NCBI RefSeq assembly: GCF_000938265.1
Contig: NZ_JYFC01000002.1
Location: forward strand, 558,001-622,000
DNA from: Agreia bicolorata
GTDB lineage: Bacteria > Actinomycetota > Actinomycetes > Actinomycetales > Microbacteriaceae
Length of the DNA stretch: 64,000 bases
Direction of reading: 5' to 3'
Below, one piece after another: positions 1-64,000 of this stretch (the stretch's first letter is position 1; every line of letters begins with the position of its first letter). The position numbers and the translations under genes were made by a program. The notes beneath the pieces were generated by a model, which was not told where the DNA came from, searched no databases, and saw nothing but the letters and a program-made list of their open reading frames with translations.

Positions 1-164
1 GCCTGCTTCTGTCGGAGGCGACCGACGCCGACGATGCCGCCGGTCTGCTCCTCGAGGCCGCGCTTGCAGCGGGTGGACGAGACAACGTGACCACCCTCGT
101 CGTCGAGGTGGTACGAAGCGACGATGACGCCGACGCCGACACCACTCTTCCCCGCTTCGACTGA
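1..164 (+). CDS. PP2C-family Ser/Thr protein phosphatase, C-terminal end (partial)
   Basis: Only the last 53 codons are inside the window, read in the frame that starts at base 3 and ending at a TGA at 162-164. The peptide contains GGRDNVTTLVVEV, the last conserved PP2C motif (the Asp-Asn pair lies in the metal-binding centre), followed by an acidic tail. PP2C enzymes remove phosphate from Ser/Thr and in actinobacteria are usually paired with PknB-type kinases. A membrane kinase gene follows 149 bases downstream on the same strand, so this is probably its antagonist. The identification rests on one motif plus context. Confidence 0.8.
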   Translation, partial: LLLSEATDADDAAGLLLEAALAAGGRDNVTTLVVEVVRSDDDADADTTLPRFD

Positions 165-313
165 GTCGTGTCACCCTGATTGGGGGCACGCGGTTCGACG
201 TTCGGAGTAGACCATGCCGGTGATGGCATAGGTACAGTGGGGGGACGGCTTTCGGGGGACAGTCAAGAGGTTTTCGCCCCGCCCCACGTACCCGTCTCGA
301 AAGAGGAACACCC

Positions 314-1741
314 ATGGCTCGCAGGCTGCCGTCACAGCCGCCGGTTCTCGCGGGCTACACGCACCTTCGCGCGCTGGGCAAGGGTGGCTTCGCCGATGTC
401 TTCCTCTATGAGCAGGCGCTGCCTCGGGCCGACGTCGCCGTCAAGGTTCTGCTGCCCGGCGTGGCCAGCAACAGCGTGCGCGCGATGTTCCTCTCCGAGG
501 CGAATCTGATGTCGCAACTCGCGACGCATCCGTCGGTCGTCACTGTTCACGCTGCGAGCATCGCGCCCGACGGCCGCCCGTATCTCGTTATGGAGTACTG
601 CCCGTCGTCGTTCGGCACGAGGTACAAGACCGAGCGCATTCCCCTGGCAGAGGTGCTCACCGCGGGAGTCAAGATCGGCAGCGCGCTCGAGAGCGCCCAC
701 CGGCTCGGCTTTCTGCATCGCGACATCAAGCCGTCGAACATTCTCATCACGCAGTACAACCACCCCGTGCTCGCCGACTTCGGCATCGCGGCCACTGTGG
801 CCGAGGCCGACCGCGATGAGGCCGAGGGCATGAGTGTGCCGTGGTCGGCGCCGGAGGTGCTGCAATCCGAGACACGAGGAACGGTGCGCAGTGAGGTCTG
901 GTCGCTGGCGGCGACCCTCTACTCCATGCTGGCCGGCCGCAGCCCCTTCGAGTATCCGGGCAAGAGCAACACTCGCGACGATCTGCAGCGTCGCATCGTC
1001 GGTCGCGACCGGGTGCCGCCCACGGGCCGACCGGATGTTCCCGCCGAGCTCGAAAGGCTCCTCGCCTCGTGCATGAGCAAGAGCCCTGCAGCGCGCCCGG
1101 CGAGCGTGCTCGAAGTGGTTCGTGGCCTGCAGCTCATCGAGTCGACGCTCTCGCTTCCGCAGACGTCGGCCGACATCTCGAACGAGGCATTCCCGCGTGC
1201 ATCGCAGCGGGCAGCGACGGCGGCGCCGCTCACGAAGGCGGCGCAGGGCGGCGTTTCGGTGCGCGGTGCCGGCGAGGCACGCGCGCGTCACCGCGGACGC
1301 CGGGGAGACACGGTGCGAGACTCGACCGATTCGAGCGTGACCGTCATCAGGCAGGCGACGGCCGCCAGGGCACAGCCTCTGCGCAAGCCCGGGGTGATTG
1401 CGGCCGTCATCGGCAGCGCAGTGGTGCTGGTGGCTGCGGTCGTCGCGGCGGTCGTGCTCGTACTGGGTGCGCTCAACACGTCGATTCCGAACGTCAGCGA
1501 CATCCGCGCGAGTGCCGACGCCGGCACCATCGTCTTCTCCTGGCGCGATCCGGGCCTCGCAGACGGTGACCTCTACGTGATCCGCTCCGCGGACGGCTCG
1601 ACGTCGACTCAGTCGGCGAACGAATTCACGGTTCAGGCCGAGCCTCAGGTTCCCGAGTGCATCACCGTGCGCGTCTCGAGAGACGGCCGACTCGGCGATC
1701 CGTCGGCCGAGAAGTGCGCATCGGCCGGAGACGGCGGATGA
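314..1741 (+). CDS. Membrane-anchored Ser/Thr protein kinase (PknB-like)
   Basis: 475 residues, with an AAGAGGA ribosome site just upstream of the ATG. The N-terminal kinase domain has the glycine loop GKGGFADV (residues 22-29), the ATP lysine in VAVKVL (about 44), the catalytic loop HRDIKPSN (135-142) and the metal-binding DFGIAA motif, so it should be active. An Arg/Ala-rich linker leads to one transmembrane helix (about 361-387) and a short extracellular segment of about 85 residues that resembles a single FN3 domain. There are no PASTA repeats. The stop overlaps the next start (ATGA), which couples it to the giant Ig/FN3 protein. Likely substrates are encoded in the same cluster, the FHA protein being the obvious phosphothreonine reader. 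Confidence 0.93.
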   Translation: MARRLPSQPPVLAGYTHLRALGKGGFADVFLYEQALPRADVAVKVLLPGVASNSVRAMFLSEANLMSQLATHPSVVTVHAASIAPDGRPYLVMEYCPSSFGTRYKTERIPLAEVLTAGVKIGSALESAHRLGFLHRDIKPSNILITQYNHPVLADFGIAATVAEADRDEAEGMSVPWSAPEVLQSETRGTVRSEVWSLAATLYSMLAGRSPFEYPGKSNTRDDLQRRIVGRDRVPPTGRPDVPAELERLLASCMSKSPAARPASVLEVVRGLQLIESTLSLPQTSADISNEAFPRASQRAATAAPLTKAAQGGVSVRGAGEARARHRGRRGDTVRDSTDSSVTVIRQATAARAQPLRKPGVIAAVIGSAVVLVAAVVAAVVLVLGALNTSIPNVSDIRASADAGTIVFSWRDPGLADGDLYVIRSADGSTSTQSANEFTVQAEPQVPECITVRVSRDGRLGDPSAEKCASAGDGG

Positions 1742-4700
1742 TCTTCCGCTGGCTCCGCGCACACGCCTCCCAGGCGATCACCACGGCGAGTGTGCTCGTC
1801 GTCACCGCCGTCGTGCTCGCCATCGCGCTCGTGTCGACGGGCTACACCGAACAGAAACTCGAACTCGACGACGCGTCGGTCTGGGTGACCAACGGCTCGC
1901 GTCAGGTGGTCGGGCGTGCGAACACCGACGTTTTCGAGCTCAACACGGTGGTGACGAGCGAGGGCAGCGACATCGATGTGCTGCAGCGCGGCGAGACCGT
2001 GCTCGCGCACAACCACACGAGCAATACCCTTCAGATCATCGATCCCGCGTCGTCGCAGGTCACTTCCACGATTCCGCTGCCGGCGGGCGACCCCGATGTC
2101 ACGCTCGTCGACGGCCAGGTCGTCATTCACTCGGGAACCACGGGCGAGGTCTGGGTGGTGCGCGAGGCCAATCTCGATGCATTCGATTCCACGGCGCAGC
2201 CGCTGCTCAGCCTCGATGCGGGCAGCGTCGTGGCCGTCGATGATACGGGCACGCTGGTGGGTTTCGACCGTCAGTCGCAGCGGCTCGTGACGGCCGATCT
2301 CTCCTCCGGTGCCGAGCCCCGCTCCGAGGCGGTCGCCGGTCTCGACCTGCAGGATTCCGACGAGCTTCAGATCACGCGTACCGGCGGCGTCGCATCCGTT
2401 CTCGATGTGACGAGCCGTGAGCTGGTGGTGGGCGGAACGCAGGTCGACCTGTCTGATCGCATCGCCTCGTCTGCCGAGCTTCGGCTGGCCGCGCCGACCA
2501 CGGCAGGCGGGGCTGTGCTGCTGGCCTACACCGGCGGGCTGCTCGGCATCGATACGTCGTCGGGCGCCGTCGAGCAGCTGGTCGACGGCACCGATGGCCG
2601 CCCGACGCAGCCGCTCGTCGACGACGGATGCGTGTACGCGGCCTGGGCCGACGGCTCGACCTGGCAGCGTTGCGGGTCGACGGATGCGGTGCGCGGGCAG
2701 CTGGCCGGTGTCTCGGCCGACGACGATCTGGCGTTTCGCAGCAACGGACGCTATGTCGTTCTGAACGATCGCGGCGCCGGCCGAGTCTGGGCGGTGCAGC
2801 ACGAGAACCGACTCATCGACAACTGGAGCCAGCTGATCGACGACGACGATGATCCTCAACAAGACAACGAGGTCGACGACGACACTCCGCCCGAACTGGT
2901 CAAAGACCAGCAGCCGCCCGTGGCCAACCCCGACGACTTCGGCGCCCGGCCCGGCGTATCGAGCATTCTGCCTGTGCTTCTCAACGACTACGACCCGAAC
3001 GGCGACGTTCTCTCGATCACGGCGACCTCCGAGATCGACCCCGCGATCGGGCGGATCGACCTCGTCAGCACGGCGCAGCAGCTCCAGGTCACGCTGACGC
3101 CGCAGGCATCCGGAACCTTCTCGTTCGACTACACCATCTCCGACGGCCGTGGCGGCACCGCGTCGAGCACTGTCTCCGTGACGGTACGCGCGCCGGGTGA
3201 GAACTCGGCGCCTGTTCAGGCGAGGACGACGAAGGCGACCGTGGCTGCCGGGGGCGTCTTCACCGCGAACGTGCTCGGCGACTGGTACGACCCCGACGGT
3301 GACCCGATGTACCTGGAGGACGCGCAGACGGGCGAGCCCGACCGCGTATCGTTCTCGCCGGCGGGAGAGCTCGACTTCCGCGACGGAGGCACCGCGGCGG
3401 CGGAGAAGGACATCGGCCTGCAGGTCTCCGACTTCAGCCTGTCGGGTACCGGTCAGGTGAGGGTCACCGTGTCTGATCCCGGCTCCGTTCCGATTCTGAC
3501 CGATGGATTCCTGGTGCAGGGCTACACCGGCCAGGAACTGCAGATCGCTCCGCTCTCTCACGTGCGCGGGGGCACGGGTGTCATTCGCCTCAGCAATGTC
3601 GCCGACTACCCCGAGGCGAAGATCACACCCAACTACGCCAAGGGCACGTTCCGCTTCCAGGCTCAGAACGCGGGAGTGCACTACCTGTCGTACTCGGTCA
3701 CCGACGCGGCGCAGCAGACGGCGACGGGCATCATCCGGGTCGACATCGCCGCGGCACCGGATGCCTCGACCAAGCCGATCACGGTTCCGACGGTCGCGTT
3801 CCTCTACCAGCAGCAGACCGACATGGTCGACGTGCTGGCCACCGACATCGACCCTGCCGGGGGAGTGCTGAGCATCGCGGGTGTAACCGGCGTTCCAGCG
3901 GGATCCGGCGTCGTCGTCGAGGTCATCGAGCACCGCATCCTGCGCGTCAGGCTCAACAACCCTCTCGACGCACCGGTGACGTTCACCTACACGGCCACGA
4001 ATGGATTCTCGAGCGCCGAGGGTGTCGTCACTGTGTACCAGGTGCCAGAGCCGAAGAGGCTGCAGGCGCCCGTCGCAGTGGCCGACAGCGTCTCGGTGCG
4101 TGTGGGCGAGGTCATCGATATTCCCGTGGTGGCCAACGACGAGCATCCGAATCGCAAGCCGCTCGTACTCGACCCCGAGCTCGTGCAGAACGTTCCGGCG
4201 GGCGGCGGGCTGCTGTTCGTCTCCGGCAACCACCTGCGCTATCTGGCGCCCGACGAGCCGGGCGACTACACGGCCATCTACCGTTTGGACACGACGGCAG
4301 ACGTGCAATTCGACACCGCCCAGGTGACGATAGCGGTGAGAGAGGCCGATGCCGCCACAAACACGGCGCCGGTGCCGCCGACCCTGTCGGCCCGCGTTCT
4401 GGCCGGCGACACCGTCACGATTCCGGTGCCGCTGGGCGACATGGATGCCGATGGCGACTCCGTGAGGCTGGTCGGCGCCGCCTCGAATCCGTCGCAGGGC
4501 AACGTGACCGTCGCGGGCGACGTGCTGAACTACACGGCGGGTGCCGCATCACAGGGAACGGACACGTTCTCGTATGAGGTGGTCGACAGCCTCGGCGCAC
4601 GCGCGACCGGCATCGTTCGGGTGGGCGTCAGTCCGAGTTTCGACACGGCGAGCCTTCCCGTCGCGGTCGACGACGTGGTCGTCACGACCCCGGGCACCGC

Positions 4701-7590
4701 CATCACCGTGCGGGTGCTGGAGAACGATTCCGACCCGAATGCCAGCCCGCTTCACGTCACCGGCGTGGAGTCCGCCGTCGTCGCCGTCGATGTGCCCAAG
4801 TCGGCTGACCGCATCACGTTCCATGCGCCCGAGGCCGAGGGCGACTACGCGGTGCTCTACACGATTCAGAACGACGGCGGCCAGCAGGCGTCTGCCTGGC
4901 TTCGCGTTCGAGTCGACGCCGACGCGCCTCCGGTGCGGCCGGAGGCCGACGACACCGTGCTGAATCTGACCGACATTCAGGGCCGCGACGAGGTCACGGT
5001 CGATGTGATGCGCAGGGTCTTCTATGCGGAGGGCGATGTCGGTTCGCTCGCGCTGTCATTGGTGCCGGGGTACGACACGACGGCGTCGGTGCTGCAGAAC
5101 GACCGGGTGCGCGTCACCGTGCAGCAGAAGAGCCAGATCATTCCGTTCGTCGTCTCCCGATCCGACGATCCCAGTGTGAACGCCACCGCGTTCATCTGGG
5201 TGCCCGGTCTCGAAGACGCGCTGCCCGAATTGCGCACGACGGCCAAACCGCTGCAGGTTCTCAGCGGCGACACGTTGTCGATCGACATCAACGACTACGT
5301 GGTCGCGGCCGGAGGCAGGCAGGTGCGTCTGACCGACGAGGCCACAGTCAAGGCAAGCAACGCCGACGGAACGAATCTCGTGGTCGACTCCCGCACCCTG
5401 CGGTTCACGAGTCGCGACGGGTACTGGGGCCCGGCATCCCTGTCGTTCGAGGTCACCGACGGGTCTGGTCCCGATGATCCGAACGGGCACAAGGCCGTGA
5501 TCGTGCTCGCGATCACCGTCACCCCTCGTGACAACCAGCCCCCCGTCTTCTCCGGCGCCCAACTCGGACTGCAGCCGGGTGACAGCCGAGTGATCGAGCT
5601 CCGCGACCTCACCAAGTATCCGTATCCCGACGACCTGGATCAGCTCGTCTACGCGCTCAACTCCCAGCCGGGCTCCGGGTTCTCTGCATCGCTCTCGGGC
5701 ACGCAGCTCACGGTCGCGGCGGCACCGGATGCCAAGGTCGGCAGCGGCTCAGAGTTCACGGTGGGCGTGCGCGATGAGAAGAGCGAGGGAAAGGCCGGCA
5801 TCGTCAGACTCTCGGTCGTCACCTCGACTCGACCCCTCGTGAGCCCCGGGGCCGACAGCCTCACGATCCGTCGCGGCGAGACGGCGACCATCCCCGTTCT
5901 CGAGAATGACGCGGCCACCAATCCGTTCCCCGACAAGCCTCTGACCGTCGTCGCCGTACAGGGAGCCGTGCCGGCCGGTGTACAGGTCACTCCGAGTGCA
6001 GACAAGAGCACGCTCTCTGTCACCGTGTCGCCTCAGCTCGACCTCAAGGCCACGGGCCAGGTGACGATGCAGTACCAGGTCGCCGACGCCACGAAAGACC
6101 CGGCGCGCGCCACCTGGGGAACGGTCACGATCACGATCGTCGACGTGCCGGACCAGCCCGTGGCACCTGTGCTCTCCGGTGCCGGGTTCGTGAACGGACA
6201 GCTCAGTGTGTCGGCGGCGCCCCTTCCGTATCCCAACGGAGCCCCCATCACGTCGTTCATCATCCGCAGCGACGACAACGGCGGATACTCGAAAGACTGC
6301 GGCGCCTCGGCCACCTGCCTGCTCACCGACCTGCAGGCGGGCAAGAACTACACGTTCTACTCGATCGCGGTGAACCAGTACGGGCAGTCGGCGCCCAGCG
6401 CTCGCAGCGCTCCGATGCGCAGCGACTACATCCCCGCGCCCCCGCAGCAGGTCACGATCACCCGTGAGGCCGCCGACCAGACGCAGTCGAATGAGGGCTA
6501 CGTCATCGTGTCGTGGAAGCCGATCGCCGACCCGACCCCGGGAAGCGCGGTGCAGCGCGTGCAGGTGCAGATCGGGGGATCGACGGTCACGCTCGACCGC
6601 TCGGCGACCTCGTTGCGCTACAAGGGTGTTCCTGGCACCGAGTACACGGCCGAGGTGTGGGCCGAGAACGGTGCCGATGCGCTCTATCCCGGTCAGATCC
6701 CGTGGAACAGGTCGAACTCAGGCACCGTCACCGCCGCGGGTCGTCCCTCTGCCACCGCTGTCTCGGCGACGATCGTCGACAACGCCGGATCCGTGCGGGT
6801 CGACTGGTCGGCCTTCGGTGCCAACGGCGGATCGAACGTGACGTACTCGGTGGTGCGCTACGAGGCGACGGCGTCCGTGCCGAGCTGCAGCCAGGCATCC
6901 GGTTCGCCCGCCGTCTCGCCCGGCGTTGTTCTGCCGAGCAACCACGACGACATCGGATCCCGGTTCGTCTACGTCGTCTATGCCGACAATGGGTGGGGCT
7001 GTTCTTCGGCGCAGACAGGCAGCGTGCGAGTGCTGGTGCCGCCTGATCCGCCGACGGTGTCTCTCACGTATCAGAGCCCCGTCGATGGCCTCTATGGCGT
7101 GGCCGTGGCGAGCGCCACGCCGACTCCGCTGCCGAACACCAACGCGTCGGAGTACACCGTGCAGGTGTCGGGCGGTGGGGCGGTCTCGGCCGGATCGCCG
7201 CTGACCGGAGCCGGCCCGTGGACCTTCACCTCGTGCATCACGAGCGATGGAACCACCCGATGCAGCGAAGCCGCAGCGCCCACGAATGCTCTCAGCCCCG
7301 TGAACGCGAACGCGACGGTCACCTCGTGCGTGGCCGGCAGTTCCGTGTCAGCGGCGCTCGAGAGCCCCGGCTCCGTCTCCTGGACTTTCCAGTACTCCTT
7401 CAGATCGTCGGTCGCCGGTATCCCCGGAATCTGGTCGAGCTGGTCCGACGATCCCACGGTGCCGGCACTGAGCGGATTTGAGGACTCCCAGGAGGTGGTC
7501 GTTCGCACGATCGGCAATGGGGGAGACTTTACGAACGGTACCGACCAGAACGAGCTGCGCCAGCGCGGCAGCGGCAAGCTGTGCGGCTGA
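1738..7590 (+). CDS. Giant membrane-anchored Ig-like/FN3 repeat protein
   Basis: 1950 residues from the ATG that overlaps the kinase stop. An in-frame upstream ATG at 1657 lies inside the kinase gene and is not used here. Residues 12-33 form one hydrophobic helix, probably a signal anchor. Residues of about 35-380 look like a beta-rich, propeller-like region. From about 394 to 1470 there are many bacterial Ig-like repeats carrying variants of NDYDPNGD (also NDSDPN, TDIDPAGG, MDADGD), typical of Big_9/cadherin-like modules. From about 1475 onward FN3-like domains follow. The C-terminus has scattered cysteines and ends in CG. It is probably exported and attached to the membrane as an adhesive or wall-spanning scaffold. 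The domain limits are my estimates from residue patterns. Confidence 0.82.
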   Translation: MIFRWLRAHASQAITTASVLVVTAVVLAIALVSTGYTEQKLELDDASVWVTNGSRQVVGRANTDVFELNTVVTSEGSDIDVLQRGETVLAHNHTSNTLQIIDPASSQVTSTIPLPAGDPDVTLVDGQVVIHSGTTGEVWVVREANLDAFDSTAQPLLSLDAGSVVAVDDTGTLVGFDRQSQRLVTADLSSGAEPRSEAVAGLDLQDSDELQITRTGGVASVLDVTSRELVVGGTQVDLSDRIASSAELRLAAPTTAGGAVLLAYTGGLLGIDTSSGAVEQLVDGTDGRPTQPLVDDGCVYAAWADGSTWQRCGSTDAVRGQLAGVSADDDLAFRSNGRYVVLNDRGAGRVWAVQHENRLIDNWSQLIDDDDDPQQDNEVDDDTPPELVKDQQPPVANPDDFGARPGVSSILPVLLNDYDPNGDVLSITATSEIDPAIGRIDLVSTAQQLQVTLTPQASGTFSFDYTISDGRGGTASSTVSVTVRAPGENSAPVQARTTKATVAAGGVFTANVLGDWYDPDGDPMYLEDAQTGEPDRVSFSPAGELDFRDGGTAAAEKDIGLQVSDFSLSGTGQVRVTVSDPGSVPILTDGFLVQGYTGQELQIAPLSHVRGGTGVIRLSNVADYPEAKITPNYAKGTFRFQAQNAGVHYLSYSVTDAAQQTATGIIRVDIAAAPDASTKPITVPTVAFLYQQQTDMVDVLATDIDPAGGVLSIAGVTGVPAGSGVVVEVIEHRILRVRLNNPLDAPVTFTYTATNGFSSAEGVVTVYQVPEPKRLQAPVAVADSVSVRVGEVIDIPVVANDEHPNRKPLVLDPELVQNVPAGGGLLFVSGNHLRYLAPDEPGDYTAIYRLDTTADVQFDTAQVTIAVREADAATNTAPVPPTLSARVLAGDTVTIPVPLGDMDADGDSVRLVGAASNPSQGNVTVAGDVLNYTAGAASQGTDTFSYEVVDSLGARATGIVRVGVSPSFDTASLPVAVDDVVVTTPGTAITVRVLENDSDPNASPLHVTGVESAVVAVDVPKSADRITFHAPEAEGDYAVLYTIQNDGGQQASAWLRVRVDADAPPVRPEADDTVLNLTDIQGRDEVTVDVMRRVFYAEGDVGSLALSLVPGYDTTASVLQNDRVRVTVQQKSQIIPFVVSRSDDPSVNATAFIWVPGLEDALPELRTTAKPLQVLSGDTLSIDINDYVVAAGGRQVRLTDEATVKASNADGTNLVVDSRTLRFTSRDGYWGPASLSFEVTDGSGPDDPNGHKAVIVLAITVTPRDNQPPVFSGAQLGLQPGDSRVIELRDLTKYPYPDDLDQLVYALNSQPGSGFSASLSGTQLTVAAAPDAKVGSGSEFTVGVRDEKSEGKAGIVRLSVVTSTRPLVSPGADSLTIRRGETATIPVLENDAATNPFPDKPLTVVAVQGAVPAGVQVTPSADKSTLSVTVSPQLDLKATGQVTMQYQVADATKDPARATWGTVTITIVDVPDQPVAPVLSGAGFVNGQLSVSAAPLPYPNGAPITSFIIRSDDNGGYSKDCGASATCLLTDLQAGKNYTFYSIAVNQYGQSAPSARSAPMRSDYIPAPPQQVTITREAADQTQSNEGYVIVSWKPIADPTPGSAVQRVQVQIGGSTVTLDRSATSLRYKGVPGTEYTAEVWAENGADALYPGQIPWNRSNSGTVTAAGRPSATAVSATIVDNAGSVRVDWSAFGANGGSNVTYSVVRYEATASVPSCSQASGSPAVSPGVVLPSNHDDIGSRFVYVVYADNGWGCSSAQTGSVRVLVPPDPPTVSLTYQSPVDGLYGVAVASATPTPLPNTNASEYTVQVSGGGAVSAGSPLTGAGPWTFTSCITSDGTTRCSEAAAPTNALSPVNANATVTSCVAGSSVSAALESPGSVSWTFQYSFRSSVAGIPGIWSSWSDDPTVPALSGFEDSQEVVVRTIGNGGDFTNGTDQNELRQRGSGKLCG

Positions 7591-7623
7591 GGCCCCGGCG
7601 ACGATGACATCAGGAGTACGAGC

Positions 7624-8598
7624 ATGACCATGACCCGCGAACAGGCCGTCTGGTTCGCCGACGTGTTCGGTCGACTGGTATCGAACGTCGAGCGCGTCGT
7701 CTTCGGCAAGACCCACGTCGTGAAGCTGGCCTTCGCCACGTTGCTGAGCGAGGGGCATCTCCTGCTCGAGGACTCGCCGGGCACCGGAAAGACCTCGCTG
7801 GCTCGAGCCATGGCGCAGACCGTGCAGGGAACGTCGAGCCGAATCCAGTTCACCCCCGATTTGCTGCCGGGCGACGTCACCGGTATGAGCATCTACGACC
7901 AGAAGCAGGGCGTGTTCGAGTTTCACCGCGGCCCGATCTTCGCGTCGATCGTTCTGGCCGACGAGATCAACAGGGCGAGCCCCAAGACACAGTCGGCCCT
8001 GCTCGAGGTCATGGAAGAGGGCCGAGTGACGATCGACGGCGCCACCCACGGCGTGGGCCGCCCCTTTATGGTCGTCGCGACACAGAACCCCATCGAGCAG
8101 GCGGGAACCTACCGACTGCCGGAGGCCCAGCTCGACCGCTTTATGATGAAGGCCTCGCTCGGCTACCCCGACCGCTCGTCGACCATCGCGATTCTCGAGG
8201 GCGCGGCGACACGCACGCACGACAGCACCATTCCAGCCGTAGTGACGAGCGCCAACATCGTCGAGATGGCCGATCTCGCCCGCACCGTGCACGTCGGTCA
8301 CGCCGTGCTCGACTATGTCGCCGACATCGTGGATGCGACGAGGGGCGCTGTCGAGGTTCGTCTCGGCGCGAGCGTGCGCGGCGCCGTAGCCCTCGTGCGT
8401 ACATCGAAGACGTGGGCGGCGGCACAGGGGCGGCACTTCGTGACCCCCGATGATGTGAAGACGCTCGCAGAGAACGTGCTGGCCCACCGGCTGGTGCTTG
8501 ATCCCGAGGCGGAGTTCGACGGCGTCACCGCCGCCAGCGTCATCGGGCAGATCCTGCTCGAGACCCCGCCGCCCACCGACAGGGCGCAGTCGGTGTGA
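7624..8598 (+). CDS. MoxR-family AAA+ ATPase
   Basis: 324 residues, of normal MoxR length. Walker A is DSPGTGKTSLA, Walker B is LADEINRASPKTQ, and sensor regions ATQNPIEQ and LPEAQLDRF follow, then the small C-terminal lid domain. A GGAG ribosome site precedes ATG 7624 (ATG 7630 is an alternative). MoxR ATPases act as chaperones that mature or activate partner complexes, typically encoded beside DUF58 and transglutaminase-like proteins as here. The stop overlaps the GTG of the DUF58 gene, implying translational coupling. A role in assembling the envelope components of this cluster is inferred from gene order. Confidence 0.95.
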   Translation: MTMTREQAVWFADVFGRLVSNVERVVFGKTHVVKLAFATLLSEGHLLLEDSPGTGKTSLARAMAQTVQGTSSRIQFTPDLLPGDVTGMSIYDQKQGVFEFHRGPIFASIVLADEINRASPKTQSALLEVMEEGRVTIDGATHGVGRPFMVVATQNPIEQAGTYRLPEAQLDRFMMKASLGYPDRSSTIAILEGAATRTHDSTIPAVVTSANIVEMADLARTVHVGHAVLDYVADIVDATRGAVEVRLGASVRGAVALVRTSKTWAAAQGRHFVTPDDVKTLAENVLAHRLVLDPEAEFDGVTAASVIGQILLETPPPTDRAQSV

Positions 8599-10085
8599 GC
8601 GATGAAGCACGGCGCGCGACCGAGGCCGACGGCTCCGGGGCATCGGAGCGACCGCGGCGCGAGGTACGCGCGAGAAGAACGGCGTTCGGCCGCAGAGCCG
8701 CGCGCCGCGCACGCGAGCAGGCGGCATCCGGCGCGACCGAGTCGCAGCGCGACCTCACGGGCCTGACCGGAACCAACGCGTACACCAGAACGCGGGCGGC
8801 GGGGGACGCAGTCGACGACGTTCGGCTGACCGCGCGTCTTCGGATGCGCCGCGCCGCGCGGACGATTCGAACATCGGCGGAACGCGCCGGGCGATGGGTT
8901 TCGGCGACCGTGACGGGCCTCGGGCTTTCGATCGCTGTCGTCGTCGTGCTCGGCGGCCTCTTCGGGTACCTGCTCGGGTGGATCGAGCTCGTCGTGGTCG
9001 CGTTCACCGGTTTCGCGCTGCTTGTTCTCGGGGTCTTCTTTCTCCTTGGACGCAACTCGTACGACATCGGGCTCTCGATCGACCGCGACCGGGTTGTGGT
9101 CGGCGAGGTGGCGCGCGCGACGCTCACCGTGCGCAATCCCAGTCGCTTCCGCCTTCCGCCCGTGAAGTCGGAGGTGCCTGTGGGGCGGGGACTGGCCGAG
9201 TTCTACCTCGGAGGCATCCCCAGAGATGGCAGAACGATCAGGGAGTTCTCCATACCGACCTCGCGGCGCGGGGTGGTACGGATCGGCCCCGTGCGAACGG
9301 TCAGGGCGGATCCCGTGGGCCTCCTGCGCCGCGAATACGTGTGGACCTCGCACCTTGATCTGTTCGTGCATCCCGTGACCGTTCCGATTCCCGCCACCAG
9401 CACCGGACTCATCCGCGACCTCGAGGGCAACCCCACCCGCGATCTCACCGATTCCGATGTCTCGTTCCATGCGCTGCGTGAATACGCCCCAGGCGACGAT
9501 CGTCGGCACATTCACTGGAAGAGCACGGCCAGAACGGGCCAGCTCATGGTTCGTCAATTCGAAGAGACGCGGCGCAGCCACCTGGTGATCGCCCTGTCGC
9601 TGGCCAGCGCCGACTACCACTCCGAAGAGGAGTTCGAGCTCGCCGTGAGCGTTGCCGGTTCGATAGGCATCCGAGCCATCCGAGATGCGCGCGATGTCTC
9701 CGTTCTCGCCAGCGACGAGACACCCGAGTTCGCCCGGCGGGCTGTGAACACCCCGAAGCGGCTCAGCTCACTCAGCAGGGCGAGGCTGCTCGACGATCTC
9801 GCCCGCGTCGATCACAGCCCGCGGGCCTCGGGCCTCGTCACCCTCGCGCGGGGCAGCGCGGAATCGGTCTCCGGGGCATCCGTCGCCATCATCGTCTGCG
9901 GCTCGGAATCGACTGCAGCGCAACTGCGAAGCGCTTCCGCCGCGTTCCCTCCCGGAGTCGAGGTGCTCGCGATCGTCTGCAACCCGGGAATCGTTCCCAG
10001 TCTCCGTCAGGTCGGCGAACTGCGCGTCCTCACCGTCGGCTACCTCGATGACGTGCAGAAGGCTCTCGCGAGGGCCGCATCGTGA
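8595..10085 (+). CDS. DUF58 domain protein, membrane-associated
   Basis: 496 residues from a GTG that overlaps the moxR stop. A basic, low-complexity N-terminus of about 100 residues is followed by two adjacent transmembrane helices (about 113-150). The cytoplasmic part carries the DUF58 signature EYAPGDDRRHIHWK and a C-terminal vWA-like fold. DUF58 proteins are standard partners of MoxR ATPases, and their biochemical role is unclear. The gene overlaps its downstream neighbour by four bases, so moxR, DUF58 and the transglutaminase-fold gene form one translationally coupled block. Confidence 0.92.
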   Translation: MSDEARRATEADGSGASERPRREVRARRTAFGRRAARRAREQAASGATESQRDLTGLTGTNAYTRTRAAGDAVDDVRLTARLRMRRAARTIRTSAERAGRWVSATVTGLGLSIAVVVVLGGLFGYLLGWIELVVVAFTGFALLVLGVFFLLGRNSYDIGLSIDRDRVVVGEVARATLTVRNPSRFRLPPVKSEVPVGRGLAEFYLGGIPRDGRTIREFSIPTSRRGVVRIGPVRTVRADPVGLLRREYVWTSHLDLFVHPVTVPIPATSTGLIRDLEGNPTRDLTDSDVSFHALREYAPGDDRRHIHWKSTARTGQLMVRQFEETRRSHLVIALSLASADYHSEEEFELAVSVAGSIGIRAIRDARDVSVLASDETPEFARRAVNTPKRLSSLSRARLLDDLARVDHSPRASGLVTLARGSAESVSGASVAIIVCGSESTAAQLRSASAAFPPGVEVLAIVCNPGIVPSLRQVGELRVLTVGYLDDVQKALARAAS

Positions 10086-12397
10086 GACGACCACCCGCCT
10101 TCGACCGACGGTCCGCCGCGGCCGACACCGTGTTCTTCGTGGTGTTGATGGCTGTGGCAGCGTCGACGCTGTGGCCCGTCTATCAGACTCCTCGGCTCAT
10201 CGCTCTGGCCGCCGCGGCACTCGCTCTGGGTGTCGTCGTCGCCTGGACAGGCGCGCTGCTGAGGTGGCCCGGCTACGTCGTCTTCGCAGCATCCGTCGCC
10301 GTCTTCCTGGTCTTCGGCGTGGCTCTTGCCGTGCCAGGACGAGCGATCTTCGGGGTGCTGCCGAGCTTCGACGGCGTGCGCGACCTCGTGACCGGAACCG
10401 CCCTGGCGTGGAAGCAGCTCGTCACGGTCGACCTCCCCGTCTCGAGCTACCAATCCCTTCTGGCGCCAGCGCTCGTGCTGCTTCTGGGCGGAACCGTGCT
10501 GGGCCTGTCGCTCGTGCTGAGATCGCGGCGTGGCGATATCGCCGTGCTCATTCCTGTCGCCGTCGCCGTCACGGGCCTCGCGCTCGGTCCGGAGGTCGCG
10601 TGGTCTCCCTTCGTTCCGGCAGTCGCGTTTCTCGTGGTCGCCATCACCTGGATGACCTGGCGTGCGCGACGAGCGAGGCGACGGGCGATCGCTTTGCTCG
10701 CGGGCCAGACCGAATCGGATGCTCGGGCGCCCGGGTTCGCTCCCGACCGACGAGGGTCGGCGCGCCCGGTGATCGCAGCCGTCATCGTGCTCGCTGTCGC
10801 CGTGGTGGCCGGGGTCTCGGCTGCCGGGGTGTTCGCGCCCCAGGGGTCGCGCGATGTCGTGCGGTCGGCGGTCGAGCGGCCTTTCGACCCGCGCGACTAC
10901 GCGAGCCCGCTCAGCGGATTCCGCTCGTACTGGAACGCTGAAGCGGCGGGTGCGCCGCTCTTCGATATCGAGGGACTTCCCGACGGTGCGCGCATCCGAC
11001 TCGCCGCACTCGACACCTACAACGGCGTCGTGTACAGCGTCGGCGACGAGTCGAGCGACAGTGCATCAGGCTTCTTCGCCCGCGTGCCGTCGACGATCGA
11101 CAGAACGGGCGAATCGGGGACGCCCGTGTCTGCCACGATCGTCGTGTCCGGGTATCGAGGAGTGTGGCTTCCGACGACGGGCGACGTGGAACGGGTCACC
11201 TTCAGCGGATCGCGCGCCTCGCAGCTGGCCGACGCGTTCTACTACAACCGCACGTCGAATACTGCGGCCGTTCTGGGCGGAGTTCGGGAAGGCGACAGCT
11301 ACACGGTCGAGGCGATCGTGCCGTCCGCACCCGATGACGACGAACTGCGAGCGGCTCAGCCGGGCGATGCGTCCGTGCCGCAGCCGAGTAATGTTCCCGA
11401 TGCCATCGCGACCGCGGTCGCCGACGACACCCAGGGACTCGACGCACCCGGCGAGAAGCTGGCGGCCGTCGTCGACGCGATCAAGGCATCCGGATACATC
11501 AGCCATGGCACCGACGACGGCCGGCCCTACAGTCGTTCGGGTCATTCTGCCGATCGGATCACGGAGTTGTTGACAGCGCCGTTGATGCTGGGCGATGCCG
11601 AGCAGTACGCCACGACGGTCGCGCTCATGGCCGACGAGCTGGGTTTTCCCGCTCGGGTGGTCTTGGGCTTCGCGCCTCCGGCCGGCACCAGCACGGTGAC
11701 AGGCTCGGATGTGTCGGCCTGGGTGGAGGTCGATCTCGCGGGTTACGGATGGGTCGCGATCGACGCGACGCCCGAAGACCGGCCGATTCCCGAGAAGCTG
11801 CCGGATACCAAGCAGCAGGTCTCGAGACCGCAGGTGGTCATCCCGCCGCCGCCCGCAGCGGACGACACGCCTGTCGAGCCCAACCGACCGGAGGCCGATC
11901 AGAAGAAGGCGGACGACCCCGATGCGTTCTGGCCCGCGGTGCTCGGCATCGTGCGCGTCGTGGGCGTCGTCGCCCTGGTGGTCTTGATCGTCTTCGCGCC
12001 GGTGATTCTCATCGCGGGTGCAAAACTGGCGCGACGCCGACGTCGCCGACGGAGACCGGATGCCGTCTCCCGGATCGCCGGCGGATGGCAGGAGCTCGTC
12101 GACACCGGTCTCGACTACGGCTATGACGTGCCGGCGACCGCGACCAGGCTCGAGGCCGCGCGGGCCGTCGGCGCCGTCGACCTGCAGACATTCGCCCGAC
12201 GGGCCGACGCGGCCGTCTTCGCCGACGAGCGGATCGACGTTCGCGAGGCCGACCAGTACTGGTCGGACCTGGCGATACTCAGGGTCGCGTGGGCAAGGGA
12301 ATACACTCGGTGGCAACGCATCCGTGCCGCAACGCGACTTCGATCGCTGTCAGCACGTTCAGGTGCGTCCGGTCGAGGGGGAGAGCGTCGTGGCTGA
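10082..12397 (+). CDS. Transglutaminase-fold membrane protein lacking catalytic Cys and His
   Basis: 771 residues. About six N-terminal transmembrane helices (residues 15-240) precede an extracytoplasmic region with a transglutaminase-like core at about 490-570, then one more helix (about 625-650) and a cytoplasmic basic tail. This is the usual layout of TgpA/DUF3488-type proteins next to MoxR and DUF58. The core motifs are recognisable but altered. The position of the catalytic Cys (normally GDCEQYA) is Ala 506 in GDAEQYA, and the His position (normally HAWVEV) is Ser 545 in VSAWVEV, while the Asp in AIDATP (561) is kept. It therefore looks like a binding or structural pseudoenzyme. The start GTG overlaps the DUF58 stop. 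Confidence 0.87.
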   Translation: MRRPPAFDRRSAAADTVFFVVLMAVAASTLWPVYQTPRLIALAAAALALGVVVAWTGALLRWPGYVVFAASVAVFLVFGVALAVPGRAIFGVLPSFDGVRDLVTGTALAWKQLVTVDLPVSSYQSLLAPALVLLLGGTVLGLSLVLRSRRGDIAVLIPVAVAVTGLALGPEVAWSPFVPAVAFLVVAITWMTWRARRARRRAIALLAGQTESDARAPGFAPDRRGSARPVIAAVIVLAVAVVAGVSAAGVFAPQGSRDVVRSAVERPFDPRDYASPLSGFRSYWNAEAAGAPLFDIEGLPDGARIRLAALDTYNGVVYSVGDESSDSASGFFARVPSTIDRTGESGTPVSATIVVSGYRGVWLPTTGDVERVTFSGSRASQLADAFYYNRTSNTAAVLGGVREGDSYTVEAIVPSAPDDDELRAAQPGDASVPQPSNVPDAIATAVADDTQGLDAPGEKLAAVVDAIKASGYISHGTDDGRPYSRSGHSADRITELLTAPLMLGDAEQYATTVALMADELGFPARVVLGFAPPAGTSTVTGSDVSAWVEVDLAGYGWVAIDATPEDRPIPEKLPDTKQQVSRPQVVIPPPPAADDTPVEPNRPEADQKKADDPDAFWPAVLGIVRVVGVVALVVLIVFAPVILIAGAKLARRRRRRRRPDAVSRIAGGWQELVDTGLDYGYDVPATATRLEAARAVGAVDLQTFARRADAAVFADERIDVREADQYWSDLAILRVAWAREYTRWQRIRAATRLRSLSARSGASGRGGERRG

Positions 12398-12848
12398 GCC
12401 TGGGCTCCCTCCTTTTCCCGGCGCAGCAGACACCGGAGTCTGGAACGCGCGGTCCTCGCGAATTCCGTACGTCGAGCCGTGGCCGCTGCCAGAGGAACAG
12501 GCGGAGTCGACGCCCGCCCCGCCGTCGACGTTCGTTCTCGAGTTCAGCACTGGCCAGGCCGTCACGATTGCGGGCATGGGGCTCATCGGACGTGCGCCGC
12601 GAGACACGGGAGGCGACGTATCCCTGCAGCTGGTGAGTGTCGACGACCCGGGGCGGTCGGTATCGAAAGTGCACGCTCGGTTCGAGATCGACGCCCGCGG
12701 TCTGTGGATCGAGGATCTCGACTCGGGCAACGGCACCGTGATCGTGCAGCCGGGCGGATCGCCGACTCCGCTCCGGCCTGGAGAGAGAAATGGCGTCGGC
12801 GTCGGCGGCGTCGTGCGCATCGGCCGCCAATCGTTCACGGTGCGCTGA
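12390..12848 (+). CDS. FHA domain protein (phosphothreonine reader)
   Basis: 152 residues, read from the GTG at 12390. That GTG overlaps the preceding stop and sits behind the purine-rich site GAGGGGGAGAG. The reading frame is open further upstream, but that part lies inside the transglutaminase-fold gene. After a proline-rich leader of about 45 residues there is one FHA domain with the hallmarks GLIGRAP, SVSKVHARFE and DLDSGNGT, that is the conserved Gly-Arg, Ser-x-x-His and Asn-Gly that bind phosphothreonine. Its place at the end of a kinase cluster suggests it reads phosphorylation made by the kinase at 314-1741. It is probably cytoplasmic. Confidence 0.9.
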   Translation: MAEPGLPPFPGAADTGVWNARSSRIPYVEPWPLPEEQAESTPAPPSTFVLEFSTGQAVTIAGMGLIGRAPRDTGGDVSLQLVSVDDPGRSVSKVHARFEIDARGLWIEDLDSGNGTVIVQPGGSPTPLRPGERNGVGVGGVVRIGRQSFTVR

Positions 12849-12936
12849 CGCGGGGCGCGCGCGGGCGCCGTGCGCTCATACAAGTCGTGGGCCGCGCCTC
12901 CTGGCGAACCGGCACCCCGGGAGGCAGGATGGCCTT

Positions 12937-13908
12937 ATGAGCACGAACAACGATCCCGACCGCGACCCGCTTTCCCAGGACAGCCCCGAGAACAGCCGGC
13001 TCGAGCCTCAGCGTGAGGCGCCGACTGAATCCGCGCGTGAGTTCGTCGTGGCCGAACCGTCGAGCGTCGAGCCTGGCACGCTCGAACCCGTGGTCGTGCG
13101 CACGGGCGTCGAGCCAGAGCAGGGCGCGGCCGCGTCGCAGGGGTGGACGAGTCCAGCTGTGAGCCGCGAGACGGAGGATCCCAATCCCTACGTCGTCCGC
13201 ACCACCGTTCCTCCGATGAACCCGCACACCACGGGCGCTCCGCTCGCTCAGCAGACCGAGGGCTCCGCACCGCCGGCTGCTCCGAACGCGGCCCCGGGCA
13301 TCCCTGGCGGCGAGATCTACTCGCAGGCACCAGCGCCGGTGTACGTGGCGCGCCCCGCGCAGCCGGTTCGGCGCGGTAATCGGCTGTTCGGCACCGTCAT
13401 CGCTCTTCTGGGAACGGTCGCCTTCGCCGTCGTGTACGCGGCAGTCGCGTCTCTGTTCTTCGTCTTCAACCCCGCGGTCGAGAACGCGGTGTCGACCCTG
13501 ACGCGGTTCCTCGTCAACTTCGCCTTTATCGTTCCCGTCTTCTTCTTCGCCATCGCGTTCATCCTCCTTGTGCTGATCCTCAACCGCGCGGGCTGGTGGG
13601 CCTACATCATCGGCGGCTTCGCCGTGGCCGCCGTCGTCTATGCCGGATCGATCGTCGGTGCATACCTCGCCGTTCAGGGATGGACGATGAGTCAGAGCGA
13701 CCTCGGTGATTTCCTGCGCTCGCTTCTGATGGACCCGCTGCCGATCGTCGCTGCGATCGTCGCGCGTGAGGTCTCCGTCTGGACGGGAGCGTGGGTCTCC
13801 TCCAGAGGCCGCAAGGTCAAGGAGCGCAACCAGGCCGCCCAGGCGGAATACGACAAGACAATGGCCGAGGCTCCGGTGACTGCGCCACAGGGGTCGCCGG
13901 CCTGGTAA
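12937..13908 (+). CDS. Proline-rich multi-pass membrane protein, unknown function
   Basis: 323 residues from ATG 12937, preceded by GGGAGG. The first 145 residues are hydrophilic, Glu/Pro/Thr-rich and probably disordered and cytoplasmic. About four transmembrane helices follow (roughly residues 150-270), then a short charged tail with a Lys/Arg-rich stretch (RGRKVKERNQ). I do not recognise a named family. The disordered Thr-containing N-terminus behind a kinase/FHA cluster would be a plausible phosphorylation target, but that is inference. Confidence 0.75.
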   Translation: MSTNNDPDRDPLSQDSPENSRLEPQREAPTESAREFVVAEPSSVEPGTLEPVVVRTGVEPEQGAAASQGWTSPAVSRETEDPNPYVVRTTVPPMNPHTTGAPLAQQTEGSAPPAAPNAAPGIPGGEIYSQAPAPVYVARPAQPVRRGNRLFGTVIALLGTVAFAVVYAAVASLFFVFNPAVENAVSTLTRFLVNFAFIVPVFFFAIAFILLVLILNRAGWWAYIIGGFAVAAVVYAGSIVGAYLAVQGWTMSQSDLGDFLRSLLMDPLPIVAAIVAREVSVWTGAWVSSRGRKVKERNQAAQAEYDKTMAEAPVTAPQGSPAW

Positions 13909-13913
13909 TCGCC

Positions 13914-14390
13914 GTGCCGAGCCGCGGTCTCCGCTACGGTCGGTCGGTCTTCGCGACCGCCCTGTTCGTCGCCCTCGTCGTCGCAGGCTGGGGATTCGTC
14001 AGCCTTCTGGGCGAAACGGATGTGGTGGTCGATCCTGACGTGGGGCCGATCATCGTGCCGGTGTCAGTGGCGGTCAGCGCCACGGCGGTCCTGTTCGCAT
14101 TGGCGTCGCCGCGCTGGTCGGAGGTGACCGTCAGGGGCCTGGGGGCGGTGCTCGGATCATCCGCCGTTCTCGCCCTCGGCGCGGTTGCCGTGCAACTCGC
14201 CACTCTGGGCGTTCTGCAGTTCGTGGCGACCGGTCGACTCACGGCTCTCCTGCTGGTCATCGCTGCCCAGGCGCCAACCCCGTACACGATCGTGGTCATC
14301 GGGGCGGCGTTCGTCGCAGCCGTCGGGCTGGCGCTGCTCGGCGCAGGGCAGGGCCGGGCATCCTGGCCTTGGGAGAAGGAGGGCGACTGA
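13914..14390 (+). CDS. Small integral membrane protein, unknown function
   Basis: 158 residues if translation begins at GTG 13914, just after the stop of the previous gene. The open frame extends upstream without another convincing start. The sequence is almost entirely hydrophobic with about four transmembrane helices and ends in a short charged tail (WPWEKEGD). There is no strong ribosome site, so translational coupling to the gene before it is likely. No family recognised. It is probably the last gene of the kinase/MoxR cluster. Confidence 0.6.
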   Translation: MPSRGLRYGRSVFATALFVALVVAGWGFVSLLGETDVVVDPDVGPIIVPVSVAVSATAVLFALASPRWSEVTVRGLGAVLGSSAVLALGAVAVQLATLGVLQFVATGRLTALLLVIAAQAPTPYTIVVIGAAFVAAVGLALLGAGQGRASWPWEKEGD

Positions 14391-14473
14391 TCGGGTCGAC
14401 CGGGTGCAGGCCATGTGTCGGCGGTCGATCTCTGCTTGGATGGGTATCCGGGATTCGAAGCGAGGAGCTCTCG

Positions 14474-15691
14474 ATGTCAGACAACAACCTTCCCCCTGTG
14501 CCCCAGGGCGCGTCGCCGCTTCCTCCGGTGCCGCCCGTCCCGCCGGCGCCGTCAGCTCCTGTGCCGCCTGTGCCGCCGGTTCAGAGCTATCCGGGCGTGC
14601 CGCAGTTCCAGCCGCAGCCGCCCCAGTTCACGCAGCCGCAGCCGCAGTTCACGCAGGCTCAGCCGCCCCAGTTCCAGCCCCAGCCGGGCGCTCGCAAGTC
14701 GCGCAAGGGGCTGATCGTCGGCATCTCCATCGCCGCGGCCGTGCTCATTCTCGGTGGTGGCGGTCTGGCCGTTGCCGGCGCATCCATTTCGTCGAGCGTC
14801 GCACCCGACGCTCAGGTCAAGGAATTCCTGCAGGACCTGGTCGACGGCAGAGCGGAGGCGGCTCTCGAGGTCATGGGGGAGAAGCCTTCTGGTCTGCTCA
14901 CCGACGAGGCCTACAATGCGTCGGCCAACCACATCACTGACTTCACCGTTGGCAAGGCGAAGACGACCGGTGACACATCGATCGTCACAGCCAAGATCAC
15001 CCAGGGGGGAACGAGTTACACCCAGGAGTTCGAGCTCGCGAAGGCCGGCAAGACGTTCGTGGTCTTCGACACCTGGCAGCTGCAGTCTCTGCCTCTCGGA
15101 GTGGTCGACGTGCAGGTTCAGGGGCCGGCGGGCCTCGCTGTTCAGGTCGACGGCAATGCCATCGATGTGGCCGACGGATCGAGTCTCCGGGCCTTCCCCG
15201 GCGACTACGAGGTTTCGGTCGTCGATGACAGCGACCTCTTCGATGCCGAGCCCGCGACCGCGAACGTCGTCGGACTCTCCGACGACGCCGCGGGAAGCGT
15301 CGCGACAGCGGCGGTCACCACCACGCTCACGGAGGCCGGCACGGCGGCCGCCCGCTCCGCGGTCGACGCCTACGTCGATGGATGCGTGGCTCAGCAGAGT
15401 CTCGCGCCGACGGGCTGCGGTTTCGGGGCGCGCGCGCAAGACGGCGTCAGCTATTCGAACATCCGCTGGACGTTGACGGTGAGGCCGACCTACTCGGTAG
15501 GCGACTGGGCGGGCAACGGCTGGTCTGTCACCACCGAGACGGCCGGAACGCTCGATGTCGTAGCCGACTCTGTCGACGGCGCCGGTCGCTCCGGTCAATC
15601 GGGCACGACCCTCTCGAACTACCGGCCCGTCGGCACGGTGTCCGTGGTCGACGGTGCGCTCACGTTCTCGTCGTCGGTGCTGCCGTTCTAG
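14474..15691 (+). CDS. Single-pass membrane protein with Pro/Gln-rich N-terminus
   Basis: 405 residues from ATG 14474 behind GAGGAG. An upstream in-frame ATG at 14369 overlaps the previous gene and has no ribosome site. The first 70 residues are Pro/Gln-rich (repeated QPQPPQFTQ-like units). A Lys/Arg pair and one transmembrane helix (about 80-102) follow, then an extracytoplasmic beta-rich domain of about 300 residues with two closely spaced cysteines (GCVAQQ...TGCGFG) that may form a disulphide. The layout resembles actinobacterial surface proteins with disordered cytoplasmic heads. Function unknown. The str promoter begins 14 bases after its stop. Confidence 0.75.
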   Translation: MSDNNLPPVPQGASPLPPVPPVPPAPSAPVPPVPPVQSYPGVPQFQPQPPQFTQPQPQFTQAQPPQFQPQPGARKSRKGLIVGISIAAAVLILGGGGLAVAGASISSSVAPDAQVKEFLQDLVDGRAEAALEVMGEKPSGLLTDEAYNASANHITDFTVGKAKTTGDTSIVTAKITQGGTSYTQEFELAKAGKTFVVFDTWQLQSLPLGVVDVQVQGPAGLAVQVDGNAIDVADGSSLRAFPGDYEVSVVDDSDLFDAEPATANVVGLSDDAAGSVATAAVTTTLTEAGTAAARSAVDAYVDGCVAQQSLAPTGCGFGARAQDGVSYSNIRWTLTVRPTYSVGDWAGNGWSVTTETAGTLDVVADSVDGAGRSGQSGTTLSNYRPVGTVSVVDGALTFSSSVLPF

Positions 15692-15999
15692 CGCCCTGCC
15701 TCGCTTGACCGAAGCACCGCTTCGGGCTAATATTGCCGGGTGTGTGCATTCTTGCACGCCCACTTTTCATCTCGGATTCGTCCGAGACGAGATTCTTGCG
15801 ACAGACCAGTCTGGGGCAAGGCAAGGGCAGGCCCTATCTGGGGCACGCCCCCACGGCATACCCACCATCACAATCTCTGCAGGCGTTCGCGTGTGCAGGC
15901 GGCGGGTCCACAAGAACATCGGTTGAATCCCGCACGCGGGCGCCGCCGATTGCTACGCGAAAGCAAGCTGTCACCGTGCAGCAGAAAATAGGAGAAGTA
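15692..15999 (+). other. Intergenic region and long structured leader of the str operon
   Basis: 308 bases without a gene. It holds the rpsL promoter (15705-15733) and about 260 bases of untranslated leader. The leader contains a 7-bp hairpin closed by a TTCG loop (TCTCGGA/TCCGAGA, 15770-15787) and weaker stems such as GTGTGC/GCACGC near 15743-15758. An open frame that runs through here into rpsL has no ribosome site and no protein-like composition. The leader is long enough to carry ribosomal-protein feedback regulation, but no known motif is recognisable by eye. Confidence 0.6.
15705..15733 (+). promoter_or_regulatory. Promoter of rpsL (str operon)
   Basis: TTGACC (15705-15710) and TAATAT (15728-15733) are separated by exactly 17 bases, close to the housekeeping sigma consensus, with a transcript predicted to begin near 15740. 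The spacer holds a perfect 7-bp inverted repeat CCGAAGC-ACC-GCTTCGG (15709-15725) that starts in the -35 box. The dyad could be an operator or a leftover terminator stem of the upstream gene, although no T-run follows it. Confidence 0.78.
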
Positions 16000-16374
16000 G
16001 TGCCAACCATTCAGCAGTTGGTCCGCAAGGGCCGAACTCCGAAGGTCACCAAGACCAAGACGCCGGCCCTGAAGGCCAACCCGCAGCAGCGCGGCGTCTG
16101 CACCCGCGTTTACACGACCACGCCCAAGAAGCCCAACTCGGCTCTTCGCAAGGTCGCCCGCGTCAAGCTGTCGAACGGCACCGAGGTCACCGCGTACATT
16201 CCCGGTGAGGGCCACAACCTGCAGGAGCACTCGATGGTGCTCGTGCGTGGCGGTCGTGTGAAGGACCTGCCCGGTGTGCGTTACAAGATCGTCCGCGGCG
16301 CCCTGGACACCCAGGCCGTCAAGGGCCGCAAGCAGGCTCGCAGCCGTTACGGCGCGAAGATGGAGAAGAAGTAA
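16000..16374 (+). CDS. rpsL: 30S ribosomal protein S12
   Basis: 124 residues, the normal length for S12, starting at GTG 16000 behind GGAGAAG. It contains the universally conserved decoding-centre segments [13 protein letters not shown] and [10 protein letters not shown], the places where streptomycin-resistance changes occur in other bacteria (wild-type Lys residues are present here). It begins the str operon. Its TAA stop overlaps the ATG of rpsG (TAATG), coupling S12 and S7 translation. Confidence 0.98.
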
Positions 16375-16844
16375 TGCCTCGTAAGGGACCAGCACCCAAG
16401 CGCCCCGTCGTCGCAGACCCCGTCTACGGCGCACCGATCGTCAGCCAGCTCGTCAACAAGATCCTTCTTGATGGCAAGAAGGGCCTGGCCGAGCGCATCG
16501 TCTATGACGCACTCGAAGGAGTTGCGGCCAAGAACGGCGCCGACGCCGTCGTCACCCTCAAGAAGGCGCTCGACAACGTGCGCCCCACCCTCGAGGTCAA
16601 GTCGCGCCGCGTTGGTGGATCGACCTACCAGGTTCCGGTCGAGGTCAAGCCTCACCGTGCCAACACCCTCGCCCTTCGCTGGCTCACGAGCTACGCGAAG
16701 AGCCGTCGCGAGAAGACGATGACCGAGCGTCTCACCAACGAGATCCTCGACGCGTCGAACGGCCTCGGTGCCGCGGTCAAGCGCCGCGAAGACACCCACA
16801 AGATGGCCGAGTCGAACAAGGCATTCGCGCACTACCGCTGGTAA
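16374..16844 (+). CDS. rpsG: 30S ribosomal protein S7
   Basis: 156 residues, typical length. It begins [12 protein letters not shown] and has the S7 hallmarks [27 protein letters not shown] and the C-terminal [15 protein letters not shown]7 binds the 3' major domain of 16S rRNA and nucleates head assembly. The start overlaps the rpsL stop. A strong hairpin separates it from fusA, so expression may differ between the two halves of the operon. Confidence 0.98.
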
Positions 16845-16863
16845 TCGCGCGTGCTGGTCGAGA

Positions 16864-16888
16864 GGCCGGTTCGCCACGCGAACCGGCC
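16864..16888 (+). terminator. Intercistronic hairpin between rpsG and fusA
   Basis: A perfect 11-bp stem GGCCGGTTCGC / GCGAACCGGCC with a CAC loop, 20 bases after rpsG. No T-run follows, so it is more likely an attenuator or mRNA-processing/stability element than a full terminator. fusA has its own strong ribosome site further down. Confidence 0.6.
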
Positions 16889-16946
16889 CCTCGTCCCGCG
16901 CCGCCATCGTTCGACAAACCCCTTAGTAAACAACCGGAGGCAATCT

Positions 16947-19061
16947 GTGGCACAGGACGTGCTCACCGACCTGAACAAGGTCCGCAACATCGGCATCATG
17001 GCTCACATCGATGCCGGCAAGACCACCACCACCGAGCGCATCCTGTTCTACACGGGTATCACGCACAAGATCGGTGAAGTCCACGATGGCGCAGCCACCA
17101 TGGACTGGATGGCACAGGAGCAGGAGCGTGGAATCACCATCACGTCCGCTGCGACGACCTGTTTCTGGAACAAGAACCAGATCAACATCATCGACACCCC
17201 GGGTCACGTCGACTTCACCGTCGAGGTGGAGCGTTCGCTCCGCGTGCTCGATGGCGCCGTCGCCGTCTTCGACGGCAAAGAGGGCGTCGAGCCCCAGTCG
17301 GAGACCGTCTGGCGCCAGGCCGACAAGTACGACGTTCCGCGCATCTGCTTCGTCAACAAGATGGACAAGCTCGGCGCCGACTTCTACTACACGGTCGACA
17401 CCATCATCAACCGCCTCGGAGCCAAGCCGCTGGTCATCCAGCTGCCGATCGGCGCCGAGTCGAGCTTCGAAGGCGTCATCGACCTGGTCGAGATGCGCGC
17501 GCTCACCTGGCGTGGAGACTCCAAGGGTGACGTTCAGATGGGTGCCAAGTACGAGATCGAAGAGATCCCGGCCGACCTCAAGGAGAAGGCCGACGAGTAC
17601 CGCCAGCTTCTGCTCGAGACCGTCGCCGAGACCGACGACGCCCTTCTCGAGAAGTTCTTCTCGGGCGAAGAGCTGACCGTCCCTGAGATCAAGGGCGCCA
17701 TCCGCAAGCTCACCGTGTCGAGCCAGATCTACCCGGTTCTCTGCGGCTCGGCGTTCAAGAACCGTGGCGTTCAGCCAATGCTCGACGCCGTCATCGACTA
17801 CCTCCCCACCCCGCTCGACGTGCCGGCCACCGAGGCCCACGACGCGCGTGACGAAGAGGTCGTCGTGATGCGTCACCCCGACGCGAACGAGCCTTTCACC
17901 GCGCTCGCGTTCAAGGTCGCCGTGCACCCGTTCTTCGGTCGCCTCACGTACATCCGCGTCTACTCGGGCAAGCTCGAGTCTGGCGGACAGATCATGAACT
18001 CGACCAAGGGCAAGAAAGAGCGCATCGGCAAGATCTTCCAGATGCACGCCAACAAGGAGAACCCGGTCGACTCTGTCACCGCCGGTCACATCTATGCGGT
18101 CATCGGTCTGAAGGACACGACCACGGGCGACACGCTGAGCGATTCGCAGCACCAGGTCGTTCTCGAGTCGATGACGTTCCCCGACCCGGTCATCGAGGTC
18201 GCGATCGAGCCGAAGACGAAGGCCGACCAGGAGAAGCTGGGTGTCGCCATCCAGAAGCTCGCTGAAGAAGACCCGACCTTCCGCACCGAGCAGAACCAGG
18301 ACACGGGCCAGACGGTCATCAAGGGAATGGGCGAGCTTCACCTCGACATCCTCGTCGACCGTATGAAGCGCGAGTTCAACGTCGAGGCCAACGTGGGCAA
18401 GCCCCAGGTCGCGTACCGCGAGACGATCCGCCGCCTGGTGCCGAAGCACGACTACACCCACAAGAAGCAGACCGGTGGTTCAGGTCAGTTCGCGAAGGTG
18501 CAGATCTCGATCGAGCCCATGGAGGTGACCGCGGAGAAGAGCTACGAGTTCGAGAACAAGGTCACCGGTGGTCGCGTTCCGCGCGAGTACATCCCCTCGG
18601 TCGATGCGGGAATCCAGGATGCCCTCCAGGTCGGCGTTCTCGCCGGCTACCCCATGGTGGGTGTCAAGGCAGCCCTGCTCGATGGCCAGTTCCACGACGT
18701 CGACTCCTCGGAGATGGCGTTCAAGATCGCTGGTTCCATGGCGTTCAAGGAAGCCGCCCGCAAGGCGGACCCGGTCATCCTTGAGCCGTTGATGGCAGTC
18801 GAGGTGCGCACCCCTGAGGAATACATGGGTGACGTCATCGGCGACCTCAACTCGCGCCGTGGCCAGATCCAGTCCATGGAGGACGCGACCGGTATCAAGG
18901 TCATCCGTGCCCATGTACCGCTTTCGGAGATGTTCGGTTACATCGGTGACCTGAGGTCGAAGACCTCGGGCCGCGCGGTGTACTCGATGACTTTCGACAG
19001 CTACGCCGAGGTCCCCAAGGCTGTTGCCGAAGAGATCATCAACAAAAACAAGGGCGAATAG
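16947..19061 (+). CDS. fusA: Elongation factor G
   Basis: 704 residues from GTG 16947, seven bases after GGAGG. The longer open frame upstream crosses the intercistronic hairpin and is not used. GTP-binding motifs are [12 protein letters not shown] (G1), [11 protein letters not shown] (G2), DTPGHVDFT (G3) and NKMDKLGAD (G4). Domain IV and V signatures ([22 protein letters not shown]) follow. EF-G moves tRNA and mRNA through the ribosome and helps recycle it. It is the third gene of the str operon, in standard order. Confidence 0.98.
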
Positions 19062-19074
19062 TCCTGTATCGTGT

Positions 19075-19105
19075 TCCGGTGCTCAATATTGTTGCGAGCA
19101 CCGGA
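19075..19105 (+). terminator. Hairpin between fusA and tuf
   Basis: A 10-bp stem TCCGGTGCTC / GAGCACCGGA around an 11-base loop, 13 bases after fusA. No T-run follows directly. A TTTTTT run at about 19151-19156 is too far away to belong to it. It is probably a partial terminator or stability element. A weak candidate tuf promoter (TTGTTG 19089-19094, 16 bases, TAACAT 19111-19116) overlaps its 3' arm. Confidence 0.5.
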
Positions 19106-19194
19106 GCGCGTAACATCAATACACAAACACCCCCGCTCTTCACCCGGTAGTTTTTTGTCCGGATGCGGAGCAAGAGAGTCCTGAGGAGGACCCA

Positions 19195-20388
19195 GTGGCC
19201 AAGGCCAAGTTCGAGCGGACCAAGCCGCACGTAAACATCGGAACGATCGGTCACGTCGACCACGGAAAGACCACGCTGACTGCAGCGATCTCCAAGGTCC
19301 TTGCCGACAAGTTCCCGTCCAAGACCAACGTTCAGCGCGACTTCGCGTCGATCGACTCCGCTCCCGAAGAGCGCCAGCGCGGTATCACGATCAACATCTC
19401 GCACGTCGAGTACGAGACCGAGAAGCGTCACTACGCTCACGTCGACGCCCCGGGTCACGCCGACTACATCAAGAACATGATCACCGGTGCTGCTCAGATG
19501 GACGGCGCGATCCTCGTGGTTGCCGCTACCGACGGCCCGATGGCTCAGACCCGCGAGCACGTTCTGCTCGCCAAGCAGGTCGGCGTTCCCTACCTGCTGG
19601 TCGCGCTCAACAAGTCCGACATGGTCGACGACGAGGAGATCCTGGAGCTCGTCGAGCTCGAGGTTCGCGAGCTGCTCTCCAGCCAGGACTTCGATGGCGA
19701 CAACGCTCCCGTCGTTCGCGTCTCGGGCCTCAAGGCTCTCGAGGGCGACGAGAAGTGGGTCGACGCGATCCTCGAGCTCATGCAGGCCGTCGACGACTCC
19801 ATCCCGGAGCCCGTCCGCGACAAGGACAAGCCCTTCCTGATGCCCGTCGAGGACGTCTTCACGATCACCGGTCGTGGAACCGTCGTCACGGGTCGCGCCG
19901 AGCGCGGAACCCTCGCCATCAACTCCGAGGTCGAGATCGTCGGCATCCGCCCGACCGTCAAGACCACGGTCACGGGTATCGAGATGTTCCACAAGCAGCT
20001 CGACGAGGCATGGGCCGGCGAGAACTGTGGTCTGCTGCTCCGCGGCACCAAGCGCGAAGACGTCGAGCGCGGCCAGGTCATCGTCAAGCCGGGTTCGGTC
20101 ACGCCGCACACCGGTTTCGATGGAACCGCCTACATCCTGTCGAAGGATGAGGGTGGCCGTCACAACCCGTTCTACACGAACTACCGCCCGCAGTTCTACT
20201 TCCGCACCACGGACGTGACCGGCGTCATCACCCTCCCCGAGGGCACCGAGATGGTCATGCCCGGCGACACGACTGACATCAGCGTCGAGCTGATCCAGCC
20301 CATCGCCATGGAAGAGGGCCTCGGCTTCGCGATCCGTGAGGGTGGCCGCACCGTCGGTGCCGGTACCGTCACGAAGATCACCAAGTAG
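19195..20388 (+). CDS. tuf: Elongation factor Tu
   Basis: 397 residues from GTG 19195, behind a strong GAGGAGG site. G1 is [14 protein letters not shown]2 is [13 protein letters not shown]3 is [12 protein letters not shown] and G4 is NKSDMVDD. It ends in the usual [13 protein letters not shown]-Tu delivers aminoacyl-tRNA to the ribosome. It closes the str operon and is followed by a strong terminator, which fits high-level expression. Confidence 0.99.
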
Positions 20389-20412
20389 TCGTTTCTTCAC
20401 CAGTAGCGCCAT

Positions 20413-20444
20413 AGCAGGGCCTCACCTTCGGGTGGGGCCCTGCT
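20413..20444 (+). terminator. Terminator of the str operon
   Basis: A 14-bp stem AGCAGGGCCTCACC / GGTGGGGCCCTGCT with one G-T wobble and a TTCG loop, 24 bases after tuf, followed by GCCGTTT. It is very stable but has only a short T-run, as is common in high-GC actinobacteria. Confidence 0.8.
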
Positions 20445-20549
20445 GCCGTTTAAGCCTGTCGAAGGAAAGGAGCCATATGGGCTCGCCCTCGACTCCCTGC
20501 GGTGAAAAGAGCACAATGGGGCGAAACAAGTTCCGATCAAAGGAGAATC

Positions 20550-20759
20550 ATGGGACTCGAAGACATCACGAAGAAGGCGCAGGAGTTCCTGGGCGACAAC
20601 AAGGTTCAGGAGGCGCTGAAGAGCGAGCAGGCTGAGGACATCAGCGACAAGCTGCTCGACGGCGTCGCCGGCGCGGTCAACAAGGTGACCGGCGACAAGT
20701 TCGACGAACAGGTCGAGGGTGCTCGGGCCGCAGTCGACAAGGCGGTCGGCACGGAGTAG
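20550..20759 (+). CDS. Small Rv0909/MT0933-type putative antitoxin
   Basis: 69 residues from ATG 20550 behind AAAGGAGAA. It is an acidic, helical, Lys/Asp/Glu-rich protein (MGLEDITKKAQEFLGD..., KVTGDKFDEQVEGARAAVDKA). It resembles the small actinobacterial family annotated as Rv0909/MT0933-like antitoxins, whose members share this MGLxDxxxKAxEF start and amphipathic helices. No toxin-like gene lies beside it. The next gene is a topoisomerase. The antitoxin label is therefore by family resemblance only, and a role as a small stress or DNA-associated protein is equally possible. Confidence 0.65.
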   Translation: MGLEDITKKAQEFLGDNKVQEALKSEQAEDISDKLLDGVAGAVNKVTGDKFDEQVEGARAAVDKAVGTE

Positions 20760-20826
20760 CGTCGCCCCTTGTCAAGCCCTCGGCCGCGATGAGGCGGCCG
20801 ACGCGAACCTGCCTCAGAATAGGCAA

Positions 20827-21798
20827 ATGGTGAGGCTGAGGCGAAGCAATTCCGCGGGTGCGGGCCTGCACAGGGTTCGTGCCGGACGGGGATTCTCCTA
20901 CCGCAACCACGATGGCACGGCCGTGGCCGATGCTGAGTTGAGAGAGCGCATAGAAAAGCTCGCCATACCGCCTGCCTGGACCGATGTCTGGATCGCGCCG
21001 TATGCCAACGGGCACATTCAGGCGACGGGGATCGACGCTGCAGGCCGTCGACAGTACATCTACCATCCGACCTGGCGAGAGCAGAAGGACCGCATCAAGT
21101 TCGACCGGGCGCTCGCTCTCGCGGAGTCGCTGCCCACAGCGCGGCGGGCGGTGACCATCGATCTCCGAAGCGGGGAGCCGACGAAGGAACGCGCCTTGGC
21201 CGCGGCATTCCGGATGCTCGACACGGGTTCGCTGCGGGTCGGCAGCGAGCGATATGCCGAATCGAACGGCAGCCACGGCCTCTCGACCCTGCTGGGCGCT
21301 CATGCCCGGGTCAGCGGGGACACCGTGCACCTGGCGTTCCCGGCGAAGAGCGGCCAGGCATGGGAGAGCGACATCACGGATCCGGACCTCGCGGCGGTCG
21401 TGAGGGCATTGAAGCATCGCGGGTCGCGGGCGCGCCTGCTGGCCTGGCGCGCGGGAGCCGGCAACTGGCATCCGATCGCCGCCGACGAGATCAACGACTA
21501 CGTGCGAGACAAGACCGGCGGGCAGTTCACGGCGAAGGACTTCCGCACTCTGCACGGCACTGTCGCGGCTGCGGTCAGTTTGGCCAAGCACGGCCCTGAG
21601 CAGCGCAGCACCGCTCGCTCGCGGGCTCTCGCTCAGGCGATGCGTGATGCCGCGGAGGTTCTCGGAAACACGCCCTCCATCGCAAAGAAGAGCTACGTCG
21701 ACCCCCGGGTGGTCGACCACTACGTGGAGGGGACCACTATCGATCCCCACCGGCTGGGGTCGGCGGAATCCGAGCTTCGGGCGCTTCTCTTCGAGTGA
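20827..21798 (+). CDS. DNA topoisomerase IB (poxvirus-like)
   Basis: 323 residues from ATG 20827. The frame is open further upstream, but that stretch overlaps the small gene before it. The start has no ribosome site, but CAGAAT lies six bases upstream, so it may be leaderless. The N-terminal domain has GRGFSYRNHDG and the bacterial TopIB signature PPAWTDVWI. The catalytic domain carries RVGSERYAESNGSHGLSTL and the nucleophile Tyr 290 in KKSYVDPRV. Type IB enzymes nick one strand through a 3'-phosphotyrosine and relax supercoils without ATP. It sits between the str and S10 operons, apart from any operon partner. Confidence 0.92.
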   Translation: MVRLRRSNSAGAGLHRVRAGRGFSYRNHDGTAVADAELRERIEKLAIPPAWTDVWIAPYANGHIQATGIDAAGRRQYIYHPTWREQKDRIKFDRALALAESLPTARRAVTIDLRSGEPTKERALAAAFRMLDTGSLRVGSERYAESNGSHGLSTLLGAHARVSGDTVHLAFPAKSGQAWESDITDPDLAAVVRALKHRGSRARLLAWRAGAGNWHPIAADEINDYVRDKTGGQFTAKDFRTLHGTVAAAVSLAKHGPEQRSTARSRALAQAMRDAAEVLGNTPSIAKKSYVDPRVVDHYVEGTTIDPHRLGSAESELRALLFE

Positions 21799-22205
21799 TT
21801 GATCGGATGCCCTCATCCCTTCACTGGCGCGACACGCCCAACGCGACACGCCCGGGTTGCACGATGCCCCTCGGGTGTGGCAAACTCGTCTAGTTCAACA
21901 TTTTCGTGTCACCTTGCGTGCGCGGAATCACTGCCAGGCAGTGCACAGCTAGCCCACTGGGTCTTCGTGATCCGAGGTTGAGAGCTGGGCCGCGGGCAGC
22001 AGAACACACTTCAATCCTTTTTCTTTGTACCGCAGTTCGTTCTGCGCGCGGGGCGAGACGGGTTGGGTCCGCGAGGACATTGACAGAAGAACAGTGGTGC
22101 GACCGACTGCGGGCGTATCGAGCACGGGCTGCAAGGCTCGGGCAAGCAAGCGCGTCCAATGCTGCCTACAGGCGGTAAGACGCAAGACAAGAGAGTGAGT
22201 CACAC
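21799..22205 (+). other. Intergenic region and long leader of the S10 operon
   Basis: 407 bases without a convincing gene. A 12-base direct repeat CGCGACACGCCC occurs at 21828-21839 and 21842-21853, just upstream of the candidate promoter. The remaining roughly 315 bases would be a 5' leader with small hairpins: CACTGC-CAG-GCAGTG at 21929-21943 and CGCAG/CTGCG at 22031-22046. A run TTTTTCTTTG occurs near 22017-22026. A 90-codon open frame at 21906-22178 has no ribosome site and arginine-rich, non-protein-like composition. Confidence 0.5.
21857..21886 (+). promoter_or_regulatory. Candidate promoter of the S10 operon
   Basis: TTGCAC (21857-21862), an 18-base spacer and CAAACT (21881-21886). 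This is a moderate match to the housekeeping consensus and the best one in this intergenic region. It would give a leader of about 310 bases before rpsJ. Confidence 0.5.
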
Positions 22206-22514
22206 ATGGCGGGACAGAAGATCCGCATTCGACTTAAGTCGTACGACCACGAGGTCATCGACTCCTCGGCGCGCAAGATCGTCGACACGGTGACCCGCGC
22301 GGGTGCGACCGTCGTCGGTCCGGTGCCGCTGCCGACCGAGAAGAACGTGATCGCAGTGATCCGTTCGCCCCACAAGTACAAGGACAGCCGCGAGCACTTC
22401 GAAATGCGCACGCACAAGCGTCTGATCGACATCATCGATCCCACGCCCAAGGCCGTCGACTCGCTCATGCGTCTCGACCTGCCGGCTGACGTCAACATCG
22501 AGATCAAGCTCTAA
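22206..22514 (+). CDS. rpsJ: 30S ribosomal protein S10
   Basis: 102 residues, normal length, beginning [19 protein letters not shown]. It has the conserved core [39 protein letters not shown] and ends IEIKL. S10 belongs to the 30S head and, as NusE, also takes part in antitermination complexes. It is the first gene of the S10 operon, in standard order. Confidence 0.98.
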
Positions 22515-22531
22515 GCGGGGGACTGAACACT

Positions 22532-23203
22532 ATGTCTACGCCTACACAAGCAGCCGCCACCAAGACCAGCAAGGGTCTCCTCGGCAAGAAGCTCGGCATG
22601 ACCCAGGTCTGGGACGAGAACAACCGTCTCATCCCCGTCACGGTCGTCGAGATCACGCCGAACGTTGTCACGCAGATCCGCACCGTCGAGCGCGACGGCT
22701 ACGTGGCCGTTCAGATCGCCGCCGGCCAGATCGACCCCCGCAAGGTGAACAAGCCGGCTACGGGTCACTTCGACGCCGCCGGTGTCACGCCCCGTCGTCA
22801 CATCACCGAGATCCGCACCGCCGACGCGGCCGACTACACGGTGGGCCAGGAGCTCACCGTCGACGCCGTCTTCGAAGCCGGCAAGAAGGTCGACGTCGTC
22901 GGCACTTCTAAGGGCAAGGGTTTCGCCGGTGTTATGAAGCGTCACAACTTCCGAGGCGACAACGCCTCGCACGGTGCTCACCGCAACCACCGCAAGCCCG
23001 GTTCCATCGGCGCATCCTCGACCCCGTCGCGCGTCTTCAAGGGCATGCGCATGGCCGGTCGCATGGGTGGCGAGCGCGTTACCGTGCTCAACCTCGCCGT
23101 GCACTCCATCGACGCCGAGAAGAACGTCATCCTCATCAAGGGTGCCGTTCCCGGAGCGCGTGGCCGTCTCGTTTTCGTTCGTACCGCAGTGAAGGGGGCC
23201 TAG
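22532..23203 (+). CDS. rplC: 50S ribosomal protein L3
   Basis: 223 residues. After about 12 extra N-terminal residues ([12 protein letters not shown]) it enters the L3 core at [14 protein letters not shown]. The peptidyl-transferase-proximal loop [21 protein letters not shown] is present, so the domain is complete. L3 is one of the two proteins that start 50S assembly. It is preceded by GGGGGA and lies 17 bases after rpsJ. Confidence 0.98.
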
Positions 23204-23206
23204 TTC

Positions 23207-23875
23207 ATGGCTACCGCAACTACCACGGTTGACGTCGTCGACGTCAAGGGCAAGAAGGCCGGCACTGTCGACCTTCCCGCCGAGCTGTTCGACGTCCAGA
23301 CCAATGTCCCGCTGATCCACCAGGTCGTCGTCGCTCAGCTCGCCGCCGCTCGCCAGGGAACCCACAAGACCAAGCGTCGTGGCGAGGTTTCCGGTGCCGG
23401 TCGCAAGCCGTTCAAGCAGAAGGGAACCGGTCGCGCTCGTCAGGGCTCGATCCGCGCTCCCCAGATGACCGGTGGTGGCATCGTCCACGGACCGACTCCG
23501 CGCAGCTACGACCAGCGCACCCCCAAGAAGATGATCGCCGCAGCTCTGCTCGGTTCGCTGTCCGACCGCGCACGCGGTGGACGCGTTCACGTGGTCGAGT
23601 CCCTTGCTCAGGGCGACACGCCCTCGACCAAGGGTGTTCTCGAGCTGCTCAGCCAGGTCGCGACCTCGAAGCACGTTCTCATCGTGCTCGAGCGTGACGA
23701 CGTGCTGAGCTTGAAGAGCGTTCGCAACATCCCGACCGTGCACGTGCTGCCGGCCGACCAGCTGAACGCATACGACGTGCTCGTCTCAGACGACATCATC
23801 TTCACCAAGGCTTCGTTCGACGCGTTCGTCGCAGCCAAGACGAAGAGCACCGAGCAGGCGAAAGACGAGGCATAA
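23207..23875 (+). CDS. rplD: 50S ribosomal protein L4
   Basis: 222 residues. It carries the extended-loop segment [19 protein letters not shown], which lines the peptide exit tunnel, and [13 protein letters not shown]. In E. coli L4 represses its own S10 operon through the leader. Whether the long leader here serves the same purpose cannot be seen. Only three bases separate it from rplC, and two from rplW. Confidence 0.98.
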
Positions 23876-23877
23876 GC

Positions 23878-24183
23878 ATGAGCAACGCCGCATTCAATAA
23901 AGACCCGCGCGACATCATCCTGTCGCCCGTCGTCTCCGAGAAGAGCTACGGCCTGATCGATGAGGGCAAGTACACGTTCATCGTCGACCCCCGCTCGAAC
24001 AAGACCGAGATCAAGCTCGCCATCGAGAAGATCTTCAAGGTCGAGGTTGCGTCGATCAACACGCTCAACCGTGTCGGCAAGACCCGTCGCACCAAGTTCG
24101 GCATTGGCAAGCGCAAAGACACCAAGCGCGCCATCGTCACGCTCAAGTCCGGCACCATCGACATCTTCACCGCTGTCGGCTAG
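23878..24183 (+). CDS. rplW: 50S ribosomal protein L23
   Basis: 101 residues, typical size. The core includes [20 protein letters not shown] and the basic loop [16 protein letters not shown]23 sits at the tunnel exit and docks trigger factor and SRP. It lies in standard S10 operon order, two bases after rplD. Confidence 0.98.
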
Positions 24184-24201
24184 GGCCAGAGGGATATAGA
24201 A

Positions 24202-25041
<840 letters not shown>

Positions 25042-25053
25042 GAGTTGTAGAAG

Positions 25054-25335
25054 ATGCCACGCAGTCTCAAGAAGGGCCCCTTCGTTGACGACCACCTGTA
25101 TCGCAAGGTTGTCACTCAGAACGAAGCCGGTTCCAAGAACGTCATCAAGACCTGGTCGCGCCGATCGATGATCATCCCCGCGTTCCTCGGTCACACGATC
25201 GCCGTCCACGACGGTCGCAAGCACATCCCGGTGTTCGTCACCGAAACCATGGTTGGGCACAAACTCGGCGAGTTTGCTCCCACCCGCACCTTCCGTGGTC
25301 ACGTGAAGGACGACAAGAAGGGCCGTCGCCGCTAA
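25054..25335 (+). CDS. rpsS: 30S ribosomal protein S19
   Basis: 93 residues. It begins [15 protein letters not shown] and contains [19 protein letters not shown] and [16 protein letters not shown], a complete S19. S19 lies in the 30S head next to S13 and contacts the A-site finger. It has standard order and spacing. Confidence 0.99.
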
Positions 25336-25359
25336 CGCGGTGGCGAAAGGAGGAGAGAA

Positions 25360-25755
25360 ATGGTGGAGTCAATCGCACGTGTGCGACACATCCGCGTCAC
25401 CCCCATGAAGGCTCGTCGCGTCGTCAACATGATCCGCGGCAAGCAGGCAGTCGAAGCGCTGGCGATCCTGAAGTTCGCCCCGCAGGGTGCGTCCGACCCG
25501 GTCTACAAGCTCGTCGCGTCCGCCATGGCGAACGCTCGGGTCAAGGCCGATGCGTCGAACAGCTACCTCGACGAGCAGGACCTGTTCGTTTCGGCCGCAT
25601 TCGTCGATGAGGGAACCACCCTCAAGCGTTTCCAGCCCCGTGCACAGGGCCGCGCGTTCCAGATTCTGAAGCGCACGAGCCACATCACGGTCGTGCTGAA
25701 CACGCCCGACGAGGCAGCAGTGGCAACGTCCACGAAGAAGGCAGGTAAGAAGTAA
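25360..25755 (+). CDS. rplV: 50S ribosomal protein L22
   Basis: 131 residues. The L22 core ([17 protein letters not shown]) and the tunnel-lining hairpin [19 protein letters not shown] are present, so the macrolide-relevant loop is intact. A short Ala/Lys tail (STKKAGKK) follows. Its stop overlaps the rpsC start (TAATG). Confidence 0.98.
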
Positions 25756-26564
25756 TGGGACAGAAAGTAAACCCGTACGGCTTCCGTCTCGGTATCACCA
25801 CCGACCACGTGTCGCGTTGGTTCTCCGACTCGACGAAGCCGGGACAGCGCTACGCGGATTTCGTTGCAGAAGACGTCAAGATCCGCAGGCTGCTCAGCAC
25901 CTCGCTCGATCGTGCCGGCGTCGCCCGCATCGAGATCGAGCGCACCCGTGACCGTGTTCGCGTCGACATTCACACCGCCCGTCCGGGCATCGTGATCGGT
26001 CGCCGTGGAGCCGAGGCCGAGCGCATCCGCACCGACCTCGAGAAGCTCACGGGCAAGCAGATCCAGCTCAACATCCTCGAGGTCAAGAACCCCGAGGCCG
26101 AAGCCCAGCTCGTGGCCCAGGGAATTGCGGAGCAGCTCACCGCTCGCGTCGCGTTCCGCCGTGCCATGCGCAAGGGAATGCAGGGCGCTCAGCGCACCGC
26201 ATCGGTCAAGGGTGTTCGTATCCAGGTCTCCGGCCGTCTCGGCGGCGCCGAGATGAGCCGTTCGGAGTTCTACCGTGAGGGTCGTGTGCCGCTGCACACC
26301 CTTCGCGCGAACATCGACTACGGCTTCTACGAGGCCAAGACCACCTTCGGTCGCATCGGCGTGAAGGTCTGGATCTACAAGGGCGACATCACCAACAAGG
26401 AGCTTGCCCGCGAGCAGGCCAACCAGAAGTCGACGCGCCCCGACCGTCGTGACGACCGCCGCGATGGCGACCGTCCCCGTCGTGGAGCTGCCGGCACGAA
26501 TTCAGGCGCTGGCGCCTCCGCCCCCAAGGCAGAGGCTCCCGTTGCAGCAGGAGTTGAGGCATAA
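25755..26564 (+). CDS. rpsC: 30S ribosomal protein S3
   Basis: 269 residues. It begins [15 protein letters not shown] and includes the KH domain motif [13 protein letters not shown] and [18 protein letters not shown]. The C-terminal part beyond about residue 217 is a low-complexity tail, first Arg/Asp-rich and then Ala/Gly-rich. S3 forms part of the mRNA entry tunnel helicase. It overlaps rplV by one base and is followed two bases later by rplP. Confidence 0.98.
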
Positions 26565-26566
26565 CC

Positions 26567-26986
26567 ATGTTGATTCCACGCAGAGTCAAGCACCGTAAGC
26601 AGCACCACCCTGGACGCAGTGGCCACGCCACCGGCGGCACCACGGTGAGCTTCGGAGAGTACGGCATCCAGGCCCTTACCCCTGCATATGTGACGAACCG
26701 CCAGATCGAGTCCGCTCGTATCGCAATGACGCGTCACATCAAGCGCGGCGGAAAGGTGTGGATCAACATCTACCCCGACCGCCCGCTCACCAAGAAGCCC
26801 GCCGAAACCCGCATGGGTTCCGGTAAGGGTTCACCCGAGTGGTGGATTGCGAACGTCAAGCCGGGTCGCGTGCTCTTCGAGCTCAGCGGCGTCAGCGACA
26901 CGATCGCACGCGAAGCCCTCACCCGGGCCATCCACAAGCTGCCGCTCAAGGCACGCATCATCAAGCGCGAGGAGGGCGACGCATAA
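26567..26986 (+). CDS. rplP: 50S ribosomal protein L16
   Basis: 139 residues. It begins [19 protein letters not shown] and contains [21 protein letters not shown] and [14 protein letters not shown], complete for L16. L16 positions A-site tRNA. The stop overlaps the rpmC ATG (TAATG). Confidence 0.98.
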
Positions 26987-27315
26987 TGGCGATCGGTTCC
27001 AAGGAGCTCGCCCCTGTCGAGCTCGACACATTCGAAGACGCCCGCCTGGTCGAAGAGCTGCGGAAGGCGAAGGAAGAACTGTTCAACCTTCGCTTCCAGT
27101 CGGCTACCGGCCAGCTCGAGAGCCACGGACGCCTGCGCGCCGTGAAGCGCGATATCTCGCGCATCTACACGATCATCCGCGAGCGTGAGCTGGGCATTCG
27201 TGCCACGCCCGCTCCGGTTGCCGTGGCTCCCAAGGCAGAAAAGAAAAGCAAGGCCAAGAAGGATGCGACCGCTTCGGCAGACGCCCCGGCCGCTGAGGCT
27301 GAGGAGGCCAAGTAA
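26986..27315 (+). CDS. rpmC: 50S ribosomal protein L29 with C-terminal extension
   Basis: 109 residues from ATG 26986. The open frame upstream is inside rplP. The L29 core ([32 protein letters not shown]) is normally 65-75 residues. Here a further roughly 35-residue Lys/Ala/Glu-rich tail follows ([12 protein letters not shown]...). L29 sits at the exit tunnel and helps dock SRP and trigger factor. The tail is probably disordered. Stop and next start overlap (TAATG). Confidence 0.97.
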
Positions 27316-27620
27316 TGGCAACGACTAAAGATGCGGCTGCAACGCCGGCCGACGAGACCACGGCAGCCCCCCGCGGCTACCGCAAGTCCCGTCGTGGATA
27401 CGTCACGAGCGACAAGATGGAGAAGACCATCGTCGTCGAGGTCGAAGACCGCGTGAAGCACCCCCTGTACGGCAAGGTCATCCGCCGCACGTCCAAGGTC
27501 AAGGTCCACGACGAGGCGAACTCCGCCGGCATCGGCGACCTCGTCCTCATCAGCGAGACCCGTCCCCTCAGCGCCACGAAGCGCTGGCGCCTGGTCGAGA
27601 TCCTCGAGAAGGCCAAGTAG
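27315..27620 (+). CDS. rpsQ: 30S ribosomal protein S17
   Basis: 101 residues. After about 30 variable Ala/Thr-rich residues the S17 core appears: [20 protein letters not shown] and [21 protein letters not shown]17 is a primary 16S-binding protein. It overlaps rpmC by one base. Confidence 0.98.
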
Positions 27621-27655
27621 GCCTCGCGCTTACTTCGCCTAAGGAAGAGTAGAAA

Positions 27656-28024
27656 ATGCTGCAGCAGGAATCCAGAGTCAAGGTCGCCGACAACACCGGC
27701 GCCAAGGAGCTCCTCACGATCCGCGTTCTCGGTGGCTCAGGCCGCCGGTACGCCGGTCTCGGTGACGTCATCGTCGCCACCGTCAAAGACGCGATCCCCG
27801 GCGGAAACGTCAAGAAGGGCGATGTGGTCAAGGCCGTCATCGTTCGCGTGAAGAAGCAGACCCGTCGTCCCGACGGTTCGTACATCAAGTTCGACGAGAA
27901 CGCCGCAGTGATCTTGAAGACCGACGGTGACCCCCGTGGTACCCGTATCTTCGGCCCCGTCGGCCGCGAGCTTCGCGACAAGAAGTTCATGAAGATCATC
28001 TCGCTGGCGCCGGAGGTTATCTAA
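27656..28024 (+). CDS. rplN: 50S ribosomal protein L14
   Basis: 122 residues, exactly the usual length. It begins [19 protein letters not shown] and contains [20 protein letters not shown] and [21 protein letters not shown]14 forms part of the intersubunit bridge. In the spc operon it is the first gene. Here it follows rpsQ after 35 bases, so S10 and spc are probably co-transcribed. Confidence 0.98.
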
Positions 28025-28027
28025 GTC

Positions 28028-28387
28028 ATGGCAAACATCAAGAAGGGTGACCTCGTTCAGGTCATCACGGGCGCGACCCAGGCTCGCGGCGGAGACCGCG
28101 GCAAGCAGGGTCGTGTTCTCGAGGTACTCGTCGAGAAGAACCGTGTCGTCGTCGAGGGCGTGAACTTCATCACGAAGCACGTTCGCGTCGGACAGACGCA
28201 GCGCGGCACGAAGACCGGCGGCATCGAGACCCATGAGGCCCCGATCCACGTGTCGAACGTCGCGATCGTCGATCCCGAGACCAAGAAGCCGACCCGCGTC
28301 GGTTTCCGCACCGAAGAGGTAACGAAAGACGGCGTCACCAAGACCGTCCGCATCCGTTACGCCAAGAAGTCAGGTAAGGACCTGTAA
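28028..28387 (+). CDS. rplX: 50S ribosomal protein L24
   Basis: 119 residues. It has the KOW motif near the start ([20 protein letters not shown]), slightly enlarged by ATQARG, and the core [21 protein letters not shown]24 is an assembly initiator of the 50S subunit. Its stop overlaps the rplE start. Confidence 0.98.
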
Positions 28388-28977
28388 TGACCGATACTGC
28401 AGTGGTGTCTGGCAAAATCCAGCCCCGTCTCAAGCAGAAGTACCGCTCCGAGATCTCGAAGCAGCTCCAGGAGGAGTTCGGCTTCACGAACGTGCACCAG
28501 GTGCCCGGACTCGTGAAGATCGTGGTCAACACCGGTGTCGGCGAGGCCGCCCGCGACGGCAAGATCATCGATGGGGCCGTCAAGGACCTCACCGCGATCA
28601 CCGGCCAGAAGCCGCAGGTCACGCTCGCCCGCAAGTCGATCGCTCAGTTCAAGCTGCGCGAGGGCCAGCCCATCGGCGCACACGTCACGCTTCGTGGCGA
28701 CCGCGCCTGGGAGTTCCTCGACCGCCTTCTGTCGCTCGCGCTTCCCCGCATCCGCGACTTCCGCGGTCTCAGCGACAAGCAGTTCGACGGACGTGGCAAC
28801 TACACGTTCGGCCTGACCGAGCAGTCGATGTTCCACGAGATCGACCAGGACAAGATCGACCGCGTTCGTGGTTTCGACATCACTGTCGTCACGACCGCCA
28901 AGACCGACGACGAGGGTCGCGCGCTGCTCAAGGCGCTCGGTTTCCCGTTCCGCAACGCGGAGAACACCCCCGCATAG
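28387..28977 (+). CDS. rplE: 50S ribosomal protein L5
   Basis: 196 residues. Motifs include [39 protein letters not shown] and [16 protein letters not shown]5 binds 5S rRNA and P-site tRNA. In most bacteria rpsN follows directly. Here 183 bases with three hairpins and no gene separate it from rpsH. Confidence 0.98.
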
Positions 28978-29160
28978 TCTCGTCCCACGCGGTTTTCGAC
29001 CGCGTGGGATAAGCTTTGTTGTTTGCCGTTTCGCCTGGGTCGTGTCTCACGGCCCAGGCGTAACGCATGCAGCGAAAGGCTCCGCAGGTTTTGCGGAGTT
29101 CACCACCAAAGGTCGGCTCCCTCGTAAAGGGTGTCGAAACCAGGCGAAAGGCACCACACA
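28978..29160 (+). other. Structured gap between rplE and rpsH (rpsN absent)
   Basis: 183 bases holding three hairpins. First, CCCACGCGGT-TTTCG-ACCGCGTGGG (28984-29008), 10 bp and T-rich downstream. Second, CGCCTGGG-T-CGTG-TCT-CACG-G-CCCAGGCG (29032-29060), 13 bp with one U-G pair. Third, CTCCGCA/TGCGGAG (29080-29098). No short S14 frame is present on either strand. The rpsH ribosome site (GAAAGG) is at the far end. Confidence 0.8.
28984..29008 (+). terminator. Terminator-like hairpin after rplE
   Basis: A perfect 10-bp GC-rich stem with a TTTCG loop, seven bases after the rplE stop. The downstream sequence is T-rich (ATAAGCTTTGTTGTTTG) but not a pure T-run. It is likely a partial terminator or processing site inside the spc operon. 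Confidence 0.6.
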
Positions 29161-29559
29161 ATGACAATGACAGATCCGGTCGCAGACATGCTGACCAGAC
29201 TGCGCAACGCGAACTCGGCATACCACGACACCGTGTCCATGCCGCACTCGAAGCTCAAGTCTCACATCGCAGACATCCTCAAGGCCGAAGGTTACATCTC
29301 GGCGTGGGACGTCAAAGACGCAGAGGTCGGCAAGACCCTGACGCTCTCCCTCAAGTTCGGACCGAACCGCGAACGCTCCATTGCGGGCATCAAGCGCGTG
29401 TCGAAGCCGGGCCTTCGGGTCTACGCGAAGTCGACGGAGATCCCCACGGTTCTCGGTGGCCTCGGCGTTGCAATCCTCTCGACTTCCTCCGGTCTGCTCA
29501 CAGACCGCCAGGCTTCCAAGAAGGGCGTAGGTGGGGAAGTCCTCGCCTACGTTTGGTGA
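29161..29559 (+). CDS. rpsH: 30S ribosomal protein S8
   Basis: 132 residues from ATG 29161, behind GAAAGG. The in-frame ATG at 29131 lacks a ribosome site. It begins [18 protein letters not shown] and contains [20 protein letters not shown] and the C-terminal [16 protein letters not shown]8 binds 16S helix 21 and in E. coli represses spc translation by binding its own mRNA. The hairpins just upstream are candidates for such a site. Confidence 0.98.
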
Positions 29560-29565
29560 TCACTG

Positions 29566-30102
29566 ATGTCACGTATTGGACGACTTCCCATTGAGATCCC
29601 TGCTGGGGTCGAAGTAAAGATCGACGGCCAGGCCGTCGCCGTCAAGGGACCGAAGGGCGAGCTCGCGCTCACCGTTGCAAGTCCCATCGAGGTCAAGATC
29701 GAGGATGGCCAGGTTCTGGTCACCCGTCCCGACGACGAGCGCGAATCGCGTTCGCTGCACGGTCTTACCCGTACCCTGATCGCCAACCAGATCATCGGTG
29801 TCACCGAGGGCTATTCCAAGAGCCTCGAGGTCGTCGGAACCGGTTACCGCGTTGCAGCCAAGGGTGCCGGCGTCGAGTTCGCGCTCGGCTACTCGCACCC
29901 CATCACCGTCGAGCCGCCCGCGGGCATCAGCTTCTCGGTCGAGGGCGTCAACAAGCTCACGGTCACCGGAATCGACAAGCAGGCCGTCGGTGAGGTTGCC
30001 GCAAACATTCGTAAGTTGCGCAAGCCTGAGCCCTACAAGGGCAAGGGTGTGCGTTACGCCGGCGAGGTAGTTCGCCGCAAGGCCGGAAAGAGTGGTAAGT
30101 AA
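29566..30102 (+). CDS. rplF: 50S ribosomal protein L6
   Basis: 178 residues. It begins [20 protein letters not shown] and ends with the conserved region [21 protein letters not shown]6 lies near the factor-binding site. It follows rpsH after six bases. Confidence 0.98.
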
Positions 30103-30104
30103 CC

Positions 30105-30476
30105 ATGGGTCTCGGAACTAGAGGAAAGAGCAAGGGTGCTGCGCGTTCGCGCCGGCACGACCGTCTCCGCAAGAAGGTCGAGGGCACAGCCCTCCGCCCC
30201 CGTCTCGTCGTGACTCGATCGGCTCGCCACGTCTTCGTGCAGGTCGTCGATGACGCCCTGGGTCACACCCTGGCGTCGGCATCGACCCTCGAGGTCGACA
30301 TGCGATCGTTCGATGGCGACAAGACCGCCAAGGCGCGCAAGGTCGGCGAGCTCGTCGCCGAGCGCGCGAAGTCAGCCGGCATCGAAGCAGTCGTCTTCGA
30401 CCGCGGCGGAAACCGATACGCAGGACGCGTTGCGGCTATCGCCGAGGGCGCTCGTGAAGGTGGGCTGAACCTGTGA
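30105..30476 (+). CDS. rplR: 50S ribosomal protein L18
   Basis: 123 residues. The core includes [35 protein letters not shown] and [21 protein letters not shown]18 binds 5S rRNA. Its TGA overlaps the GTG of rpsE. Confidence 0.98.
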
Positions 30477-31177
30477 GCACCGAAAACACTACTAAGGAGA
30501 ACGCTGTGGCTGTTGAAGCCCCGGTAGAGACCGCCGCATCGACGGAGGCAAACCAGACCGAGCCCCGCGAGGCTCGTCGCGGAGGCCGTGAGCGCAACCC
30601 CAACCGCGGAGACCGCGGCAGCCGTGACGCCGAGAAGAGCCAGTTCCTCGAGCGCGTCGTCACGATCAACCGCGTGTCGAAGGTCGTCAAGGGTGGTCGT
30701 CGCTTCAGCTTCACCGCTCTGGTCGTCGTCGGCGACGGCAACGGACTCGTCGGTGTCGGCTACGGCAAGGCCCGCGAGGTTCCCACCGCCATCTCGAAGG
30801 GCGTCGAAGAAGCCAAGAAGAACTTCTTCCGCGTTCCCCGCGTCGGCAACACCATCCCGCACCCGGTTCAGGGAGAGGCCGCCGCAGGCGTCGTTCTCCT
30901 TCGTCCCGCGGCTGCCGGTACCGGTGTTATCGCAGGTGGCCCCGTCCGCGCCGTGCTCGAGTGCGCCGGTATCCACGACGTGCTCTCGAAGTCGCTCGGT
31001 TCGTCGAACACGATCAACATCGTGCACGCGACCGTAGAGGCTCTGAAGATGCTCGAGGAGCCCCGCGCCGTCGCCGCTCGTCGTGGTCTTTCATACGAAG
31101 ACGTGGCCCCGGCTCGTCTGCTCCGTACCGAGGCAGCGCTTCGCGAGGCCGCGGCAACTGCGAAGGCAGGTGCATGA
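30473..31177 (+). CDS. rpsE: 30S ribosomal protein S5
   Basis: 234 residues from GTG 30473, which overlaps the rplR stop. A second in-frame GTG at 30506 has a better ribosome site (AAGGAG, six bases away) and would give 223 residues, so the true start is uncertain. A Glu/Ala-rich then Arg/Asn-rich N-terminal tail of about 55 residues precedes the S5 core: [20 protein letters not shown] and [18 protein letters not shown]5 contributes to decoding accuracy and mRNA unwinding. Confidence 0.97.
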
Positions 31178-31362
31178 TGGCCGCGCGCCTCAAGGTAACC
31201 CAGATCAAGTCCAAAGTCAGTGAGAAGCAGTACCAGCGCGATACCCTTCGCAGCCTGGGACTCAAGCGCATCGGCGATGTCACGATCCGCGAGGACAACT
31301 CGCAGAACCGTGGCTACGTCAACACCGTCGCTCACCTGGTGAAGGTTGAGGAGATTGACTAA
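31177..31362 (+). CDS. rpmD: 50S ribosomal protein L30
   Basis: 61 residues from ATG 31177. Two adjacent ATG codons (31174 and 31177) precede the body, and the second overlaps the rpsE stop. The sequence [36 protein letters not shown] and [12 protein letters not shown] is a complete short-form L30. Its stop overlaps the rplO start (TAATG). Confidence 0.97.
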
Positions 31363-32051
31363 TGGCTGAAGAAGCTAAGAAGGAGACGGCCGCCAAGGCT
31401 GCTCCGAAGAAGGCCGCTGCTCCCAAGGCAGAGACCGCAGCGAAGGCCCCCAAGGCCACGAAGTCCGAGGCCGCCCCCAAGGCGGAGAAGGCTGCTGCTC
31501 CGAAGAAGGCCGCAGCCCCCAAGGCTGACAAGGCCGAGTCGGCTGCCGCTGCTCCCAAGGCTGCGGCGAAGGCCGCACCGAAGGCCGAGAAGACCGAAGA
31601 GGCCGCTCCCCGCGAGCAGGTCCTCAAGGTTCATCACCTCCGGCCCGCGCCTGGCGCCAAGAAGGCGCGCACGCGCGTCGGCCGTGGTGAGGGATCCAAG
31701 GGTAAGACCGCCGGTCGTGGAACCAAGGGAACGAAGGCTCGTTACCAGGTCCGCGTCGGCTTCGAGGGTGGGCAGATGCCTCTGCACATGCGTACGCCGA
31801 AGCTGCGCGGGTTCAAGAACCCGTTCCGCGTCGAGTACCAGGTCGTGAACCTCGAGAAGCTCGCCGAGTTGTACCCGTCTGGCGGAGATGTCACCATCAG
31901 CGACCTGGTCGCCAAGGGTGCCGTACGCAACAACGAGAAGGTCAAAGTTCTCGGACAGGGCGATATTACGGTTAAGCTGAACGTTGCAGTCGACAAGGTC
32001 TCCGGTTCAGCCGAACAGAAGATCGTTGCCGCCGGTGGCTCCGTAAAGTAA
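31362..32051 (+). CDS. rplO: 50S ribosomal protein L15 with long Lys/Ala/Pro N-terminal extension
   Basis: 229 residues against about 145-150 for most L15. The L15 core starts near residue 86 ([20 protein letters not shown]) and is complete through [18 protein letters not shown] and the C-terminal [15 protein letters not shown]. The first roughly 82 residues are repeats of KKAAAPKAE-like units, resembling the tail of histone H1 or HU-like proteins. The reading frame and the overlapping start (TAATG) make the long form credible. It may bind rRNA or DNA nonspecifically. Confidence 0.96.
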
Positions 32052-32106
32052 CGCACCTTCCGGTGCGGTGAGTGATCTATCGCTCACGCGCTACGGTTTC
32101 GACGAG

Positions 32107-32141
32107 AGCCCCCGATAGACTCCATGAGTCTGCCGGGGGCT
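32107..32141 (+). terminator. Terminator-like hairpin between rplO and secY
   Basis: The outer stem AGCCCCCG / CGGGGGCT and inner stem AGACT-CCATG-AGTCT are followed by TTTC. Two smaller hairpins (CGCACC-TTCC-GGTGCG near 32052-32067 and GTGAG/CTCAC near 32068-32087) precede it. It probably reduces read-through from the ribosomal genes into secY-adk-map. I could not identify a convincing secY promoter. Confidence 0.7.
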
Positions 32142-32180
32142 TTCGCGCCATCACTTTCGCCAATTAGCAGGAGGCATTTT

Positions 32181-33503
32181 TTGTTTAGAGCCGTCGCGCG
32201 GATCTTCCGCACCCCGGATCTCCGCCGGAAGATCGGGTTCACGCTCGGCATCGTCGCACTGTTCCGTCTGGGATCGTTCATCCCCGCACCATTCGTGGAC
32301 TTCGGAAACGTGCAGTTGTGTCTCGCTGCGAACCAAAACACCTCGGGCCTCTACGAGCTCGTCAACCTCTTCTCGGGTGGCGCTCTCCTGCAATTGAGCA
32401 TCTTCGCGCTGGGAATCATGCCGTACATCACGGCGTCGATCATCACCCAGCTGCTCCGAGTGGTCATCCCGCACTTCGAGACGCTCCACAAGGAGGGTCA
32501 GGCGGGCCAGTCCAAGCTCACGCAGTACACCCGCTACCTGACCATCGCACTGGCGGTGCTGCAGTCGACGACGCTGATCACCGTGGCACGCTCCGGTGCG
32601 CTCTTCGGCACCACGACGGTGGCGGAGTGCACGCAGCTCATCACTGACGACGCCTGGTACGCGATCATGCTGATGGTCATCACGATGACCGCCGGTACCG
32701 GACTCATCATGTGGATGGGTGAGCTCATCACCGAGCGCGGCATCGGCAACGGAATGTCACTGCTGATCTTCACGTCGATCGCCGCTCAGTTCCCCACCTC
32801 GCTCTGGAGCATCGCCCAGGCGAAGGGCTTCGAGACGTTCCTTCTCGTGATAGCCGTCGGACTCGTGATCGTCGCGGCCGTGGTCTTCGTCGAACAGTCG
32901 CAGCGGCGCATCCCCGTGCAGTACGCCAAACGTATGGTCGGCAGGCGCACGTACGGTGGCAACAACACCTACATCCCGATCAAGGTCAATATGGCCGGTG
33001 TTGTGCCGGTCATCTTCGCCTCGTCGCTGCTGTATCTGCCGGCGCTCATCGCTCAGTTCAACCAACCGCCGGCCGGGCAGGCGCCCGCCGCATGGGTCAC
33101 CTGGGTCACGAACTATCTCACCAAGGGCGATCACCCGCTCTACATGATCCTGTACTTCCTGCTCATCGTCGGATTCACCTACTTCTACGTCGCCATCACC
33201 TTCAACCCCGAAGAAGTGGCCGACAACATGAAGAAGTACGGCGGATTCATCCCCGGCATCCGTGCCGGTCGCCCGACCGCGGAGTACCTCGACTACGTTC
33301 TGACTCGCGTCACGCTGCCCGGCTCGATCTACTTGGGTCTGATCGCCCTGATTCCACTGGTGGCCCTTGCGCTTGTGGGAGCCACATCGAACTTCCCGTT
33401 CGGTGGAGCATCGATCCTGATTGTGGTCGGTGTCGGCCTCGAGACGGTCAAGCAGATCGACTCGCAACTGCAGCAGCGTCATTACGAAGGCCTGCTGCGA
33501 TGA
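32181..33503 (+). CDS. secY: Protein translocase subunit SecY
   Basis: 440 residues from TTG 32181, eight bases after AGGAGG. The upstream ATG at 32124 lies inside the terminator hairpin. It has ten transmembrane helices and the N-terminal [20 protein letters not shown]. Loop segments [19 protein letters not shown] and [20 protein letters not shown], and [20 protein letters not shown] before the last helices, mark it as SecY. It forms the export channel with SecE and SecG. The stop overlaps adk (ATGA). Confidence 0.98.
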
Positions 33504-34096
33504 CCTCGGTCGACACGGCTACGGGAACCGTGCGGCTGCTGATCATCGGTCCTCCCGGGGCTGGCAAGGGCACGCAGGCGGCGAGGCTCGCAGAGATCTA
33601 TGGAATCCCGGCGATTTCGACGGGCGACATTTTTCGCGCCAACATCAAAGAAGGAACCGAGCTCGGCAAGAAGGTGCAGGCCATCGTCGAGTCGGGCTCA
33701 TACGTTCCCGATTCGCTGACGAACGATCTCGTGCGCGACAGGCTGATGCAGCCCGACGTGTCGGGTGGATTCCTTCTCGACGGCTACCCGCGTACGACGG
33801 AGCAGGTCGACGAACTCGATCGCATCCTCGCTGAGGCGCACGCGCGTCTCGATGCTGTGGTGCAGCTCGTGGCCGATGTTGACGAGGTCGTCGAGCGTCT
33901 GCGCAAGCGCGCGCTCGTCGAAGGTCGCGCAGACGACACAGAGGAGGTGCTGCGGCACCGCCAAGAGGTCTACGCCGACCAGACGGCGCCATTGATCGAC
34001 GTATACGCGGGCCGTGGCCTCGTTGTCGCTGTCGACGCGCTGGGCGAGGTCGACGAGGTCACCGAGCGCATCGTCACGGCACTCGCCTCTCGATGA
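33500..34096 (+). CDS. adk: Adenylate kinase
   Basis: 198 residues from ATG 33500, overlapping the secY stop. An open frame continues upstream inside secY. P-loop [20 protein letters not shown]-binding [10 protein letters not shown] and [14 protein letters not shown], and [16 protein letters not shown] near the lid are present. The LID is the short type without zinc cysteines, as in actinobacteria. It interconverts ATP, AMP and ADP. Coupled to map by ATGA. Confidence 0.97.
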
Positions 34097-34923
34097 GCTT
34101 TCGCAAGAACATCTACAAGACGCCCGATGAGCTGCGGCTCATGGTGCGCCCTGGACAGGTCACGGCAGCGTCCCTCGACGCGGTGCGTGCCGCGATCAGG
34201 CCGGGCATCAGCACCCTCGAACTCGACACCATCGCAGAGCGCGTGATCGTCGAGGCCGGGGGAGTGTCGAACTTCAAACTCGTGCCGGGCTACCGTCATA
34301 CGATCTGTGCGTCGGTCAACGACGACGTGGTTCATGGCATCCCCGGCGAACGCATCCTTCAGCCGGGCGACATCGTCTCGATCGACAACGGCGCGGAGGT
34401 CGAGGGCTGGAACGGCGACTCGGCGTTCACCGTGGTCATCCCCGACGAGTCGCGCCCCGAGCTCGTGGCGGAACGTCAGCGGCTGTCCGATGTGACGGAG
34501 GGTTCGCTGTGGGCCGGTATCGCACGTCTCAGCACGGCTCGCCACCTGAACGAGGTGGGCGAAGCAATCGAGGAGTACATCGAGGCGCAGGGCACCTTCG
34601 GCATCGTCACCGATTACATCGGTCATGGCATCGGTCGAAGCATGCATGAGGCTCCGCCCGTGTTCAACTACCGGGTGCGCGCCAAGGGTCCCGACGTGAA
34701 GCCCGGCCTGGTGGTCGCGATCGAGCCGATGGTCACGCTCGGGTCGATCGAGACGTACGTTCGCGACGACGACTGGACTGTGGCGACCGAAGACGCAAGT
34801 GTCGCAGCGCACTGGGAGCACTCGGTGGCTGTGCACGCCGACGGAATCTGGGTCACGACGGCCCATGATGGCGGCGAGGCAGGCCTGGCCCCGTTCGGCG
34901 TCACCCCGACACCCATCCGGTAG
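34093..34923 (+). CDS. map: Methionine aminopeptidase, type I
   Basis: 276 residues from the ATG that overlaps the adk stop. The metal ligands are visible: Asp in [18 protein letters not shown] (two Asp), His in [15 protein letters not shown], Glu in [11 protein letters not shown] and Glu in [10 protein letters not shown]. It removes initiator methionine from nascent proteins. Last gene of the secY-adk-map group. It converges with mtlR 23 bases away, and no terminator is obvious between them. Confidence 0.97.
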
Positions 34924-34946
34924 CTGCACTCCAGGGAACGGGCGGG

Positions 34947-36857
34947 CTACTTGTCCATGATGTGCACGAGTTCGTCGATGAAACTCGGGAAGTCGACGGC
35001 GCGCTTGATGATGCGCTGCACATCGGCCCTGTCGGAGAACACCTCGACGAACTGATCGAAGACCTCTTGAAACGAGGTTCGCCCGGTGGCGGCGAACGCG
35101 ATGAACGCAATGACGTTCACCCTATTCTCGCCCCACTCCATCGCCGAATCGTTGATCACGATCGCGATGGAGGTGCGGTGTGCGGTCATCGCCATGGCAT
35201 GAGGCACCGCGATACTGTCGGTGAACGCGGTCGACGACATGAGCTCGCGTTCGATGGCTCCGTCGACATAAGAGCGGTCGATCACGCCCTGATCGACCAT
35301 TCGGCGACCGAGCGTCTCGATCATCTCCACCTCGCTCGTCACGTGCAGTTCCCTGAAGAAGAGCGCTTCGTCGAAGTAAAGCAGCAGATCGTCTTTGATC
35401 TTCATGCGGCGGGCATGGCGACGCACGCGGCTGATGGCTCGGCGCACGTTCTCGATATCGCCATCGGTCAGAAACGGCTGGATGACGACTTCGTTCTCGC
35501 GTGGAGTGCGGGAGGCGATCGTCGAGAGCACGAGGTCGGCGTCGAACTCCGTCCAATCGACGTCGGTGCGGGTGATCACGATCGCGACGTCGAGCTCGTC
35601 GCCCAGTGCCTTGGTGATGCGCTCGGTGAGCATCTCGTGCATGTCGTAATAGTTGGGGCACACCACAGCGCAGCGCAGTCTGTCACCCCGACGCTGCTTG
35701 CGTTCGAGGTAGGAGCCGACGTGCAGCGCGATGAAGGCGATCTCATCGTCGTTGATGTGGATCCCCGCTCGACGCTGGAGCTGGCTCGCGATGAACACCG
35801 AGAGCTCGTAGGTCATCGGGTACGACGTCTTCATCGAGCGGGTCAGAGGATTGACCGAATACGCGTTGTCGTGTGCTCGGGCCACGAGGTTGCGCACGTG
35901 CAGCGACAGCCGAACCATGAACTCCTCATCGGCGAGGTCGATCAGGTACTCCTGATGCACGAGCGCGACGATGTCGCGCACGGTGGCCAGCACATCAGCG
36001 TCGACGTAATTCTCGACGACCTGTTTCGTTGACTCGTCATGACCGGGCGTCACGACTCGGGTGGTCAGCAGCACTGCGAGATAGTCGAGGTCTGGAGCGC
36101 TGAGCGATACCGCGAAGTGCTCGACGACGAGACCCGACAGCGCCGAAGCGATCTCCGCCACCCGCGGTCCGGCGGCCACGAGCGGCACGTCCGGCTGCTC
36201 GCGGTCTTTTCTCTCGAGAGCGATCATCAGGTGCAGCAGCACATTGTTCACCCCGTACTCGTTCACGAAGTACCCGTGCGCATCGAGCATGTCGATCAAT
36301 TCCGTCTTGAAGCTCCCGAGATTCTCGGACTCGAATTCGCGCTGCACTCGTTCGAGTTCGAGGAAGCCCTGCGCGCTCTCTTCGCGGAACATACGGCTGA
36401 GCAGTCGGCGATGGTTCGCCTCCGAGCCCACGATCGAGACCAGATTGTCGCGCCTCACCAGTGACAGGTCATCTGCTTCGACGAGGAGCTTGACCTTGCG
36501 GAGGTCTTGTTCGAGAGTCGAATCGCTGACGAAGAGGCGCGCCGCGAGGCTGCGCGCCTCGAGGCCCTCGGGTGCGTTGCCGAGAAGCCGTACGAGTTGG
36601 TAGATACGGTCGCGGGGGGTCTCGGGCTCCACGACCCGACCCTCCGCGCGGAAGGCACTCAGCGCGTCGCGGTCGACCCGGTAGCCGAGTACGCCCGACT
36701 GGATCGTCTCGTGCGGGTGCGATGCGCTCTTGGCGGCCGTCACGTAACTTCGCACGCTGCGGCTCGTGACACCCAGCTTGTCGGCGAGCTCGGCAGCGGT
36801 CACCCAGCCGTCGGCTTGGGACAGATAGTCCAAGAGCCGTTCGTACTTCTCATTCAT
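34947..36857 (-). CDS. mtlR: PRD-containing transcriptional activator of the mannitol operon (MtlR type)
   Basis: 636 residues from ATG 36857 (MNEKYERLLDYLSQADGWVT). A much longer upstream frame on this strand covers divergent genes and is not used. Domains in order: DNA-binding winged helix (TAAELADKLGVTSRSVRSYV), a second helix-turn-helix-like region, two PTS regulation domains (about 200-420), an EIIB-like domain (VVCPNYYDMHEMLTERI) and a C-terminal EIIA-2 domain with phosphorylatable His in AVPHAMAM. Such regulators are switched by PTS phosphorylation. It is divergent from the PTS genes, which it probably activates. The substrate is inferred from mtlA and mtlD. Confidence 0.88.
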   Translation of the reverse strand: MNEKYERLLDYLSQADGWVTAAELADKLGVTSRSVRSYVTAAKSASHPHETIQSGVLGYRVDRDALSAFRAEGRVVEPETPRDRIYQLVRLLGNAPEGLEARSLAARLFVSDSTLEQDLRKVKLLVEADDLSLVRRDNLVSIVGSEANHRRLLSRMFREESAQGFLELERVQREFESENLGSFKTELIDMLDAHGYFVNEYGVNNVLLHLMIALERKDREQPDVPLVAAGPRVAEIASALSGLVVEHFAVSLSAPDLDYLAVLLTTRVVTPGHDESTKQVVENYVDADVLATVRDIVALVHQEYLIDLADEEFMVRLSLHVRNLVARAHDNAYSVNPLTRSMKTSYPMTYELSVFIASQLQRRAGIHINDDEIAFIALHVGSYLERKQRRGDRLRCAVVCPNYYDMHEMLTERITKALGDELDVAIVITRTDVDWTEFDADLVLSTIASRTPRENEVVIQPFLTDGDIENVRRAISRVRRHARRMKIKDDLLLYFDEALFFRELHVTSEVEMIETLGRRMVDQGVIDRSYVDGAIERELMSSTAFTDSIAVPHAMAMTAHRTSIAIVINDSAMEWGENRVNVIAFIAFAATGRTSFQEVFDQFVEVFSDRADVQRIIKRAVDFPSFIDELVHIMDK

Positions 36858-36923
36858 GTGCTGGTCGCTCCCGACCCGAGTCAACCATCCCGGGCCCATC
36901 CAGACTAATTGCCGCGACGCTGC

Positions 36924-36945
36924 TTCCGCCCCTGCGGAAATTTTT
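36924..36945 (+). promoter_or_regulatory. Inverted repeat plus T-run in the mtlR/PTS divergent region
   Basis: TTCCGC-CCCT-GCGGAA (36924-36939) followed directly by ATTTTT. It could be an MtlR operator or, if the PTS transcript starts upstream of it, a leader terminator. The region between the two divergent genes is 159 bases, and I could not place either promoter with confidence. Confidence 0.4.
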
Positions 36946-37016
36946 CTGGGGCGCAACCGGGCGCGAAGCCGTGACTTCTCCGAGAGTATTGAACGTAGAT
37001 CGCAAGGAGGCGAGAG

Positions 37017-37340
37017 ATGCACAGAGTTCTGGTTGTCTGCGGTGCCGGTGCATCGAGCACTTTTCTGGCCCACCGCATTCGGGCCGCCGCGCACGGTCGC
37101 GATATCGATGTGAGCGTCTCGGCATCCAGTACCGAGGGGCTCGACGAGCGAATCGGCGAGATCGACGTACTGCTGGTCGGCCCCCACCTCGCCGCACAGT
37201 TCGATGAGCTCTCGCAGCTGGCCGACGCCGCGGGTGTGGCAATCGCCCTCCTTCCCGACACGATATTCGGCGCGAGCGGCGAAGAGACGGCACTCGATCT
37301 CGTGCTGCGCAGCGTCGCCCACCCCACCAGCTCGTCGTGA
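37017..37340 (+). CDS. Orphan PTS EIIB-like protein (lactose/cellobiose family)
   Basis: 107 residues, strong AAGGAGG ribosome site. It starts MHRVLVVCGAGASSTFLAHR: Cys 8 in the CGAGxSST loop is the phosphorylation site of lactose/cellobiose-type EIIB domains. The Rossmann-like core DVLLVGPHLAAQFDEL fits. No matching EIIC or EIIA is encoded nearby. The next genes are HPr and EI, and the mannitol permease has its own EIIB. It may be a phospho-relay or regulatory protein for MtlR rather than a transporter part. Confidence 0.8.
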   Translation: MHRVLVVCGAGASSTFLAHRIRAAAHGRDIDVSVSASSTEGLDERIGEIDVLLVGPHLAAQFDELSQLADAAGVAIALLPDTIFGASGEETALDLVLRSVAHPTSSS

Positions 37341-37376
37341 CCCACCGAATGAACCACGAAATATCAAGGAGAAATC

Positions 37377-37643
37377 ATGGCTGAACGCACCGTCACCATC
37401 GCCTCGACCCACGGGCTGCACGCGCGTCCGGCGTCGATCTTCACTCAGGCCGCGGCCAAAGCGGGAGTCCCCGTGCAGCTGACGAAGGGTGACAAGACCG
37501 TGAACGCGGCCAGCATTCTCGGTGTGATCTCGCTCGGCATCGACCACAATGACGACGTTGTGCTGTCTGTCGAGGGCGACGGCGCCGACGCGGTGCTCGA
37601 CGAACTCGCAGCCCTGCTCACCACCGACCACGACGCCGCGTGA
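37377..37643 (+). CDS. ptsH: Phosphocarrier protein HPr
   Basis: 88 residues, the usual size. STHGLHARPASIF carries the phosphorylated His 15. KTVNAASILGVISLGI covers the region of the regulatory Ser in Firmicutes (Ser is present here, but actinobacteria generally lack the HPr kinase). HPr passes phosphate from EI to the EIIA domains. Ribosome site AAGGAG. Its stop overlaps the ptsI start. Confidence 0.96.
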   Translation: MAERTVTIASTHGLHARPASIFTQAAAKAGVPVQLTKGDKTVNAASILGVISLGIDHNDDVVLSVEGDGADAVLDELAALLTTDHDAA

Positions 37644-39301
37644 GCGCCATGACATTCCAGGGAGTAGGAATCGGTCGCGGTATGGCGATGGGAACGGTGC
37701 TGCAGATGCCGGCTCCGCTGCCCGAACCGCAGGATGCGCCGTCGACGCTGAGCGTCGATGCCGAGAAGGAACGTGCCGCGGTCGCGCTCGCCGCCACTGC
37801 GGCAGGCATCCGGGCTCGCGGCGAGCGCGCCGGCGGTTCCGCCAAAGACGTGCTCGAGGCCCAGGCGTTCATGGCCGAGGATCCGACGCTCTCCGACGAC
37901 GTCAAGGCGCGCATCGGCACGGGCAAGACGGCCGAACGCGCAGTGTTCGAGGCCTTCGCGAGCTTCCGCGACCTGCTCGTCAGCATGGGTGGTTACATGG
38001 GGGAGCGGGCGACCGACCTCGATGACGTGTCTCAGCGAGTCGTCGCCCAGCTGCAGGGAGTCGAAGCACCCGGTGTGCCGGACCCCGATCACCAGTTCGT
38101 GCTCGTGGCCCGTGATCTGGCTCCTGCCGACACGGCGCTTCTCAACCTCGACAAGGTGCTGGGACTGATCACGAGCGACGGCGGGCCGACCTCGCACACG
38201 GCCATCCTCGCGCGTGAGAAGTCGATCGTCGCTGTGGTCGGTGCCGCCGGCGCTCTCGAGATCGCGAACGGAACCACCGTCGTCGTGGATGCCTCGACCG
38301 GCACGATCACCGTCGACCCGAACGAAGACCAGCGGTTCGCCGCAAAGATGGCCATTCAGGAGCGTGCCTCGCTCGCGAAAGCACCGGCAGGCCCCGGTCG
38401 TCTCGCAGACGATACAGAGATTCCCCTGCTGGCCAACCTCGGCTCGGCGGGCGGAGCAGAAGAAGCCGTGGAACTGGGCGCCGAGGGTGTGGGGCTTTTC
38501 CGCACCGAGTTCCTGTTCCTCGACTCGGCGCAGGCGCCGACAGTCGAGGAGCAGCAGGCGCAGTACTCATCGCTCTTCGCTGCGTTCCCGGGCAAGAAGG
38601 TCGTGGTCCGCGCGCTGGACGCAGGAGCCGACAAGCCGCTCAGCTTCTTGAACGATGCTCCGGAGGAGAACCCGGCGCTCGGCCTTCGTGGTCTGCGAGC
38701 CCTGCGGGCGAATGAGCAGATTCTGCGCGACCAGCTCACCGCCATCCGCAATGCCGAAGCGGAGAACACGGCCGACGTCTGGGTCATGGCGCCGATGGTG
38801 TCGACCCTCGAGGAGACCCGGTACTTCACGAGCATCGCTCGTGAGATCGGCCTGAAGACGGCCGGGGTCATGATCGAAGTGCCCTCGTCTGCCCTGCTGG
38901 CCGATCGCATCCTCGTCGACGCCGACTTCGCGTCGATCGGAACGAACGACCTGACGCAGTACACACTGGCCGCCGACCGCCTGCTCGGCAGCGTCGCGTC
39001 GTTCCAGGACCCGTGGCACCCTGCTGTACTCCGCCTCGTTGGAGAAGTGGGCAAGGCCGGGGCGGCCTTGGGCAAGCCCGTCGGCATCTGCGGCGAGGCT
39101 GCCGCCGACCCGCTGCTCGCCGTCGTGCTCGTCGGGCTCGGGGCCACAAGCCTCTCGATGTCGCCCGCCGCGCTCGCCGACGTTCGTGCAGAGCTGCGTC
39201 TCTACACGATCGAGCAGGCACAGCACTTCGCCGAACTCGCCCTCAAGGCGAACAGCGCGATGGAGGCCCGCGCAGCGGTGTCCGCCAGCGCGTCCTCCTG
39301 A
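37640..39301 (+). CDS. ptsI: Phosphoenolpyruvate-protein phosphotransferase (enzyme I)
   Basis: 553 residues from GTG 37640 overlapping ptsH. ATG 37649 is an alternative. The phospho-His domain has GGPTSHTAILAR with His 186. The PEP-binding barrel has EGVGLFRTEFLFLDS, RALDAGADKPLSF and the C-terminal GICGEAAADP region. It starts the PTS cascade from PEP. Being placed in the mannitol locus suggests mannitol may be the main PTS sugar or that the general proteins are co-induced with it. Confidence 0.97.
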   Translation: MSAMTFQGVGIGRGMAMGTVLQMPAPLPEPQDAPSTLSVDAEKERAAVALAATAAGIRARGERAGGSAKDVLEAQAFMAEDPTLSDDVKARIGTGKTAERAVFEAFASFRDLLVSMGGYMGERATDLDDVSQRVVAQLQGVEAPGVPDPDHQFVLVARDLAPADTALLNLDKVLGLITSDGGPTSHTAILAREKSIVAVVGAAGALEIANGTTVVVDASTGTITVDPNEDQRFAAKMAIQERASLAKAPAGPGRLADDTEIPLLANLGSAGGAEEAVELGAEGVGLFRTEFLFLDSAQAPTVEEQQAQYSSLFAAFPGKKVVVRALDAGADKPLSFLNDAPEENPALGLRGLRALRANEQILRDQLTAIRNAEAENTADVWVMAPMVSTLEETRYFTSIAREIGLKTAGVMIEVPSSALLADRILVDADFASIGTNDLTQYTLAADRLLGSVASFQDPWHPAVLRLVGEVGKAGAALGKPVGICGEAAADPLLAVVLVGLGATSLSMSPAALADVRAELRLYTIEQAQHFAELALKANSAMEARAAVSASASS

Positions 39302-39368
39302 TGTAACACCTGCACCGCACACGACCGATCACGCATCCCTCTCAACACAGAAACAAGGAGAAACACTC

Positions 39369-40934
39369 ATGACGACGACGTCAGCTCCCGCTACAACGGG
39401 AGGTGCCCGCGTTCGCGTTCAGCGATTCGGCACATTCCTCTCCGGCATGATCATGCCGAACATCCCCGCCCTCATCGCGTGGGGCCTCTTGACGGCCCTC
39501 TTCATCGATGTCGGATGGCTTCCGAACGAGCAGCTGGCGACCATCGTCGGGCCGTTCATCCACTACCTGCTGCCGATCCTGATCGCCTACACGGGCGGCC
39601 ACATGATCTACCAGGTCCGCGGTGGAGTCGTCGCCTCGATCGCCCTGATGGGTGTCATCGGCGGGTCGGACTACCTGATCGCTCAGATCAACGCGGCCGC
39701 GCTGGCCGCCAACCCCGACGCGTCGGAGCTCGGCCAGGTGCACATGTTCATCGGTGCCATGATCATGGCCCCGATCGCCGCGTACTCGATGAAGTGGCTC
39801 GACGGCCTGTGGGACGGCAAGATCCGGCCCGGCTTCGAGATGCTGGTCAACATGTTCTCGGCCGGAATCTGGGGCTTCGTCCTCCTCATCATCGGGTTCT
39901 ACCCGGTGGCCTGGGCGATCAACGGCATCATGTCGCTGCTGAGCGGCGCCGTCGGATGGCTCGTCGACACCAACCTGCTGCCCTTGACGAGCATCATCAT
40001 CGAGCCGGCCAAGGTCTTCTTCCTGAACAACGCCATCAACCACGGTGTTCTGACCCCCCTCGGCATCGAACAGGCCGCCGGCGAGAGCCACAAGTCGATC
40101 CTGTTCCTGCTCGAGGCGAACCCCGGCCCCGGTGTCGGCCTGCTGCTCGCGTTCGTCGTCTTCGGAATCGGCGCGGCTCGCGCCTCCGCTCCCGGCGCCG
40201 CGATCATCCAGTTCTTCGGCGGCATCCACGAGATCTACTTCCCGTACGCACTGATGAAGCCGACCCTGATCATCGCCCTCATCGCGGGTGGCATGACCGG
40301 CGTGACGACCAACATGCTGATGGACTCGGGCCTCCGCGCTCCAGCGGCCCCGGGAAGCATCATCGCGGTCTTCGCGCAGACCGCATCGGACAGCTACCTC
40401 GGTGTCGCGCTCTCGGTTCTGCTGTCGGCCGCCGTCACGTTCTTCGTCTCGATGATCATCCTTCGGTCGAGCCGCAAGAAAGATCTCGCAGCCGAGGCCG
40501 CCGGCGAGGACGCCCTGGGCGCAGCTCTCGCGGCGAACGCGGCGAACAAGGGCGGCGAGAGCCGCGTCGGCTCCCTGCTGGGAACCGACTCAGCCACGTC
40601 GGCGACGGCGAGCAGCGGAGTGGCGACCGCCGCGAAGCTCGAGAACATCGTGTTCGCCTGCGACGCAGGCATGGGATCGAGCGCCATGGGAGCCTCCGTG
40701 CTGCGGAACAAGCTCAAGAAGGCAGGCATCACCGATGTCTCGGTCAAGAACCTCGCCATCGCGAACCTGACTGATGACATCGATCTGGTGATCACCCAGA
40801 AGGAGCTCACCGATAGGGCACGCCAGAAGACGCCGAACGCCCAGCACGTCTCGGTCGACAACTTCATGAACAGCCCGAAGTACGACGAGGTCGTGAACCA
40901 GGTCGCAGCCCAGCACCCCACGGACCAGGCGTAG
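39369..40934 (+). CDS. mtlA: PTS mannitol permease, EIICB
   Basis: 521 residues from ATG 39369 behind AAGGAG. The frame is open further upstream into ptsI, without a better start. The EIIC membrane domain (about 1-350) has the mannitol-family signatures RFGTFLSGMIMPNIPALIAW, NHGVLTPLG and FFGGIHEIYFPYALM. After a flexible Ala-rich linker the EIIB domain carries Cys 431 in FACDAGMGSSAMGASVLR. There is no EIIA domain, which is supplied by mtlF. Imports and phosphorylates mannitol to mannitol-1-phosphate. Confidence 0.96.
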   Translation: MTTTSAPATTGGARVRVQRFGTFLSGMIMPNIPALIAWGLLTALFIDVGWLPNEQLATIVGPFIHYLLPILIAYTGGHMIYQVRGGVVASIALMGVIGGSDYLIAQINAAALAANPDASELGQVHMFIGAMIMAPIAAYSMKWLDGLWDGKIRPGFEMLVNMFSAGIWGFVLLIIGFYPVAWAINGIMSLLSGAVGWLVDTNLLPLTSIIIEPAKVFFLNNAINHGVLTPLGIEQAAGESHKSILFLLEANPGPGVGLLLAFVVFGIGAARASAPGAAIIQFFGGIHEIYFPYALMKPTLIIALIAGGMTGVTTNMLMDSGLRAPAAPGSIIAVFAQTASDSYLGVALSVLLSAAVTFFVSMIILRSSRKKDLAAEAAGEDALGAALAANAANKGGESRVGSLLGTDSATSATASSGVATAAKLENIVFACDAGMGSSAMGASVLRNKLKKAGITDVSVKNLAIANLTDDIDLVITQKELTDRARQKTPNAQHVSVDNFMNSPKYDEVVNQVAAQHPTDQA

Positions 40935-40958
40935 CCTGATCCTCCACCCCAGGACGCC

Positions 40959-40991
40959 CCCGGCCGTCGGAGCACGACTCCGGCGGCCGGG
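40959..40991 (+). terminator. Strong hairpin between mtlA and mtlF
   Basis: Stem CCCGGCCG-T-CGGAG / CTCCG-G-CGGCCGGG, 14 bp including one U-G pair, loop CACGA, 24 bases after mtlA. No T-run follows. Probably an RNA processing or stability element giving unequal expression of mtlA and mtlF-mtlD. Confidence 0.6.
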
Positions 40992-41034
40992 CGGCCCGGG
41001 CCCTAACACCTACGAAGCGAACGAAGAGGACGTC

Positions 41035-41472
41035 ATGAGCGACAAAGTACTGGATCTCGAATCAATCAGCGTCGACGGCACCGCGACCACGCAGGAGGAG
41101 GCGATCCGCGAAGCGGCATCCATTCTCGTAGCCGCGGGGGCCGTGACCGACAGCTACGTCGGCTACATGCTCGAGCGAGAGAAGAGCGTCTCGACCTATA
41201 TGGGCAATTTCCTGGCCATCCCCCACGGAACGAACGAGGGCAAAGACACGATCCTCGCCTCCGGCCTGTCGTTCGTGCGCTACGCGGCCCCGATCGACTG
41301 GGATGGCAACGAGGTGCGCTTCGTCGTCGGCATCGCCGGCAAAGACAACGGCCACCTCGACATCCTCTCGAAGATCGCCATCATCTTCTCCGACGACGAC
41401 GAGGTTCAGAAGCTCCTGGATGCGCCTGACGCCCCCGCACTCTTCGCGCTGCTGGGCGAGGTCAACGAATGA
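41035..41472 (+). CDS. mtlF: PTS mannitol EIIA component
   Basis: 145 residues. His 64 in [13 protein letters not shown] is the phosphorylated residue of the mannitol/fructose EIIA-2 family, and [16 protein letters not shown] fits. It passes phosphate from HPr to the EIIB domain of MtlA. Ribosome site GAAGAGGA. Stop overlaps the mtlD ATG. Confidence 0.96.
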
Positions 41473-42623
41473 AGGCGGTTCACTTCGGCGCCGGCAACAT
41501 CGGTCGCGGTTTCGTCGGACTGATTCTGCACAACGCCGGCTACGAGGTGGTGTTCGCCGATGTGAACGCCGAACTCATCGACTCGCTCGCCTCGACGCCC
41601 AGCTACCGGGTGCACGAGGTGGGGGCGTCCTCGAAGAGCTGGATGGTCGACAACTACCGGGCATTGAACTCGGCCACGCACGAGGCTGACGTCGTCGCCG
41701 AGATCGCATCGGCCGACATCGTTACGACCGCGGTGGGTCCGAACATCCTGCGTTTCGTCGCGCCCCTCATTGCCCGCGCCATCAACGCGCGGGATGCGTC
41801 GCTGAAGCCGCTCGCGGTCATGGCCTGCGAGAACGCCATCAACGCCACCGACCTGCTGAAGCAGGAGATCGTGGCGGGGCTCGACGACGCGGCCCTCGCA
41901 TCCCTCGACGCTCGTGCCGTCTTCGCGAACACGGCCGTCGACCGCATCGTTCCGGGCCAGGCGGCGGACGCCGGACTCGACGTGACCGTCGAGGATTTCT
42001 TCGAGTGGGCGATCGAATCCGGCCCTTTCGGCGACGAACTGCCCCAGATCGCCGAAGCCCACTTCGTCGACGACCTCGCTCCCTACATCGAGCGCAAGCT
42101 CTTCACCGTGAACACCGGCCACGCCACCACGGCCTACTTCGGCTTTCTGGAGGGCGCGGCCACCCTGGCCGACGCCATGCGCAGCTCCGAGGTCTTCGCC
42201 CGGGTCGCCGCGGTGCTCGACGAGACCAAGGCTCTGCTTATCGCGAAGTACGACTTCGACCCTGAGGTGCAGGAGGCGTACGTACAGAAGAACCTCACGC
42301 GCTTCGCAAACCCGTTCCTGCCCGACACTCCGGCCCGCGTCGGACGCCAGCCCGTGCGCAAGCTCGGCCGACACGAGCGCTTCATCGGCCCGGCGGCAGA
42401 GCTCGCCGAGCGCGGCATAGTGCCCGAGGCTCTGCTGGGCGCGATCGGGGCGGCGCTGCGCTTCGATCTGCCGGAAGACGCGCAGAGTGTGGAGCTGAAA
42501 GAGCTGCTCGCCACGTCGACGGCCGAGGACGCGACGTCACGTCTGACCGGGCTCGACGCAGCCCACCCCCTCTACGCCCACGTGGTGAGAGTCGTCGAGC
42601 GGGTGCAGAAGAGTCAGCCCTGA
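41469..42623 (+). CDS. mtlD: Mannitol-1-phosphate 5-dehydrogenase
   Basis: 384 residues. The Rossmann motif [15 protein letters not shown] lies at the N-terminus. [13 protein letters not shown] and the catalytic-domain segment [19 protein letters not shown] are typical of MtlD. Converts mannitol-1-phosphate plus NAD to fructose-6-phosphate. Overlaps mtlF by four bases and ends the mannitol operon. Confidence 0.96.
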
Positions 42624-42640
42624 ATCGTAGCGGGATCGAC

Positions 42641-42669
42641 TTGCCAGAAAGGCTCATATCACCTAAGCT
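42641..42669 (+). promoter_or_regulatory. Promoter of infA (alpha operon)
   Basis: TTGCCA (42641-42646), a 17-base spacer and TAAGCT (42664-42669). It starts 18 bases after mtlD and about 110 bases before infA, with no better candidate in the gap. Confidence 0.7.
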
Positions 42670-42781
42670 CGATCTTTGGTGTTTGTACGCCCTTTTCGGC
42701 GTGCCGCGTTCGGGTTTCTCCCGGCGCAATCACCCATCCAAACGCACGACCAGCAATCAATAACTTTAGCGATAGTGAGTA

Positions 42782-43003
42782 ATGGCCAAAAAAGACGGTG
42801 TCATCGAGATCGAAGGCGCAGTGGTCGAGGCTCTGCCCAACGCGATGTTTCGTGTTGAGCTGACCAACGGACACAAAGTACTCGCCCACATTTCGGGCAA
42901 GATGCGTCAGCACTACATCCGAATCCTCCCCGAGGACCGGGTGATCGTAGAGCTGAGCCCCTACGACCTGACCCGTGGTCGGATCGTCTACCGCTACAAG
43001 TAA
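42782..43003 (+). CDS. infA: Translation initiation factor IF-1
   Basis: 73 residues, normal length. It is an S1-type OB fold: [40 protein letters not shown] and [15 protein letters not shown]-1 blocks the A site during initiation. First gene of the alpha cluster, preceded by its own promoter. Confidence 0.99.
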
Positions 43004-43088
43004 CGCTCATCCGAGCGATGTTGATCGCTGGAAAGTAACGGCCCGGGGCATCCTCCGGGTACGAAGACAGCGAAAGCAAGGAATCACC

Positions 43089-43205
43089 ATGAAGGTCAAC
43101 CCCAGCGTCAAGCCGATGTGCGAGCACTGCCGTGTCATTCGTCGCAACGGCAACGTGATGGTCATCTGCAAGAGCAACCCGCGTCACAAGCAGCGCCAGG
43201 GCTAA
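43089..43205 (+). CDS. rpmJ: 50S ribosomal protein L36 (zinc-binding form)
   Basis: 38 residues from ATG 43089. The upstream open frame crosses the infA gap and is not used. [20 protein letters not shown] with a later Cys and His ([11 protein letters not shown]) gives the CxxC...C...H zinc ribbon of the C+ paralogue. L36 stabilises the 50S core. Ribosome site AAGGAA. Confidence 0.98.
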
Positions 43206-43244
43206 GCAGCCGCCAGCTCCACCCGTTTCACCCTCACAACACAA

Positions 43245-43321
43245 CAGCAGAACCAGATCCGATCGGCCGAGAGGCTGATCGAGGACACCCGCGGTCGGAG
43301 GCCGCGGCACCGGTTCTGCTG
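43245..43321 (+). ncRNA. Candidate three-way-junction RNA leader of rpsM
   Basis: An outer 10-bp stem CAGCAGAACC (43245-43254) / GGTTCTGCTG (43312-43321) encloses two hairpins: GATCGGCC-GAGA-GGCTGATC (43261-43280, one G-U pair) and CCGCGG-TCGGAGG-CCGCGG (43289-43307). The element ends 32 bases before the rpsM ATG. This arrangement is unlikely by chance and suggests a cis-acting regulatory RNA, for example a ribosomal-protein binding site. The E. coli alpha operon is controlled by S4 at the same place, but the fold seen here is not the S4 pseudoknot I know. Confidence 0.6.
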
Positions 43322-43353
43322 CAGACCTCCACTCATCAACAGGAGCCACCACC

Positions 43354-43728
43354 ATGGCACGTCTAGCAGGCGTAGACATTCCGCGCGACAAGCGCGTGGA
43401 AGTCGCACTCACCTACATCTACGGAGTCGGTCGCACCAGTGCGCTCAAGACTCTGGCCGACACCGAGATCTCGGGCGACATCCGAGTCAAGGATCTCAGC
43501 GATGACCAGCTCATCGCGCTGCGCGACTACATCGAAGGCAACTTCAAGGTAGAAGGTGACCTTCGTCGTGAGGTCGCAGCAGACATCCGTCGCAAGGTCG
43601 AGATCGGAAGCTACCAGGGTGTTCGTCACCGTCGTGGCCTGCCCGTTCACGGACAGCGCACCAAGACCAACGCTCGCACCCGCAAGGGCCCGAAGCGCAC
43701 CGTCGCCGGCAAGAAGAAGGCCCGATAG
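43354..43728 (+). CDS. rpsM: 30S ribosomal protein S13
   Basis: 124 residues. It begins [20 protein letters not shown], contains [14 protein letters not shown] and [20 protein letters not shown], and ends in a Lys-rich tail that contacts P-site tRNA. AACAGGAG ribosome site. Preceded by the structured leader at 43245-43321. Confidence 0.98.
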
Positions 43729-43779
43729 CGAGAGGCCCCAGAGCCTCACGCATCGCCATAAACGTTTTAGGAGAAAACA

Positions 43780-44178
43780 ATGGCAGCACCAAAATCGGCC
43801 GCTCGTAAGCCGCGTCGTAAAGAGAAGAAGAACATCGCCGTGGGCCAGGCCCACATCAAGTCGACGTTCAACAACACCATCGTCACCATCACCGACCCCC
43901 AGGGTGCTGTGCTGAGCTGGGCTTCGTCGGGAACCGTCGGCTTCAAGGGATCGCGCAAGTCGACCCCCTTCGCCGCGCAGCTCTCCGCCGAGTCGGCCGC
44001 GCGCCAGGCTCAGGAGCACGGTGTCAAGAAGGTCGACGTCTTCGTCAAGGGACCGGGATCCGGCCGCGAGACCGCCATCCGCTCGCTCCAGGCCGCAGGC
44101 CTCGAGGTCGGATCGATCAACGACGTCACCCCGCAGGCGCACAACGGTTGCCGCCCGCCGAAGCGCCGTCGCGTCTAA
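43780..44178 (+). CDS. rpsK: 30S ribosomal protein S11
   Basis: 132 residues, usual length. It contains [40 protein letters not shown] and the C-terminal [20 protein letters not shown]11 lies on the 30S platform near the E-site codon. AGGAG ribosome site. In many bacteria rpsD follows; here rpoA follows after a long hairpin. Confidence 0.98.
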
Positions 44179-44191
44179 GTAAGCCAACCGC

Positions 44192-44227
44192 CGATCGGAG
44201 AATGGGATTTTTCCCATTCTCCGATCG
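44192..44227 (+). terminator. Strong hairpin between rpsK and rpoA
   Basis: A perfect 16-bp stem CGATCGGAGAATGGGA / TCCCATTCTCCGATCG with a TTTT loop, 13 bases after rpsK. It is probably a terminator for infA-rpmJ-rpsM-rpsK despite lacking a clear T-run, since a new promoter candidate lies directly downstream. Confidence 0.75.
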
Positions 44228-44232
44228 ACGGG

Positions 44233-44261
44233 TTGTACGTGGTTTCATAACTCAATAACCA
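44233..44261 (+). promoter_or_regulatory. Candidate internal promoter for rpoA-rplQ
   Basis: TTGTAC (44233-44238), 17 bases, TAACCA (44256-44261), immediately after the 16-bp hairpin and about 70 bases before the rpoA start. A moderate consensus match. Confidence 0.5.
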
Positions 44262-44330
44262 GCCGGGCCCGCCACCCGGTTGTCACTGCAAGGTGTCATA
44301 TAGCGGACATCTGGCCGAAAGGAATCAATA

Positions 44331-45320
44331 GTGCTTATTGCACAGCGCCCCACGCTCACCGAAGAAAACATCTCCGAATTCCGCTCGCGGTTCGTCATCG
44401 AGCCCCTGGAACCCGGTTTCGGCTACACGCTCGGCAACTCGCTCCGTCGCACACTGCTGTCGTCGATCCCCGGAGCCGCTGTCACCAGCATCCGTCTCGA
44501 CGGCGTGCTGCACGAGTTCTCGACGATCCCCGGTGTTAAAGAAGACGTCACCGAGATCATCCTGAACATCAAGGGACTCGTTGTCTCGAGCGAGCACGAC
44601 GAGCCGATCACCGCCTACCTGCGCAAGCACGCATCGGGCCAGGTCACGGCTGCAGACATCTCGGCTCCGGCCGGTGTCGAGATCCACAACCCCGAGCTCG
44701 TGATCGCGACGCTCAACGAGAAGGCCAAGTTCGAGCTCGAGCTCATCATCGAGCGCGGCCGTGGATACGTCTCCGCCACGCAGAACCGCAGCGAGTTCTC
44801 CGAAGCCGGCCAGATCCCGGTCGACTCGATCTACTCGCCCGTGCTGAAGGTGACCTACCGCGTCGAGGCGACTCGTGCCGGTGAGCGCACCGACTTCGAC
44901 CGCCTGGTTGTCGATGTCGAGACGAAGAACGCCATCACGCCGCGCGACGCCATCGCTTCGGCGGGCCGCACGCTGACCGAGCTCTTCGGCCTGGCTCGCG
45001 AGCTCAACACCGCCGCAGAGGGCATCGAGATCGGCCCCGCGCCGGTCGACGCCGTTCTCTCCAGCGAACTTGCCGTTCCGATCGAAGACCTCGACCTGAG
45101 CGTGCGTTCGTACAACTGCCTCAAGCGCGAGGGAATCAACACGGTGAGCGAACTGGTCGCCCTGAGTGAGACCCAGCTCATGAACATCCGCAACTTCGGA
45201 CAGAAGTCGGTGGATGAGGTCAAGGACAAGCTCGTTGAGCTTGGCCTGTCGCTGAAGGACACGGTTCCCGGTTTCGACGGAGCCCACTTCTACGGCGGCT
45301 ACGACGACGAGAACATCTAG
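44331..45320 (+). CDS. rpoA: DNA-directed RNA polymerase subunit alpha
   Basis: 329 residues from GTG 44331 behind GAAAGGA. The N-terminal assembly domain has [19 protein letters not shown] and [18 protein letters not shown]. The C-terminal domain, which binds UP elements and activators, has [18 protein letters not shown] and [14 protein letters not shown]. Alpha dimerises to start polymerase assembly. Complete and of normal length. Confidence 0.99.
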
Positions 45321-45376
45321 TCGCGCTCTGCCGTCGACGCGAACCTACTTACCTGAACTGATTCTGGAGAAACACC

Positions 45377-45958
45377 ATGCCTAAGCCCACCAAGGGACCC
45401 CGTCTCGGTGGCGGACCGGCGCACGAGCGCCTGCTGCTCGCCAACCTGGCTGCCGCCCTCTTTACCCACAAGAGCATCAAGACCACCGAGACCAAGGCCA
45501 AGCGCCTGCGTCCGGTCGCCGAGCGTCTGATCACGTTCGCCAAGCGCGGAGACCTGCACGCTCGTCGTCGCGTTCTCGGCGTCATCGGCGACAAGAGCGT
45601 CGTGCACGAGCTCTTCACCGAGATCGCTCCGCTCGTCGCTGAGCGTGAGGGTGGCTACACCCGCATCACGAAGCTCGGCTTCCGCAAGGGCGACAACGCC
45701 TCGATGGTTCAGATCGAGCTCGTGCTCGAGCCCGTCGTGAAGACGCCGTCGAAGTCGAAGTCCAAGAAGGTCGCCGACGCTCCGGTCGAAGACGCTCCGG
45801 TCGAAGACGCTCCGGTCGAAGACGCTCCGGTCGAAGATGTGCCGGTCGAACAGACTGAGACCGTCGAAGAGAGTGCGCCCGTCGAAGACGAGGTCGTGAC
45901 CGACGCCGCTGCAGAGGTCGAGGCCGACGCCGCCGACAAGGCCGACGACGCCAAGTAG
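45377..45958 (+). CDS. rplQ: 50S ribosomal protein L17 with acidic repeat tail
   Basis: 193 residues against about 120 for the L17 core. The core begins [20 protein letters not shown] and contains [20 protein letters not shown]. From about residue 130 an acidic tail follows, containing four APVED units and a degenerate VPVEQ unit, then a Glu/Asp/Ala-rich end. The units are encoded by a 15-bp tandem repeat. L17 lies at the bottom of the 50S near the tunnel exit, so the tail would protrude. Confidence 0.97.
45779..45853 (+). repeat. 15-bp tandem repeat inside rplQ
   Basis: Five consecutive 15-base units of GCTCCGGTCGAAGAC. Units 1-3 are identical, unit 4 differs in its last base, and unit 5 is GTGCCGGTCGAACAG. 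Each unit encodes APVED or a variant, so copy-number changes would keep the frame. A likely strain-variable site. Confidence 0.9.
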
Positions 45959-45972
45959 TCAGCACCACCTGC

Positions 45973-46008
45973 GAACGCCCCGTCATCCGCTCGGATGACG
46001 GGGCGTTC
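45973..46008 (+). terminator. Terminator after rplQ
   Basis: A perfect 16-bp stem GAACGCCCCGTCATCC / GGATGACGGGGCGTTC with a GCTC loop, 14 bases after the stop, followed by TCTCGTTCT. It ends the rpoA-rplQ transcript. Confidence 0.82.
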
Positions 46009-46051
46009 TCTCGTTCTATGCTCGTTGACGATGACCGACCGGAGAACTGAT

Positions 46052-46897
46052 ATGACGCTCGTGCCGAGTGCCGAAGACCTCGTTCGTGTGCGTTTGGGCA
46101 TCGCCTACGACGGCACGGGTTTCTCGGGCTGGGCGAAACAGCCCGCGCTGCGCACGGTGCAGGGGGTGCTCGAAGAGGCCCTCGACACCATCTATCACCG
46201 CCACGGGCCCGCCCCCACGCTCGTGGTCGCCGGGCGAACGGATGCCGGGGTGCACGCGACGGGGCAGGTCGCGCACCTCGATCTGACGCCGGCCCAGGCC
46301 GCTCGGCTGGCACCCGAAGCTTTGGCTCGGCGCATCAACGGTGTGCTCGGGACGACATCGGATGTTGTGGTCACCTCGAGCGCGCGGGCCGACCAGCACT
46401 TCGATGCGCGGTTCTCGGCCACGTGGCGTCGCTACGAGTACCGCCTCGCCGATGCGTCGACCGAGCGCAATCCGCTCGAGCGCACGTTCACCGCCGCGTA
46501 CACCGGTTCTCTCGACGCCGCCCTGATGCATGCCGCCGCGCAGAGTCTCCTCGGGCTGCGCGACTTCGCCTCGTTCTGCAAGCCGAGAGAGGGAGCCACC
46601 ACCATCCGGTCTCTTCAATCCTTCACTTGGCAACGCGACGATGAGGGGGTGCTGGTGTCGAGACTGCAGGCCGATGCGTTCTGCCACAGCATGGTGCGGG
46701 CCCTGGTGGGGGCCTGCGTCGCCGTGGGGGAGGGGCGCTTCGATACGAGCGAACTCGTGTCTCTGAGCGACGCGCTCGAGCGCACGAGCGCCTTCAAGGT
46801 CATGCCGGCGCGTGGCCTGATACTGCGCGAAGTGGGCTACCCCGAGGCATCCGGTTTCGCCGACCGGGCCCTGCAGACCCGCGCGAAGCGCACGTGA
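46052..46897 (+). CDS. truA: tRNA pseudouridine(38-40) synthase TruA
   Basis: 281 residues from ATG 46052, eight bases after GGAG. An in-frame ATG at 46031 lacks a ribosome site. The fold signature is RLGIAYDGTGFSGWAKQPAL, the catalytic Asp lies in VAGRTDAGVHATGQVAH, and RRYEYRLAD and FCHSMVRALVGACV follow. It makes pseudouridine in the tRNA anticodon stem-loop. Downstream of rplQ as in many actinobacteria, but behind a terminator. Confidence 0.96.
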   Translation: MTLVPSAEDLVRVRLGIAYDGTGFSGWAKQPALRTVQGVLEEALDTIYHRHGPAPTLVVAGRTDAGVHATGQVAHLDLTPAQAARLAPEALARRINGVLGTTSDVVVTSSARADQHFDARFSATWRRYEYRLADASTERNPLERTFTAAYTGSLDAALMHAAAQSLLGLRDFASFCKPREGATTIRSLQSFTWQRDDEGVLVSRLQADAFCHSMVRALVGACVAVGEGRFDTSELVSLSDALERTSAFKVMPARGLILREVGYPEASGFADRALQTRAKRT

Positions 46898-46953
46898 GTT
46901 CGCCGCGGCAGTCGCGGAGCGGCCGCAAATAGGCTAGTCTCGATTCTTGGTGT

Positions 46954-47023
46954 CCACGCAGCTTCGTGTGGCGCCCGAACTTGAGCCCTCCACGGGCCGC
47001 GTTCCCGGGCTTCTTGCCCGTGG
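46954..47023 (+). other. Structured leader upstream of rplM
   Basis: Two hairpins lie in the 206-base gap between truA and rplM: CCACGC-AGCTTC-GTGTGG (46954-46971, one G-U pair) and CCACGGGC / GCCCGTGG (46990-46997 and 47016-47023) around an 18-base loop. A weak -10-like TAGGCT lies at 46930-46935, with no good -35. Possibly a regulatory leader of rplM-rpsI. Confidence 0.4.
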
Positions 47024-47103
47024 TCGAGTGAGTCGATCGAGGAACACGCCACCGGAGTGGGATTTCACGGACTCCTCATTTCGACAAAGAAAGCAGTAAT
47101 ACT

Positions 47104-47550
47104 GTGACGCGCACTTATTCCCCCAAGATCAGCGAGGTCACCCGTAACTGGGTCATCATCGATGCCGAAGACGTAGTCCTCGGTCGCCTCGCCAGCCACG
47201 CAGCGGTCATCCTCCGCGGCAAGAACAAGGCCACCTTCACCCCCCACATGGACATGGGTGACTTCGTCATCATCATCAACGCCGAGAAGGTCGCCCTGAC
47301 CGGCAAGAAGCTCGCGCAGAAGCTGGCATACCGCCACTCGGGCTACCCGGGCGGACTGTCGTCGGTGACGTATGCCGAGCTCCTCGAGAAGAACCCGACT
47401 CGCGCAATCGAGAAGGCCGTTCGCGGAATGCTCCCGAAGAACTCGATCGGTCGCGCCCAGCTGACGAAGCTCAAGGTGTACACCGGCTCCGAGCACCCTC
47501 ACGCTGCCCAGCAGCCGACGCCGTACACCCTCGACCAGGTCGCCCAGTAG
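47104..47550 (+). CDS. rplM: 50S ribosomal protein L13
   Basis: 148 residues from GTG 47104. It contains [40 protein letters not shown] and [15 protein letters not shown]13 is an early 50S assembly protein. Paired with rpsI in the universal order. Confidence 0.98.
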
Positions 47551-47600
47551 CGACCGGCCCAGACACTTCTTCTAAGACAAGCTAAGGATTCGTAACCATC

Positions 47601-48101
47601 GTGGCGAAGATCGCAGACCAGATTGACGTTGCTCCCACCGAGGAGCAGCAGAGCTATTCCACCGAGACGCCCGCCGAGGCAGCCGCACAGGCAGCCCCGC
47701 GCCCCGCGCTCACCGTTTCAGGAGCGGCCGTCGGCCGTCGCAAGCAGGCCATCGCCCGCGTGCGTCTCGTTCCGGGTGCCGGCACCATCACGGTCAACAG
47801 CCGTGAGTTCGCCGACTTCTTCCCGAACAAGCTGCACCAGCAGCTGATCACCGACCCGTTCAAGGTTCTCGACCTGCTGGGCAGCTACGACGTCGTCGCA
47901 AAGATCTCTGGCGGTGGCCCCTCCGGTCAGGCCGGCGCTCTTCGCCTGGGCATCGCCCGTGCGCTGAACGAGATCGACGAAGAGAACAACCGCGCGACGC
48001 TGAAGAAGGCGGGCTTCCTCAGCCGCGACGCTCGCGTCAAGGAGCGCAAGAAGGCCGGTCTCAAGAAGGCCCGCAAGGCTCCTCAGTTCTCGAAGCGCTA
48101 A
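47601..48101 (+). CDS. rpsI: 30S ribosomal protein S9
   Basis: 166 residues from GTG 47601, ribosome site AAGGA. An Ala/Glu/Pro-rich N-terminal extension of about 45 residues precedes the S9 core ([39 protein letters not shown]). It ends in the conserved [12 protein letters not shown] tail that reaches the P-site tRNA. Confidence 0.98.
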
Positions 48102-48141
48102 TCGCAGTCGTCCTTCGACTGCTCTAAAAGACAGCACCACA

Positions 48142-49506
48142 ATGCCTCCCCGTCTGTTCGGCACAGACGGCGTTCGCGGACTCGCGAACGCCGATCTCAC
48201 CGCCGACCTCGCACTCTCCCTCGCTCAAGCCACCGCGGTGGTTCTCGGCCAGGGCCGCAGTGCGGCCGCTCGCGCGGCGACGGGGAGGCGTCCTGTTGCG
48301 GTGGTCGCTCGAGACCCCCGCATCTCGGGCGAGTTCATCTCCGCGGCGGTAGCCGCCGGCCTGGCGAGTTCGGGCGTCGACGTGCTCGACGCCGGGGTCA
48401 TTCCGACGCCGGCGATCGCGTTTCTCATCGCCGACATCGATGCAGACTTCGGTTTTATGGTCTCGGCCTCGCACAACCCTGCGCCCGATAACGGCATCAA
48501 GATCTTCGCCCGCGGCGGCACGAAGCTGCCCGACGAGGTAGAAGATCGCATCGAGGCCGCCATGTCGGGCCCTAAGAAGGCGCCCACGGGCAAAGACGTT
48601 GGCCGCATCCGCCGATTCGCCGACGCCGAAGACCGCTACGTGGTTCACCTGCTGGCCAGTCTCCCGCACCGCCTCGACGGCCTGCACGTCGTGCTCGACT
48701 GTGCCAACGGCGCGGCGGCAGGCGTGTCACCCCAGGTGTTCACGGATGCTGGAGCGCGCGTCACCGTGATCGGTGACGACCCAGACGGGCTTAACATCAA
48801 CGACGGCGTGGGCTCGACCCACCTCGACAAGCTGGCCGAAGCAGTGCTGCTGCACGGCGCCGATGTGGGCATCGCTCACGACGGCGACGCAGACCGCTGC
48901 CTGGCCGTCGATCGCAATGGCACCATCGTCGACGGCGACCAGATCATGGCGATTCTGGCGATCGGCATGAACGAGCGCGGCGCTTTGCGCGACAGCACCC
49001 TGGTAGCCACCGTTATGAGCAACCTCGGCCTTCTCGTCGCGATGAAGCAGAACGATATCAAGGTCATCCAGACGAGCGTTGGTGACCGCTACGTGCTCGA
49101 AGAGATGAACGCCCACAACTATTCGCTGGGTGGTGAGCAGTCGGGCCACGTGATCATGAGCGACTTCGGCACGACCGGCGACGGCATTCTCACCGGTCTC
49201 CACCTCGTCGCCGAGATGGCCTGGCGCGGCAAGACGCTGGCCGAACTGGCCGAGGTCATGACGGTGTTCCCCCAGATCATGGTGAACGTCAAGAACGTCG
49301 ACCACCACGCCGTGCACACCGACGAGGTTCTCGCCGAGGCCGTACGTACCGCAGAGGCTGAACTGGGCGACACCGGCCGCGTGCTGCTGCGCAAATCGGG
49401 CACCGAGCCGCTCGTGCGCGTTATGGTCGAGGCGGCCGACCAAGCCACCGCCGATCGCATCGCGCACAGCCTGGCCGACGTCGTTCGCGACCGCCTCGGC
49501 CTCTGA
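48142..49506 (+). CDS. glmM: Phosphoglucosamine mutase
   Basis: 454 residues. It begins [17 protein letters not shown]. The phosphoserine loop is [12 protein letters not shown] (Ser 110), the metal loop is [13 protein letters not shown], the sugar-binding loop is GGEQSGH and the phosphate-binding loop is [12 protein letters not shown]. Converts glucosamine-6-phosphate to glucosamine-1-phosphate for peptidoglycan precursor synthesis. GlmS, which makes its substrate, is encoded about 2 kb downstream. Confidence 0.97.
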
Positions 49507-49544
49507 ACCGCCGCTGAGCGCGCGCTCGGCGTAGCCTTGGCGGC

Positions 49545-50399
49545 ATGAACATGTCTGCCGACCGCTCATCGTCGTTGCCCCTCGCCGGCCGCACGGCTCT
49601 TGTCACCGGAGTATCGCGGCGCCGTGGCATCGGGCTCGGTGTGAGCCGACGGCTCGCCGAACTCGGGGCGAGCGTCTTTGTGCAGCACTATTCTCCCCAC
49701 GACGCGGACCAGCCGTGGGGTGCTGACGACATCGACTCCGTTCGCGCCGCGGTCCGTTCGGCGCTGGCCCCGGGTGCGGACTTCGGCGACTGGGGTCTCG
49801 ACCTCGCGGAGTCCACGGCACCTCGCCGTCTCATCGATGCAGCGGTCGACACGTTCGGCCGTCTCGACATTCTGATCTGCAATCACGCGCGCAGCGGCGG
49901 AGATGGCTCGATATTCGACATGACACCCGAGAGCCTCGACGCCCACTGGTCGGTCAACGCTCGCTCAACGCTGCTGCTGACCCGTCACTTCGCCGAACAG
50001 TTCGCCCCGGACTCGTTCGGGCCGATCGACGAGAGCGCCACGGGCCGGGTGATCTGGATGACCTCCGGGCAGCACGAGGGTCCGATGCCCGGGGAGGTGG
50101 CCTATGCCACGAGCAAGGCGGCTCTTGCGGGCATCACCCCGACGGTGGCTTCCGAGCTCCTGACCCGGGGGATACTGCTGAACACCGTGAACCCCGGGCC
50201 GGTGAATACGGGATACCTCGACGACGAGCCCACCGACAGATCGGCCGAGGTCAAGAAGGGGGCGCTGCGTTCGATGCCGTTCGGTCGCTTCGGGCTGCCC
50301 AGCGACCCCGCCCGTCTGATCGCCTGGCTCGTCTCGGACGAGGGTCGGTGGATGGTCGGCCAGGTTCTCACGAGCGACGGCGGCTTCTCGCTGAGCTGA
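49545..50399 (+). CDS. SDR-family oxidoreductase, substrate unknown
   Basis: 284 residues from ATG 49545 (ATG 49551 possible). TAGCCT lies seven bases upstream and there is no ribosome site, suggesting a leaderless mRNA. NAD(P) motif TGVSRRRGIGLGVSRRLA, a CNHA motif in place of NNAG, and catalytic Tyr-Lys in YATSKAALAG are visible. The NPGPVNTGYLDDEP loop and C-terminal GQVLTSDGGF are typical of classical SDRs and 3-oxoacyl-ACP reductase homologues. Convergent with coaA, 13 bases away. Function cannot be assigned further. Confidence 0.88.
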   Translation: MNMSADRSSSLPLAGRTALVTGVSRRRGIGLGVSRRLAELGASVFVQHYSPHDADQPWGADDIDSVRAAVRSALAPGADFGDWGLDLAESTAPRRLIDAAVDTFGRLDILICNHARSGGDGSIFDMTPESLDAHWSVNARSTLLLTRHFAEQFAPDSFGPIDESATGRVIWMTSGQHEGPMPGEVAYATSKAALAGITPTVASELLTRGILLNTVNPGPVNTGYLDDEPTDRSAEVKKGALRSMPFGRFGLPSDPARLIAWLVSDEGRWMVGQVLTSDGGFSLS

Positions 50400-50412
50400 G
50401 CCGCTGAGTCAC

Positions 50413-51369
50413 TCAGATCTTGCGCAGCAGGACCCTGTCGACGGCGTGCGTCGATGATTTGCGCAACACCAGCGTGGCCCGCGATTTCGTGGGCTGGATG
50501 TTCTCGACGAGGTTCGGCTCGTTGATCGAACGCCAGATCTCGGCGGCCGTCGAGCGGGCATCGTCGTCGCTCAGCTCCGCGTAGCGGTGGAAGAACGAAT
50601 TCGGATTCGCGAATGCCCCACGCTTGAGAGCCAGGAAGCGATCGACGTACCACGTGGCGATGTCGCTGGTGCGGGCATCCACATAGATAGAGAAGTCGAA
50701 CAGGTCGCTCACGGCGAGACCCTGGCCCGGCTGTGGGGGCTGCAGCACGTTGAGTCCTTCGACGATGAGGATGTCGGGCTGCCGCACCACGATCTGAGCC
50801 TCGGGCACGATGTCGTAGGCGAGGTGCGAGTAGAACGGCGCGCGTACTTCGGGAACACCGCTCTTGACCGCGCTGATGAAGCGCAACAGGGCTCGCCTGT
50901 CGTACGACTCGGGAAATCCCTTGCGGTGCATGATGCCGCGTCGGGTGAGCTCGGCGTTCGGGTAGAGGAAGCCGTCGGTGGCGACGAGTTCGACCCGGGG
51001 CGTGTCCGACCACCTGGCAAGCAGCTCGCGCAGCAGGCGCGCGATCGTTGACTTGCCGACGGCAACCGAGCCGGCGACGCCGATGACGAAGGGCGTGGCG
51101 GTCTGTCTGTCGCCGAGGTAGTCGCTGGTCGATGCGTGCAGCCTCTTGGCGCCGGCCGCGTACAGATTGAGCAGACGACTCAGCGGGAGATACACCTCGG
51201 CGACCTCGGTCATGTCGAGCGGCTCACCGAGCCCGCGCAGTTGAACGATCTCCGTCTCGGAGAGAGGTTGCGGTGTGGACGGCGCCAGATCGGCCCATTC
51301 CCTGCGGGCGATGTCGCGGAAGGGAGTCGGGTGGCCCGTGGTTTGGGGGGAGTGCCCGGTATCAGCCAT
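50413..51369 (-). CDS. coaA: Pantothenate kinase, type I
   Basis: 318 residues from ATG 51369 with AGGGAA upstream on the minus strand. Walker A is [53 protein letters not shown] and [13 protein letters not shown] are CoaA signatures. Catalyses the first step of CoA synthesis. Divergent from glmS with only 48 bases between starts. Confidence 0.96.
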
Positions 51370-51405
51370 AGATTCCCTATTGTGCCCCACGCCTGGTACA
51401 GGCCG

Positions 51406-51411
51406 TAAACT
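51406..51411 (+). promoter_or_regulatory. Candidate -10 box of a leaderless glmS transcript
   Basis: TAAACT ends six bases before the glmS ATG, placing the likely transcription start at or next to the A of ATG. A TTGTGC upstream (51380-51385) has a 20-base spacing, so the -35 is poor. The GAGGG next to ATG is too close to act as a normal ribosome site. Confidence 0.5.
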
Positions 51412-51417
51412 CGAGGG

Positions 51418-53268
51418 ATGTGCGGAATCGTAGGTTATGTCGGTAACAACTCCAGTCTCGATGTTCTGATGGGCGGGTTGGGTCGGCTCGAATACCGGGG
51501 ATACGACTCCGCTGGCGTCGCCATCATCACCGAATCGGGCGAGCTGGTCACACGCAAGCGGGCTGGCAAGCTGGCGGTCCTCGCCGCCGATCTCGAGGCA
51601 TCCGCTCTGACCGATGGCCGCACCGGCATCGGCCACACACGCTGGGCCACGCACGGTGGCCCCACCGATGTCAACGCGCACCCGCACCTGAGCGCCGACG
51701 GTCGCATCGCACTCATTCACAACGGCATCATCGAGAACTTCGCAAGTCTGCGCGACGAGCTGCTGGCCGACGGGTACACATTCGAGAGCGAGACCGACAC
51801 TGAGGTCGCCGCCAAGCTGCTGGGCCGGGAGTACCTCGAAGGAGAGGGCGGTCTTCCCGCTGCGCTCGGTCGCGTCGTTGCCCGCCTCGAGGGCGCCTTC
51901 ACCCTGCTTGCTCTGCACCAGGACGAGCCCGGCGTCGTCGTGGGCGCACGGCGCAACTCGCCGCTCGTCATCGGCCTGGGCGACGGCGAGAACTTCCTCG
52001 GCTCCGATGTGGCCGCCTTCATCGAGCACACCCGCCGTGCCATGGAGATCGGGCAGGATCAGATCGTCACGATCACGCCCGACTCTGTCTCTGTCACCGA
52101 CTTCGCGGGCAACGGCGTCGAGGCTCACGAGTACGAGGTGTCATGGGATGCCTCCGCCGTGGAGAAGGGCGGCTGGTCGAGCTTTATGGCGAAGGAGATC
52201 AGCGAGCAGCCCGAGGCCGTCTCGAACACGCTCCTTGGCCGCATCCACAACGACCACGTGGTGCTGGGCGAACTCGAGGGCATCGACGAGCTGCTTACTG
52301 CGATCGACCGCATCGTTATTCTCGGGTGCGGCACGGCGGCGTATTCGGCCATGCTCGGCAAGTACGCCATCGAGAAGTGGGCCCGCATCCCCGTCGAGGT
52401 CGAGCTCTCCCACGAGTTCCGCTACCGCGACCCCGTGGTCGATGAGCGCACCCTGGTGATCTCGATCAGCCAGTCCGGCGAAACCATGGACACCCTCGTG
52501 GCCGTTCAAGAGGCGAAGGCGAAGGGGGCCCGCACCCTGTCGATCTGCAACACCCAGGGCGCCACGATTCCGCGCGAGTCCGATGCGGTCATCTACACGC
52601 ATGCCGGCCCCGAGGTCGCCGTCGCATCGACCAAGGCGTTCATCGCTCAGATCACGGCGCTCTACCTCTTCGGCCTCCACCTCGCCCGCGTGCGTGCGAC
52701 GCTCGACGACGAGACGATCGCCACCTCCATCGTCGAGCTTCAGGCGATCCCCGACAAGATCCGCTGGGTGCTCGAGCAGCACGGCGACATCACCGAGCTG
52801 GCGAACTGGATGAGCGACTCCCGTGCCGTTCTCTTCCTTGGCAGGCACGTCGGATTCCCGGTGGCCCTCGAGGGTGCGCTGAAGCTCAAGGAGCTCGCGT
52901 ACATTCACGCCGAGGGTTTCGCTGCGGGCGAGCTCAAGCACGGTCCGATCGCGCTGATCGAGCCGGGCCAGCCCGTCTTCGTGGTCGTGCCTAGCCCGCG
53001 TCACCCCAACTCGCTGCATGCCAAGGTCGTGTCGAACATCCAGGAGATCAAGGCTCGTGGCGCCAAGGTGCTCGTGATCGCCGAAGAGGGCGACGTTGCG
53101 GTGCTGCCCTACGCGTCCGAGGTTTTCCGCATCCCGCTGGCCGGCCCGCTGTTCGAGCCGCTGCTGGCCGTCATCCCGCTGCAGATCTTCGCCATGGAGC
53201 TCGCGACGGCAAAGGGGCTCGACGTCGACCAGCCGCGCAACCTGGCCAAGTCCGTCACCGTCGAATAG
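51418..53268 (+). CDS. glmS: Glutamine-fructose-6-phosphate aminotransferase
   Basis: 616 residues. The N-terminal glutaminase starts MCGIVGYVG with the nucleophile Cys next to Met. [18 protein letters not shown] follows. Two SIS domains bind sugar phosphate ([30 protein letters not shown]) and the C-terminus is [10 protein letters not shown]. Makes glucosamine-6-phosphate, the entry to amino-sugar and peptidoglycan synthesis. I see no glmS ribozyme upstream. Confidence 0.98.
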
Positions 53269-53277
53269 GTCTCGTCG

Positions 53278-53652
53278 GTGATCGTGGGCATCGGCGTCGA
53301 CCTCGTCGACGTGCCTCGATTCGTGCGGTCGATCGATCGCACGCCCGGGCTTGTCGAGCGCCTGTTCGCCGAGGGCGAACGCGGCCGTCCTCCTCGGTCG
53401 CTCGCTGCGCGGTTCGCTGCCAAGGAGGCGCTGATCAAGGCACTTGGCGACTCCTCCGGCTTTCGGTGGCACGACATGGAGGTCGTGACCGATGAAGACG
53501 GCAAGCCGTCGTTTCTGCTTGCCGGACAGGTAGCCGAGACGGCGCGCGCCCGCGGCGTGGGACCGATTCACCTCTCGCTCAGCCACGACGGCGATTCGGC
53601 CTTTGCCTTCGTCGTGGCCGAGCGCGCCGAGGAGACCGGAGGCGGGGCTTGA
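53278..53652 (+). CDS. acpS: Holo-[acyl-carrier-protein] synthase
   Basis: 124 residues from GTG 53278, nine bases after glmS. Metal-binding [12 protein letters not shown] and [14 protein letters not shown], and [15 protein letters not shown] near the end, define AcpS. It transfers phosphopantetheine from CoA to ACP. Its TGA overlaps the start of the first racemase gene. CoaA, encoded nearby, feeds its substrate pathway. Confidence 0.96.
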
Positions 53653-54764
53653 TGAGCGCTTCCGGCACCGGTGCACCCATGGCGCCCGACTCGGTCGCGT
53701 TGATCGACCTTGCGACGGTTCGCCACAACGTCGCCCGATTCGTCTCCCTCGCCGACGGGGCGCAGGTGATGATCGTGGTCAAGGCGAACGCATACGGGCA
53801 CGGCGCCGTCGAGGTTGCGCGCGCCGCGCTCGACGGTGGTGCGACATGGCTGGGCGTTGCCGATCTCGCCGAGGCCTTTGAGCTGCGGGATGCGGGGATC
53901 GCAGAGCCCGTGCTCGCCTGGCTGCACGAGTCCCACGAGAATTTCGCGGCGGCGTTGGAGGCGGGCATCGACATCGGCGTCAGCGATCTCGGCCAGCTCG
54001 ATGCGCTCGCCGAGGCTCAGCGTGCCGTCGGGGGAGCTCCCGCGTCTGTGCACCTCAAGCTCGACACAGGGCTGGGGCGCAACGGTGCCGATGAGCCGAA
54101 CTGGGGTGCCCTCTTCGCCGAGGCGCGTCGACTCGAGCTCGCAGGTCACCTGATCGTTCGAGGTGTCTTCAGCCATCTCTCCAATGCAGACGACGCAGAA
54201 GACGCGCGCCAGCTCGAGCGCCTGCATGTCGGCGTCGAGGCCGCACGCCAGGCGGGCTTGCGGCCGCAGCTTCGCCATCTGGCATCGACCGCTGCAGCGC
54301 TGCGACTGCCCGCCACGTGGCTCGACCTCGTGCGTGTCGGTATCGGCGCCTACGGTCTCTCCCCGCTCGACGGTGTCGACTCGGCTGCGCTCGCGCTTCG
54401 CCCGGTGATGACGCTGCGCAGCACGATCGTCGCGGTCGCACCCTCGTCCGACGCCGATTTCGCAGCACGATCGGGCATCGTGCCCCTGGGCTATGGTGAT
54501 GGCATTCCTCCGCAGGCCGCAGGCCGCATCCATGTCACCGGCGACGGTGGGCGGCTTCTCGTGACGCGCATCGAATCCGACCATCTCGTCGTCGAGCCTG
54601 TATCGCCGGGCGCAGATTCGGCACGGGGAGATGTCGTGACCCTGTTCGGTGACCCGGCCCGGGGCGTCGCCTCCGTCGATGACTGGGCGCGTGCCGCCGA
54701 CACGATCAACTACGAGATCGTCACCCGACTGGGCGCCCGGGTCGCGAGAAAGTACACGGAATGA
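53652..54764 (+). CDS. alr: Alanine racemase-like subunit with the PLP-binding barrel (lacks partner Tyr segment)
   Basis: 370 residues from ATG 53652, which overlaps the acpS stop. The PLP barrel is complete: Lys 44 and Tyr 48 in VVKANAYGHG, Arg 143 in DTGLGRNG, His 209 in RHLASTAAAL, Arg 228 in VRVGIGAYGLSP, and Tyr 354 in TINYEIVTRLG. In the C-terminal domain the stretch that normally reads G-VSYG before the GYADG motif is missing (VAPSSDADFAARSGIVPLG), so the Tyr that racemases donate to the partner's active site is absent. The Met-Asp motif is also degenerate (TRIESDH). Coupled by ATGA to the complementary gene downstream. Expected to act with it in D-alanine supply. Confidence 0.9.
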   Translation: MSASGTGAPMAPDSVALIDLATVRHNVARFVSLADGAQVMIVVKANAYGHGAVEVARAALDGGATWLGVADLAEAFELRDAGIAEPVLAWLHESHENFAAALEAGIDIGVSDLGQLDALAEAQRAVGGAPASVHLKLDTGLGRNGADEPNWGALFAEARRLELAGHLIVRGVFSHLSNADDAEDARQLERLHVGVEAARQAGLRPQLRHLASTAAALRLPATWLDLVRVGIGAYGLSPLDGVDSAALALRPVMTLRSTIVAVAPSSDADFAARSGIVPLGYGDGIPPQAAGRIHVTGDGGRLLVTRIESDHLVVEPVSPGADSARGDVVTLFGDPARGVASVDDWARAADTINYEIVTRLGARVARKYTE

Positions 54765-55537
54765 CCCCGCCAGCCACGCCCGCAGACACGCCGATCCGCG
54801 GACGCGAAGCCACGATCGACCTCGACGCGTTCCGCACCAACGTGTCGATCCTGGCCGCTCGGACTGTCGGTGGTCCTCTCGTGATCGACATGACGGCGGA
54901 TGCCTACGGCCACGGACTCGTTCCTCTCGCCCGCGTCGCGGCAGAGTCGGGCGCAGATATTCTGAGCGTGCGCGATCAAGGGGATGCCGAGAGCATCGCC
55001 GATGCCGGCATCGGAATCGATGTGCGCTGCTGGCACACGACGCGGTTCTCTGTTCCGCCCGCAGGATCGGGCATCGCGGCATTCGGTTTCGGCATGGATC
55101 TCACTGACGGTGCGCCGACCGGAGTCGTTCCCGTGATGACCGTCTCTGCCCCTGTGCTTTCGGTGAAGAGAGTGCCCGAGGGCCACGGGGTCTCGTACGG
55201 ATTCGTGTATCGAACCCCGAAGGAGACGACCCTCGCCCTCGTGCCGGTGGGCTATGCCGACGGCATTCCTCGTGGCGCAACCGGCTCGGGGCGCATGGCG
55301 ATCAACGGCCGCCAGTACCCCATCGCGGGCCGCATAGCGATGGATCAGGTTGTGCTCGACGTCGGCGACGCGCCCATGGTTCCTGGCGACCGGGCCATCG
55401 TGTTCGGGCCGGGTCTCGAGGCAGAGCCGACCGCTGCGGACTGGGCCGCGAACTCGGGCTCGACTGCGGGGGAGATCCTCGCGCGGATCGGCCGTCGTGT
55501 TCCCCGCCGGTACATCGATCGGGAGGTGGCCAGGTGA
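54761..55537 (+). CDS. Truncated alanine racemase paralogue carrying the catalytic C-terminal domain
   Basis: 258 residues, about 110 fewer than a full racemase, with no frameshift. The position of the PLP lysine is Thr 45 (IDMTADAYGHG). After about the third barrel strand the sequence jumps to the last one (IAAFGFGMDL), so the middle strands with the Arg and His PLP contacts are gone, and the NYE tyrosine is replaced (STAGEIL). In contrast the C-terminal domain is excellent: Tyr 146 in GHGVSYGFVYRTP, VPVGYADGIPRG, and Met 194-Asp 195 in AGRIAMDQVVLDV. It cannot be an active homodimer but could complete the active site of the upstream protein. Overlaps that gene and tsaE by four bases each. 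Confidence 0.88.
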   Translation: MTPPATPADTPIRGREATIDLDAFRTNVSILAARTVGGPLVIDMTADAYGHGLVPLARVAAESGADILSVRDQGDAESIADAGIGIDVRCWHTTRFSVPPAGSGIAAFGFGMDLTDGAPTGVVPVMTVSAPVLSVKRVPEGHGVSYGFVYRTPKETTLALVPVGYADGIPRGATGSGRMAINGRQYPIAGRIAMDQVVLDVGDAPMVPGDRAIVFGPGLEAEPTAADWAANSGSTAGEILARIGRRVPRRYIDREVAR

Positions 55538-56028
55538 CCGCGCTGCACAGAGAGCTCGTGATCGCAGATCCCGGACAGATGGCGGCTCTCGCCCACGAGG
55601 TGGCGGGCTCGCTCACAGCTGGTGACGTCATTCTGCTCACGGGCGAACTCGGGGCGGGCAAGACCACCTTCACGCGGGGGCTTGGCCACGCGCTCGGCGT
55701 TCGGGGCGCGGTGACGAGCCCCACCTTCGTGCTCGCCCGAACGCATCCGCGTCTTGATGCCGCCCAGCCGCCCCTCGTGCACGTCGATGCCTACAGGCTT
55801 TCGAGCGCTGTCGAGCTCGACGACCTCGACATCGACTTCGACCGCTCCATCGTCGTCATCGAATGGGGTGCCGGCCTCGTCGAGGAGCTCACCGACTCGT
55901 GGCTCTCGATCACGATCGATCGGCCGCGCGGCGCATCCGATGATTCGGATGCCGAGGGCCCCGACGACGAGGAGCCGATCGAACCGCGCCGGGTCACCAT
56001 CGACGGCGTCGGCCCGCGCTGGCAGTGA
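55534..56028 (+). CDS. tsaE: tRNA threonylcarbamoyladenosine synthesis ATPase TsaE
   Basis: 164 residues from GTG 55534, overlapping the racemase paralogue. Walker A GELGAGKTTFTRGLG, TSPTFVLARTHP, and HVDAYRLSS plus IVVIEWGAGL are TsaE signatures. An acidic insert (DDSDAEGPDDEEP) precedes the last strand. Works with TsaB and TsaD, encoded just downstream, in making t6A on ANN-decoding tRNAs. Confidence 0.95.
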   Translation: MTALHRELVIADPGQMAALAHEVAGSLTAGDVILLTGELGAGKTTFTRGLGHALGVRGAVTSPTFVLARTHPRLDAAQPPLVHVDAYRLSSAVELDDLDIDFDRSIVVIEWGAGLVEELTDSWLSITIDRPRGASDDSDAEGPDDEEPIEPRRVTIDGVGPRWQ

Positions 56029-56072
56029 GCGGCCGGGCACCGACGCGCTCGCGGGCGACTAACCTATAACTC

Positions 56073-56691
56073 GTGCTTCTGGCCATCGACACCTCAGCGG
56101 GTACCTCCGTCGCCATCGTCGACCCGTCGACAGGCGCGATCGTCGTCGAACGGTCCACGCCCGACACCATGAGGCACGCCGAGGTCATCGGCACCCTGCT
56201 CGCCGAGGCTCTCTCTGCGGCCGACGTGCGGCCCTCGTCGCTCGACGGTGTGGTCGTGGGAATGGGGCCCGGGCCGTTCACCGGTCTCCGCGTCGGCATC
56301 GCCGCGGCGCGCACCTTTGCTCTCGGGGCGGGGCTCCCGCTTCATCCCATGGTCAGTGCTGATGCCGTTGCGCGCCAGGAGGCGCTCGCGGGGGGCATCC
56401 GACACCGTCATGGTGGTCACCGATGCTCGCCGCAAAGAGGTGTTCTGGTCGCTCTACGACCTGTCGAACGCCGAGCCGGTGCGCCTCGACGGGCCCGGGC
56501 TCGCCAAGCCCGATGCGCTTCCGCACTCCGACGCACGGCGGGTGGATGCCGCGGAGATCCCCGCCGCCCAGCTCGCCCTGGCCGCCGCGGCGCTCCTCGG
56601 TGCCGGATTGCCGCTCGCGTCCGACGAGGCGCTCTACCTGCGTTCGCCCGACGTGACCATGCCATCCGGAATCAAACGGGTGACGCAGTGA
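56073..56691 (+). pseudogene. tsaB: TsaB, interrupted by a one-base frameshift as sequenced
   Basis: The N-terminal half reads MLLAIDTSAGTSVAIVD, MGPGPFTGLRVGIAAARTFA and ends at EALAG in the frame of GTG 56073. The C-terminal half (DTVMVVTDARRKEVFWSLYD to the stop at 56691) is in the next frame. The switch falls at a run of six G (56390-56395). With five G the two halves join as ALAGASDTVMVV, giving a normal TsaB of about 205 residues. As given, the first frame instead runs on through arginine-rich noise into rimI. TsaB is normally essential as the scaffold for TsaD, so a sequencing error or a slippage site is more likely than true loss. TAACCT seven bases upstream suggests a leaderless mRNA. 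Confidence 0.88.
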
Positions 56692-57209
56692 GCTGGCAGC
56701 TGCGGCGAGCCGGCGCTGACGACCTCGACGCGATCATGCAGATCGAGACGAGTGTGTTCACGACCGACGCCTGGACATCTGACGCGATGCGCGCCGACCT
56801 GACCAGTCCGCACTGCTACTACCTCGTCGCGCTCGGCGCCGACGATTCGCCGAGCAGCGCCGCGATCGCGGGTTATGCGGGTCTGCTGGCGCCTCGCGGC
56901 GCGAAGGAGGGCGACATCCAGACGATCGCCGTGGCGCCCGAGGCCCGGCGCAAGGGCCTCGGTCGCGTGCTGATGACGAGTCTTATGAACGAGGCTCGGC
57001 GGAGGGGCTCTCGCGAGATCTTCCTCGAGGTGCGCGCTGACAACCCCGGTGCCGAGGCGCTGTACTCATCGCTGGGTTTCGAGCGACTCGGCGTGCGCCC
57101 CGGCTACTACCAGCCTGACAACGTGGACGCCATCGTGATGCGTGCTGCCATCCCCGACCAGCAGACGCGCTGGACCGGCATCGGCGACGCCGAGGAGATC
57201 GAACCGTGA
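56688..57209 (+). CDS. rimI: Ribosomal protein S18 alanine N-acetyltransferase RimI
   Basis: 173 residues from GTG 56688, overlapping the tsaB stop by four bases. GNAT fold with the acetyl-CoA loop [15 protein letters not shown] and the C-terminal [30 protein letters not shown] gives the central strand. Acetylates N-termini, classically of S18. It is a standard neighbour of tsaB and tsaD. Its frame is the same as the N-terminal half of tsaB, which creates the misleading long open frame over both. Confidence 0.94.
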
Positions 57210-58297
57210 ACACCGACAATCCTCTCGTTCTCGGCATCGAGACATCCTGCGACGAGACAGGCGTGGGAATCGTGCGGGGCACGACGCTGCTGAGCAACAC
57301 CATCGCGTCGTCGATGGACGAACACGCGCGCTACGGGGGAGTCGTTCCCGAGGTCGCCGCGCGGGCACACCTCGAGGCCATGACACCCGCCATCACCTCG
57401 GCACTCGCCGACGCCGGAGTCACGCTCGCCGAGATCGATGCCATCGCGGTCACGAGCGGGCCGGGCCTCGCCGGAGCGCTGATGGTCGGAGTCGGGGCCG
57501 CCAAGGCTCTCGCCCTCGCGATCGAGAAGCCGATCTACGCGGTGAATCACCTGGTCGGGCACGTCGGTGCCGACGTGCTGCGAGTGCCGCAGAACACAGT
57601 CAATGGATCGAGCGAGGTGGAGGACGGTGAGATTCAGTACCCGACCATCGCTCTTCTCGTGTCGGGCGGGCACACCTCGCTTCTGCTGGTGCGCGATCTG
57701 GTCTCCGATGTCGAGCTTCTCGGCGAGACGATCGACGACGCGGCGGGCGAGGCGTTCGACAAGGTCGCGCGACTGCTCGGTCTGCCGTACCCCGGTGGGC
57801 CCGAGATCGACCGTGCGGCCGTCGGAGGCAACCCGAAGGCCATTCGCTTTCCGCGCGGGCTGAGCCTGCCGAAAGACCACGATGCCCACCGCTACGACTT
57901 CTCGTTCTCGGGGCTCAAGACGGCGGTTGCCCGGTGGGTTGAGAAGAAGCAGGATGCGGCAGAGGATGTTCCACTCGCCGATGTCGCCGCCAGCTTCCGC
58001 GAGGCGGTCGTCGATGTTCTGATCACTAAGGCGCTCGCGGCGTGCGCCGAGTACGGGGTGCCTCGACTTCTTCTCGGCGGCGGCGTCGTTGCCAATGCCC
58101 GTGTTCGCGAGGTCGCCGCAGCTCGAGCCGGGGCCGCCGGTGTCGCCCTGCGTATCCCGCCTCTCAGCCTGTGCACCGACAACGGCGCGATGATCGCCGC
58201 GCTCGGGGCGCAGCTGATCATGGCGGGTCATGCGCCGTCGGGTCTGGGGTTCGGGGCCGATTCGACTCTGCCGATCACCGACATCCAGGTCGGCTAG
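57206..58297 (+). CDS. tsaD: tRNA threonylcarbamoyltransferase TsaD
   Basis: 363 residues from GTG 57206, overlapping rim[35 protein letters not shown], the metal-binding [10 protein letters not shown] (HxxxH), [10 protein letters not shown] and [19 protein letters not shown] are classic TsaD/Kae1 motifs. It transfers the threonylcarbamoyl group to A37 of tRNA with TsaB and TsaE. Confidence 0.97.
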
Positions 58298-58306
58298 GCT
58301 CGATTT

Positions 58307-58636
58307 ATGTCGAGCCAGCCTGTCTACGCGCCGTATTCGCCCGACCCGGGGTCGGCCGCTTTCGGGTCTCAGGCCGCGCCGCCCGTTCAAGCGCGCCGCA
58401 TGCTCAACATGCCGGCTCTCTTCGCTCTGATCACCGGCGTGCTTCTTATCTCGCCGGTTGCCATCGTTCTCGGGCACATCGGCATCGCGCAGGTGAGACG
58501 GCGGCGGCAGTCGGGCATGATCCTCGCGGTCGTCGGCCTCATCCTCGGGTATCTAGGCCTCATTGCGACCGTCGGTGTACTGGTCGCGCTGGTGATGTTC
58601 GTGAGTTCCGGTCCCACGCCGCCGACATCGTTCTGA
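58307..58636 (+). CDS. DUF4190-like small membrane protein
   Basis: 109 residues. A short Pro/Ser/Ala-rich head (about 30 residues) is followed by two transmembrane helices with the loop VLGHIGIAQVRRRRQSG between them. This is the pattern of DUF4190 proteins (helix, GHIAL/IGIAQ turn, basic residues, helix). TAGGCT six bases before the ATG and no ribosome site suggest a leaderless message. Function unknown. Confidence 0.78.
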   Translation: MSSQPVYAPYSPDPGSAAFGSQAAPPVQARRMLNMPALFALITGVLLISPVAIVLGHIGIAQVRRRRQSGMILAVVGLILGYLGLIATVGVLVALVMFVSSGPTPPTSF

Positions 58637-58712
58637 GCCGTCAGGCCCATCCGGCCGGGCCAATCTGGGTGTCCCGTAGATGTGGGTGACCGAGCTTCAG
58701 TAGTGTTGACCC

Positions 58713-59264
58713 ATGACTGATCCCAATACCCCGTCGACCGAGGGCACGCCGTCGGTCCCGCCGCTGCCTCCCACGGCCCCGTCCACCCCGCCCGCGCCCA
58801 GCTACGGTGCCCCGAGCTCGCCGCCGGCTCCGCCGGCTCCGCCCGCTCCGCCCGCTCCGCCCGCGTACACGCCGCCGGCCGAGCCGTCGACCCCGTCGTA
58901 CGGAGCGCCCAGCTACCAGCAGGCCCCGCCGGCCAACCCCTACGCTCAGGCCCCGAACGCGGCTCCCTACGGACAGCCGTATTCGCCCGTCGCAGCGGCC
59001 CCGAAGACACTCAGCCTCATCGGTATGATCGCCGGTATCGTCGGCGTCGTCATCTCGCTGTTCGGCGCGGGCTTCGGTCTGATCTTCTCGATCGGCGCCG
59101 TCGTTCTCGGATTCCTCGGCAAGAAGCGTGAGCCCGCAGCGAAGGGCTTCTGGCTCACCGCGATCATCACCGGTTTCGTCGGAATCGGCGTCTCGGTGAT
59201 CTGGGGCATCGTATGGGTGCTCATCTTCGCGACTGCAGCGTCCTCCGGGTACAGCAGCTACTAG
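58713..59264 (+). CDS. DUF4190-like membrane protein with proline-rich head
   Basis: 183 residues. The first roughly 95 residues are Pro/Ala/Tyr/Ser-rich with repeats such as PPAPPAP and SYGAPS. Two or three transmembrane helices follow, with LGFLGKKREPAAKGFW between them. Similar in layout to its upstream neighbour, so probably the same broad family. TAGTGT six bases upstream suggests a leaderless start. Function unknown. Confidence 0.78.
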   Translation: MTDPNTPSTEGTPSVPPLPPTAPSTPPAPSYGAPSSPPAPPAPPAPPAPPAYTPPAEPSTPSYGAPSYQQAPPANPYAQAPNAAPYGQPYSPVAAAPKTLSLIGMIAGIVGVVISLFGAGFGLIFSIGAVVLGFLGKKREPAAKGFWLTAIITGFVGIGVSVIWGIVWVLIFATAASSGYSSY

Positions 59265-59271
59265 ACCCGAT

Positions 59272-59313
59272 CGACGAAGCGCCCTCTGTCTTGCGACGGA
59301 GGGCGCTTCGTCG
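59272..59313. terminator. Bidirectional terminator between convergent genes
   Basis: A 15-bp perfect stem CGACGAAGCGCCCTC / GAGGGCGCTTCGTCG extended inward by GTC-TTGC-GAC. It lies between the stop of the plus-strand DUF4190-like gene and the stop of the minus-strand methyltransferase, so it can serve both. Confidence 0.8.
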
Positions 59314-59322
59314 TTCTCAACG

Positions 59323-60510
59323 TCAGACGCGCTCGGCGAGGATCGCCGTGTGGCGACCTGCCACCCGCGTCATCACAAGAGTGGCCTCCGCGTCTCCCGA
59401 CAGCGACAGTCGTCGGCGCAGCACGGCCGGGTCGATGTCGACGCCGCGCTTCTTGATCTCGAGTCGTCCGATGCCGCGTCGGCGCAGTTCCTTCTTGAGC
59501 TTCGACTCGTCGCTCGGAAGGGCGTCGACGACGCGGAAGGCAGCGACGAACGGCGACGAGACGAGAGTGTCCGAGGTGAGGTAGGCGATCTGCTCGCTCA
59601 GCATTCGAGCATCGAGCGAGCGGGCGAGGTCGCCGATCAGCCGTGCGCGAATCACAGACCCGTCGGGCTCATAGAGATAGGTGCCGAGCTCGGCCACGTC
59701 GGCATCGACGCTGTCGCCGGCCGCGACCAGTTCGGCGCTGTGGTCTCCGCGCAGCACGAGGGCGCTGCGGGTGATGCCCTCACGTGCGAGCGGGCCGAAC
59801 CACAGGCTGTTCTCCACCAGTTGGCCGTCCACCGAAATCCACTGCGCCTCCGCTTCGTCGGGAATGAGCTCGCGATCGAAGCCTGGCCCGAGCTTGATGC
59901 CCGTGGGCATTGTGCGCGCCACACCGAAGGCGAAGTCGAGCGAGGGGGAGTAGTCGCGCGGGTCGGGCAGGCGGCGCGTGTCAGAGTGCCCCGAGGTGCG
60001 TCGCGCGGGGTCGAGATAGACCGAGTCGACGCCGGTGAGATCATGATCGGCCGCGTCGCCGAGGCTCACCGTGACGTTGGTGAACGGGGCCAGATTGTAC
60101 GAGGCGATGGCCGCTGTCACCTCATCGTGTTCGACGGCTTGCACCTCGAGATCGAGCGCGGCGAAGGCGAGAGCGTCGGCCCCGATTCCGCAGCCCAGAT
60201 CCGCGACGCTCCGGATGCCGGCGGCCTGGTATCGCCCGGCGTGCAGCGCGGCCACCCGCAGGCGTGTGGCTTGCTCGAGGCCGGCCTCGGTGAACAGCAT
60301 GCGCGAGGCGAACTCACCGAATTTGCCCGTGGCCTTCGCTCGGAGCCGTGACTGCGTCAGCACAGCCGACACGAGATCGGCCGGGTGGCCGTCGCGCCTC
60401 AGCGCGGCGACGGTCTTGACGATGTCGGTGGATTCGCTGTATTCGGGCAGTGAATCGAGCAGCCGCAGGGCTGCCGATGTCATCACAAGGCCGAGCTCGT
60501 CTTTGTTCAT
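59323..60510 (-). CDS. Class I SAM-dependent methyltransferase with THUMP-like domain
   Basis: 395 residues. SAM-binding motif SVADLGCGIGADALAF, acidic loop VQAVEHDEVTAAIASYN and the motif IV-like VYLDPARRTSGHSDT are clear. The C-terminal region (KKELRRRGIGRLEIKKRG, DPAVLRRRL) matches the THUMP-like domain that follows this methyltransferase in actinobacteria. Likely acts on RNA, but the target is unknown. The start has no ribosome site. A TAGGCT lies about 23 bases upstream. Confidence 0.87.
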   Translation of the reverse strand: MNKDELGLVMTSAALRLLDSLPEYSESTDIVKTVAALRRDGHPADLVSAVLTQSRLRAKATGKFGEFASRMLFTEAGLEQATRLRVAALHAGRYQAAGIRSVADLGCGIGADALAFAALDLEVQAVEHDEVTAAIASYNLAPFTNVTVSLGDAADHDLTGVDSVYLDPARRTSGHSDTRRLPDPRDYSPSLDFAFGVARTMPTGIKLGPGFDRELIPDEAEAQWISVDGQLVENSLWFGPLAREGITRSALVLRGDHSAELVAAGDSVDADVAELGTYLYEPDGSVIRARLIGDLARSLDARMLSEQIAYLTSDTLVSSPFVAAFRVVDALPSDESKLKKELRRRGIGRLEIKKRGVDIDPAVLRRRLSLSGDAEATLVMTRVAGRHTAILAERV

Positions 60511-60574
60511 TCGCTGCGCCTGTTCACCCCGTCAGCCTAGACGGCGGTCGCGTCGACTCGGTGTGCCACGACGG

Positions 60575-60601
60575 TTGGCACTCGGATTGACCGAGTGCCA
60601 G
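60575..60601 (+). promoter_or_regulatory. CIRCE-like operator overlapping the groES -35 box
   Basis: TTGGCACTC-N9-GAGTGCCAG, an inverted repeat with the exact CIRCE geometry (consensus TTAGCACTC-N9-GAGTGCTAA). The -35 box lies in its spacer. It would allow HrcA to block polymerase binding. Confidence 0.75.
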
Positions 60602-60616
60602 TTCACCCCCTAAACT
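60587..60616 (+). promoter_or_regulatory. Promoter of groES
   Basis: TTGACC (60587-60592), 18-base spacer, TAAACT (60611-60616). It is flanked by two HrcA-type operators, one over the -35 and one just after the -10. Confidence 0.8.
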
Positions 60617-60620
60617 CGAC

Positions 60621-60647
60621 TTAGCACTCTCGGTGTGAGTGTGCTAA
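60621..60647 (+). promoter_or_regulatory. CIRCE element (HrcA operator) of groES
   Basis: TTAGCACTC-N9-GTGTGCTAA, one mismatch from the CIRCE consensus in the right arm. It lies just after the -10, over the transcription start, in the position usual for HrcA repression. Confidence 0.9.
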
Positions 60648-60675
60648 TCAGACGTGAAGAAAGAAGAGGTCAACC

Positions 60676-60972
60676 GTGTCGGTCTCCATCAAGCCGCTCG
60701 AGGATCGCATCGTCATCCGCCAGGTCGAGGCGGAGCAGACCACCGCTTCGGGCCTGGTCATCCCTGACACTGCCAAAGAGAAGCCCCAGGAAGGCGAGGT
60801 CGTGGCCGTGGGCCCCGGTCGCGTCGACGACAACGGCAATCGTGTTCCGATCGACGTCGCCGTGGGCGACAAGGTCATCTACTCCAAGTACGGCGGAACC
60901 GAGGTCAAGTACGGCGGAGAAGACCTTCTCGTGCTGTCGGCTCGCGACGTGCTCGCTGTCGTCGTTCGCTGA
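60676..60972 (+). CDS. groES: Co-chaperonin GroES
   Basis: 98 residues from GTG 60676 behind [31 protein letters not shown], the mobile loop [19 protein letters not shown], and [17 protein letters not shown] are diagnostic. It caps the GroEL chamber. No groEL follows, as is common in actinobacteria where groEL is elsewhere. Heat-shock control by HrcA is indicated by the two CIRCE sites. Confidence 0.98.
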
Positions 60973-60988
60973 ACCTAGACAAACAGAC

Positions 60989-61024
60989 AAAGACCCGGAT
61001 GGCTCTGCCATCCGGGTCTTTTTT
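60989..61024 (+). terminator. Rho-independent terminator of groES
   Basis: A 15-bp stem AAAGACCCGGATGGC / GCCATCCGGGTCTTT with a TCT loop, running into TTTTT. The most classical terminator in the window. Confidence 0.95.
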
Positions 61025-61071
61025 GTTGTCCGGCGCGATCGACTGATCCGACCCGGAGGTAGCATTCATCA

Positions 61072-62028
61072 GTGCCCCGACCCGCCGTTTCTTCCGTTTC
61101 AGCCCCTCGGGCGGTCGATCAGCCGTCGCGCTCGGGCATCCTCTACGCCGTCAGTGCCTACACGATGTGGGGGTTTCTCCCCGCCTACTTCCTGCTTCTC
61201 CTTCCCTCCGGCGCCTTCGAGATCGTCGCCATACGCATCTTCTTCTCACTCGCCTTCTGCGTCGTGATCATCACGGTGACCCGTGCGTGGCCCGCTTTCG
61301 TCGCCATCGTGCGTCAGCCGCGGCTGCTCTTCACGATGGGCCTCGCGGGCCTGCTCATCTACGTCAACTGGCAGACCTACGTCATCGGCGCGACGGGCGG
61401 GAACGTCGTCGAGACGGCGCTCGGATACTTCATCAATCCGATCGTCACGATCCTGCTCGGCGTGGTCATCCTCGGCGAGCGGCTGCGTATCGTGCAGTGG
61501 GTCGCCCTCGGCATCAGCGTGGTCGCCGTCGGCGTACTGACCGTGGGTTTCGGTTCCGTTCCGTGGATCGCCCTCATCCTGGCCTTCTCGTTCGGACTCT
61601 ATGGCTTTGTGAAGAAGCGCATCGGCCCGGTAGTCGACGCCGTGTCAGGTCTCACGCTCGAGACGCTATGGCTGCTTCCTGTCGCGGCCGTGCAGACGGT
61701 CATCGTCGCGGCCACCCCGCAGGGCCTCGCCTTCGGCTCGTCGGGCACCGCGCACGTCGTGCTGATGGTCGGTGCGGGCGTCATCACCGCGGTTCCACTG
61801 CTGCTCTTCGCCTCGGCGGCCAAGAGGCTGCCGCTCGTATATATGGGGTTCATCCAGTACATCGCGCCGATCCTGCAGTTCCTCTTCGGCGTCTTCATCA
61901 TGAAAGAGCCGATGCCCGTCGAGCGGTGGATCGGATTCGGTCTCGTCTGGGTGGCATTGATCGTGCTCACAGTCGACATGATCAGAACGAGCCGATCGGG
62001 TCGGATGCCTGTGGCTGAGCCGGTCTGA
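61072..62028 (+). CDS. rarD: EamA-family transporter RarD
   Basis: 318 residues from GTG 61072. Ten transmembrane helices in two EamA repeats. SGILYAVSAYTMWGFLPAYF, LAGLLIYVNWQTYVIG and ETALGYFINPIVTILLGVV are typical of RarD. Substrate unknown. TAGCAT six bases upstream suggests a leaderless message, though a GGAGG 13 bases upstream could also serve. Confidence 0.9.
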   Translation: MPRPAVSSVSAPRAVDQPSRSGILYAVSAYTMWGFLPAYFLLLLPSGAFEIVAIRIFFSLAFCVVIITVTRAWPAFVAIVRQPRLLFTMGLAGLLIYVNWQTYVIGATGGNVVETALGYFINPIVTILLGVVILGERLRIVQWVALGISVVAVGVLTVGFGSVPWIALILAFSFGLYGFVKKRIGPVVDAVSGLTLETLWLLPVAAVQTVIVAATPQGLAFGSSGTAHVVLMVGAGVITAVPLLLFASAAKRLPLVYMGFIQYIAPILQFLFGVFIMKEPMPVERWIGFGLVWVALIVLTVDMIRTSRSGRMPVAEPV

Positions 62029-62054
62029 CACGGGGAAGGTAACGATTGGGTCGC

Positions 62055-62083
62055 GTTACACGCCCGTAACAGGAATGTATTGT
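62055..62083 (+). promoter_or_regulatory. GlnR-type box and candidate promoter upstream of the amino-acid ABC gene
   Basis: GTTAC-N6-GTAAC (62055-62070) is a perfect dyad matching the actinobacterial GlnR pattern GTNAC-N6-GNAAC. Extra half-sites GTAAC (62039-62043) and GTTAC (62127-62131) flank it. TTACAC (62056-62061) and TATTGT (62078-62083) could be the promoter, so the box would overlap the -35. Confidence 0.5.
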
Positions 62084-62168
62084 CGGTGCGACTTTGGGCC
62101 GTTAGCTTTGCAGGACGGCCAACTTCGTTACGCCGTGCACCACAAAACAATCACATTCAAGGAGCATC

Positions 62169-63437
62169 ATGGGCGTATTCGCCAAGACCGGTTCCCGGTC
62201 GCTGAAGACCACCCTCGGTGGCGCGGCAATTCTGGGAATCAGCGCGCTCGTTCTCGTCGGCTGCTCGAGCGGCTCGACCAGCGGCGGCAGCGACTCCGGT
62301 GACCTGTCCCTCAAGATCGGCACGATTCTTCCGCAGACCGGTACGCTCGCCGTGCTCGGCCCGCCCGAGATCGCGGGCGTCGACCTGGCGGTCAAAGACA
62401 TCAACGATGCCAAGGCCGGCATCTCGATCGACGTGACCCAGAAGGACTCGGGCGACACCACGACCGACATCGCGACGCAGTCGGCCACCTCTCTCCTCGC
62501 CGACGGCGTCTCCGCCATCATCGGCGCCGCCTCGTCGGGCGTCTCGAAGACGTTCATCGATCAGGTCACCCAGGCCGGCGTTGTGCAGATCTCGCCCGCC
62601 AACACCTCGCCCGACTTCACGTCGTACGACGACGACGGGTTCTACTGGCGCACAGCCCCCTCCGATGTTCTCCAGGGCCGCATCCTCGGAAACAAGATCG
62701 TCAAGGACGGCAAGACCAACGTCTCGATCCTCTACATGAACGACGCCTACGGCACCGGACTTGAGAAGAACGTCAAGGAGGCCCTCGAGGCCGGCGGAGC
62801 GAAGGTCGGAGCAGAAGAGACCTTCGAGCCGGCTTCCACCGACTTCAACTCGGCGCTCACGAGCGTTCTCGCGACCGACCCCGACGCCCTGGTCGTCATC
62901 TCGTTCGACGAGATCAAGACCATCGCCGAGCAGCTCGCGGCGAAGGGCTTCGACTTCTCGAAGCTGTACGGAGCGGACGGAAACTACGGCGTCATCACCG
63001 ACAAGGACACCAACGTCGACATCGCCGGCGCGCAGTTCACCAACCCCGGTGTCGAGGCCAAGGCCGACTTCCAGGAGAAGCTCCAGGCTCTGGTCAAGGA
63101 TCAGGGCAGCGACCCGCTGACCGTGTTCAGCTACGCGGCCGAGTCCTACGACGCGACCACGCTGCTGGCTCTTGCCGCCCTCCAGGGCGGTGCGACCGAC
63201 GGTGCGACCATCAGAGACAACCTGCAGTCCGTCTCTGAAGAGGGAACCAAGTGCGAGACCTTCGCCGACTGCGCCAAGCTGATCAAGGACGGAACGGACG
63301 TCGACTACGACGGCATCTCCGGCCCGATCACGTTCGACAAGAACGGCGACCCGACCGAGGCGTATGTCTCGATCTACAAGTACGCCACGGGCAACAAGAC
63401 CTCGTTCGAAGAGCAGGTCTTCGGCAAGCTCGACTAA
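62169..63437 (+). CDS. Branched-chain amino-acid ABC transporter substrate-binding lipoprotein
   Basis: 422 residues, ribosome site AAGGAG. Lipoprotein signal with lipobox LVLVGC (Cys 32), then a Ser/Gly linker. The type I periplasmic-binding fold is recognisable from KIGTILPQTGTLAVLGPPEI, GAASSGVSKTFIDQV, YMNDAYGTGLEKNVKEALEA and a disulphide pair near the end (KCETFADCAKL). It captures Leu/Ile/Val-type amino acids or related ligands for an ABC importer. A LivF-like ATPase is encoded on the opposite strand at the window end, so the rest of the transporter is probably nearby. Confidence 0.93.
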   Translation: MGVFAKTGSRSLKTTLGGAAILGISALVLVGCSSGSTSGGSDSGDLSLKIGTILPQTGTLAVLGPPEIAGVDLAVKDINDAKAGISIDVTQKDSGDTTTDIATQSATSLLADGVSAIIGAASSGVSKTFIDQVTQAGVVQISPANTSPDFTSYDDDGFYWRTAPSDVLQGRILGNKIVKDGKTNVSILYMNDAYGTGLEKNVKEALEAGGAKVGAEETFEPASTDFNSALTSVLATDPDALVVISFDEIKTIAEQLAAKGFDFSKLYGADGNYGVITDKDTNVDIAGAQFTNPGVEAKADFQEKLQALVKDQGSDPLTVFSYAAESYDATTLLALAALQGGATDGATIRDNLQSVSEEGTKCETFADCAKLIKDGTDVDYDGISGPITFDKNGDPTEAYVSIYKYATGNKTSFEEQVFGKLD

Positions 63438-63457
63438 TTTCTCGTCAATAAAATAGG

Positions 63458-63488
63458 AGGGGCTCGGTCTTCGGACCGGGCCCCTTTT
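63458..63488 (+). terminator. Terminator after the substrate-binding protein gene
   Basis: A 12-bp stem AGGGGCTCGGTC / GACCGGGCCCCT with a TTCG loop and one G-T pair, followed by TTT. Lies 20 bases after the stop. Confidence 0.9.
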
Positions 63489-63511
63489 GTTGTGCGCCCC
63501 TTTTGTTGTGC
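63480..63511 (+). repeat. 16-bp tandem duplication of the terminator tail
   Basis: GCCCCTTTTGTTGTGC occurs twice without a gap (63480-63495 and 63496-63511). The first copy contains the 3' end of the terminator stem and its T-run. Looks like a recent slippage duplication. Confidence 0.9.
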
Positions 63512-63539
63512 TCAGAGCGTTGGCGCCTCAGCTCCAGCC

Positions 63540-63860
63540 TCAGAAATGGTGGGCGATGTAGTCATAGATCTGGCCTCGCACGGTGTCGCTCACGCCCACA
63601 TAGAAGGTGCCTGTGCCGCCTTGGCTCGTCGAGACCTGGAGTGGAAGAACGTTCCGCGTTTGTCTTCGGCGACCGTGTGTGTGCTGCAGTTGTTCGGCAG
63701 GATGTCGAGCGTGATCAGCGCGCGATGGCTCCGAAGTCGTCGTCGGGCGTTACGGTGGTTTCACCGACCCGGCCATCAGGCATGCGGAAAGGCCCAGCAC
63801 CCCGGCCGCCACGACCCCGGTGAGGGCGATGTGCGGGGCGCGGGTGCTGGGCCTCGGCAT
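63540..63860 (-). pseudogene. Small lipoprotein gene with three frameshifts
   Basis: Read from ATG 63860 on the minus strand, a lipoprotein signal appears (ALTGVVAAGVLGLSAC, lipobox LSAC). The frame then closes after a few codons. Coding-like sequence continues in the other two frames (PDGRVGETTVTPDDDFGAIA, then LITLDILPNNCSTH and AEDKRGTFF) and returns to the first frame (PLQVSTSQGG, FYVGVSDTVRGQIYDYIAHH, stop at 63540). Each switch is repaired by adding one base, so three single-base deletions are implied, total original length about 107 residues. All segments have high third-position GC. It may be a decayed gene or reflect sequence errors. Family not recognised. Confidence 0.6.
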
Positions 63861-63871
63861 GGTGCGAGCGG

Positions 63872-64000
63872 TCAGCCGCCCACCGTCGGCGTCGAGGTGG
63901 TGACCTCATTGGTCGTGGCGAGGGTTCCGAGGTAGAGCTCGATCACCTTGGGGTCGTTCATCAATTCGCGACCGGGGCCTTCGTATGCGTCCTTGCCCTG
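63872..64000 (-). CDS. livF: Branched-chain amino-acid ABC transporter ATP-binding protein, C-terminal end (partial)
   Basis: The last 42 residues are in the window, ending at a TGA (63872-63874 on the minus strand). GKDAYEGPGRELMNDPKVIE followed by LYLGTL is the characteristic C-terminus of LivF-type ATPases. It continues beyond the window. Convergent with the substrate-binding protein gene, so the permease and ATPase genes probably form a separate minus-strand operon. Confidence 0.82.
   Translation of the reverse strand, partial: QGKDAYEGPGRELMNDPKVIELYLGTLATTNEVTTSTPTVGG

What the first reader, a model, noticed from the sequence alone, without database searches (positions are those of the whole stretch)
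53652..55537. Two complementary half-dead alanine racemases that look like one obligate heterodimer
Alanine racemase (fold type III, head-to-tail dimer) builds each active site from both chains. In the Bacillus enzyme one chain gives Lys39, Tyr43, Arg136, His166, Ser204, Arg219 and Tyr354, and the other gives Tyr265 and Met312. Here the first gene keeps all the same-chain residues (Lys 44, Tyr 48, Arg 143, His 209, Ser 212, Arg 228, Tyr 354) but lacks the VSYG segment with the second base Tyr and has lost the Met. The second gene lacks the Lys (Thr 45), the middle of the barrel, the Arg and the NYE Tyr, but keeps exactly the donated residues Tyr 146, Met 194 and Asp 195. The loss is reciprocal, both frames are intact and the genes overlap by ATGA. 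The simplest reading is a split racemase with a single composite active site, possibly with new control or altered drug sensitivity. I do not know of a described example.
Basis: partly seen in the sequence, partly recalled or inferred. Interest (0 to 1): 0.92.

Follow-up and report, generated by a model that had tools for sequence, protein, structure and literature searches.

The report
Alanine racemase split into two halves
A cell-wall enzyme that normally works as two identical copies, each with an active site, appears here to have become two different, individually incomplete proteins that together make one active site; relatives show the same kind of change more than once, sometimes with the two halves joined into one protein.

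Summary
A1 (53652-54764) keeps the PLP side of alanine racemase but lacks the catalytic Tyr265 segment and Met312. B1 (54761-55537) lost Lys39 and most of the barrel but keeps Tyr265, Tyr284, Arg290, Met312, Asp313. Searches of the genome (Agreia; 99.98% complete) found no canonical alr but a second pair (B2-A2) beside murT-gatD; 7 of 8 genomes of the genus carry both pairs. Fetched loci gave 84 A and 82 B units; 81 of 82 B units lie next to an A unit (59) or in the same frame (22). Fusions follow local gene order. In 13 of 20 genomes with a fusion at the alr locus, every Ala_racemase_C match found lies in the fused frame. A full-length B that already lost Lys39, and intact tandem copies, look like earlier stages. 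All four Agreia genes show purifying selection. Best reading: an obligate heterodimer (or fused chain) with one composite site, making D-alanine; pair 2, with Asp/Glu at position 354 where aligned, may make another D-amino acid. No structure prediction could be run; nothing has been assayed.

The parts
53652..54764 (+). A1: catalytic (PLP-side) subunit, 370 aa; full barrel, C domain without the VSYG/Tyr265 segment
   Evidence: (TIGR00492 233 bits, cut-off 168)
54761..55537 (+). B1: donor subunit, 258 aa; N-terminal fragment of the barrel plus complete C domain with Tyr265/Met312/Asp313 equivalents
   Evidence: (TIGR00492 132 bits, below cut-off 168)
54761..54764 (+). ATGA stop/start overlap of A1 and B1
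53781..53783 (+). Lys44 codon of A1 (PLP lysine, Lys39 equivalent)
54711..54713 (+). Tyr354 codon of A1 (inner-gate Tyr, alanine-type)
   Evidence: role from PMC3485190 passages
54893..54895 (+). Thr45 codon of B1 in place of the PLP lysine
55196..55198 (+). Tyr146 codon of B1 (second catalytic base, Tyr265 equivalent)
55340..55342 (+). Met194 codon of B1 (Met312 equivalent), followed by Asp195
53278..53652 (+). upstream neighbour, acpS-like (name recalled from the sequence); conserved flank of locus 1
55534..56028 (+). downstream neighbour, tsaE-like (name recalled); its homologue is fused to the B part in relatives of one genus

Best explanation
A1 and B1 are the two unequal subunits of one alanine racemase. 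A1 binds PLP through Lys44 and supplies Arg143, His175, Arg228 and Tyr354. B1 has no PLP site of its own and donates Tyr146 (the second base), Met194, Asp195 and the entry residues Tyr165/Arg171 across the head-to-tail interface, so an A1-B1 dimer has one composite active site instead of two. It most likely interconverts L- and D-alanine for the cell wall. The pair arose from two tandem full-length racemases, alr and a paralogue with Asp at position 354, by reciprocal loss. The same kind of change happened separately in a second pair (B2-A2, beside murT-gatD), and in some relatives the two halves are now one chain. Shown here: residue partition, conservation, pairing, fusion, selection, no other alr found in the genome. 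Inferred: complex formation, stoichiometry, activity, substrate, and the order of events.
For: Residues: A units carry R136 and H166 in 84 of 84 and Met312 in 0 of 84 (22 of these not aligned there); B units carry Met312 in 82 of 82 and Arg290 in 81 of 82. K39 in A and Y265 in B are part of how the classes were defined, so they are not independent. Pairing: 81 of 82 B units have an A unit adjacent (59) or in the same open frame (22). Fusions: A-B at locus 1, B-A at locus 2, following gene order; of the 4 fused chains given to Pfam, 3 show one N-domain and two C-domain stretches and the fourth shows two of each. In 13 of 20 genomes with a locus-1 fusion no Ala_racemase_C match at E <= 0.001 lies outside it. 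No other alr found in the window's genome; no D-amino-acid aminotransferase over its cut-off, 3 weak matches below it; a strong D-Ala-D-Ala ligase domain match, 218 bits. Purifying selection: median dN/dS A1 0.18, B1 0.14, B1 C domain 0.10. Origin: A1 groups with tandem first copies (SH-aLRT 99), B1 with tandem second copies (84, 98.9 in the smaller set). Possible intermediate: L058 holds a full-length B with K39 to Thr. In a known structure the dimer partner supplies the second Tyr and an Asp to the site (PMC4517790, passages).
Against: No structure, complex or assay. Loci were fetched because they held racemase domains or matched the B model, so the unit counts are not a random sample. G006, placed in the same genus, has two full-length tandem copies instead. 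That B1 came from the tandem second copy rests on the C domain; the N fragment is unresolved. B units share an Asp two residues before the lost lysine (62 of 63 aligned) and similar deletion ends, which would also fit a single origin of B; all B as one clade is only borderline on the C domain (AU p 0.0595). The substrate is inferred from Tyr354 and gene position only.
Confidence: 0.91

Rival explanations
1. A1 alone is a functional enzyme (a slow or altered racemase, or another PLP activity such as an aldolase), and B1 is an independent or regulatory protein.
For: A1 scores above the alr equivalog cut-off. Changing the second base of alanine racemase to Ala is known (recalled) to bring out other PLP chemistry.
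Against: B units keep the donated residues and are paired with or fused to A in 81 of 82 cases. The B1 C domain is the most constrained part measured (median dN/dS 0.10). No other alr was found in the genome.
Confidence: 0.04
2. B1 is a decaying copy and A1 a damaged alr; D-alanine comes from another source.
For: Both genes look incomplete against canonical alr.
Against: Intact frames in 7 of 8 genomes of the genus, dN/dS well below 1 for both, no D-amino-acid aminotransferase over its cut-off.
Confidence: 0.01
3. The A1-B1 heterodimer is real, but its substrate is not alanine and the second pair makes D-alanine.
For: Two pairs exist, and neither has been assayed. In G022 the only pair found is of the Asp354 kind.
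Against: A1 keeps Tyr354, like 29 of 29 locus-1 A units and 46 of 55 full-length units. Locus-2 A units have Asp (38) or Glu (16) of 55, one not aligned. The Tyr354-Tyr265' pair is tied to alanine specificity (PMC3485190, passages). A1 also sits at the position of alr in relatives.
Confidence: 0.04

Closest known systems
Canonical bacterial alanine racemase (Alr, TIGR00492; fold type III homodimer)
   Same: Family, catalytic residues, chromosomal position in relatives, and a site made from both chains
   Different: Two non-identical chains share one set of catalytic residues; neither chain has both bases; one PLP barrel is mostly deleted, so one site per dimer is expected
Trypanosomatid deoxyhypusine synthase with its catalytically dead paralogue (PMC3663545, passages)
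   Same: Duplicated enzyme, one impaired and one inactive subunit, both required in the active complex
   Different: Unrelated enzyme and organisms; there the second subunit is described as an allosteric activator; here it would supply the missing catalytic residues
Trypanosoma AdoMetDC/prozyme (PMC5201418, search listing with start of abstract)
   Same: Dead paralogue needed for activity
   Different: According to the abstract it relieves autoinhibition; here the partner would donate the missing base
Lysine racemase Lyr / broad-specificity racemase Bar (PMC3485190, passages)
   Same: Fold type III racemases without the inner-gate Tyr354, a comparison for pair 2
   Different: Thr/Ala at that position where pair 2 has Asp/Glu; not split
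PddB, a PLP-independent 2,4-diaminobutyrate racemase of a homopolymer pathway (PMC8225329, search listing)
   Same: Makes a D-diamino acid in an actinobacterium, as proposed for pair 2
   Different: No PLP; weakly related to DapF, not to alanine racemase

Membership tests
Alanine racemase alr (TIGR00492) | Whole-protein score over the curated cut-off (168 bits) | tested here: inconclusive
   A1 233 bits, met; B1 132 bits, not met
Alanine racemase alr (TIGR00492) | Lysine (Lys39) and tyrosine (Tyr265) bases in the same chain | tested here: not met
   Neither chain has both; together they have one of each
Alanine racemase alr (TIGR00492) | L/D-alanine racemisation | not testable with these tools
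   Needs an assay
Alanine racemase alr (TIGR00492) | Homodimer | not tested
Enzyme with catalytically dead paralogue as obligate partner | Paralogous pair, one member without the catalytic residue | tested here: met
   Lys39 to Thr and most of the barrel missing in B1; both in the same Pfam families
Enzyme with catalytically dead paralogue as obligate partner | Conserved co-occurrence of both members | tested here: met
   81 of 82 B units next to or fused with an A unit
Enzyme with catalytically dead paralogue as obligate partner | Activity only in the complex | not testable with these tools
   Needs co-expression and assay
Lysine/broad-specificity racemase (for pair 2 only) | Inner-gate Tyr354 replaced | tested here: met
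   Asp 38, Glu 16 of 55 locus-2 A units, one not aligned
Lysine/broad-specificity racemase (for pair 2 only) | Activity on basic amino acids | not testable with these tools
   Needs an assay

The most novel reading that the evidence does not exclude
In Microbacteriaceae, homodimeric racemases were turned at least twice into one-site heterodimers, and in some lineages into single chains carrying one composite site. The second, acidic-354 pair is the missing racemase that makes the D-diamino acid (D-ornithine in Agreia) of the B-type wall. It would work with the neighbouring MurT-GatD, whose GatD has lost its glutaminase cysteine and so may no longer deliver ammonia but help attach an amino acid to the alpha-carboxyl of D-Glu.
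Probability: 0.4. Interest if true: 0.92.

Novelty: new variant of a known kind. Interest (0 to 1): 0.83.

Why it matters
Alanine racemase is an essential, much-studied enzyme treated as a homodimer. A family-wide set of split, intermediate and re-fused forms would make the step from a symmetric homodimer to an obligate heterodimer directly testable in bacteria. Pair 2 is also a candidate for the racemase behind the D-diamino acid of B-type peptidoglycan; the listings of searches showed me no paper on such a wall enzyme (15 of 33 and 3 of 3 papers listed; a racemase of another D-diaminobutyrate pathway, PddB, is among them).

Tried and rejected
Structure prediction of B1 and A1: 13 submissions (12 of B1, 1 of A1), each turned back because 100 jobs were waiting; no model was obtained, so no fold search was made. 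A first family-wide domain search (199 genomes) had a capped match list without the weak A-type hits; I made no count from it.

One common origin for all A units was rejected by AU test on 57 of the 126 barrel rows (p 8e-5), as was Agreia A1 with A2 (p 1.7e-6). Agreia A1 with the other locus-1 A units was not rejected (p 0.076), so I do not claim that those splits are independent. A2 alone as one clade gave p 0.027 (all). For B on the C domain (46 of 121 rows), B1 with B2 was rejected (p 0.011), all B together was borderline (0.0595) and B2 alone was not rejected (0.197). The N fragment was uninformative (B1+B2 p 0.369, B1+tandem second copies p 0.385). The trees are quick searches with several long branches flagged.

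B-like matches outside the family: G432 and G451 looked contiguous, but are canonical racemases behind another stretch; G430 and G465, also fetched, are canonical. PADLOC: no match for A1 or B1. Papers: searches. No split or heterodimeric alanine racemase was seen in the listings of 15 (9 of 9), (2 of 2; 3 of 3; 15 of 23 listed); the library holds only open-licence PMC papers.

Full report
Observation. The two genes are as described: A1 53652-54764 (370 aa) and B1 54761-55537 (258 aa), overlapping by ATGA, between acpS-like and tsaE-like genes (neighbour names recalled from the sequences). Pfam, NCBIfam and PDB comparisons place both in the alanine racemase family. A1 has the whole N domain and a C domain matching only from profile position 31. 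B1 has N positions 1-75 and the whole C domain. Residue by residue A1 keeps the same-chain set and has lost Tyr265, Arg290 and Met312. B1 has lost Lys39, the middle of the barrel and Tyr354, and keeps Tyr265, Tyr284, Arg290, Arg309, Met312 and Asp313.

Genome and genus. The window's genome has four Ala_racemase_C matches, which are two such pairs, and no canonical alr among the matches. The second pair, B2 then A2, follows murT-gatD (Pfam MurT_C and GATase_3; NCBIfam MurT/GatD models match below their cut-offs). Two further N-domain matches (50 and 28 bits) read as a YggS-like and a LysA-like protein (names recalled). Of 8 genomes of the genus, 7 carry both pairs and no full-length copy; G006 carries two adjacent full-length copies (residues).

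Family. Among 29 genera of the family sampled by one genome each (G008-G036), seven (G008, G013, G015, G019, G022, G027, G035) have a split or fused form, as read; in G015 the B part is still full length and in G019 the A part is cut by the contig end. Of the 23 genomes outside the family, 22 have a match and none of these is a partial C domain. A profile of 18 B sequences found contiguous barrel-less matches in at least 57 of 398 family genomes, counted by me from a capped list; loci of all 57 were fetched and each gave a B unit. In 148 genomes of the class (6 of this family), the listed matches beginning at model position 13 or before were in G000, G128, G181 and G225, all of this family, and in G432, which proved canonical.

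Units. From the loci held, 202 distinct racemase frames gave 84 A units, 82 B units, 55 full-length units and 3 unclassified. These loci were chosen for holding such domains; frames with the same last 150 residues were counted once; three further pairs are not in the counts. By definition A units have Lys39 and no Tyr265, and B units have Tyr265 and under half of the barrel. What was not in the definition: R136 and H166 in 84 of 84 A; Met312 in 0 of 84 A, 22 of them not aligned there; Met312 in 82 of 82 B; Arg290 in 81 of 82 B. The three unclassified are a full-length B with K39 to Thr (L058), an A fragment at a contig end (L074) and an overlapping frame (L191). 81 of 82 B units have an A partner; the one without is next to the cut A fragment of L074. 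81 of 84 A units have a B partner; the other three sit beside the full-length B (L058) or beside a B-TsaE fusion (L192, L193).

Fusions. 22 B units share an open frame with an A unit: 20 at the alr locus in the order A-B and 2 at the locus of pair 2 (L172, L202) in the order B-A, matching the gene orders there. Five of the 20, all in one genus, run on into TsaE; Pfam confirmed TsaE in the one scanned (L186). In 13 of the 20 genomes every Ala_racemase_C match lies in the fused frame; the other 7 also hold a pair of the second kind or further racemase matches. If the 13 need alanine racemase, the one composite site in that chain must do the work; this step is inference.

Selection and origin. 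Over 21 genome pairs of Agreia (7 genomes, my own Nei-Gojobori script), median dN/dS was 0.18 (A1), 0.14 (B1), 0.19 (A2) and 0.21 (B2), lowest in the B1 C domain, 0.10. In the barrel tree (126 rows, quick search) the 55 A2 units fall with five full-length tandem second copies that carry Asp or Glu at 354 (60 rows, SH-aLRT 99), while Agreia A1 falls with four tandem first copies (11 rows, 99). In the C-domain tree B1 falls with four tandem second copies (84; 98.9 in the smaller set). AU tests reject A1 of Agreia plus A2 as one clade (p 1.7e-6) and B1 plus B2 (p 0.011). They do not reject a common origin of all locus-1 A units (p 0.076). So at least two separate splits are supported. Against several origins: B units share an Asp two residues before the lost lysine (62 of 63 aligned; 0 of 84 A; 0 of 55 full-length) and similar deletion ends, and all B as one clade is only borderline (p 0.0595).

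Substrates. Locus-1 A units have Tyr354 in 29 of 29; locus-2 A units have Asp in 38 and Glu in 16 of 55, one not aligned. Tyr354 with Tyr265' sets alanine specificity, and a lysine racemase has Thr there, although putting Tyr back in it lowered its activity without changing its preference much (PMC3485190, passages). Agreia walls are type B2-gamma with L-Dab and D-Orn (PMC5945732, passages). I therefore read pair 1 as the alanine racemase and pair 2 as a candidate D-diamino acid racemase; the second part is a hypothesis. In support, GatD at the pair-2 locus lacks the glutaminase Cys in 38 of 38 aligned sequences (compared with S. aureus GatD); in some pair-2 loci no murT-gatD was found in the fetched stretch (for example L056, L057, L147). 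Of 28 control genomes searched, 17 had a match and 16 were aligned: Cys present in 6 of 6 from other families and in G010 and G023, absent in 8 family members. Those 8 include the five with a tandem acidic-354 copy, but also G009, G024 and G032, for which I know of no such copy, so Cys loss is not tied to that enzyme alone. That the aligned Cys and His form the S. aureus dyad is recalled.

Known work. The partner-chain contributions are as in a published structure (PMC4517790, passages). Trypanosomatid deoxyhypusine synthase is the nearest analogue in principle (PMC3663545, passages). No paper on a split alanine racemase appeared in the listings of searches of the open-licence library.

Noticed in passing
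L007:6155-6901 (G000 C1), and 37 other GatD sequences at pair-2 loci: GatD has lost the glutaminase cysteine in 38 of 38 aligned sequences, and in Agreia the histidine too.
   Followed up: partly
L186-L190; L192, L193: In one genus the fused racemase runs on into TsaE in one frame (A-B-TsaE, five loci); in two genomes B is fused to TsaE while A is separate. L191 has related overlapping frames.
   Followed up: partly
B units, residue two before the lost lysine (window B1 Asp43): An Asp is shared by 62 of 63 aligned B units and by no A or full-length unit; its role is unexplained.
   Followed up: partly
L077 (G022, a 0.9 Mb genome): A reduced genome whose only Ala_racemase_C match belongs to a split pair with Asp at 354.
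   Followed up: no
L058 (G015) 4336-5502: A full-length donor subunit with Lys39 to Thr, Arg136 to Gln and His166 to Thr but Tyr265 and Met312 kept; looks like an intermediate.
   Followed up: partly
L228, L229, L234 (other actinobacterial families): Canonical alanine racemase at the C-terminal end of 843-860-codon open frames (stop to stop), with about 480-500 residues of another, unidentified stretch before it.
   Followed up: no
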